DNA of 29,836 bases from a virus, in the IMG/VR virus record IMGVR_UViG_3300019880_000006, positions 1-29,836 of that record; one strand, 5' to 3'. Made by a program: the position numbers and the translations under genes. Below the pieces are notes generated by a model that was not told the origin of the DNA, ran no database searches, and saw only the letters and a list, made by a program, of their open reading frames with translations. Numbering within the stretch: the stretch's first letter is position 1; each line of letters opens with the position of its first letter. Of the stretch, positions 1 to 29,836 are shown in pieces.

Positions 1-40
1 GGGGGGGCTGATCAGAGCTCTGTAGGCCGCCTGAAAATAG

Positions 41-120
41 GGGACAAGTTGGCCTTCAAATAAGGGACAAGTTGGCCTGTAATTCGGGCCAATCTGGCCT
101 GTAATTCGGGCCATGTTGTA
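41..120. repeat. Tandem 22-23 bp iterons, candidate replication origin
   Basis: Three full units and one partial unit lie head to tail at 41-63, 64-85, 86-107 and 108-120. Units 1 and 2 share GGGACAAGTTGGCCT exactly. Units 2 and 3 share the half GGCCTGTAATTC, followed each time by GGGCCA or GGGACA. The array is followed by an AT-rich stretch (about 121-180) and then by two winged-helix genes. Iterons, AT-rich DNA and an initiator gene are the usual parts of an iteron-type origin. The repeats are seen directly; the origin role is inferred. An operator array for a repressor is the main alternative. Confidence 0.6.
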
Positions 121-487
121 CCCCCGAAGTAGCTTTTAGTATTAGTTCTTAACTTCTAAAATCTCCCTTACCCAAAAAATCCGAGTCCAACCCAAGATCA
201 AGGGAAAAAGGAGCGCGCCAAGAACGCGCGCCCCCTTCGAAGTTCAAAATCAAAAGCCGCCTGTTGGAGCGGCGAAGCAATCGAGGGACCACCCGGAAGG
301 AAAACTTGCGGAGTGTTTCAGGAAATCAAGAGCGCCGGAAAAACCTGGACCCAGATCCGCACTGGCGTTTCTGCTGATTCCAGAGGTTCCCTCGACTTCG
401 ATTCCGGTCTGGAATCCCCCGAGCCGCGCGGGGTCCGCAGTTTTTTCTTGACACCCCCGGACCCCGAAGGAGTAGTGTGTGTAAATT
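121..487. other. Gene-poor leader with AT-rich segment
   Basis: No ORF here looks like a protein: the overlapping reading frames on both strands have low-complexity, shadow-like translations. The first 60 bases are AT-rich and include TAAAAT at 157-162, a good -10 hexamer. The matching -35 position (TTTTAG, 134-139) is weak, so a rightward promoter is only a possibility. A TTGACA at 448-453 lacks a convincing -10. A GC hairpin at 213-231 is listed separately. Confidence 0.45.
205..231 (-). terminator. Leftward rho-independent terminator candidate
   Basis: GCGCGC at 213-218 pairs with GCGCGC at 226-231 across a 7-nt loop. Read leftward, the hairpin is followed by a short T run (complement of AAAAA at 205-209). 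No leftward gene lies between this point and 7512, so the role is unclear unless transcription enters from elsewhere or the molecule is circular. Confidence 0.35.
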
Positions 488-706
488 GTGCCCACAAATC
501 AGAAACTTTTCGAGTGTGGAGAATGCGGGTGGTTCTGGACGCAACGGACACGCTTACGAGCGTCGAAAGGTAAGCCCCCGGACCGTTGCCCCAACCGATC
601 ATGCCGCGCCAGGGATGTGGCAGCTGTAATTCCCCGCGCCGCCGCCGCTCCAGATCGGGAACAGTCCGCCGCGCCGGCAACCGAGCAAGAGCAAAGCTCC
701 GCCTAA
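488..706 (+). CDS. Small zinc-ribbon protein
   Basis: 72 aa from a GTG start. Residues 10-13 (CGEC) and a second pair around residues 34-39 (CPNRSC) form a CxxC/CxxxxC zinc-ribbon pattern. The rest is an Arg-rich middle and an Ala/Glu/Gln-rich, probably disordered tail. A GGAG at 469-472 lies about 15 nt before the GTG, longer than ideal. The gene ends just before a hairpin terminator. Such tiny zinc ribbons are common in phage early regions and may bind nucleic acid; no specific family is recognised. The frame is preferred over the overlapping 313-573 frame because of its Cys pairs. Confidence 0.5.
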   Translation: MPTNQKLFECGECGWFWTQRTRLRASKGKPPDRCPNRSCRARDVAAVIPRAAAAPDREQSAAPATEQEQSSA

Positions 707-718
707 GTTCGAACTTTA

Positions 719-763
719 CCCCCTACTTCTTATCGGACATTGCAGATAAGAGAGGGGGTTTTT
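719..763 (+). terminator. Hairpin terminator or attenuator before the winged-helix genes
   Basis: CCCCCT...CTTATC (719-734) pairs imperfectly with GATAAG..AGGGGG (745-758) across a 10-nt loop, followed directly by TTTTT (759-763). This is a standard rho-independent shape. It follows the zinc-ribbon ORF and precedes the candidate initiator genes, so it could end an upstream leader transcript or attenuate the downstream operon. Confidence 0.65.
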
Positions 764-844
764 GATGGGTTTTACTGGATTTAGAGGCAAAAGCAAACGG
801 CGCGAAAGCTGTCCAGAGCCCGCGCCGCCGAAGGGTAAAACTAA

Positions 845-1966
845 TTGTCTACAGCAGCTTACCAAAGCCCCAGCGAACTGCAAAGTGGAAATTTCGCGGG
901 CTCTCGAGAAATTCGCACCCCTCAGAAATTCCTCGCCCTCATCGACCGCCTAGGCATCCCGCTCAACATACGAACTTCGTTTAAAGGCTACTACGAAGCC
1001 TGCGGTTCCCCCATCGGCCCCAACCCCGCGTTCTGGAAGGGGCTGCGGAAAGTCGCTCGCGAAATTGGCATGAGCTACCGCACGCTCAAGCGCCACCATC
1101 GAAAATACCTAGAGTTCAACCTGATTCACAATACCGGCGGCCCCAACAGCGACCGCCGCTCGAAAACATGGGGCGTCAACACCCCCCAGTTTTACGAGCA
1201 ACAATGGCCCGGCGGGATCTGCCCGCGCTGCCGGCACAAACATACAGGCGCCGAGTGTGGATGTGAGTTAAGCCCACGCCACTGGCCGACGAAAGGCTGG
1301 GTCGAACGCCGCTGCCGGTGCACCCCGCGCCCCTCTGAGATTTCCGCCCGCATGGGGCCGCAGCGCACCGAAAATCCTTCACGACCTTCCCCCGAGTCGC
1401 CGACCACGCAGCCAGGAGCCGCCCCCTCTCAGCCTTCCCCGGCGGCTCCGGCGCGGGAAATACATCGTACCGTGAGGCAAATGGAGCCGCGCCCACTTCG
1501 CAGTGGTGAAACACGCAATCTGGGCCAGCTTTATCAGCAAATGCTTCTACTGATGCAAGAACATCCACCCCCAGAACAAGCGCTGGCGAAACTGGGCGCC
1601 GATCTCCGGTACTCACATGAAGACACGGAACTAAAAGCTAAAAACAGTCCGAGCCATTTCAGACATCACCTCCAGGATTTTTGGCGACACTGGGTCAGCC
1701 AAGCCTTAAATGGCAGTTGTAAGCATGTCGATGCGCATTTAGTTGTCTCGGCTATAGAACAGCTTTCACAGGAAATTCGCCATCACGGTTTACACGAAGA
1801 TGAGTTGGCGAACTACCAGATGGATCGCGTGCCGCTCAAAGTCCCAAGATCGCGCCGCGAAGCTGTGGAAATTATCTGCCGGCGCCTCAACATGAACTTC
1901 GAGTTGGCCATTGAGCACCTACGTGGGGCGCGTCACGAAATTCCGGATGAGGAGGAAAGTCCATGA
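845..1966 (+). CDS. Winged-helix protein with Cys cluster, candidate replication initiator
   Basis: 373 aa from a TTG start. An in-frame TAA lies immediately upstream and GAAGGG at about 829-834 can serve as ribosome site. Residues 60-112 look like a winged helix, with recognition segment SYRTLKRHHRKYLE and a GPNS-x-x-R wing. Next comes a Cys cluster (C126, C129, C138, C140, C157, C159) that could bind zinc. A Pro/Ser-rich linker follows at about 165-205. The helical C-terminal part (about 215-365) is of unknown fold. The following gene repeats the winged-helix motif, and an iteron array lies about 0.8 kb upstream. A DNA-binding replication initiator fits best; a transcription regulator is possible. 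No helicase or polymerase motif is present. Confidence 0.6.
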   Translation: MSTAAYQSPSELQSGNFAGSREIRTPQKFLALIDRLGIPLNIRTSFKGYYEACGSPIGPNPAFWKGLRKVAREIGMSYRTLKRHHRKYLEFNLIHNTGGPNSDRRSKTWGVNTPQFYEQQWPGGICPRCRHKHTGAECGCELSPRHWPTKGWVERRCRCTPRPSEISARMGPQRTENPSRPSPESPTTQPGAAPSQPSPAAPAREIHRTVRQMEPRPLRSGETRNLGQLYQQMLLLMQEHPPPEQALAKLGADLRYSHEDTELKAKNSPSHFRHHLQDFWRHWVSQALNGSCKHVDAHLVVSAIEQLSQEIRHHGLHEDELANYQMDRVPLKVPRSRREAVEIICRRLNMNFELAIEHLRGARHEIPDEEESP

Positions 1967-2574
1967 ACGATCTGATCGTGCAGTTTCAAGATGAAGTCAT
2001 GGAGATGCGTCTCTTGTTTTATTTACGCCACACCCTCTACTGGCTGGCGGACGGAATAATTTCGGAAGCTGGACAGCCTCTAGAGTTTTGGTATTCAACT
2101 GCGGCGATGGCGAGTTGGGCCCAGGTATCCAAGCCGACTATGAAGCGCTACCTGAGGAAGTTTGTTGAGTTAGGAATTTTCGAAGTTGTCAGCGGACCGA
2201 ACAGCGAGCACCGCGCTGTCACCTACCGATTCAACTTAGACTTATTACGCGCGCAGTTTTCGGAACGCCGATCTCCAGAAAGCAGAGAGCAGCGGATAGA
2301 AGCCAGTCTTCAAAAAGCCCGTGCGGAGGCGCGCGAAGCTTACAAAATTAAACGCGACCGCGAAAAGCGGAGAGAGCCTATAAAACTGCTAGCCGACCTG
2401 CCGCACATCCACCAGCGCATCGCCGAAGACATGACCGCCGATCAGCCGTTCCTGCTGAAATGCTCGACCTGTAAAGTCTGGCGCGGGATCACGACGGACG
2501 AGTTCGCGGCCTATCTGGCGCACGGCTGGCCTTACTGCTGCGGAAACACGATGCAACTGGAGAAGGCCGCATGA
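1963..2574 (+). CDS. Second winged-helix protein with C-terminal zinc ribbon
   Basis: 203 aa; the ATG overlaps the previous stop (ATGA) and follows a very strong GAGGAGG site. Residues about 25-92 form a winged helix: TMKRYLRKFVELGIF, then GPNS-x-x-R-x-x-T-Y. It aligns with the same segment of the preceding protein, so the two are probably paralogues. Residues about 105-138 are highly charged and likely a long helix or coiled coil. C167/C170 and C192/C193 look like a short zinc ribbon. Expected to be a sequence-specific DNA-binding protein made in step with its neighbour, perhaps as part of replication initiation. No enzymatic motif is seen. Confidence 0.6.
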   Translation: MNDLIVQFQDEVMEMRLLFYLRHTLYWLADGIISEAGQPLEFWYSTAAMASWAQVSKPTMKRYLRKFVELGIFEVVSGPNSEHRAVTYRFNLDLLRAQFSERRSPESREQRIEASLQKARAEAREAYKIKRDREKRREPIKLLADLPHIHQRIAEDMTADQPFLLKCSTCKVWRGITTDEFAAYLAHGWPYCCGNTMQLEKAA

Positions 2575-2834
2575 GCTCAATTCCCTGCCGCCAATTCGTA
2601 GCCCCCTTCGTCTGGCAGAAACTGGACGACGATCTACTTCCGGAACCGCCGAACTTCCCCATCGGGCACTTACTTGTGATCGTCGAGTGGTCCCGGATCT
2701 GCCAGATCTCCGGGAAGGAAGAGAAGTTCATAGCGGATCGCTGGTGCAAGTACGGCTTCATCGGGGAGTGCACACACTGCGGGGAGGAGCGGATCGCGCC
2801 CTTCACGCGGACCCATGCGGGAGGTGAGGGGTGA
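2571..2834 (+). CDS. Small conserved-looking protein with CxxC
   Basis: 87 aa; ATGA overlap with the gene before and GTGA overlap with the HAD gene after, so it is translationally coupled on both sides. The middle is hydrophobic (IGHLLVIVEWSRIC). Near the C-terminus it has C-K-Y-G-F-x-G-E-CTHCGEE, with three Cys that could help bind a metal. No family is recognised. It belongs to the rightward early operon. The protein-like composition and tight packing support it as a real gene. Confidence 0.6.
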   Translation: MSSIPCRQFVAPFVWQKLDDDLLPEPPNFPIGHLLVIVEWSRICQISGKEEKFIADRWCKYGFIGECTHCGEERIAPFTRTHAGGEG

Positions 2835-3220
2835 CGGATTTAACCGGACGCAAGCCGATACTGTGCCTAGATTTCGATGGCGTGTGCCATTCCTACACGA
2901 GCGGCTGGAAGGGTGCGCATGTGATTCCGGATTTGCCGGTACCGGGGATGTGGCAGTTTCTCCGCGAAGCCGTCGAAGTCTTCGAAGTCAACATCTTTTC
3001 GAGCCGCAGCCATCAAAAGGGCGGACTAAGCGCTATGCAGGCGTGGTTTATGGCGCACGCTGATGCTGTCGATCTGCCGACGGTCGATAGGCTGGTTTTC
3101 CCGCTCGAAAAACCGCCAGCACTCGTGGGGATCGACGACCGTGTAATTTGCTTTCAAGGCAGATGGCCGGAGGTGATGGCACTGCTTCGGTTCAAGCCGT
3201 GGAACGCGAAGGAAGTTTGA
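2831..3220 (+). CDS. HAD-superfamily phosphatase-like protein
   Basis: 129 aa from a GTG start overlapping the previous TGA. The N-terminal LCLDFDGVCH contains the HAD nucleophile pair D14/D16. SSRSH (57-61) sits where motif II is expected, and GIDDRVICF (100-108) supplies the motif IV acidic pair D102/D103. It is short, typical of capless phage-encoded HAD proteins with LDFDGV-H-SYTSGW. Known HAD enzymes hydrolyse phosphate esters such as nucleotides or 5'/3' ends of nucleic acids; the substrate here is unknown. It ends directly before the first copy of the duplicated stem-loop. Confidence 0.85.
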   Translation: MTDLTGRKPILCLDFDGVCHSYTSGWKGAHVIPDLPVPGMWQFLREAVEVFEVNIFSSRSHQKGGLSAMQAWFMAHADAVDLPTVDRLVFPLEKPPALVGIDDRVICFQGRWPEVMALLRFKPWNAKEV

Positions 3221-3293
3221 GTTGGGGCGGAACACTTCTGCCATCCGTGGGACCCGAAAAGTAACTGTACCGGCAGAGGTGAGCCGCCCCGAA
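3221..3293 (+). ncRNA. Intercistronic stem-loop element, copy 1
   Basis: GGGGCGG (3224-3230) and CACTTCTGCC (3233-3242) pair with GGCAGAGGTG (3272-3281) and CCGCCCC (3284-3290): a 7 bp plus 10 bp stem with a 2x2 internal loop and a 29-nt terminal loop. The element starts right after the HAD stop codon and ends about 10 nt before an AGGAGG ribosome site. A second copy lies at 4291-4363. The only difference in the paired bases (T3236 versus C4306) turns a G-C pair into a G-U wobble, so the RNA fold is kept. Could be an RNA processing site, a cis-regulatory leader, or a recombination site flanking the cassette. Confidence 0.6.
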
Positions 3294-3309
3294 ATTGCAG
3301 GAGGACCGT

Positions 3310-3456
3310 ATGCAGACAGCTACAATTCGCGCCCGTCAGAAACCGGTAGAAGAATTGCCAGCGTGGGCCGTGTGCTGCCCTGAAGCCCGCGAAGCCGCTC
3401 AGTGGAATGCGGAGAATGAAGGAACTATCGAAGTGCTCTCCGAAGTTTGGGGGTGA
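3310..3456 (+). CDS. 48-aa protein upstream of the methylase
   Basis: ATG preceded by a strong AGGAGG site (about 3300-3304). Residues are mixed and polar, with a CC pair (about 21-22) and an acidic C-terminal half (EAREAAQWNAENEGTIEV). Stop lies 3 nt before the methylase ATG, so the two are almost certainly cotranslated. It is the first gene after stem-loop copy 1. No family is recognised; a small partner of the methylase or an unrelated early protein are both possible. Confidence 0.6.
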   Translation: MQTATIRARQKPVEELPAWAVCCPEAREAAQWNAENEGTIEVLSEVWG

Positions 3457-3459
3457 GGG

Positions 3460-4320
3460 ATGAGGCCCGTACTGCGATATCACGGAGGGAAGTGGAAGTT
3501 GGCCCCTTGGCTGATTGACCATTTCCCAATGCACCGCATTTATGTAGAGCCGTTCGCCGGGGGAGCGAGTGTGCTGATGCGTAAACCGCGAAGCTATGCC
3601 GAAGTTTACAACGACCGCTGGGATGAAGTTGTCCGGGTGTTCCGCGTGCTGCGGGATCCAATTAAAGCCGCCGCCCTGGCGGAATTGCTGAGACTCACGC
3701 CATTCGCGCGCTCCGAGTTTGACGGCGCGGGTTCAGAAGCTATTGCGATTCTTCCAGAATTAGAAGCTGTTCGCCTCACGCTTTTCCGCTCATTCGCGGG
3801 CTTCGGATCAGCGGCAACCAACGCGAAATACACGACAGGCTTCAGATCTAATTCCAATCGCGCGGGAACCACGCCGGCACAAGACTGGGCGGGCTATCCC
3901 AAGTATGTCCGGGAATTCACAGCGCGATTGTCCGGCGTCGTGATCGAGAACAAGGATGCGCTCGAACTTATCTTGCAGCACGATACGCCCGAAACGTTCT
4001 TCTATGTCGATCCGCCCTACCCGCACTCCACGCGCAATATGCAGCGCGGCAACGCGGCTTACGAGTGCGAAATGTCGGACGACGATCATCGAAGACTCGC
4101 GGAATGCTTACACCATGTGCAAGGGAAAGTGCTACTGTCCGGCTATCCCTGTGAGCTCTACGACTCGGAGCTGTATCGAGGGTGGCAGCGAATCGAAATA
4201 GCCCATTTCGCAGACGGCGCGCGCCAACGAACCGAAGTCATTTGGATGAACTATGCCGGGCACAAGCAGGGCGAATTTTTTGAAGAACGAGTTGGGGCGG
4301 ACCACCTCTGCCATCCGTAG
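3460..4320 (+). CDS. dam: Dam-type DNA N6-adenine methyltransferase (D12 class)
   Basis: 286 aa. The N-terminal YHGGKWKLAPWL segment (7-18) and VEPFAGGAS (29-37) form the S-adenosylmethionine site (motif I region). FYVDPPYPHS (181-190) contains the catalytic DPPY of N6-adenine methylases. Length is normal for the D12/Dam family, whose members often methylate GATC; specificity cannot be read here. No partner restriction enzyme is visible, so an orphan phage methylase protecting DNA or timing replication or expression is likely. The last nine codons (278-286) and the stop lie inside stem-loop copy 2, suggesting that this element replaced the original 3' end. Confidence 0.93.
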   Translation: MRPVLRYHGGKWKLAPWLIDHFPMHRIYVEPFAGGASVLMRKPRSYAEVYNDRWDEVVRVFRVLRDPIKAAALAELLRLTPFARSEFDGAGSEAIAILPELEAVRLTLFRSFAGFGSAATNAKYTTGFRSNSNRAGTTPAQDWAGYPKYVREFTARLSGVVIENKDALELILQHDTPETFFYVDPPYPHSTRNMQRGNAAYECEMSDDDHRRLAECLHHVQGKVLLSGYPCELYDSELYRGWQRIEIAHFADGARQRTEVIWMNYAGHKQGEFFEERVGADHLCHP

Positions 4321-4363
4321 GGACCCGGAAAGTACTGTACCGGCAGAGGTGAGCCGCCCCGAA
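4291..4363 (+). ncRNA. Intercistronic stem-loop element, copy 2
   Basis: Same architecture as copy 1: GGGGCGG (4294-4300) and CACCTCTGCC (4303-4312) pair with GGCAGAGGTG (4342-4351) and CCGCCCC (4354-4360), loop 4313-4341. The 3' arm is identical in both copies; the loop differs by few changes, including one inserted and one deleted A that keep it at 29 nt. It overlaps the last codons of the methylase and lies about 10 nt before a GAGGAG ribosome site for the next gene. The two copies therefore bracket the 48-aa gene plus methylase. Confidence 0.6.
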
Positions 4364-4380
4364 GTTTTGAGGAGAAGAAA

Positions 4381-4611
4381 ATGCCAATACGCCGCATCAT
4401 CGAGTACCCCGAAGCAGAAGGCAAGACGGTGGCTCAGCTGACAGTTACAAACACGGACGAGTTCCGCGGGATTGAAATCGCCTTCACCGACGAGACCGCG
4501 ATGCAATTCGAGATCGGCCTTTCTATGGAAGTCGAGCCGCAGTTGATTAACTGGAAATCGGGGAACGGAAAGAAGCTCAAGCAATTCCCCAGCGTGAAAG
4601 TGGTGGCGTGA
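4381..4611 (+). CDS. Hypothetical protein, 76 aa
   Basis: ATG with GAGGAG about 8 nt upstream, directly after stem-loop copy 2. The sequence alternates polar and hydrophobic residues (AQLTVTNTDEFRGIEIAF), suggesting a small beta-rich domain, and ends in a basic stretch (KSGNGKKLKQF). Acidic overall in the first half. No family is recognised. Coupled to the next gene by a TGATG overlap. Confidence 0.6.
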   Translation: MPIRRIIEYPEAEGKTVAQLTVTNTDEFRGIEIAFTDETAMQFEIGLSMEVEPQLINWKSGNGKKLKQFPSVKVVA

Positions 4612-4835
4612 TGGGTAGGTGTTATCGCATATGGACCTATCAGGAAGGCTTGGCGGCCCTCGACGTGCTGAACCGGGCGCAGGAGTATTTGCATTCAGTT
4701 TATTCCGACAGCATGCCGCGCGAAGAAGCTCAGTTCCATTTCGATGCGCGGGCACTCCTGCTGCGCCGTCAGAGAGCGCTCCTCGATGAAATGGAACTTG
4801 AGTATGTCTACGGCTCGGCGGCGGAGGCATCCTGA
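4611..4835 (+). CDS. Hypothetical alpha-helical protein, 74 aa
   Basis: ATG at 4611 overlaps the preceding stop (TGATG); a GTG one codon earlier is the alternative start. The translation is mostly helical, Leu/Arg/Glu-rich (ARALLLRRQRALLDEMELEY), and could form a coiled coil. It ends in a TGATG overlap with the next gene. No family is recognised; its role is unknown apart from membership of the early operon. Confidence 0.55.
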   Translation: MGRCYRIWTYQEGLAALDVLNRAQEYLHSVYSDSMPREEAQFHFDARALLLRRQRALLDEMELEYVYGSAAEAS

Positions 4836-5032
4836 TGGCCGAACACTACCCCCGGAACACCGTCTGGTTCTCCGCCTGGTGCGCCAAGTGCCGGAAGGAC
4901 ACTCCGCACTCCGCCGCCGGATGTAGGAAAGGCTCCTGCCTCACCTGCCTTGCCAAACTGGACGACGCCCACGCCGCCGCGCCTAAAAAGTCCGTCAGGA
5001 GTCAGGGAGATTTGTTCCCGCCCGCCGCATGA
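4835..5032 (+). CDS. Small zinc-ribbon protein, 65 aa
   Basis: ATG in a TGATG overlap. CAKC (16-19) and C30/C35/C38 (CRKGSCLTC) make a plausible zinc-binding module in the N-terminal half; the C-terminal third is basic and low-complexity. Similar tiny Cys-pair proteins recur through this operon (488, 6575 and, on the other strand, 7700). Function unknown; nucleic-acid or protein binding is the usual role of such domains. Confidence 0.6.
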   Translation: MAEHYPRNTVWFSAWCAKCRKDTPHSAAGCRKGSCLTCLAKLDDAHAAAPKKSVRSQGDLFPPAA

Positions 5033-5265
5033 AAATCGTTCTAGCCACTATCGCGTTCTTCCTCGTGCTCGTAGGACTCTTCCTGCTCATCCCGGAGCGC
5101 TACCGCATCCCGCCCATACGGCAACAGCAGATCTTCCTCGAAGTCGTTCTAGATTCGGAGCACCCCGGCCAACTGCTCTGCAACAAGCCCAACGGGAAGC
5201 TGGTTCCCTGCACCGTCGAAGTTGGCGGAGATGGCTGGGTGGTGAAGTGGAAGGAGAAGCCGTGA
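5029..5265 (+). CDS. Small single-pass membrane or exported protein, 78 aa
   Basis: ATGA overlap with the gene before. Residues about 4-22 (VLATIAFFLVLVGLFLLIP) form one strong hydrophobic helix after a short basic N-terminus, followed by a soluble domain of about 55 residues with two Cys (about 51 and 61) that could form a disulfide outside the cytoplasm. Likely an inner-membrane-anchored protein. No superinfection-exclusion or lysis family can be assigned from sequence alone. Confidence 0.6.
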   Translation: MKIVLATIAFFLVLVGLFLLIPERYRIPPIRQQQIFLEVVLDSEHPGQLLCNKPNGKLVPCTVEVGGDGWVVKWKEKP

Positions 5266-5672
5266 GCACTCAGGATGAACGCCGACAATTTGAGAAGTGG
5301 GCGATGGAAAAATATGGCATGGCGAAATTGCTCCGGGACGACGATCAGCGAGATCGGTACGCTCACCGCGAGACTGACGAAGCATGGGAGGGTTGGCAAG
5401 CCCGCGCCGAAATAGCCGTACCAAAGCCTGAGACGTGGAAGTGTGTGCAGCGCAACTACTTCGGTGAGCACATGGTTTTCGAGGGAGAAGTGTTTAAAGG
5501 CGTAATCCCAGACAAGGAAACTGCCGACAGAATCGTGGCCGCGATGAACGCATTACAGGCGGGGCGTCCAGTCCCAGCCCCTCTCGGCTTTTGCGACAGA
5601 TTCCCCGGCACGGGTACGACGCCCCACACGAAATGCAACGATTGCCTGAACTGGCGGGAGGTGGCCGAGTGA
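5262..5672 (+). CDS. Hypothetical phage protein with WxxWQAR motif
   Basis: 136 aa from a GTG in a GTGA overlap, preceded by AAGGAG. The frame stays open far upstream, but the coupled GTG with its ribosome site is the better start. Residues about 9-47 contain FEKWAMEKYGM...TDEAWEGWQARAEI, a pattern often seen in small phage early proteins of unknown function. The C-terminal part has CDRF...KCNDC, possibly metal-binding. Role unknown. Confidence 0.6.
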   Translation: MSTQDERRQFEKWAMEKYGMAKLLRDDDQRDRYAHRETDEAWEGWQARAEIAVPKPETWKCVQRNYFGEHMVFEGEVFKGVIPDKETADRIVAAMNALQAGRPVPAPLGFCDRFPGTGTTPHTKCNDCLNWREVAE

Positions 5673-6007
5673 TACTCATAACCAGAGTCCGCAACAATGG
5701 CCGAGTGGATATTGTGATGGTGCTCGCGGACGAAAACATCGAACGCTTGAAAAGCTACGATCCTGCCCAAGTGTTATGGAGTGATCTGCCGCCGGAAACT
5801 TTCTCACGCCGCCCGCACACGATTGGAGTAGCCTACGCGACTGCGCTTGAACTCGAGGAGATCACTCGCATGTCGGAGTCCGATCCGGATTGGAAGGAAA
5901 AAGCCCTTGTCCTGCTCGAGCGCGGCTTTGAATACAGGCCCGACCTCGGCGACCACGACTTAGGGCCAGTGGTTCTCGGCAAGCCCACGGAAGGAACAAA
6001 GCAGTGA
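5669..6007 (+). CDS. Hypothetical protein, 112 aa
   Basis: GTG start in a GTGA overlap with GGGAGG 7 nt upstream; the longer open frame from 5591 lacks such a site. The N-terminal half is beta-like (ILITRVRNNGRVDIVMVL); the middle is helical and acidic. Residues YRPDLGDHDLGPVVLGKP near the end are distinctive but match no family I recognise. Coupled to the next gene by GTGA. Confidence 0.55.
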   Translation: MILITRVRNNGRVDIVMVLADENIERLKSYDPAQVLWSDLPPETFSRRPHTIGVAYATALELEEITRMSESDPDWKEKALVLLERGFEYRPDLGDHDLGPVVLGKPTEGTKQ

Positions 6008-6225
6008 TCTCCTTCTGGATCATCGTCGCCCTCCTCGTGGTCTTCTCCGTCTGCAACCTCGCCTTCACGAAAGGCCGCAACGACGGCTGGAAAGCAGGCC
6101 ACCGGAAAGGCTTCGAGCTCGGCTGGAAGGACGGAGACAACTGGTGGATAGGAGTGGAAGAGTCGGCTACCGAAGCGCGGGAAGAGCTTTGGCGGGAGGA
6201 GCTCGAGAAAGGGAGGGAGCCGTGA
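6004..6225 (+). CDS. Small membrane-anchored protein, 73 aa
   Basis: GTG start in a GTGA overlap. Residues 2-20 (ISFWIIVALLVVFSVCNLA) are one membrane helix. The remainder is very polar and charged, with Trp/Gly/Lys repeats (GRNDGWKAGHRKGFELGWKDG) and an acidic-basic tail, probably a cytoplasmic helix. It resembles single-pass phage early membrane proteins in layout only. Coupled to the next gene by GTGA. Confidence 0.55.
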   Translation: MISFWIIVALLVVFSVCNLAFTKGRNDGWKAGHRKGFELGWKDGDNWWIGVEESATEAREELWREELEKGREP

Positions 6226-6578
6226 GCGCGGCTGAGATGGCGGTGGTTGTACTGGCTTGCAACTCTCCCGGATACCAGTTCGCCGTGAAAATCGACGGAC
6301 GTGGGGCGCTCTATTTGCAAGGCACTTACGAAGAAGCTGACACGCTCACAGGCAAGATGGAGACGCAACGAACGCGCCGCTGGTTTCTCTCGCCGGAGAT
6401 GACGAAGAGTGAAATCGTGCAGACCGTGTTCAAGTGCGTCCTCACAAGCATGGAACATCGCACGCGGGAACACTTTACCTATCGACTGAAAGCCGTCTTC
6501 GGCCCGCACTTCAACGTCGAGCATCTGTGGGAGCTTTGTTCTAGGTTCGAAGCTTTCGAATGGAGGGAAAAGCCATGA
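6222..6578 (+). CDS. Hypothetical protein, 118 aa
   Basis: GTG in a GTGA overlap, with GGGAGG just upstream; this start is preferred over the longer frame from 6144. It contains a beta-like N-terminal domain (VKIDGRGALYLQGTYEEADT) followed by helices with Arg/Thr/Glu and a Trp-rich end (HLWELCSRFEAFEWREKP). Ends in an ATGA overlap with the first of the three genes that share a start module. No family is recognised. Confidence 0.55.
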   Translation: MSAAEMAVVVLACNSPGYQFAVKIDGRGALYLQGTYEEADTLTGKMETQRTRRWFLSPEMTKSEIVQTVFKCVLTSMEHRTREHFTYRLKAVFGPHFNVEHLWELCSRFEAFEWREKP

Positions 6579-6874
6579 GCTACTCCGAAGCGGACGGCCA
6601 AGTGGTCCTCACCATCAAGAGAAAAGTTGTCGGCCTGATTCATTGGTGGTTGCAGTTGGCTCCGATACCTCACCAACACTGGTGCGAATACGGACCCGGA
6701 GGCTTTAACGATAGCCGATGCGAACACCAAAGCGGCTCATGGATGTGTGAAGGAATTGTGTGCATTGGCATCGACCGCAAGAACTGCCCCGGCTGTGAAA
6801 AGGGTAAGCCTTGCCGCTACGGAAGTGGACGAAACTTTCAGCGTTGCGAGTGCGGTCTCGGGGGGCACCCATGA
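6575..6874 (+). CDS. Cys-rich protein, first of three MSYSE-start genes
   Basis: 99 aa, ATGA overlap, GGAGGG upstream. It begins MSYSEADGQVVLTI, nearly the same as the next gene, and then diverges completely. The rest has ten Cys residues (WCEYG, RCEHQ, MCEGIVC, CPGCEKGKPC, QRCECG), suggesting one or two zinc-binding knuckles. The shared first 13 or so codons with an unrelated body suggest that a 5' module was copied or exchanged. Function unknown. Confidence 0.6.
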   Translation: MSYSEADGQVVLTIKRKVVGLIHWWLQLAPIPHQHWCEYGPGGFNDSRCEHQSGSWMCEGIVCIGIDRKNCPGCEKGKPCRYGSGRNFQRCECGLGGHP

Positions 6875-7308
6875 GCTACTCCGAACAAGATGGAAACGTG
6901 GTCCTCACCATGAGCCGGGAAGACTACCAGATGCTGATGATTGTGCTCGGCTACGCGACGGGCGGCGCGATTAAAGATGCGTGGACTCCGGCCAGTCGAA
7001 TGTTTGAACTCACGAACCGTCTCAACGAGGGCAACCCGAACTACAAGCCGTACCAGGCTGAAGCCATGAGCGAAGTTGGAGCCTTCGAAGTTTTTGCCCG
7101 CATGGCGGAGTTGGATGACAAGGCGCTGAAGCTCGCCCCGCTGGCGAACATTCTCAGCGTAAAAACTGTGAAGGCACGGACCCAGGTCACAATTGGCGTG
7201 GGAGGGAATATACTTGCGGGAATTCTAAACGAGGAGTTCTGCGGTGGCTTGCTACTCTGCGAGAAAAAGCGCTTCGATGAACTGAAAGCGGAGATGGAAA
7301 AATCTTGA
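6871..7308 (+). CDS. MSYSE-family protein, 145 aa
   Basis: ATGA overlap with the gene before and a TTGA overlap with the gene after. Starts MSYSEQDGNVVLTMS, followed by REDYQMLMIVLGYATGGAI and RLNEGNPNYKPYQ, a domain shared with the next gene. Unlike that gene it has about 75 extra residues with a second hydrophobic, beta-like part (VGGNILAGILNEEFCGGLLL). No known family is recognised; the tandem arrangement points to duplication. Confidence 0.6.
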   Translation: MSYSEQDGNVVLTMSREDYQMLMIVLGYATGGAIKDAWTPASRMFELTNRLNEGNPNYKPYQAEAMSEVGAFEVFARMAELDDKALKLAPLANILSVKTVKARTQVTIGVGGNILAGILNEEFCGGLLLCEKKRFDELKAEMEKS

Positions 7309-7520
7309 GCTACTCCGAAGACAAAGCCCGGGACGAAGTAGTCCTCCGCATGACCCGCCAGGACTACGAGAACCGCTTTCTCCCCGCCCTCGGACTCGCG
7401 ACTGGGGCGCTTCTCTCACGCGGCGGCGAATGCAGAGACTTTCTGGAATTCGTCAACCGGGTGAACGCGGGGAATCCGAAGTACACGCCTTACAAGATCC
7501 GGGAAAGGGCATCACGCTGA
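7305..7520 (+). CDS. MSYSE-family short paralogue, 71 aa
   Basis: TTG start in a TTGA overlap. The first residues (SYSE...EVVLRMTRQDYE), LGLATGAL and NRVNAGNPKYTPYKI align with the preceding protein's first 70 residues, so this is a paralogue limited to the N-terminal domain. It is the last gene of the rightward early operon: a reverse-strand gene overlaps its final 9 bases. Confidence 0.6.
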   Translation: MSYSEDKARDEVVLRMTRQDYENRFLPALGLATGALLSRGGECRDFLEFVNRVNAGNPKYTPYKIRERASR

Positions 7521-7700
7521 AACAGATGGGACGGCTTTCTTCGGCTCAAACAGCGTCCAACACTGCGGGCGCCGGATCTTGCCCTCGGCGAAACGCAGCT
7601 CCACGGGGGAGATGGCCCTCCCGCACTGGGTGCAGATGGTGAACAGGCTGGCCAGGATCAGCTCGATCTGCGAGATAGAGAGTCTCCGGCGGGTTGGCAT
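7512..7700 (-). CDS. Reverse-strand zinc-ribbon protein, 62 aa
   Basis: ATG at 7700; the open frame continues upstream to 7844 but the extension overlaps the start of a better forward gene. After a basic N-terminus (MPTRRR) come a helix (ISQIELILASLF) and CTQCGRAI...RRPQCW, a likely zinc ribbon with an unusual second half. No clear ribosome site is visible, which lowers confidence. It fills the only gap between the early operon and the next forward gene, converging on the former. Confidence 0.45.
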   Translation of the reverse strand: MPTRRRLSISQIELILASLFTICTQCGRAISPVELRFAEGKIRRPQCWTLFEPKKAVPSVSA

Positions 7701-7742
7701 GCAGACATTGTAGGCTTTTGGCCGTAAATGGGGCGAAAAACC

Positions 7743-8201
7743 ATGGGCGTGAATGACAAATTCATCCTGACCGAAGATCACCGGGTAGTGCCGGAGCCCG
7801 ATCTCTACGCATGGGCGGAGTGGTTCGAGACCGCGGAGCGCCACGTGGCCCTGGACATGATCGGGCCTTACCGCGTATCGACGGTATTCTTAGGGCTAGA
7901 TCACGACTACGGCCGCTTCTTCCCTGGCGGCGAGAGTCGGTCTCCGCTGATTTTTGAAACCATGATCTTCGACGATAGCCGGGAAGAATCCTGCCCGTAT
8001 TTCTCGCGCAAATTTCATCCCTCATTCAGCTTTCAGCGGCGGTACCGGACCTGGGAGGAAGCCATTGAGGGGCACGCCTATGCGAAGAAGATTTCCGGGC
8101 GGATGCTGCGATGGATGGAACTCCGGTCGGCGCGGCAAAGCAGCGAAGTGACAGAGTTGGAACGCTTGCTCACTGGCACGCCCAATGCACAGCACGATTG
8201 A
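7743..8201 (+). CDS. Conserved phage hypothetical protein, 152 aa
   Basis: Starts MGVNDKFILTEDHR; an ATG five codons earlier is possible, and neither has a strong ribosome site. The segments PEPDLYAWAEWFET, RHVALDMIGPYRVSTVFLGL and PLIFETMIFDD form a pattern I know from a widespread phage protein family of unknown function. YRTWEEAIEGHAYAKKI near the end fits the same family. Presumed early, cytoplasmic. Its last 32 bases overlap the end of the reverse-strand HNH-like gene. Confidence 0.65.
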   Translation: MGVNDKFILTEDHRVVPEPDLYAWAEWFETAERHVALDMIGPYRVSTVFLGLDHDYGRFFPGGESRSPLIFETMIFDDSREESCPYFSRKFHPSFSFQRRYRTWEEAIEGHAYAKKISGRMLRWMELRSARQSSEVTELERLLTGTPNAQHD

Positions 8202-8346
8202 GGAAGTTTCCATCCGAATCGCTCACTCGGTCCTCCCGAAAAGCGGCTCCCATTCCCCTTTTGACTGGCCAGTGGTCGAAGGTGGCTTGGAATAGGCTGA
8301 GCCTCCGATTGCAGGCTGCACATCGAAATCCTTGGCGCTGGACCAT
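8170..8346 (-). CDS. Small HNH/endonuclease VII-like protein, 58 aa
   Basis: ATG at 8346 with a perfect AGGAGG 7 nt upstream on the reverse strand, which fixes the start although the frame is open further. It has CAACNRRL (9-16), FDHWP (23-27), GMGAAFREDR (31-40) and AVHWAC (52-57), the order found in small phage HNH or recombination-endonuclease-VII-like proteins with C-x-x-C, D-H and a distal H/C. The usual C-terminal N-x-x-K-G segment is missing, so it may be truncated or inactive. It is the last gene of the leftward operon. Confidence 0.55.
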   Translation of the reverse strand: MVQRQGFRCAACNRRLSLFQATFDHWPVKRGMGAAFREDRVSDSDGNFLNRAVHWACQ

Positions 8347-8357
8347 TTGGTCGCCTC

Positions 8358-8729
8358 CTAAGCGATTTTCCTCTCCACGAATCTCACACTGCGGCACGGC
8401 TTCTTCCGCACCTGCCCCAACTCCCACGCGGCCAACAATTCCGGATGCGGATTCCAGGTCACGTCGTCCACGCCTTCCCGGAACGCCTTCCCCATGAGCC
8501 ACCGCCGCCGTTCGACGATCGAGGGCCAAACTTTGTCGGGATGCAGCCCCAGCGTCTCCCGGCAGGCGGTCGCGAACGGGTACGGACGCTCCTTCCCCAA
8601 ATTCAGGCAAGTTCGGAACGCGATCTGATAGTCGTCGGCGAACCATTTGTCTTCCTCTGAATCACGGGCCCAGAGAAGGTAATCCATTACGGCTACGAGC
8701 TGCGGGTGAAAACCCGGATAGAGCGGCAT
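8358..8729 (-). CDS. Hypothetical protein, 123 aa
   Basis: ATG at 8729. The composition is protein-like, Trp-rich and mixed helical: MDYLLWARDSEEDKWF, then RETLGLHPDKVWPSIVERRR and a basic tail. Its stop overlaps the AGGAGG of the next leftward gene, so the pair is coupled. About 150 bp separate it from the ATPase gene upstream, with no convincing ORF there. No family is recognised. Confidence 0.55.
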   Translation of the reverse strand: MPLYPGFHPQLVAVMDYLLWARDSEEDKWFADDYQIAFRTCLNLGKERPYPFATACRETLGLHPDKVWPSIVERRRWLMGKAFREGVDDVTWNPHPELLAAWELGQVRKKPCRSVRFVERKIA

Positions 8730-8880
8730 TGGGGGAGGGGCCTGCCAGTTCCGGGGGCAGAAACTTTAGCCCGGAGATGGAACGTGAGTCAACTGCTTTC
8801 GAAGAATTACGGGCGCGGCCCCTGTGCCTGCAGTTACTAACCTTCCCAAGTCGGCACCGTCCTCCGCGCCCGAGTCGAAA

Positions 8881-10071
8881 CTAAAATGGAATGTCCCATG
8901 TCTCCGATATGCCCATGTCGTACTCCACGATGCAGTCGTGAATCTGGACTAGCACGTGTTCCTTCGATTCGAGGTTTTTCACGGCCAGCCGTTCGTAGGC
9001 ATGCAGGATGCGCAGCCCGCGCTCGAGCTTCTCGAGAGGCAGAGCGTCCGCGGCTTCTTTCGACTTCACGCCAAAGATGAGATCGTTGACCGCGAGACGG
9101 ACCTGCTTCTCTTCCTTGCCCTGGCCGGCGAAGTAGAGATCCAAGCAGCCCTTGATTTCACCGGACATGACTTCCTTGCGCTGGCGCATCTGGTAGAACT
9201 CTGAATTGCCGTCGTCGTCGATCAGCGAAGAGGAGTTCGCGGCCGTGTCGAGCTGGACCTGGCCCATCGTGGCCTGAACTTCATTGAAGTGCGGCCGGAT
9301 CGACTCCCAGACCTGGCGGTAGCCTCCGGGCTTATAACCGGCTTTGTCGGACCAGCGCAGGATCTTTCCGTTCAACTCCCACGTCCGATCCTTGAGCACG
9401 TGCCCGCAGTGCAGCATCCGCCCTTCGCCGTCGATGACCAGCCCTTTGCGCCGTGCCGGCTTCGTCTCTGTCTTCATGCGGATGACCAGGTGAGGCTCGT
9501 AACCGAAGCTCGAGGATCCACCGGCTTTCATCTTTTCCCCCGTCTTGATGCGGAGAATTTCGCCCTTTTCGTCCAGAACTTCGTCGGTGACGTCGCCCAC
9601 GCGGCCGAGGGCGAAGCAGTGCATTTTGGAGTTGAGGAAGGCCGAAACCCACTCGCCCCAGAGCTTGTTGAGCTGGTTGCCCCAGTTGTTCCCGCACTCT
9701 TTGCGGACGGTGGCCAGCAGTTCAATCCAGATTTTTTGCAATTCGACGGCGTAGACGCACGCTCCGGCCCTCTCGGCGTCGCGCAAGTCCTGCATCATGG
9801 CCTTGAACGTCGGGACGGTGCGCTGAACCAGCTCAATGCCTTCAGGTTGGAAGATGCGGCGCTTCGGGAACTGCCAGCCCAGCTCCGGGTCCGTGGCCCA
9901 GACCGGCGCGCCGTTGTGGAATTCCTTCGAGAGAGCGGCGGCCAGAAGTGCGGCGGATGTCGTTTTGCCCGTTCCCTGCTCGCCGAAGAAGGCGACCTTG
10001 AGCGGGATCACCTTCACTTTCGGGATAAGCAAGTGCGGAATGAGGTTAGGCTGCTGATGTGCGGTTGCCAT
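8881..10071 (-). CDS. P-loop ATPase, phage AAA/RecA-like
   Basis: 396 aa; ATG at 10071 with AGGAG 12 nt upstream. Walker A is GEQGTGKTT (30-38) at the end of a beta strand (LKVAFF). A hydrophobic strand ending in acidic residues (ACVYAVELQ, about 104-112) is the likely Walker B. The remainder includes a C-terminal region rich in Lys/Glu. The layout matches phage-encoded ATPases often annotated as AAA or Sak4-like and linked to recombination or single-strand annealing. No annealase or SSB is recognised next to it, so the pathway is uncertain. It is the main gene of the leftward operon. Confidence 0.75.
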   Translation of the reverse strand: MATAHQQPNLIPHLLIPKVKVIPLKVAFFGEQGTGKTTSAALLAAALSKEFHNGAPVWATDPELGWQFPKRRIFQPEGIELVQRTVPTFKAMMQDLRDAERAGACVYAVELQKIWIELLATVRKECGNNWGNQLNKLWGEWVSAFLNSKMHCFALGRVGDVTDEVLDEKGEILRIKTGEKMKAGGSSSFGYEPHLVIRMKTETKPARRKGLVIDGEGRMLHCGHVLKDRTWELNGKILRWSDKAGYKPGGYRQVWESIRPHFNEVQATMGQVQLDTAANSSSLIDDDGNSEFYQMRQRKEVMSGEIKGCLDLYFAGQGKEEKQVRLAVNDLIFGVKSKEAADALPLEKLERGLRILHAYERLAVKNLESKEHVLVQIHDCIVEYDMGISETWDIPF

Positions 10072-10327
10072 GGTTGGTGTTTTCTCCTAGTGAGTTTTGT
10101 TTGCGAAATTTGGCGATCTGAACTTCGACGGCGTAAAAATCGGCGCGGGCGCGTTGCAAGCGAATCAAGACTTCGGCTTCGTCGAGCGCTTCCCAGAACA
10201 GGACGCAGGTATCGACGACGGCGACCAGGCGCGCGGCGGCCAGTTCCTTCTGGTTGAGTAAGCGCTGGAATTCGGCGGCGGGATCTGGCGCAGGCGTGGG
10301 AGATTCCCACTCGGTGAGGTTAGCCAC
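10046..10327 (-). CDS. Hypothetical helical protein, 93 aa
   Basis: GTG at 10327, overlapping the stop of the gene before; its 3' end overlaps the ATPase start by 26 bases, so the three are coupled. The central part is strongly helical and Ala/Leu/Glu-rich (EFQRLLNQKELAAARLVAVV, then AEVLIRLQRARADFYAVEVQ). That suits a small coiled-coil partner. No family is recognised; a role alongside the ATPase is inferred from position only. Confidence 0.55.
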   Translation of the reverse strand: MANLTEWESPTPAPDPAAEFQRLLNQKELAAARLVAVVDTCVLFWEALDEAEVLIRLQRARADFYAVEVQIAKFRKQNSLGENTNHGNRTSAA

Positions 10328-10616
10328 GGTCGAGTTCCGTCAGCGCGGCGGCCAGGGCAACTCGCGAAAAGTGGCGTCGGCAGAACTCTTGTTCCGAAGC
10401 GAGGTCGAAAACTACGGCGGGGTGATAGCAGGGCCAACCTTCCTCTTGAAACTGGCAATCCTCGAGAGCGGGCTTGGTCGGGACGTGCTGGGCAATGACT
10501 TCGGCGCGGGCTGAGATTGTGGTGACGAGTCCCAGCAGGCTATTGATTAACTGCCCGGAGAAGGGGGGCTGTGGAAATTCGAGGGATGGAGCGGTGCTAG
10601 ATTGCTTGGTAGCCAT
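10320..10616 (-). CDS. Hypothetical protein, first gene of leftward operon
   Basis: 98 aa from ATG at 10616, chosen because GGAGGGG lies 5 nt upstream; the frame is open to 10667. It has a Pro/Ser-rich N-terminus, a helix (GQLINSLLGLVTTISARAEV), then a Cys/His/Trp segment (EDCQFQEEGWPCYHP...FCRRHF) that may bind a metal. Expressed presumably from the divergent control region just upstream. Function unknown. Confidence 0.55.
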   Translation of the reverse strand: MATKQSSTAPSLEFPQPPFSGQLINSLLGLVTTISARAEVIAQHVPTKPALEDCQFQEEGWPCYHPAVVFDLASEQEFCRRHFSRVALAAALTELDRG

Positions 10617-10796
10617 TTTGGCCCCCTCCGCGGGGCTGATCTGGTTAGGCTCCGGAGGGTGACGCAATCACCATCCGGGGCCGCAGAGATAGATTCTCAC
10701 CTTGCTGGTAAGTTGTCAAGGGCTAATTTAGCGGCATTTCTTACGCCAGGCCGAATTCCCTTGCATTCCTTGCTTGTAAGGTGCTAGTGTGCCGGT
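10617..10796. promoter_or_regulatory. Divergent control region with repeated motif
   Basis: The only divergent intergenic region of the early half. On the reverse strand TTGACA (10719-10714) is followed after 17 bases by GAATCT (10696-10691), a plausible -35 with a weak -10 for the ATPase operon. A direct repeat CTTGCTKGTAAGKTG occurs at 10701-10715 and 10769-10783, and a shorter relative (CTTGCTTGCTAG) lies at 10980-10991 ahead of the next membrane-protein gene. TTGCAT (10761) and TAGTGT (10785) could form a rightward promoter with an 18-base spacer. The repeats may be operators or phage promoters. Confidence 0.4.
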
Positions 10797-10949
10797 ATGG
10801 AAGTCCGCGACATGGCACGCCTCGGTGGATTGGCCCGCGCTGAAGCTCTCAGCCCCAAAAGACGCAGGGAAATTGCCCTCAAGGCCGCCAAGGCCGCCGG
10901 GATCGCCCGCACCAAGAAAGCCAAAGGCAAACCCGCGCCTCAGAAGTAA
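10797..10949 (+). CDS. Small basic GGxAR protein, 50 aa
   Basis: Starts MEVRDMARLGGLARAEA, then LSPKRRREIALKAAKAAG, and a Lys/Ala/Pro-rich histone-like tail. The GG-x-AR-x-x-x-LSP-x-RR-x-EIA-x-x-AA pattern is widespread in tiny bacterial and phage proteins and probably contacts DNA. No ribosome site is obvious upstream, so translation may be leaderless or weak. It lies just after the divergent control region and could encode a regulator of it. Confidence 0.65.
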   Translation: MEVRDMARLGGLARAEALSPKRRREIALKAAKAAGIARTKKAKGKPAPQK

Positions 10950-11019
10950 CACCCCTTTCGTGCCCTAGCGGAAGCCCACCTTGCTTGCTAGATTGAGGCC
11001 CACAGGGAGCGTTCAAATC

Positions 11020-11451
11020 ATGGAAGAAGACAAGCTGGAAAAGGGTGTCAAAACCGTCGCATATTACGCCATTTTCTGGTGCGTTGCAGCTTCGTTGGTC
11101 CTAGTCGGATCATGGGGCGTGACACTCGCCACTTCGAAACCCGATGCCACGGCAAAGGCGAGTGCCTCGGATCCTCGCGACGAACAGGTGAAGCAGCTCA
11201 ACGCCCGAATCGCGGAATTGGAAGCAAAACCGGTGGAGCATCACTATGAGCTCCGGAATGAGGGTAGCAGGGCGTTCCGCTTTGATCCGACATCCGGCGA
11301 AAGCTGCATCCAGCTGGCCACCCCAGAAGACTGGAAGCGCCTGAGTATCAAGCGTCAGAGCTGCGAATACATCGACTTCATGAAGGAGCATCCGGATACC
11401 GCAGTAGCGACCGCAGATTGCCTCTTTGCTGACAGATGTACAGCGAAATGA
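11020..11451 (+). CDS. Membrane-anchored protein with coiled coil, 143 aa
   Basis: ATG at 11020 (MEEDKLEKG) with GGGAG upstream; upstream in-frame codons look untranslated. Residues about 15-37 (YYAIFWCVAASLVLVGSWGVTLA) are one membrane helix. Next is a short coiled coil (EQVKQLNARIAELEAK), then a soluble C-terminal part with four Cys, suggesting disulfides if periplasmic. The layout (N-terminal anchor, coiled coil, globular end) resembles some lysis or exclusion proteins, but no family is recognised. ATGA overlap with the next gene. Confidence 0.55.
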   Translation: MEEDKLEKGVKTVAYYAIFWCVAASLVLVGSWGVTLATSKPDATAKASASDPRDEQVKQLNARIAELEAKPVEHHYELRNEGSRAFRFDPTSGESCIQLATPEDWKRLSIKRQSCEYIDFMKEHPDTAVATADCLFADRCTAK

Positions 11452-11648
11452 CCGTCCCCGACCCCCACCCCTTCTGGGAGCTGGCCCGCAAGAAGCCCAA
11501 ATCCGACGCCGAACGGATCGCCGTGGCCGCCGTCATGGCCCTGGGGAACCACCCCAAATACACCAAACTTCACTCCGCCCAGATCTGGGACAAGCTGCTC
11601 GAGGAAGCCGAAATGTTCCTCAACCTGCCGCCCGAGGAGCCGAAGTGA
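11448..11648 (+). CDS. Hypothetical protein, 66 aa
   Basis: ATGA overlap sets the start at 11448; an ATG at 11436 is an alternative. Residues DPHPFWELARKK, then SDAERIAVAAVMALGN and AQIWDKLLEEAEMFLNLPP look like a small all-helical protein. No family is recognised. It is the last gene before a 500-bp gap. Confidence 0.55.
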   Translation: MTVPDPHPFWELARKKPKSDAERIAVAAVMALGNHPKYTKLHSAQIWDKLLEEAEMFLNLPPEEPK

Positions 11649-12149
11649 GCCCTGGCTCAGCCCGCCCGTGTTACTTTAGTCACTAGCCAGCTTTTTGGAA
11701 CTGCCCGTACACTCCATTTTGTTGGCTTTTCCCCCGCCTGCCACCGCATCAGCGCAAGGCGCGCGCGTAAGCCGCCTCATTCCCCTTGAGCACCCCCGTC
11801 TTCAATTCTGAGCTTGACCCTCAGGTTTCCAGATACTCCTACAAAGCCTCGAACTCGAGCGCTGAGGCCGCAGTTGCGTCCGGACGTGGGGAATTTGTCC
11901 AGATCCCCGGTGGCCGGCGGGCGCTGCACATGTTCCCCTACCGCGAAGTTCCCCAGATCCACCAGGATTGCGATGGTAAAACCATCTCCGAGCGAATTGC
12001 GGGCGGGTTTCGCGATGCCTGGAGCCAAAGACCGTCAGGCTGCATGCCCGTATGGCAACTCAACACGTGAATTCGGTGAGGAAAGGAGGGCGCGGAGATT
12101 CCGCCAGAGCTGGGGCGGCTGCTACTGGCGTGGTGGCCGCTTCCCAATT
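11649..12149. other. 500-bp stretch without a confident gene
   Basis: Both strands have open frames here (11786-12070 forward, 11777-12028 reverse) but the translations look like mutual shadows. A strong AGGAGG (about 12083-12088) is not followed by a suitably spaced start codon. The block lies directly upstream of the serine recombinase, where an attachment or resolution site would be expected. No clear inverted repeat with a central dinucleotide was found by eye. It may also be a decayed gene. Confidence 0.4.
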
Positions 12150-12698
12150 ATGAAAGTCGCCCTCTACGCCCGCGTGTCGAAAGTCGGCAAGACAGTCAAG
12201 CAGGATCCCGAAGTGCAGCTCCGCGAACTGCGCGCCTGGTGCGAAACCCACAAGCACCAAATCACCCTCGAATACGTCGATCAGGGATTTTCCGGGGCTA
12301 AAGCGTCACGCCCGCAGCTTGATCGGCTCATGCGCGACGCCACCAAGGGCCTGCAGGACTTCGAAGTGATCGTCGTGTGGCGCCTGGACCGCTTCGGCCG
12401 CTCCCTGCAGCACCTGCAGAACGCGGTGGCCGTCCTCAGAGACGCGAAGGTCGGGTTCATCAGCCTGAAAGAAGGTTTTGACCTGACGACGCCGATGGGG
12501 AAAGCCTTCTTTGGCATGCTGGGCGTTTTCGCGGAATTCGAGCGCGATGTGATCGCCGAACGCGTGCGCGCCGGCATGCAGAATGCGAAGTCGAAAGGGA
12601 TCCTGCCCGGGCGCAAGATCGACGCCAAGAAGGGCCCCAGCCGCACCACCATCTGGCGCCGTAAGCGCTGCACCGGATCTGGGGCTGTATATGCGTAG
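12150..12698 (+). CDS. Small serine recombinase (resolvase/invertase type)
   Basis: 182 aa from ATG at 12150. ALYARVS (4-10) carries the nucleophile Ser10 and Arg8; VVWRLDRFGRS (75-85) and the long E-helix FAEFERDVIAERVRAG (127-142) complete a catalytic domain of normal length. The C-terminal part is abnormal: after GRKIDAKKG the sequence jumps to PSRTTIWRR, the end of the expected helix-turn-helix, so roughly 20-25 residues appear to be missing. It may therefore bind DNA poorly or through another contact. Family role: site-specific inversion, resolution or integration. Too short to be a classic large serine integrase. Confidence 0.88.
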   Translation: MKVALYARVSKVGKTVKQDPEVQLRELRAWCETHKHQITLEYVDQGFSGAKASRPQLDRLMRDATKGLQDFEVIVVWRLDRFGRSLQHLQNAVAVLRDAKVGFISLKEGFDLTTPMGKAFFGMLGVFAEFERDVIAERVRAGMQNAKSKGILPGRKIDAKKGPSRTTIWRRKRCTGSGAVYA

Positions 12699-12742
12699 AA
12701 GACCCTGTTTCATATCACCTGAAATGGATTATCAACGAGTTA

Positions 12743-12822
12743 GAGGCTCTTTGCGCCTCCGTTTTCGAGCGCTTTTTACGCGCTTAGCGGCTTTCGAGCC
12801 CAGGCTTTCCGTTTACGAGCCC
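12743..12822. promoter_or_regulatory. Hairpin plus repeated TTTCGAGCCC-like motifs before terS
   Basis: GAGGC (12743-12747) and GCCTC (12755-12759) form a short hairpin followed by CGTTTT, a weak terminator for the recombinase. Next, four related motifs occur: TTTTCGAGCG (12762), TTTTACGCGC (12773), TTTCGAGCCC (12792), TTTACGAGCC (12812). The second includes an AGCGC/GCGCT inverted repeat. Position directly ahead of the small terminase gene makes a packaging (pac or cos) or regulator site possible. No gene is seen in 12699-12877. Confidence 0.35.
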
Positions 12823-12877
12823 GACCCTTCTCTTTCTTAGCTTCCATTTTTAGAACACGCCCTGTTCCACCCTCTGA

Positions 12878-13426
12878 ATGCCCAAACAACCCGCCAACCT
12901 TACCCCCAAAGAGCAGGTTTTCATCCGCGAGTTTTTGGCTGGCGGGAATGGAACAAAGGCAGCGATTGCAGCAGGTTACAGCGCAAAGACAGCAAGCGTA
13001 ACAGGGTCCAAGATGCTAAGGAAACCTAAGATTGCCGAAGAACTAGCTAAACTGCGCAAACAGCTCCTGAGCAAGCTCGAATTGACGGCCGAGCGCGTGC
13101 TGCAGGGCCTGGCTGAGCTGGCCTTCTTCGATCCCCGCAAGATGTTCAACTCCGATGGCAGCATGAAGAACATCATCGACCTCGACGACGCGACAGTACA
13201 TGCACTGTCGGGGATGGATGTGGAGAAACTGTTCAAACACTTCGGCAAAGGCCAGGCGGAAGAAATCGGGACCATCACGAAAATCCGTCTCGCCGACCGC
13301 GGGCTCAACCTCGAGCGATTGGGCCGGCACTTCAAACTCTTCACCGACAAATTGCAGATCACCGGAGAAGAAGAAATTCTGAAGGCTCTACATGAAGGCC
13401 GCAAACGGGCGGCGGCGGCGCGATGA
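12878..13426 (+). CDS. terS: Terminase small subunit
   Basis: 182 aa. LTPKEQVFIREFLAGGNGTK (8-27) and AAIAAGYSAKTASVTGSKML (28-47) form the N-terminal helix-turn-helix typical of the Terminase_2 family; the remainder is helical for ring assembly. The small subunit recognises the packaging site on viral DNA and hands it to the large subunit. Stop/start overlap (ATGA) with the large subunit gene supports the call. It opens the late module. Confidence 0.93.
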   Translation: MPKQPANLTPKEQVFIREFLAGGNGTKAAIAAGYSAKTASVTGSKMLRKPKIAEELAKLRKQLLSKLELTAERVLQGLAELAFFDPRKMFNSDGSMKNIIDLDDATVHALSGMDVEKLFKHFGKGQAEEIGTITKIRLADRGLNLERLGRHFKLFTDKLQITGEEEILKALHEGRKRAAAAR

Positions 13427-14952
13427 GCACAGCGCTGATGGAAATCGCCGCAGTCGTTCCTGTCAATGTGCCGGCCAACGTGCTCCTCGCCCAGCAAGTC
13501 GCGAAATACTACGACGATCCGCTGGGCTTCGTTCTTTTCGCGTATCCGTGGGGCCAAGCCGGCGGCCCACTCGAAAATGAAACAGGGCCCGACGATAACC
13601 AGCGGGAATTCCTGATCTCGCTCGGGAAGGAAGTGAAGAAGCGGAAATTCGATGGGCAGACGCCGGTGATGCCCATCCTGATGAACGAATCCAGTGGCCA
13701 CGGTACAGGCAAAAGCGCGATGGGAGCGTGGGCGACCGATTGGATTCTCTCGACGCGGCCGCACAGCATCGGCACGGTCACCGCTGGCACCTATACGCAG
13801 CTGGAGGGCCGCACTTGGGCCGCGATTCAATATTGGACGAAGCTCTGTATTACTGGCCACTGGTTTGACATCCAAGCCAGCGGAATTTTTCACAAGCAAT
13901 ATCCCGACGACTGGAAAGTTTTGCCCCAGACCTGTAAAGAACAGAACGCGCAAAGCTTCGCCGGGCAACACGCCAAGCGTTCGACAAGTTGGTATCTGAT
14001 GGATGAAGCGTCCGAAGTCCCGGACAAGATTTTCGAGACCGCCTATGGCGGATTGACCGACGGCGAACCGATGATGTTCGCCTGGGGCCAGATGGTGCGC
14101 AATACGGGCGAGTTCTATCGCATCTGCTACGGCGACCTGGCCGTGCGCTGGAACCACCGCCGCGTCGATTCCCGGACTTCCCGCTTCACCAACAAAGAAC
14201 TCATCAAACAGTGGGAGAAAGATTACGGGCCGGACTCGGACCACTATAAAGTGCGCGTGCTCGGCTACCCGCCATCCGCTTCCGAGCTGCAATACATCGA
14301 CAAGGGCCGGGTCGCAGCCGCCCTCGAGCGCCGAGTTGTTCCACTTCCGGACGAACCGCTGATTGCCGGCTTCGATGTGTCCGGCGGTGGCCGGGCGTGG
14401 AATGTAATTCGCTTCCGCCGCGGCCTCGACGGCAACCCGCCCGACATGAAGCCCATCCGCATTCCTGGGGAACACGATCCCGACCGATCCCAGCGTGTTG
14501 GCATCGTCGCCGAACTTTTGAAAGACAGACGCCCCGGCCGGCAGATCGCGGCCATGTTCGTGGACTCAGCCTTCGGCGCAGTGATCGTCTCTCGTGTGCG
14601 CGCGCTCGGCTTCGACAACATCCACGAAGTCAACTTCGGCGGAGCCTCGCCGGATCAGCACTGCCTCAATCTTCGCGCCTACATGTGGATGAAGGGAAAA
14701 GAGTGGCTGCTGCTCGGCGGTTTGAAAGGCTTGCCCGAACGCGACGAACTGGGCGAACAGATGTGCCTGCCCGGCTATCACATCAACACTTCCGGGAAAC
14801 TGGTGATCGAATCGAAAGCGGATATTCAAGCGCGCGGCGAGAAATCGCCTGACGACGCCGACGCTTTCAACCTCACATGGGGCGCGCCGGTAGCCATCCC
14901 GCGCAAGAAGCCGGCCAATCAGAAGCCCGTCCGGCTGAGCGCGTGGAGCTGA
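13423..14952 (+). CDS. terL: Terminase large subunit, packaging ATPase-nuclease
   Basis: 509 aa. Walker A-like SSGHGTGKS (90-98) and Walker B YLMDEA (191-196) define the ATPase that drives DNA into the procapsid. The C-terminal RNase H-like nuclease is visible through Asp318 (GFDVSGGG), Asp381 (MFVDSAFG) and the distal acidic group PDDAD (476-480). All key residues look intact and the length is normal. Works with the small subunit and docks on the portal. Confidence 0.95.
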   Translation: MSTALMEIAAVVPVNVPANVLLAQQVAKYYDDPLGFVLFAYPWGQAGGPLENETGPDDNQREFLISLGKEVKKRKFDGQTPVMPILMNESSGHGTGKSAMGAWATDWILSTRPHSIGTVTAGTYTQLEGRTWAAIQYWTKLCITGHWFDIQASGIFHKQYPDDWKVLPQTCKEQNAQSFAGQHAKRSTSWYLMDEASEVPDKIFETAYGGLTDGEPMMFAWGQMVRNTGEFYRICYGDLAVRWNHRRVDSRTSRFTNKELIKQWEKDYGPDSDHYKVRVLGYPPSASELQYIDKGRVAAALERRVVPLPDEPLIAGFDVSGGGRAWNVIRFRRGLDGNPPDMKPIRIPGEHDPDRSQRVGIVAELLKDRRPGRQIAAMFVDSAFGAVIVSRVRALGFDNIHEVNFGGASPDQHCLNLRAYMWMKGKEWLLLGGLKGLPERDELGEQMCLPGYHINTSGKLVIESKADIQARGEKSPDDADAFNLTWGAPVAIPRKKPANQKPVRLSAWS

Positions 14953-14956
14953 AGGT

Positions 14957-15457
14957 GTGGCCGATCCATCTCTCGAACGCCAAGTTTTCCCGCCCGGCTA
15001 CATCGGCGACGCCCTCTTCGAAGCGGGCAAGCTCCCCGGGGAAATCGGAAACCTCTGGGGGAAAGCCAGCTCGACTCTCGCAGCCGCCAAGGACAAAGTT
15101 ATGATGCCCATGAACTCTTTCGCCAACCGCTTGTTGCCCCAGCCGCCGCAGCAGGCGCAGAACTTCCAGCCGCCCGCGCCACAAATGCCTCCCCAGATGC
15201 CGCCCGGTCAGCCAGTACCCCCGCAATCGCACCTGATGCCCGTAGGAAGCGTCCAGATGCCCCAGGGCCCTGGCATGGCCCCACCGCCTCCGGGGATGCC
15301 TCAGGGGCCCATGCAGCAGCCGCAATCGGTGGTCTGGGGAGGGCGCGGAATGCAGTCGAACCTGATGCCGGTGAACCAGCAGATGCCCATGGGACCGCAG
15401 GCGATGCCGCCGCAGCCCGTGAACAACATCTTCGCCCAGCGGATGGCGAGGTACTGA
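14957..15457 (+). CDS. Pro/Gln/Met-rich protein, 166 aa
   Basis: GTG at 14957, with GGAG about 8 nt upstream. The first 60 residues look folded (VFPPGYIGDALFEAGKLPG, then helix ASSTLAAAKDKV). Residues about 60-155 are low-complexity with runs of P, Q, M and G, almost certainly disordered. Overlaps the next start by TGATG. A linker or virion-associated unstructured protein is plausible; no family is recognised. It stands between terL and the beta-helix gene. Confidence 0.6.
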   Translation: MADPSLERQVFPPGYIGDALFEAGKLPGEIGNLWGKASSTLAAAKDKVMMPMNSFANRLLPQPPQQAQNFQPPAPQMPPQMPPGQPVPPQSHLMPVGSVQMPQGPGMAPPPPGMPQGPMQQPQSVVWGGRGMQSNLMPVNQQMPMGPQAMPPQPVNNIFAQRMARY

Positions 15458-15687
15458 TGGCTGGAAACTTCAGAATTTCAACGATCCGATCAGCGGTCAC
15501 GGATAACGCCCTCGCGGATTTGGACCAGGTGGAGCGCGATTGGCGGGAACTGTCATTCGAAACTTTCTGTGAGATGTACGTCCGCCCGGCATTGAATCAG
15601 CTTTTCTCAGAAGCACACGCGCTTAATGAATCAGTTCCGTCCGGATCACCGGCGGAGCCTCAGAGCGCGGGCACGACGAAAGAGTAA
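15457..15687 (+). CDS. Hypothetical protein, 76 aa
   Basis: ATG in a TGATG overlap. The N-terminal two thirds are helical and acidic (ALADLDQVERDWRELSFETF, then MYVRPALNQLFSEAH), the C-terminal end is polar and disordered. Small acidic proteins at this position may be assembly factors, but nothing identifies it. Confidence 0.5.
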   Translation: MAGNFRISTIRSAVTDNALADLDQVERDWRELSFETFCEMYVRPALNQLFSEAHALNESVPSGSPAEPQSAGTTKE

Positions 15688-15693
15688 CTCATC

Positions 15694-16695
15694 ATGTCCT
15701 CGAATCCTCTAGGCATCCAATCCTTCGGCGCTTTCACCCCGGGCGCCGCCCAGCAAATCGCCTCCGCCATCGCCGCGGCAGGCATCGGCATGACCGGCAC
15801 GATCTATTACCTCGATCCGGTCAACGGCATCGACGGAAATACAGGCCTCACCATCGCCGCCGCGGTCAAGACTCTCGGCGTGGGTTACGCCAAACTCGCC
15901 TCCGGTAAGAACGACGTTCTGGTCCTGATCGGCAATGGCGCGGCCTCCGGATCCGCGAGAATCTCGGCTGGATTCACCTGGGCCAAGGATGCGGCGCATC
16001 TGGTGGGCGTCTGCGCACCCTCCGCAGTTTCCCAGCGTGCACGCATTGCTCCCTTCACCGGCGCGGCGCAGGCGGCGTTCGCCAACTTCTTCACCGTCTC
16101 CGGCAATGGCTGCCTGTTCTCGAACGTCTCCTGGTTCCACGGCTTCACCGCCGGCATCGCCGCGGCCATCTGTATGACCGTGACTGGGCAGCGCAACGTC
16201 TTCTCGAATTGCGACATTGAAGGCATGGGCGATGCGGTTTCGGCAGGCGACGCGGGTTCACGCAACCTGAAAGTCGTGGGCGGAGAAAACACGTTCTACC
16301 ACTGCAACATCGGCCTGGACACGATCACACGCACCAATGCCAACTCTTCGGTCGAATTCGCTTCAGGCACGGCGCGCAACACCTTCGAGAACTGCACTTT
16401 CCCATTCATGTCTGGAGACGGCAACACTCTGGGTATTCTTGGGACCGGGGCGGCCTGCATGGATCGCTGGCAGATTTTTCGCAACTGCATCTTCGTGAAC
16501 GCGATTAAATCGACGGCCACGGTGATGACGGTGCTAGCCAGCCTCACCAATGTATCGCCCGGCGGACTTCTGGCTTACCACAACTGCTTACTTGTGGGCG
16601 TGACTGCATTCGGCGACACGCTTGGATTGGCAAATTCCTACAGCTACGGCGCAGTGAATTCCACCGCCAACAGCAAGGCTGCGAACCCGGCGTAA
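15694..16695 (+). CDS. Beta-helix-like protein, probable virion protein
   Basis: 333 aa. Repeating short strands with Asn/Cys/Ser turns (NVFSNCDIEG, ENTFYHCNIG, RNTFENCTF, RNCIF) are typical of a right-handed parallel beta-helix of the pectate-lyase-like fold. The N-terminal 50 residues (LGIQSFGAFTPGAAQQIASA; YYLDPVNGIDGNTGLT) resemble those of phage beta-helix structural proteins. No catalytic residues can be assigned. Position between terminase and portal is unusual: fibres usually lie at the end of the module. A capsid-decorating or spike-like protein is inferred. Confidence 0.65.
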   Translation: MSSNPLGIQSFGAFTPGAAQQIASAIAAAGIGMTGTIYYLDPVNGIDGNTGLTIAAAVKTLGVGYAKLASGKNDVLVLIGNGAASGSARISAGFTWAKDAAHLVGVCAPSAVSQRARIAPFTGAAQAAFANFFTVSGNGCLFSNVSWFHGFTAGIAAAICMTVTGQRNVFSNCDIEGMGDAVSAGDAGSRNLKVVGGENTFYHCNIGLDTITRTNANSSVEFASGTARNTFENCTFPFMSGDGNTLGILGTGAACMDRWQIFRNCIFVNAIKSTATVMTVLASLTNVSPGGLLAYHNCLLVGVTAFGDTLGLANSYSYGAVNSTANSKAANPA

Positions 16696-16717
16696 GACGT
16701 TCCCCCCGTGATACCTC

Positions 16718-16747
16718 CTGGGCATGAGGAGAAACTGCCCAGCTTTT
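16718..16747 (+). terminator. Rho-independent terminator after beta-helix gene
   Basis: CTGGGC (16718-16723) pairs with GCCCAG (16737-16742) across a 13-nt loop, followed by CTTTT. It falls 23 nt past the beta-helix stop codon. The stem is short, so it may be partial, tuning expression of downstream late genes. Confidence 0.5.
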
Positions 16748-16762
16748 CCGAAAGATCAACCC

Positions 16763-17029
16763 ATGAAAAACGAAGGCGCAATGCCAATGGCCCCAGCCAA
16801 GAAGCCGAAAACCATCTCCCATATCAAAGTGGAGCAGGCGGAGAACGCCGGGCACATGGTGGAGCACAACTTCGAGCACTACGACCACCCCTCCGAAACC
16901 CACGTCTTCCCCGCCATGAAAGCCTCGGTGGGATTGCCGCGCGGGCACGTGCTCGAGCACATCGCGAAAGTCATGAAGATTCCCTACCACACCACTTCAG
17001 CCCAGCCTCGAGGCATGTCTGAAACCTAG
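16763..17029 (+). CDS. Hypothetical protein, 88 aa
   Basis: Start MKNEGAMPMAPAKKPK; an upstream in-frame ATG (16724) lies inside the terminator stem-loop and is less likely. The sequence is His/Glu-rich in the middle (HMVEHNFEHYDHPSETHVF), followed by LPRGHVLEHIAKVMKIP. The many His could bind a metal. No family is recognised. It begins a run of small, tightly packed late genes. Confidence 0.55.
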   Translation: MKNEGAMPMAPAKKPKTISHIKVEQAENAGHMVEHNFEHYDHPSETHVFPAMKASVGLPRGHVLEHIAKVMKIPYHTTSAQPRGMSET

Positions 17030-17030
17030 A

Positions 17031-17174
17031 TTGCGCCGGGAAACCCGCGCCCAGATGGCGGCGCAGCGCGTTATCAATTACGACGCTGCCCCAAAGTCTG
17101 AGGACGCTGCGGAAATGTGGGACGAATACGCCGAAGGCTACTGCCTGCCCGGCGAGGGATTGGAGTACCGCTAA
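17031..17174 (+). CDS. Small acidic protein, 47 aa
   Basis: TTG start directly after the previous stop, or ATG at 17055 giving 39 aa. The segment VINYDAAPKSEDAAEMWDEY is acidic and protein-like, and the stop overlaps the next start (TAATG). The compact packing is the main support. No family is recognised. Confidence 0.4.
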   Translation: MRRETRAQMAAQRVINYDAAPKSEDAAEMWDEYAEGYCLPGEGLEYR

Positions 17175-17356
17175 TGCCCTACACCCGGAAAGAAGTGCGC
17201 TACCTGTTCTCCTCGGGCTCCCCGCTGACGCCAGCGCAGAAAAAGCTGATGCAGGCGGAGTTGCACCTCAACCCGAAACTCGGTCACCAGAAGAAAGGCT
17301 CGAAGGCGATGAAACGCCCGAACTCGAACGCCCTACGCACCCGCGCAGGATTATGA
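17174..17356 (+). CDS. Small basic phage protein, 60 aa
   Basis: ATG in a TAATG overlap. MPYTRKEVRYLFSSGSPLTP and AQKKLMQAELHLNP followed by a Gly/Lys-rich tail match a recurrent type of tiny phage late-region protein of unknown function. Coupled to the next gene by ATGA. Confidence 0.65.
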   Translation: MPYTRKEVRYLFSSGSPLTPAQKKLMQAELHLNPKLGHQKKGSKAMKRPNSNALRTRAGL

Positions 17357-17919
17357 ACCACGACTTCAAAAAGGAACCCATCTCCCGCAAGCTCCGGGAG
17401 CTCGGCTTCTCCAGCCTGAAAGACAAAGCCCTGATCGAGCAGATGGGTGTCTGCGTCCGCGACCACGCCCACTTCCGCAGCCTCATGCTGTGCGTCACCC
17501 CGGACAAGCGGACCATCGCCTATGAGGCATTGCGTTCCAGATTGACCTTCGTTCCAAGATCGTTAGATGAGTACCTGGCCGAAGGGGCCATGCTGGCCGA
17601 ACAAGCGAAACTCCCCGTCTGGGATGAGAAGAATCAGACCGTCACCGACTACGCCGACTACCACGGCGGCAAGACGCAGCTCGAAGTTTTAGCCATGCGG
17701 GCCATCAAACGCGCGGCGCAGGAAGAGAAGTGCGACAAGAATCTTATGCTGACCTGCGCGAAATGCACCGTGCAAGCCATGTTCCCGGCGCTCGACAAGC
17801 TGGCGGCCTATTCCTATGCGCGGAAGTCGGGCTGGTGGTTCGAGAAGAATGAAGACGGCAAGGAAATCGCCGTCTGCCCGGAATGCCCCGCCGCCAGAGT
17901 TGAAATGGTGCTGGCCTAG
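17353..17919 (+). CDS. Hypothetical protein with zinc-like Cys pairs, 188 aa
   Basis: ATGA overlap. Helical and mixed through the first 150 residues. Near the C-terminus CAKC (about 136-139) and CPEC (about 176-179) could form a zinc ribbon with W-W-F in between. No family is recognised. Its last 4 bases overlap the end of a reverse-strand HNH gene, and portal follows after that insertion. Confidence 0.55.
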   Translation: MNHDFKKEPISRKLRELGFSSLKDKALIEQMGVCVRDHAHFRSLMLCVTPDKRTIAYEALRSRLTFVPRSLDEYLAEGAMLAEQAKLPVWDEKNQTVTDYADYHGGKTQLEVLAMRAIKRAAQEEKCDKNLMLTCAKCTVQAMFPALDKLAAYSYARKSGWWFEKNEDGKEIAVCPECPAARVEMVLA

Positions 17920-18371
17920 ATGAGTTTGTTTCTGATTTTCGCCGCTGCCACAGCTCGGCATTTTCGACAGAACCGGGATCCGCGCCAACGATAAGTATTT
18001 CGCAGATTAAATTCATGTCCATGGATGCAATGTGTTTTCGCAACGTTACGTGCTGGCACGGTCTGCCCACGCAGGACGTTTTCGCGCCGAGTGACCGCTT
18101 CTAAGTGATCCGGATTCACACAATCACGCATACGGCAGAGATGATCCAAATCAAGATCAGCAGGAACGGGACCCTTAAACATTGCATACGCAAGCTGGTG
18201 CGCTCTCACCGGTATACGCCTACTCCCGTAATGATCGCTTCCTAGCATGATGTACCCATACCCGCCCGACATGATGCGGCCTGTCCAAAGCCAGCAGCCC
18301 GACATAGGTTCAGGGGAACACAACGCCCAAAACCTGTCGAGGATTGGCTTTGCTGTTCTGTTTCCCTGCAT
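17916..18371 (-). CDS. HNH endonuclease (homing type), reverse strand
   Basis: 151 aa. Central HNH_3-like motif DLDHLCRMRDCVNPDHLEAV with catalytic-type His/Asn, preceded by a GCWLWTG...GYGY and RAHQLAYAMF region usual in this family. A C-terminal Cys pattern (HCIHGHEF, FCRKCR) suggests a zinc finger that aids DNA binding. Placed between forward late genes and oriented against them, as free-standing homing endonucleases often are. It nicks or cuts DNA and is expected to promote its own spread. No ribosome site is obvious. Confidence 0.9.
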   Translation of the reverse strand: MQGNRTAKPILDRFWALCSPEPMSGCWLWTGRIMSGGYGYIMLGSDHYGSRRIPVRAHQLAYAMFKGPVPADLDLDHLCRMRDCVNPDHLEAVTRRENVLRGQTVPARNVAKTHCIHGHEFNLRNTYRWRGSRFCRKCRAVAAAKIRNKLI

Positions 18372-18407
18372 GGCGAACCACTATACGCCTTCTGAGGTCT
18401 TGAGCTA

Positions 18408-20597
18408 GTGCCGAAAACCCCTGATCTAAAAGAGGTGAGGGAAGCCTACGCGGATTACAGCTCTGAACTTTCAGAGACGCAGGAGGAAGGCCGCACCGAC
18501 ATGCGCTACGCCTCGGGCGACCCATGGGATCCCGAAGACCGCGCCGCCCGCGAAGACGCCGGACGCCCCTGCCTCTCGCCCGACGAAATCACGCAGTACT
18601 TGAATCAGGCCATCAACAACATCCGCCAGAATCCCCGCTCGGTCCAGGTCAACCCCGTGGGCAACGGAGCGAACGACAAACTCGCCGGCCACCGCCAGAG
18701 CTTGATTCAAGGCATCGAGTACCGCTCGAACGCCCAGACCTCCGACATTTGCGCCTTTGAGAACGCGCTGCAGCGCAGTTACGGATTCTCTCGCATCACG
18801 ACACGATTTCTCCCCGGGTCGATGAACCAGGAGCTCGTGGTCAAGCCCGTGCAGAACCCGGACATGGTGATCTACAACCCCTACTTCCGTCAGCCCGACG
18901 GCTCCGACATGGAAGATCTGTTCTTCGTGGATTACCTCTCGAAGAAGCAGTTCAAGCGCAAATACCCGAAGATCAAAGCCCAGAGCTTTTCCACCGACGC
19001 CATGATCGAAGCGCCGGGCTGGATCCGCGAGAACTACATTGTCACCGCCGAATACTGGAAGGTGCACCAGGTGCCGAAGAAATTGCTGGTGGTGGACACG
19101 CCCACCGGCCCGCAGGAAATGTACGAAGACGAGCTGAAAGAACTCAGCAGCGGACGCGATTCCACGGGCCGTTTCGCCAGCGCGCGCAGCCAGTTCAAAG
19201 TTCTCGACGAGCGCATGGAAGACGTGCCCACCGTGGTCCAGTACGTCACCAACGGCGTTGAATATCTGGAACAACACGATTGGCCCGGGTCACGAATTCC
19301 CTTCCCGGCCTGCTTCGGCAAGCAGATGTTCGTCAACCGCGGATCGGGCTCAAAGCGCATCTTGCTTTCGATGGTGCGCCTGGCGCGCGACTCGCAGATG
19401 ATGATGGCCTACTACGCTTCGCAGGAAGCCGAAGAAGCGGGCATGACGCCGAAAGCGCCCTTCATCGGAGCCAAGGGGCAGTTCGATTCCAACTCCGAAG
19501 TCTGGGAAACGATCACCAAACAGCCCCGCGCCTACATCGAATACGATCCCGTGCCCGACGGCGCCACCGGCATGATCGCCGCGCCCAGCCGCCCGCAATT
19601 TCAGCCCAACTTCGAAGCCTACGAGATCGCCAAGGATTCCGCGCGCCGCTCCGTGCAGTCGTCCATGGGCATTGCCGCTTTACCCACCGCCGCCCAGCGC
19701 CAGAATGAGAAATCCGGCGTCGCCCTTGAGAAGATTCAAACCATGGAAGCCATCGGGGCCTTCCATTTCACCGACAACTTCGACAAGTACCTGCAGAACC
19801 GCGGCTTCCAGCTCAATGAACTGATTCCGCACTACTACGACACGCAGAGAGACGCCCCCATCCGTGAACCGGACGGCACGCATGCAACTCTACACCTGGT
19901 CGGCAACACCAGCCATCCCCTCTCGGACCAGGGCGCCTACGACGTGCAGGGCCTGCCCGACGATCACCTGCACACCGGCATGGGCGACTACGACGTGACC
20001 ATTTCCACCGGCCCCAGCTACCAGTCCCAAAGAGAGGAACAATCCGAATTCGTGGACAGCCTGCTCGAGAAGGCCCAGAGTCTGCCCATCCCGCCGCAGA
20101 TCATGACCCTCATCCTGGCCAAGGCCATCCGCATGAAAACGAATCTAGGTCCGGTCGGGAACGACATCGCCGATTTGTTAGACCCGCCGCAGGATCAGCA
20201 AATGCCCCCGGCCGCGCAAGCCATGATCGCCCAGCTACAGGGCCAGATTCAGCAGCTCTCGACCGAGAACCAGGCGCTGCACATGGACCGGGCGGGACGG
20301 GTTCTGGAACAGCAGACCAAAGTCCACATCGCCGCCACGCAGGAGCAGTCGAAGACCGCGCAGGCCAACCAGAACAACATCACCAAGATCGTGGTCGCCA
20401 TGCTGGCCGCGAAATCGAAGGAAGACGCAGGAGCCGCGCAAGCCAACGCCGAGAAAGAATTGCAATCGCTGGGCTTTGGGCATGTCGCCGCGCACGATTT
20501 TGCTATGGCTGTGATGGGGCATCAGCAATCGAAGGATCTGGCGAGTCACACGCAGGCGATTCAGCCGCCGCCGGAGCCCGTGCAGACCACGCAGTGA
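18408..20597 (+). CDS. Portal protein, P22 type
   Basis: 729 aa, almost the length of P22 gp1. It starts at GTG 18408 with a GAGG-like site about 11 nt upstream. The N-terminal region (MRYASGDPWDPEDR, then NQAINNIRQNPRSVQVNPVG) and long central part are typical of P22-like portals. The C-terminal 120 residues are Gln/Ala-rich and helical (LQGQIQQLSTENQALHM), fitting the barrel or helical tail inside the head. Forms the dodecameric ring through which DNA enters and leaves. Confidence 0.9.
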   Translation: MPKTPDLKEVREAYADYSSELSETQEEGRTDMRYASGDPWDPEDRAAREDAGRPCLSPDEITQYLNQAINNIRQNPRSVQVNPVGNGANDKLAGHRQSLIQGIEYRSNAQTSDICAFENALQRSYGFSRITTRFLPGSMNQELVVKPVQNPDMVIYNPYFRQPDGSDMEDLFFVDYLSKKQFKRKYPKIKAQSFSTDAMIEAPGWIRENYIVTAEYWKVHQVPKKLLVVDTPTGPQEMYEDELKELSSGRDSTGRFASARSQFKVLDERMEDVPTVVQYVTNGVEYLEQHDWPGSRIPFPACFGKQMFVNRGSGSKRILLSMVRLARDSQMMMAYYASQEAEEAGMTPKAPFIGAKGQFDSNSEVWETITKQPRAYIEYDPVPDGATGMIAAPSRPQFQPNFEAYEIAKDSARRSVQSSMGIAALPTAAQRQNEKSGVALEKIQTMEAIGAFHFTDNFDKYLQNRGFQLNELIPHYYDTQRDAPIREPDGTHATLHLVGNTSHPLSDQGAYDVQGLPDDHLHTGMGDYDVTISTGPSYQSQREEQSEFVDSLLEKAQSLPIPPQIMTLILAKAIRMKTNLGPVGNDIADLLDPPQDQQMPPAAQAMIAQLQGQIQQLSTENQALHMDRAGRVLEQQTKVHIAATQEQSKTAQANQNNITKIVVAMLAAKSKEDAGAAQANAEKELQSLGFGHVAAHDFAMAVMGHQQSKDLASHTQAIQPPPEPVQTTQ

Positions 20598-20683
20598 ATT
20601 GGAATGCGGTCGTCGGCATATGTCTGATCCTGGCGCTCATGGCCTGTTCGTTTGCCGCAGGCTACCACTGGAAGAAGCCCTAA
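20594..20683 (+). CDS. 29-aa membrane peptide between portal and scaffold
   Basis: GTG in a GTGA overlap with the portal stop. The translation is a short polar N-terminus, then VVGICLILALMACSFAAG and a basic end (YHWKKP): one membrane helix. LMAC resembles a weak lipobox. Too short for a family call; overlap and composition support it, but a chance ORF cannot be excluded. A lysis-related or accessory peptide is possible. Confidence 0.4.
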   Translation: MNWNAVVGICLILALMACSFAAGYHWKKP

Positions 20684-20723
20684 CCCGACTTTAGAACAGA
20701 ACAAATCCACCAAAGGAAAAACC

Positions 20724-21815
20724 ATGACACCCCCAGCCGATACGACGGAAGCCCCGGCAGTTTCCACAGAATCCCCAGCAGCAGCGCAGCCAGATTTTTC
20801 CGAAAGCAATTTTCAGGCTTACAAAGAAGCCGAGAATCGCGAAGCCCTTGACCGGGTTGCGGGAAAACTGCCTACGCGCGAAAAGCCTTCCAGCTCGAAA
20901 GAAGCAGCGGCACAACCGGCGGACTTGCCACCCGCCTCTTCCACCGGAACCACCGAAATCCCGGCAGTAGATGCGGACTTGCCACCCGCGAAGGGCACTC
21001 GCGCCGCCTTGCCTCCGGCAGAACCGCAGAAATGGGCCAGTAAAGAGGAAACGAGAAAAGAGTTTGAGAAGCTGACCGCGAGCAATCGCGAGCTGAAGAT
21101 CAAAGTCGACGAATACGAACGGCGTCAAGCGCAACCCCCAACCCCTCCAGCCGCAGTCGCTAACAACGACACTGCAAAATCCCCGGCCTTGCAACCGGCA
21201 GCGGCGAAAGTTACCCGGCCTGAACCCTCCAAGGACGATATCGACCCTGCCACCAAGCAGCCGAAATATTCAACCTTTGGCGAACTCATGGCCGCGCAAC
21301 GGGAGTGGGACCGGGAACAGGTCTTAGCCCAGATCAAGGAAGACCAGGCCAAGACCCAGCGCGAAACACAGCAGCAGGAACAAAGCCGGATCATCAACGA
21401 AGGATGGGCCAAGAAGGTCGAAGCCGGAGCCAAGAAGTATTCCGACTATGCCACCGTCGCCCTCAATCCCGATTTGCCGATCAAGGCCGGTTCCGTCGCG
21501 GACGTGTTTGTGCTTGATTCGGAACATGGGGCCGACGTTCTTTACTACCTTGGCCAGCATCCCGACAAGCTCGACGCCATCAACAAGTTGAATCCTCTGC
21601 GCCAAGCGCGGGAGCTGTTCGCCATCGAACAGACTTTCGTAAAGCCCGCCCCTTCTGTACGACGCACATCCGCCGCGCCCGCTCCGCCCCATGAAGTTTC
21701 GGGGCAAGGCGCCGTCCCGCCCGACGAAGTCGAGCAGGCGCTGGCAGACGACGATTTCACCAGCTACAAGGCTGCTGAGAATCGCAAGGCTCTGGCGAGG
21801 GCCAAAGGAAAGTAA
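20724..21815 (+). CDS. Scaffolding protein
   Basis: 363 aa from ATG with AAAGGAA upstream. Pro/Ala/Glu/Lys-rich, mostly disordered with a helical part (about residues 110-240), between portal and coat genes as scaffold proteins are. A motif occurs at both ends: NFQAYKEAENREAL-x-R-x-x-GK (29-48) and DFTSYKAAENRKALARAKGK (344-363). In P22 the coat-binding end of scaffold is a basic C-terminal helix-turn-helix, so this repeated helix may contact the coat. Assembly factor, expected to leave the procapsid. Confidence 0.75.
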   Translation: MTPPADTTEAPAVSTESPAAAQPDFSESNFQAYKEAENREALDRVAGKLPTREKPSSSKEAAAQPADLPPASSTGTTEIPAVDADLPPAKGTRAALPPAEPQKWASKEETRKEFEKLTASNRELKIKVDEYERRQAQPPTPPAAVANNDTAKSPALQPAAAKVTRPEPSKDDIDPATKQPKYSTFGELMAAQREWDREQVLAQIKEDQAKTQRETQQQEQSRIINEGWAKKVEAGAKKYSDYATVALNPDLPIKAGSVADVFVLDSEHGADVLYYLGQHPDKLDAINKLNPLRQARELFAIEQTFVKPAPSVRRTSAAPAPPHEVSGQGAVPPDEVEQALADDDFTSYKAAENRKALARAKGK

Positions 21816-21818
21816 CTC

Positions 21819-23066
21819 GTGGCAGATCAATTTCTCAATACCAGTTGGATCAGCATGGACGTTCTGCGCCTGCTGACCAACGACCTCACGGTGGCGGAGT
21901 ATTTCAATACCGACTGGGATAAGGACTTCAAAAAGGAGTTCGCGGTCGGATCCACCATTCAAGTCAAATTTCCCCAGACCTTCTTCGTTATCGACGGTCC
22001 GGGCTACGTTCCGCAAGGCATCGACCGCATTTCCACCACGGTCAGTTTGGACCAGTGGATTCAGGTTCCCTTCGAGTGGGACGACTATGACGCAGCCGTC
22101 AAGCTCGAGCGTTCGAAAGAAGAGCTGCGGGAACAGTATCTTGGACCCGCCAGCGAACAGATCGCGCAGGAATTCGATTCCCGCGCCGCCAACTGGGGCC
22201 GCTACTACAGCTCCACCCTGGTTGGATCCCTCGGAACCGATCCCACATCGCTCACCACCTACGACGTGGCCCGCTCCCGCTTGCTGCAAAAGGCATGCCT
22301 GAAGGGGAAACGGTCTCTCTGTATTTCATCTTCGATGATGAATGCGCTGAGCCCGGTCATCACCACCCTGCTCGATCCGGGCGATGAAATCTCGCGCATG
22401 TTCAAGGACGGTTACATCGGGCGGCTGAAGGGCTTTGACTTGTACGAGTCGCAGTCCCTCTACCAGCACACCACGGGCGTCTGGGCTTCGCAGACGGGCG
22501 TGACGGTGACCGGCTCCGGCCAGTCCGGTTCCTCGCTCATCATCACGGGCGCGGCCAATGACACCATCAACAAGGGCGACAAGTTCAAGCTCGACGCTGT
22601 GAACTTCGTCAACCCCCGCACCCGCCGGACTGTGGGCGGAAGCAACAATTACCAGGTGTTCACCGCCACCCAGGATTACGTCCTGACCGGCGGCGCGGAC
22701 ACCATCAGCATCCTGCCTCCGATCTACGGGCCGGGATCGCACTACCAGAACGTGGACGCTCTTCCCCTCACCGGCGCGGTGCTGACGCTCTGGCCCGGAA
22801 CCACCATCGCCAACGGGGGCTCGGCAACCGGCACCGTGGGCCTGGCGCTCACCAAGTACGGCTTCGCCATGGTAGGCGGCAAATTGTATCTGCCCACCGC
22901 CGTGGAGGACCGTTCGCAGAAACAGGATCCGAAAACCGGAATCGCCGTGCGCTTTGTGAAGGCGTGGGATCCGGTGCGATCGATGCAGATTCACCGCTTC
23001 GATTCGCTGCTCGGATTCGGGAATCTATACCAGGATAATGGCGTCGTCGCAGTGGCTGGAGCCTAA
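21819..23066 (+). CDS. Major capsid (coat) protein, P22 type
   Basis: 415 aa from GTG, after AAAGGAAAG. The start (MADQFLNTSWISMDVLRLL) and the ERSKEELREQYLGPASEQIA and RGRYYSS-like segments are typical of the P22 gp5 coat family, with HK97 fold. Residues about 220-310 look like an inserted beta domain (I-domain position): GVTVTGSGQSG and INKGDKFKLDAVNFVNPRTR. Length close to P22 coat (430 aa). Forms the icosahedral head with the scaffold gene immediately upstream. Confidence 0.88.
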   Translation: MADQFLNTSWISMDVLRLLTNDLTVAEYFNTDWDKDFKKEFAVGSTIQVKFPQTFFVIDGPGYVPQGIDRISTTVSLDQWIQVPFEWDDYDAAVKLERSKEELREQYLGPASEQIAQEFDSRAANWGRYYSSTLVGSLGTDPTSLTTYDVARSRLLQKACLKGKRSLCISSSMMNALSPVITTLLDPGDEISRMFKDGYIGRLKGFDLYESQSLYQHTTGVWASQTGVTVTGSGQSGSSLIITGAANDTINKGDKFKLDAVNFVNPRTRRTVGGSNNYQVFTATQDYVLTGGADTISILPPIYGPGSHYQNVDALPLTGAVLTLWPGTTIANGGSATGTVGLALTKYGFAMVGGKLYLPTAVEDRSQKQDPKTGIAVRFVKAWDPVRSMQIHRFDSLLGFGNLYQDNGVVAVAGA

Positions 23067-23075
23067 GGAGAAACC

Positions 23076-24005
23076 ATGAAAAAACTGAATGTAGTCCTCA
23101 CTCTCTTGGCGGCTCTGGTCTTCGCTGTTCCATCGAACGCAGCGACCATCATCAGCCGCACCACTCTCTCCGCCGCCGTCACTTCCACCTCAACCACTAC
23201 GGTTGTGGTGGCTTCGGCCACGGGGATCACCGCCACCAGCACGGCCCTGTTTATCGACGGGGAATTTATGACGGTGAACGCGGTCAACTCAACCACCCTC
23301 TCCGTCACCCGGCAAGGCCGAAGCTCCACGCACAAATCGGGCGTAACGGTCTGGTTTGGACCGGCGAACGCCTTCAAAACGGTCACGCCTCCGGGGCATC
23401 CGGCGGGCTCTTGCACTCGAGCCACCGAACTCTATCTGCCTTGGATCAATGTGGCCTCGGCGGTGATTTCGGATTGCTTGGGCGGAGTTTGGGTGAATGG
23501 CGTTACAGCGCCGCTCACGAGAACCATCATCGACTCGCCCGTTTCGGGCGGAGCGGTGCTGACAGGCGTGGGCACTTCGACCACAACCACGAACACCAGC
23601 ATGTACTGCTCAGAAATGTATCTCCCGACCAATAAACTCTTGACCGGGTTGCGCGCTCTGAATGGTACGGCGGTAGGGAATGGAACGCGGCTTGTGGCGC
23701 TCTATGACGCCAGCGGAATCTTGCTGGCCAATAGCGCGACCGCAGGCGCAACCACGGCGAATGCCTCGAACTATCAGGCCTATGCTTTCACCGCGAACTA
23801 TTACGCGGTGGGACCGGCAACCTACTTCGGTTGTTCGCAGGCCTCGAATAGTTCGGACTCGCTGAACCTGGTTGTGACAGCGGATGGCAATGCGGGACTT
23901 CTGACCCAGATTTACACCGGCCAGACGTTTGGCACCATCCCAGCGACAGTTACGGCTCCCAGCGCCTATACGACAGCTCAAGGGCCGTACTTCGCGTTTT
24001 ACTAA
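23076..24005 (+). CDS. Secreted-type protein downstream of coat, 309 aa
   Basis: Starts MKKLNVVLTLLAALVFAVPS with predicted cleavage near SNA-A: a clear Sec signal peptide. The mature part is Thr/Ser/Ala/Val-rich and beta-like, with STALFIDGEFMTVNAVNSTT and TLSVTRQGRSSTH, followed by a region with several Cys (about six) suggesting disulfides. No family is named. It sits 9 nt after the coat stop, where decoration proteins are normal, yet a phage particle protein would not need export. Alternatives: a host-surface or superinfection protein. Confidence 0.6.
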   Translation: MKKLNVVLTLLAALVFAVPSNAATIISRTTLSAAVTSTSTTTVVVASATGITATSTALFIDGEFMTVNAVNSTTLSVTRQGRSSTHKSGVTVWFGPANAFKTVTPPGHPAGSCTRATELYLPWINVASAVISDCLGGVWVNGVTAPLTRTIIDSPVSGGAVLTGVGTSTTTTNTSMYCSEMYLPTNKLLTGLRALNGTAVGNGTRLVALYDASGILLANSATAGATTANASNYQAYAFTANYYAVGPATYFGCSQASNSSDSLNLVVTADGNAGLLTQIYTGQTFGTIPATVTAPSAYTTAQGPYFAFY

Positions 24006-24019
24006 ACCGAAACAGTCTC

Positions 24020-24093
24020 CCCGTCAGTCTTCCTACGGGATTTGACGGGAAGCGGGGCTGAAACCCGACATGGCGTAAGCCCCGCCGGATTTT
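24020..24093 (+). terminator. Double hairpin, terminator-like, after the coat block
   Basis: Hairpin 1: CCCGTCA (24020-24026) with TGACGGG (24043-24049). Hairpin 2: GCGGGGCT (24052-24059) with AGCCCCGC (24078-24085), 18-nt loop, followed by CGGA and TTTT (24090-24093). The second resembles a rho-independent terminator; two adjacent hairpins could also stabilise or process the abundant coat transcript. Downstream genes follow on the same strand. Confidence 0.55.
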
Positions 24094-24112
24094 CCAATTT
24101 GAAAGGAAGACG

Positions 24113-24343
24113 ATGCAGACCAAAAAGTTCTCGATTCTGTACAGCGAAGCCAAGCCCCATCAGCCCGAACCGCAACTCCATTTCCTGACCTTCGTCCCGA
24201 AAGTTCTATCCCTGGCGGACGCTCAGGAGCTGGCCGATGAGATCGAAGAAGTTCTGGAGCACCACGCGAAGAAAACGGCGCCCCCGACAGTAGCTGAACC
24301 GCCGAAAGCAGCCGAGCCGATCAAAGCCTTCGCCAAGAAGTAA
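24113..24343 (+). CDS. Hypothetical protein, 76 aa
   Basis: ATG preceded by AAAGGAAG. The central helix (VLSLADAQELADEIEEVLEHH) follows a beta-like N-terminus, and the tail is Lys/Ala/Pro-rich. It is the first gene past the double hairpin. No family is recognised; a small virion or assembly protein is likely from position. Confidence 0.55.
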   Translation: MQTKKFSILYSEAKPHQPEPQLHFLTFVPKVLSLADAQELADEIEEVLEHHAKKTAPPTVAEPPKAAEPIKAFAKK

Positions 24344-24346
24344 CTC

Positions 24347-24775
24347 GTGCCGTTCCGGGAAACGCCCCGCCAGAAGCCCCGCCCGCGCTGGTCCGCCCAG
24401 CTCGACATCGAAGGCGTGCCCCGCGAACGCATCGCCAGAGAACAGCGGACAGCGGAACTCTATCAAGAATCCGTCCAACAGGAACAGGAGAAAGTCATGG
24501 CCCAAACCGAACTCGACATCAACAATCCCCCGAAATTGCCGTACAAGCACCAGGAGTACCCCAAGCGTGTCTACAAGGGCGCAATGGGGAAAACGGTGAA
24601 CAACGCCGAAGAAGAGAAACTGGCCGCGAAAGACGGCTACGGCCATGCCGCCAAGCCGGAAACCAACAAAAAGATGCTGGCCCAGCGCAAGCGCGAGAAT
24701 GTGAAAGCCTTCAAGGGCGTACCGGCGGGCATGGAAGAAGTGGACGCGACGGACGTTCCAGAAGCTAAAGAATAG
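24347..24775 (+). CDS. Hypothetical basic protein, 142 aa
   Basis: GTG at 24347; an internal ATG at 24497 with GGAG upstream is an equally possible start giving 92 aa. The N-terminal part is highly charged (RQKPRPRW, EREQ-rich). The later part has LPYKHQEYPKRVYKGAMGKT and VNNAEEEKLAAKDGYGHA, a pattern I associate with small phage structural-region proteins. Function unknown. Confidence 0.55.
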   Translation: MPFRETPRQKPRPRWSAQLDIEGVPRERIAREQRTAELYQESVQQEQEKVMAQTELDINNPPKLPYKHQEYPKRVYKGAMGKTVNNAEEEKLAAKDGYGHAAKPETNKKMLAQRKRENVKAFKGVPAGMEEVDATDVPEAKE

Positions 24776-24778
24776 CCC

Positions 24779-25546
24779 ATGCCGACCGTAACAGGCTTAG
24801 ACATATTAACCGATGCGCTGATCGAAAATGGGATGCTTGCCCCCGGAGAACCGGTCGATGGGGAGACCGGGCAATGGGCATTTCGTTCGCTCAACGATCT
24901 GCTCAATCTCTGGGCGGCGCGCAAAGCCTACGTCTACTCCACCAACTTCACCCAGTACACCGTCCCGGCGAATACGGCTCCAGTCCTGCTCGGCCCCACG
25001 GGAACGGCGGGCTTCATTGTTCCGCAGCGTCCGGTGAGAATTGAAAGCTGCGCCGTGCGGTTGAATTTCTCCGGCGGCCTGGTCGACGCCCCCAGACTTC
25101 GCATCCAGGATGCGGCCTGGTGGGCCGCCAACTCGGTCAAGAACATCACCTCCACCATCCCGACGGATCTCTACTACGACGCCGCCTGGGAGAATGGGGG
25201 GCTCTACTTCTGGCCGATTCCGAACGTCAACACGCTCATCCTGCTCGAAACCTGGCAGGCGATCAACGAGTTGGCGGCGATCACCGACCCCATCGGCGGA
25301 GCCACAGGGCCGAATTCCCTTCCCCAAGCCTACCGAGCGGCGCTGAAGTGGTCGCTGGCGGAAGCGCTGTGTCCTGGCGGGTCGAAAGAGCTGCACCCGG
25401 TGCTGGCGGAGAAATCCCGGATCGCGAACAAGGCTGTGTTTGGGAACAACGCGGCGGCGCCGAAGATTGCAACTTACGATGCGGGGATGGCGCGAGGCAG
25501 GGTGCGGCGGCCGAACTTCAACTGGATTTCAGGACAGCCCTGGTAG
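24779..25546 (+). CDS. P22 gp4-like tail accessory/connector protein
   Basis: 255 aa. The N-terminal segment TDALIENGMLAPGEPV, then SLNDLLNLWAARKAYVYS and later PQRPVRIESC match the pattern of the P22 gp4-like head-completion family, in which gp4 extends the portal ring. It is longer than P22 gp4 (166 aa), as in other environmental relatives. Position before the gp10-like gene is as in P22. Its last 18 bases overlap the end of a reverse-strand gene. Confidence 0.75.
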   Translation: MPTVTGLDILTDALIENGMLAPGEPVDGETGQWAFRSLNDLLNLWAARKAYVYSTNFTQYTVPANTAPVLLGPTGTAGFIVPQRPVRIESCAVRLNFSGGLVDAPRLRIQDAAWWAANSVKNITSTIPTDLYYDAAWENGGLYFWPIPNVNTLILLETWQAINELAAITDPIGGATGPNSLPQAYRAALKWSLAEALCPGGSKELHPVLAEKSRIANKAVFGNNAAAPKIATYDAGMARGRVRRPNFNWISGQPW

Positions 25547-25777
25547 GCGATCAATGGATTTAATCCAGTGGATTCCTTTTCGCTCCTCCCAGACCGTGAG
25601 GACGCCTTCATCCGCAAAGCCCCAACCGGCATCAATCCATTGCCCGCCGGTGAACTGCGTCGGCTTTGGGATGATCTCGGTGGGAAACGACCACACCCGG
25701 CCCAGCGGGATAGCCTGTTCTAAAGCGATGCCAGCCACGCCCAGTCCGAAGAGTTTGAAGAATCCGCGGCGGTTCAT
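25529..25777 (-). CDS. Small Tat-signal protein, reverse strand
   Basis: 82 aa from ATG 25777, chosen for its GAGG site 8 nt upstream over a start 12 codons earlier. NRRGFFKLFGLGVAGIA (2-18) is a twin-arginine signal: RR-x-FF, then a hydrophobic helix. The mature part is Trp/Gly-rich (GGQWIDAGWGF, TVWEERKGIHWI) with no recognised fold. The start overlaps the stop of the small Cys/His gene (TGATGA). Export by the Tat system, folded, is expected. It lies against the forward late genes, so it probably has its own promoter; a moron or lysogenic-conversion gene is inferred. Confidence 0.7.
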   Translation of the reverse strand: MNRRGFFKLFGLGVAGIALEQAIPLGRVWSFPTEIIPKPTQFTGGQWIDAGWGFADEGVLTVWEERKGIHWIKSIDRLPGLS

Positions 25778-25917
25778 CAGACATACCTCAAATGCTTTCC
25801 GCTGCGACGGCACGTCGCAACCATGATGGTGCGATTCAATCCGCCATCCCAGACCATCGGATCATGACCAAAGCAGCGGCAAACCAATCGACGAAAAGAA
25901 TCTAGGAAGTTCAGCAC
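25777..25917 (-). CDS. Small Cys/His protein upstream of Tat gene
   Basis: 46 aa from GTG at 25917, the first start after an in-frame stop. Residues CRCFGHDPMVW (13-23) and CRRSGKH (36-42) give a C-x-C-x-x-x-H...C-x-x-x-x-x-H pattern that could bind a metal. The TGA overlaps the ATG of the Tat-signal gene, so they form a two-gene unit. Its own ribosome site is weak (GAGAG). The forward gp10-like gene starts only 14 bases away in the other direction. Function unknown. Confidence 0.5.
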   Translation of the reverse strand: MLNFLDSFRRLVCRCFGHDPMVWDGGLNRTIMVATCRRSGKHLRYV

Positions 25918-25931
25918 CCGCCAATTCTCTC

Positions 25932-27395
25932 ATGCCCCCCCTGCCCCTCTTCTGCAATGGTTCCTACCAGGCCGTTTCTCCCATCATCGACGGGGAAGTC
26001 TGTATGAACCTCTATTGCGAACGGGCGGAATCGCCGGGAGCGCGCAGCCCCATTGCCCTCCTGATGGCCCCGGGGAAAAGACTCTGGGGGCAGATCCCGG
26101 AAGCGGGCGTAACTTCCCAGCTCAACATCAACGGGCGCGGATTTGCGGCGGGCAGCCAGCTTTATGAATTCGATGCGGCGGGCACACCAACAATCCGCGG
26201 GAGTCTTGGCGGCACCCAGCCCCTCCGGCCCTGCCAGATGTTCGCCAATGAAACGCAGATCCTCTGCCTCAACAATGGCAACCTCTATGTACTCACCCTG
26301 GCGACGAACATCTTGACCGCGGTCAACATGGCGCAGCTCCAGGGCGGCGCGGGCTCCGTCATGCAGATCGGCTTCGCGGACGGCTACTTCTTCGCTTGGT
26401 TCGCCAATACCCATACTTTCCAGCAGTCGCAACTCGAAGATGGCACGACCTGGAGCGGCCTCGACATTTCGACGGCTTCGATATTCCCTGACAACTTCGT
26501 CAGCATGATCTGCGACCACCGCGAAGCCTGGTTCATGTCCTCGAAGAAATCGGCGGGCTACTACAACTCAGGCGCCGGGTTTCCAACTTACATTCCGATT
26601 CAGGCGGCCTTCGGTGAATTTGGAGCTGGGGCAACTTCGGCAACCGTCCAGGCCGACAATACGATCTGCTGGCTGGGCGCGGATGAACGCGGGCCTCTCG
26701 TGGCTTACCGGCTGAACGGCTATACCCCGCAGCGCATCTCGACTTTCGCCGTCGAAGGGATCTGGCAGAAGTACACCACGGGAGCCGACGCCAGGGCCTA
26801 CTCCTACGAGGAAGATGGGCACGTGTTCTGGGTGATTTACTTTCCGACAGCGAATGCAACATGGGTCTACGACTTCTCCACGCAACTCTGGCATCAACGC
26901 GGGGCCTGGAACACCACTTCTGGAACGTATGACGCGGACCACTCGCAGAGTCACATGTTCTTTGCCGGCAAGCACCTGGTGGGCGACTGGGCTTCCGGGA
27001 ACATTTACGAGCAATCGACTTCGATCTTCACCGACAACGGACAGATTTTGCGCTGGATGCGGCGTTCACCGACGACGAACGATGAAAACCACTTCGTCTA
27101 CTTCTCGGAATTTGAAGCCGACCTGCAAGTGGGCGTTGCGCCCCAACCTCCGCTGGTCGATGGCGCGGGCAATCCCCGCCCGGCGCAAGTCATGCTGCGC
27201 TGGTCGAACGATTCGACGCGGACGTGGTCGAGCTACTACACCCTAAACTGTGGCTCGGCGGGCGAATTCAATGTGCGCGCGCGCAAGACGCAGTTGGGCC
27301 GTGCAAGAAAACGTGCTTGGGAATTGTCGGGGAGCGATCCGGTTCAAAACGTAATCGTCAGCGCGTACGTACAAGCTCAACAGTCATTAGAATGA
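25932..27395 (+). CDS. P22 gp10-like packaged-DNA stabilisation/tail protein
   Basis: 487 aa, close to P22 gp10 (472 aa). The N-terminal part (LPLFCNGSYQAVSPIIDGEVC) and MNLYCERAESPGARSPIALL are characteristic of this family of propeller-like tail factors. Beta-rich, with repeated G-x-x-Y/F-W segments (FFAWFANT, HVFWVIYF, WVYDFSTQLWHQRG). In P22, gp10 attaches below gp4 and plugs the tail. No good ribosome site precedes the ATG. The 3' end overlaps a reverse-strand HNH gene by 19 bases. Confidence 0.85.
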   Translation: MPPLPLFCNGSYQAVSPIIDGEVCMNLYCERAESPGARSPIALLMAPGKRLWGQIPEAGVTSQLNINGRGFAAGSQLYEFDAAGTPTIRGSLGGTQPLRPCQMFANETQILCLNNGNLYVLTLATNILTAVNMAQLQGGAGSVMQIGFADGYFFAWFANTHTFQQSQLEDGTTWSGLDISTASIFPDNFVSMICDHREAWFMSSKKSAGYYNSGAGFPTYIPIQAAFGEFGAGATSATVQADNTICWLGADERGPLVAYRLNGYTPQRISTFAVEGIWQKYTTGADARAYSYEEDGHVFWVIYFPTANATWVYDFSTQLWHQRGAWNTTSGTYDADHSQSHMFFAGKHLVGDWASGNIYEQSTSIFTDNGQILRWMRRSPTTNDENHFVYFSEFEADLQVGVAPQPPLVDGAGNPRPAQVMLRWSNDSTRTWSSYYTLNCGSAGEFNVRARKTQLGRARKRAWELSGSDPVQNVIVSAYVQAQQSLE

Positions 27396-28030
27396 GGCCT
27401 TTTTGCCCAGCGGCGTGCTCGTTTGTTGCGGTTCTGCTCGGCGCGCGTGGACCACGTGCAATTATCGGGAGAGTAATCAAGATCATTATTCTTGCGGTCA
27501 ATCGTGTGGTCGGACGATGGCCTTGCGCCCATGTCAGTAAAAAAATCGGCGAACGATTCTTGCCATCGCTTACAGACCCCAATCCCACGCCCTCCCCAAT
27601 CCCTATATCGGGAGTTGTTAGGATTTTGGCAGCGATCTTTCATCCCCGCCCAGATCCCATATTCAGAACGACGCCTCGGGCCACGTGTAGCTCCATGGGT
27701 TACTCGCGCCCCGCCGCGCATATCCAACTCCCGCCTGAGACAGCCGCAACTTCGCGTGTGCCTGCTGCGCAATTCGTGGGTGGTGATGATGCATTTCTTT
27801 CCGCACTCGCAAATGCAGTGCCAACGAGTCCGGGAGCTTTCATTGCGGGCGACAACTTTCCGGAGCACGGTCAAGCGTTCAAACGTTTGGCCAGCGAGAT
27901 CACAAAGGTTGACTTTTCTCACGACCGAAGGATCGCCGTAACGTTGCCAGCGATGGTAGTGCATGGGGCACAGGCCCTGGCCGTGACAATTGCGTCCGCA
28001 TTCTTTAATGCTGCAAACAGTCTTCGCCAT
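27377..28030 (-). CDS. HNH endonuclease (homing type), reverse strand
   Basis: 217 aa. N-terminal zinc-like cluster CSIKECGRNCHGQGLCPMHY (6-25). A CICECGKKC...CGCLRR middle (Cys-rich DNA-binding) follows. The catalytic part has YGIWAGMKDRCQNPNN, then DHTIDRKNNDLDYSPDNCTW and STRAEQNRNKR. These are hallmarks of phage free-standing homing endonucleases with an HNH/AP2-like domain order. It occupies the gap between the gp10-like gene and the next forward gene, in reverse orientation. No strong ribosome site is visible at its ATG. Confidence 0.88.
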   Translation of the reverse strand: MAKTVCSIKECGRNCHGQGLCPMHYHRWQRYGDPSVVRKVNLCDLAGQTFERLTVLRKVVARNESSRTRWHCICECGKKCIITTHELRSRHTRSCGCLRRELDMRGGARVTHGATRGPRRRSEYGIWAGMKDRCQNPNNSRYRDWGGRGIGVCKRWQESFADFFTDMGARPSSDHTIDRKNNDLDYSPDNCTWSTRAEQNRNKRARRWAKRPHSNDC

Positions 28031-28074
28031 GACTGGATCAATTGTAGCCTTATTTGTGTTTCGCAGGAAATGCA

Positions 28075-28257
28075 GTGAAGTCCTGGCCCTGGCAATCGAA
28101 ACGCGGCCTCGATGAATACCTCAAGGATCGCTTAAGAGATGACGAACTCTGCTTCGAAATTGTGCGCCGGGCGATGCGTCTCAAGGCCGGGCGTCTCAAG
28201 CCGTGGCGCAAGAGTCTGGTTCTAATAAGTCTGGGGCCAACGAGCGCTGATGAATGA
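28075..28257 (+). CDS. Hypothetical basic protein, 60 aa
   Basis: GTG with AGGA upstream (MKSWPWQSKR); the frame is open further but this start has the ribosome site. Strongly helical and basic (DEYLKDRLRDDELCFEIVRR, then MRLKAGRLKPWRKS). Ends in an ATGA overlap with the next gene. No family is recognised. Confidence 0.5.
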   Translation: MKSWPWQSKRGLDEYLKDRLRDDELCFEIVRRAMRLKAGRLKPWRKSLVLISLGPTSADE

Positions 28258-28838
28258 GCCAAAAACGCACCGTCCAGCGCCAGCCGCCTTTGCGCGGCAG
28301 CGAACTGCCCGACGTCATCCAGCAATGGTTGCTTGCGTTGCAGACGCTTCTCCCGCTGATCGTGTTCGACACCAGCGCGGGACCGGAGGTTTTCGCGCTC
28401 CCGAATCCCGGACTCAACAATTCACAGACGGGGCAGACGAACCAGAACCAGGAAATCATCGTCATCAAGAGCACGGCGGACGTAAACACGGTCTCCATCA
28501 CGGGGGCAGTTGCCGGAACCGTCATCCTCACTTCGCAGTATGCGGTCGCCCGTTTCAAATCCGATGCGACAAGTTGGTGGGTGGTGGGAATCGGCGGCTC
28601 AATTGCGCCGGTGATTGCGAATTTCGCGAACGAAGAGACGCCGGGCGGGGCAATCAATTCCAGCAATCTGATATTCACGCTAGCGAACGCGCCCAGTCCA
28701 CCCAAAAGCCTCGAACTTTTTTACAACGGCCTGATTCAAAAATCGAGCGGCGGCGATTTCACCTTAGTCGGCTTAACGATCACCTTCGCCTCCGCACCCA
28801 CGACGGGTTCAACGCTTCTCGCCTGGTACCGCTACTAA
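28254..28838 (+). CDS. Tail-associated protein, 194 aa
   Basis: Begins MSQKRTVQRQPPLRGSELPD and has a Gln/Leu-rich helix. The last 75 residues, NFANEETPGGAINSSNLIFT, then SLELFYNGLIQKSSGGDFTL and AWYRY, resemble a small beta domain found in phage tail-fibre-region proteins, probably for adsorption or fibre attachment. It precedes the large fibre gene by one nucleotide. Function by position and domain shape only. Confidence 0.6.
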   Translation: MSQKRTVQRQPPLRGSELPDVIQQWLLALQTLLPLIVFDTSAGPEVFALPNPGLNNSQTGQTNQNQEIIVIKSTADVNTVSITGAVAGTVILTSQYAVARFKSDATSWWVVGIGGSIAPVIANFANEETPGGAINSSNLIFTLANAPSPPKSLELFYNGLIQKSSGGDFTLVGLTITFASAPTTGSTLLAWYRY

Positions 28839-28839
28839 C

Positions 28840-29836
28840 ATGACCCGCAAATATCTCATTGTCGCAGTGGTGGCCGCGCTTCTCAGCGTCGCCTTCATCA
28901 CGCAGATCGACCTCACGACGCAGGTGCGCGGATTACTTCCGCTTGCGAATGGCGGAACCGCGTCCAACCTCTCCGCTACCGGGGGCGCATCGCAAGTTCT
29001 CAAGCAGACCTCGGTGGGTGGCGCGGTCGCCGTGGCCCAGCTTGCATTTGCAGACCTCTCCGGAGCCGCTTCCGTTGCACAGATCCCGAACCTTCCCGCC
29101 TCGATCATCACTTCGGGGCAACTGGCTTTAGCCAGGGGCGGGACGAATGCGGACCTCTCCGCTACGGGTGGCGCTTCATTCGTCCTGAAACAAACGAGCG
29201 TCGGGGCGGCGGTCACGGTCGCTCAACTGGCTTATTCGGATCTCAGCGGGAGCCCGGCGGCCGGAACGGTTACGTGGGACAAACTTGGAAATGCCGCCGC
29301 AGCGCTGACCCTCGCCAACGGCACCAACAACACGACGTTCAACCAAACGTCCGCAGCAGCTTGGACGTGGGCGAACACGACGCCGACGTTTGCGTCTCTC
29401 GTGCTGACGCAGGCCGCGATCAGCGGCACCACGGTCACTTATACCGGAACGATCACCGGCGGCGGCTCGAATGCTTACGTGGGCGCGTCGGCGACGATCG
29501 CCGGATTCGTCAATGCTGGCAACAATGGAACCTTCACCGTCACCGCATCGACGGCGACGACGCTAGTGGTTACCAATGCGGGCGGCGTCAATGAAACGCA
29601 CGCTGGGACGGCGATAGGGGCTGCTCAGTCTAGCCCACCTCATGTATTGAGCGCGCAGTATTCCACGTCGCCGATCGCGTCCGCTGCCGACACCTGGAGC
29701 GTCCAGAGCGTGCTGAGTTCAGCCGTGGCCAACGCCGTCTCTACTTTTCGCATTTTGCACGCAGGGTCTACAGGCAGGGCGAGTGTTGAACTACCGCACA
29801 TTACACTTACCAACGTAGGGCTTGCTGCCGGGGATG
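28840..29836 (+). CDS. Tail fibre-like protein with export-type N-terminus (partial, runs off right edge)
   Basis: No stop to the window end; at least 332 aa. Residues 5-20 (YLIVAVVAALLSVAFI) are a signal peptide or membrane helix, unusual in a fibre. Two imperfect repeats follow (34-75 and 96-137): LA-N/R-GGT, LSATGGAS-x-VLKQTSVG, AQLA-x-x-DLSG. Further on, GTTVTYTGTITGGGS and FVNAGNNGTFTVTASTATT form an Ig-like or beta-sandwich domain seen in phage fibres. A host-binding fibre or spike is likely; end and receptor part are not in the window. Confidence 0.7.
   Translation, partial: MTRKYLIVAVVAALLSVAFITQIDLTTQVRGLLPLANGGTASNLSATGGASQVLKQTSVGGAVAVAQLAFADLSGAASVAQIPNLPASIITSGQLALARGGTNADLSATGGASFVLKQTSVGAAVTVAQLAYSDLSGSPAAGTVTWDKLGNAAAALTLANGTNNTTFNQTSAAAWTWANTTPTFASLVLTQAAISGTTVTYTGTITGGGSNAYVGASATIAGFVNAGNNGTFTVTASTATTLVVTNAGGVNETHAGTAIGAAQSSPPHVLSAQYSTSPIASAADTWSVQSVLSSAVANAVSTFRILHAGSTGRASVELPHITLTNVGLAAGD
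28939..29250 (+). repeat. Internal repeat pair in the fibre gene
   Basis: Bases 28939-29064 and 29125-29250 encode two related 42-residue units, 62 residues apart. The protein identity is clear (GGT, LSATGGAS, VLKQTSVG, AQLA, DLSG), while the DNA has diverged at many third positions. The pattern indicates an old duplication maintained at protein level. Confidence 0.7.

Follow-up and report, generated by a model that had tools for sequence, protein, structure and literature searches.

The window analysed here, that is, the whole stretch of DNA, is an IMG/VR virus record of 29,836 bases (G000) from a soil-type, P22-like tailed phage. The P22-like assignment is based on its portal (PF16510), coat (PF11651), and terminase small subunit (PF03592). 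According to the open reading frame table, the plus-strand genes from 1963 to about 7520 overlap or abut except at two stem-loops, SL1 and SL2, which are the sole two real gaps of this overlapping early operon. The region around them contains the following features:

2831..3220, plus strand: HAD-like gene, upstream of SL1, with relatives in 28 IMG/VR loci
3212..3221, plus strand: left outer direct repeat GAAGTTTGAG, including the stop of the HAD-like gene
3221..3293, plus strand: SL1, stem-loop copy 1, directly 3' of the TGA of the HAD-like gene
3310..3456, plus strand: 48-aa gene (p48), inside the putative module, with a helical structure model of low confidence
3460..4320, plus strand: gene (dam) for a D12-class (Dam) adenine methyltransferase of 286 aa
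4291..4363, plus strand: SL2, stem-loop copy 2, contributing the last nine Dam codons as well as the TAG stop in its loop
4361..4371, plus strand: right outer direct repeat GAAGTTTTGAG, overlapping the ribosome site of the 76-aa gene
4381..4611, plus strand: 76-aa gene, 3' of SL2

The C-terminus of the HAD-like protein (..KEV stop) is conserved in a related locus, L041. No relatives were found for the 76-aa protein or for the protein encoded at 1963-2571, and the predicted structure of the 76-aa protein is, like that of p48, of low confidence. The dam gene has 56% GC and its composition gives no sign of foreign origin.

Self-comparison of the window revealed that positions 3219-3296 and 4289-4366 form a direct repeat (92.4% identity over 79 columns, E 1e-24), which is the top self-repeat of the window. 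This alignment and the predicted folds confirm the two 73-nt copies, at 3221-3293 and 4291-4363, that a first-pass annotation had recognized. Folding energies were -38.1 kcal/mol for SL1 and -43.5 kcal/mol for SL2 (z -4.62 and -5.38), with 0 shuffled sequences folding equally well. In both copies, helices of 9 bp and 10 bp are separated by a 2x2 internal loop, and a 29-nt loop caps the second helix; the same two loops had been described together with a stem of 17 bp, which corresponds to our 19 pairs without the U-A and U-G at the outer end. On the plus strand, 19/19 pairs form in both copies, against 17 (SL1) and 18 (SL2) on the minus strand, because U-G pairs turn into A-C mismatches there. 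Full pairing on the coding strand speaks for an RNA of that strand, or for a single DNA strand, rather than for a cruciform.

A stretch of 30 bases, ACTGTACCGGCAGAGGTGAGCCGCCCCGAA, is the same in SL1 and SL2. As previously described, the 3' arms are identical, and both arm substitutions sit in the 5' arm: one is a stem wobble (G-C to G-U) that keeps the pairing and is the single difference among the paired bases, and the other is an internal-loop change. The loops differ by one insertion, one deletion, and one substitution, with equal net length. When an equal number of changes was placed randomly, all pairs survived in 6% of trials (P about 0.06). Thus, the pairing kept between the two copies weakly suggests selection on the stem.

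The copies differ in how they follow the preceding gene. The earlier claim that both begin at or over a stop stands for SL1, whose start adjoins the TGA at 3218-3220, and does not hold for SL2, where the matching register at 4288-4290 reads CGA in the Dam frame. Therefore, Dam continues for ten codons into the loop, to the TAG at 4318-4320, which is created by an A found in copy 2 only, and SL2 indeed encodes the last nine Dam codons. The TGA at the start of the element was presumably lost in copy 2. At the other end, the repeats stop 16-17 nt upstream of ATG 3310 and ATG 4381, each with a Shine-Dalgarno-like GGAGG/GAGGAG, so that both copies lie shortly before a good ribosome site, as anticipated; the sequence of the spacer between hairpin and start codon differs between SL1 and SL2. 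Coding-strand pairing and the place between stop and ribosome site make a cis-acting RNA plausible.

Further copies of the hairpin were searched for in several collections. Exact and relaxed patterns of the 3' arm and loop gave either no match in IMG/VR or three matches without a formed stem, the 3' arm pattern had no match in GTDB genomes, and blastn against phage and plasmid records returned just chance matches of 21-23 nt. A covariance model (R1), the check that the first-pass annotation had proposed, was run on the records of 11-12 terminase relatives and on the 28 HAD loci; it recovered the window only, plus weak chance scores, and hence no further copies. Since these searches relied on exact patterns and on a model built on two sequences, diverged homologues could escape them. 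No Rfam 15 family was matched at the gathering score, which, as far as Rfam 15 goes, bears out the earlier remark that the element fits no RNA class. Taken as a coding repeat, the hairpin had no protein match. An 18-nt match to the left edge of SL2 in a syntenic stretch of L008 (1089-1106) was discarded, as it lies inside an open reading frame, does not fold into a hairpin, and is no better than expected by chance (E 0.54).

We found that GAAGTTTGAG, just before SL1, and GAAGTTTTGAG, just after SL2, form a direct repeat with 10/11 identity. In these phages, matches within one edit of this outer repeat have a frequency of 6e-5 per base, and when a random stop flank was set against a random ribosome-site flank, 8e-4 of trials reached the same score. 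This was a post hoc test, and four pairings were looked at; therefore, the appropriate P is about 0.003 or weaker. Joining the flanks yields TGAGGAGAAGAAAATG, in which the stop codon overlaps the ribosome site, and in the longer joined junction, GAAGTTTGAGGAGAAGAAAATG, the HAD stop, the ribosome site, and the start are packed as in the neighbouring junctions. It is plausible that the joined flanks represent the empty site before module gain. This prediction strengthens the earlier suggestion that the hairpins bracket p48 and dam like a cassette. No relative carrying the empty site was found, and we therefore infer the module gain from the flanks alone.

Related phages indicate that this part of the genome varies. 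In the terminase relative G003/L008, the neighbours at 2571 and 4835 both have homologues, which lie only about 250 bases apart, with HAD, p48, dam, and the 76-aa gene all missing; therefore, the stretch between these neighbours is variable. In addition, the 73%-identical Dam of L005 has a different C-terminus, with neither hairpin nor p48 beside it.

With a probability of about 0.42, we tentatively favour the reading that SL1 and SL2 are phage-private intercistronic boundary hairpins, which bound a gained p48-dam module and insulate or cut the message. The HAD-like gene and the 76-aa gene would originally have met at a tight junction, which then gained hairpin, p48, dam, and hairpin, leaving near-identical hairpins at both joins; SL1 and SL2 could later recombine with each other, so that the module is deleted or swapped. 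At the RNA level, each hairpin would fold on the coding strand, after a stop codon and ahead of the following ribosome site, and would most likely insulate the polycistronic message or be cut in an RNase III-type manner. The fold, in which helices of 9 and 10 bp stack on either side of a small internal loop, is similar to that of two-turn RNase III substrates, such as those of T7 early mRNA, and by this analogy RNA processing or insulation by the hairpin may be proposed. The private boundary hairpin is favoured by the coincidence of the only operon gaps with strong folds that pair fully on the plus strand, by the outer repeat and its joined flanks, and by the arrangements in G003/L008 and L005. 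Against it stand the lack of an empty-site relative, the existence of two copies only, and the modest figure for pairing retention.

A rival reading is a neutral duplication: gene shuffling would have copied a GC-rich palindromic intergenic spacer through recombination, and the hairpin itself would be without function; two copies with no match in any collection searched, and a retention of pairs compatible with chance (P 0.06), are what it has in its favour. We consider it rather unlikely, given that the fold z lies below -4.6 in SL1 and SL2, that 19/19 pairs form on the coding strand, and that most changes fall at unpaired positions. Moreover, compact phages tend to shed useless spacers. A translational operator, that is, a hairpin bound by a phage protein that controls the two downstream genes as has been proposed for the extended start-associated sequences (ESAS) of Cluster K mycobacteriophages, would agree with the 16-17 nt to both start codons despite a differing spacer, and with a loop conserved in length and mostly in sequence. 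However, the stem lies outside the ribosome site, there are two sites only as compared with 11-19 start-associated sequences (SAS) per Cluster K genome, and no start-associated motif is shared, all of which makes the operator decidedly unlikely. The direct orientation of the hairpins, the outer repeat, and Dam as cargo could instead denote a hairpin-ended mobile unit, whose transposing ends (single-strand HUH-type or a small inverted-repeat element) brought in p48-dam with a 10-11 bp target repeat. This is improbable, since the module contains no transposase and pattern searches of IMG/VR and GTDB found no other copy. Nor is a target repeat in keeping with HUH elements, whose known left and right ends are unlike two full, near-identical hairpins.

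Readings of the hairpin as a dedicated recombination site find even less favour. A hairpin with an internal loop at the 3' end of a gene is reminiscent of gene cassettes, and the GTT at the left edge had been likened to integron cores. attC sites require AAC and GTT (PMC2727003), but SL1 and SL2 contain neither an R'' (RYYYAAC) nor an R' (GTTRRRY) box on either strand, and for attC the polarity of the 5' GTTGGGG is wrong. Among the scanned proteins, which cover part of the open reading frames of a record that may be incomplete, a serine resolvase (PF00239), and not IntI, was the sole recombinase. By the box test, the integron-type reading fails, and we give it practically no credence. A hairpin-based phage gene cassette system appears very improbable; here a non-attC folded site would let units of gene plus hairpin enter next to a resident hairpin, and p48-dam would be one such cassette. 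Altogether, SL1 and SL2 are real and well-formed copies of one hairpin, which likely borders a gene module and is, on present evidence, no new recombination site.

Several other features were noticed in the window. The small serine resolvase is encoded at 12156-12695, just ahead of the terminase genes (retained at 62% in L008), and an HNH_3 homing-type endonuclease lies at 17916-18371 on the minus strand, opposite to the gene direction and just before the portal gene. Three consecutive small genes, at 6573, 6869, and 7305, share their first codons (MSYSE..DG.VVLTM), and repeated gene starts are also found in relatives (MSYREENGQVVLT in G002 and G004). The top local fold of the window, with -45.6 kcal/mol, is located at 10611-10690, near a minus-strand gene start.

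Related phages share a promoter-like element upstream of terminase and small genes, composed of GGGTAG(N0-2)GGACCC, 28-32 nt, and then GTAGAATATAAGAAT or variants:

G002: 32162, plus strand; 31868, minus strand; 30030, minus strand; 23807, minus strand (in L025)
G004: 14323 and 19716, plus strand
L041: 6403-6460, plus strand

The GTAGGGACCC of the hairpin loop recurs in G002 and L041, there within this element, and its distance to the HAD stop is equal in the window and in L041, a putative relation. The element with GTAGAATATAAGAAT is missing from the window, which its profile reaches only at E 10; therefore, it was not used for the reading of the hairpins. G002 also holds a 50-bp leader twice on opposite strands (30018-30066 and, inverted, 32123-32173), which takes in a small hairpin over the ribosome site, together with the start codon and the initial codons (MVSV..). 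In G000-G012, GGGACCC is rarer than base composition predicts (e.g., 0 vs 10.6 expected in G003), possibly owing to restriction-site avoidance.

Among known systems, an intrinsic terminator was rejected because no T-run is present, the stems being followed by GAAATTGCAGG and GAAGTTTTGAGG; a terminator scan, which takes loops of 3-8, lists neither hairpin. T7 early-region RNase III sites such as R1.1 share with SL1 and SL2 a hairpin length of about 60-75 nt, a place between early genes, and two helices on either side of an internal loop. By predicted fold, SL1 and SL2 offer the about two helix turns between genes of an RNase III site (9 + 10 bp around the 2x2 loop), but R1.1 has an asymmetric 4/5 internal loop (PMC6121014) and the 29-nt apical loop of SL1 and SL2 is long. 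The ESAS of Cluster K occur in the non-structural half of the genome, in many copies, as imperfect inverted repeats of 17 bp that directly precede translation starts; their spacers mostly measure 4-13 bp, and the 13-bp SAS GGGATAGGAGCCC comes after them (PMC3203893). The stems of SL1 and SL2 also lie just before translation starts, whereas they have a 29-nt loop and two copies, and GGGATAGGAGCCC is absent from 3293-3312 and 4363-4384.

The T4-type PeSLs (Arbiol 2010; Comeau 2014), as summarized in PMC4503421 and PMC3950731, are repeated intergenic stem-loops joined to an early promoter, dense in shuffled regions and proposed to mediate module shuffling. SL1 and SL2 resemble them as a repeated intergenic stem-loop bordering a variable gene module, and differ in having two copies and no promoter-like site nearby (no sigma-70-like promoter at 2500-5300, in a scan covering the sigma-70 type). 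In Cluster O phages, relatives that hold one copy of a short direct repeat lack the gene that this repeat flanks elsewhere, and for Corndog gene 14, gain or loss by recombination between 17-bp direct repeats has been inferred (PMC4351075). By analogy, this precedent may favour the boundary-hairpin reading: here too a small gene is bracketed by a direct repeat, although the Corndog repeat has no reported hairpin and its single-copy relatives are known. As the features of attC, PeSL, ESAS, and terminators are shared in part or not at all, we file SL1 and SL2 only as a "phage intergenic boundary hairpin". By comparison, they would work like PeSLs, ESAS, and T7 R1.1 and, on present evidence, are a member of none. 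They would join a small set of phage boundary hairpins for which a guiding role in gene gain has been proposed, as a clean case with a predicted empty site.
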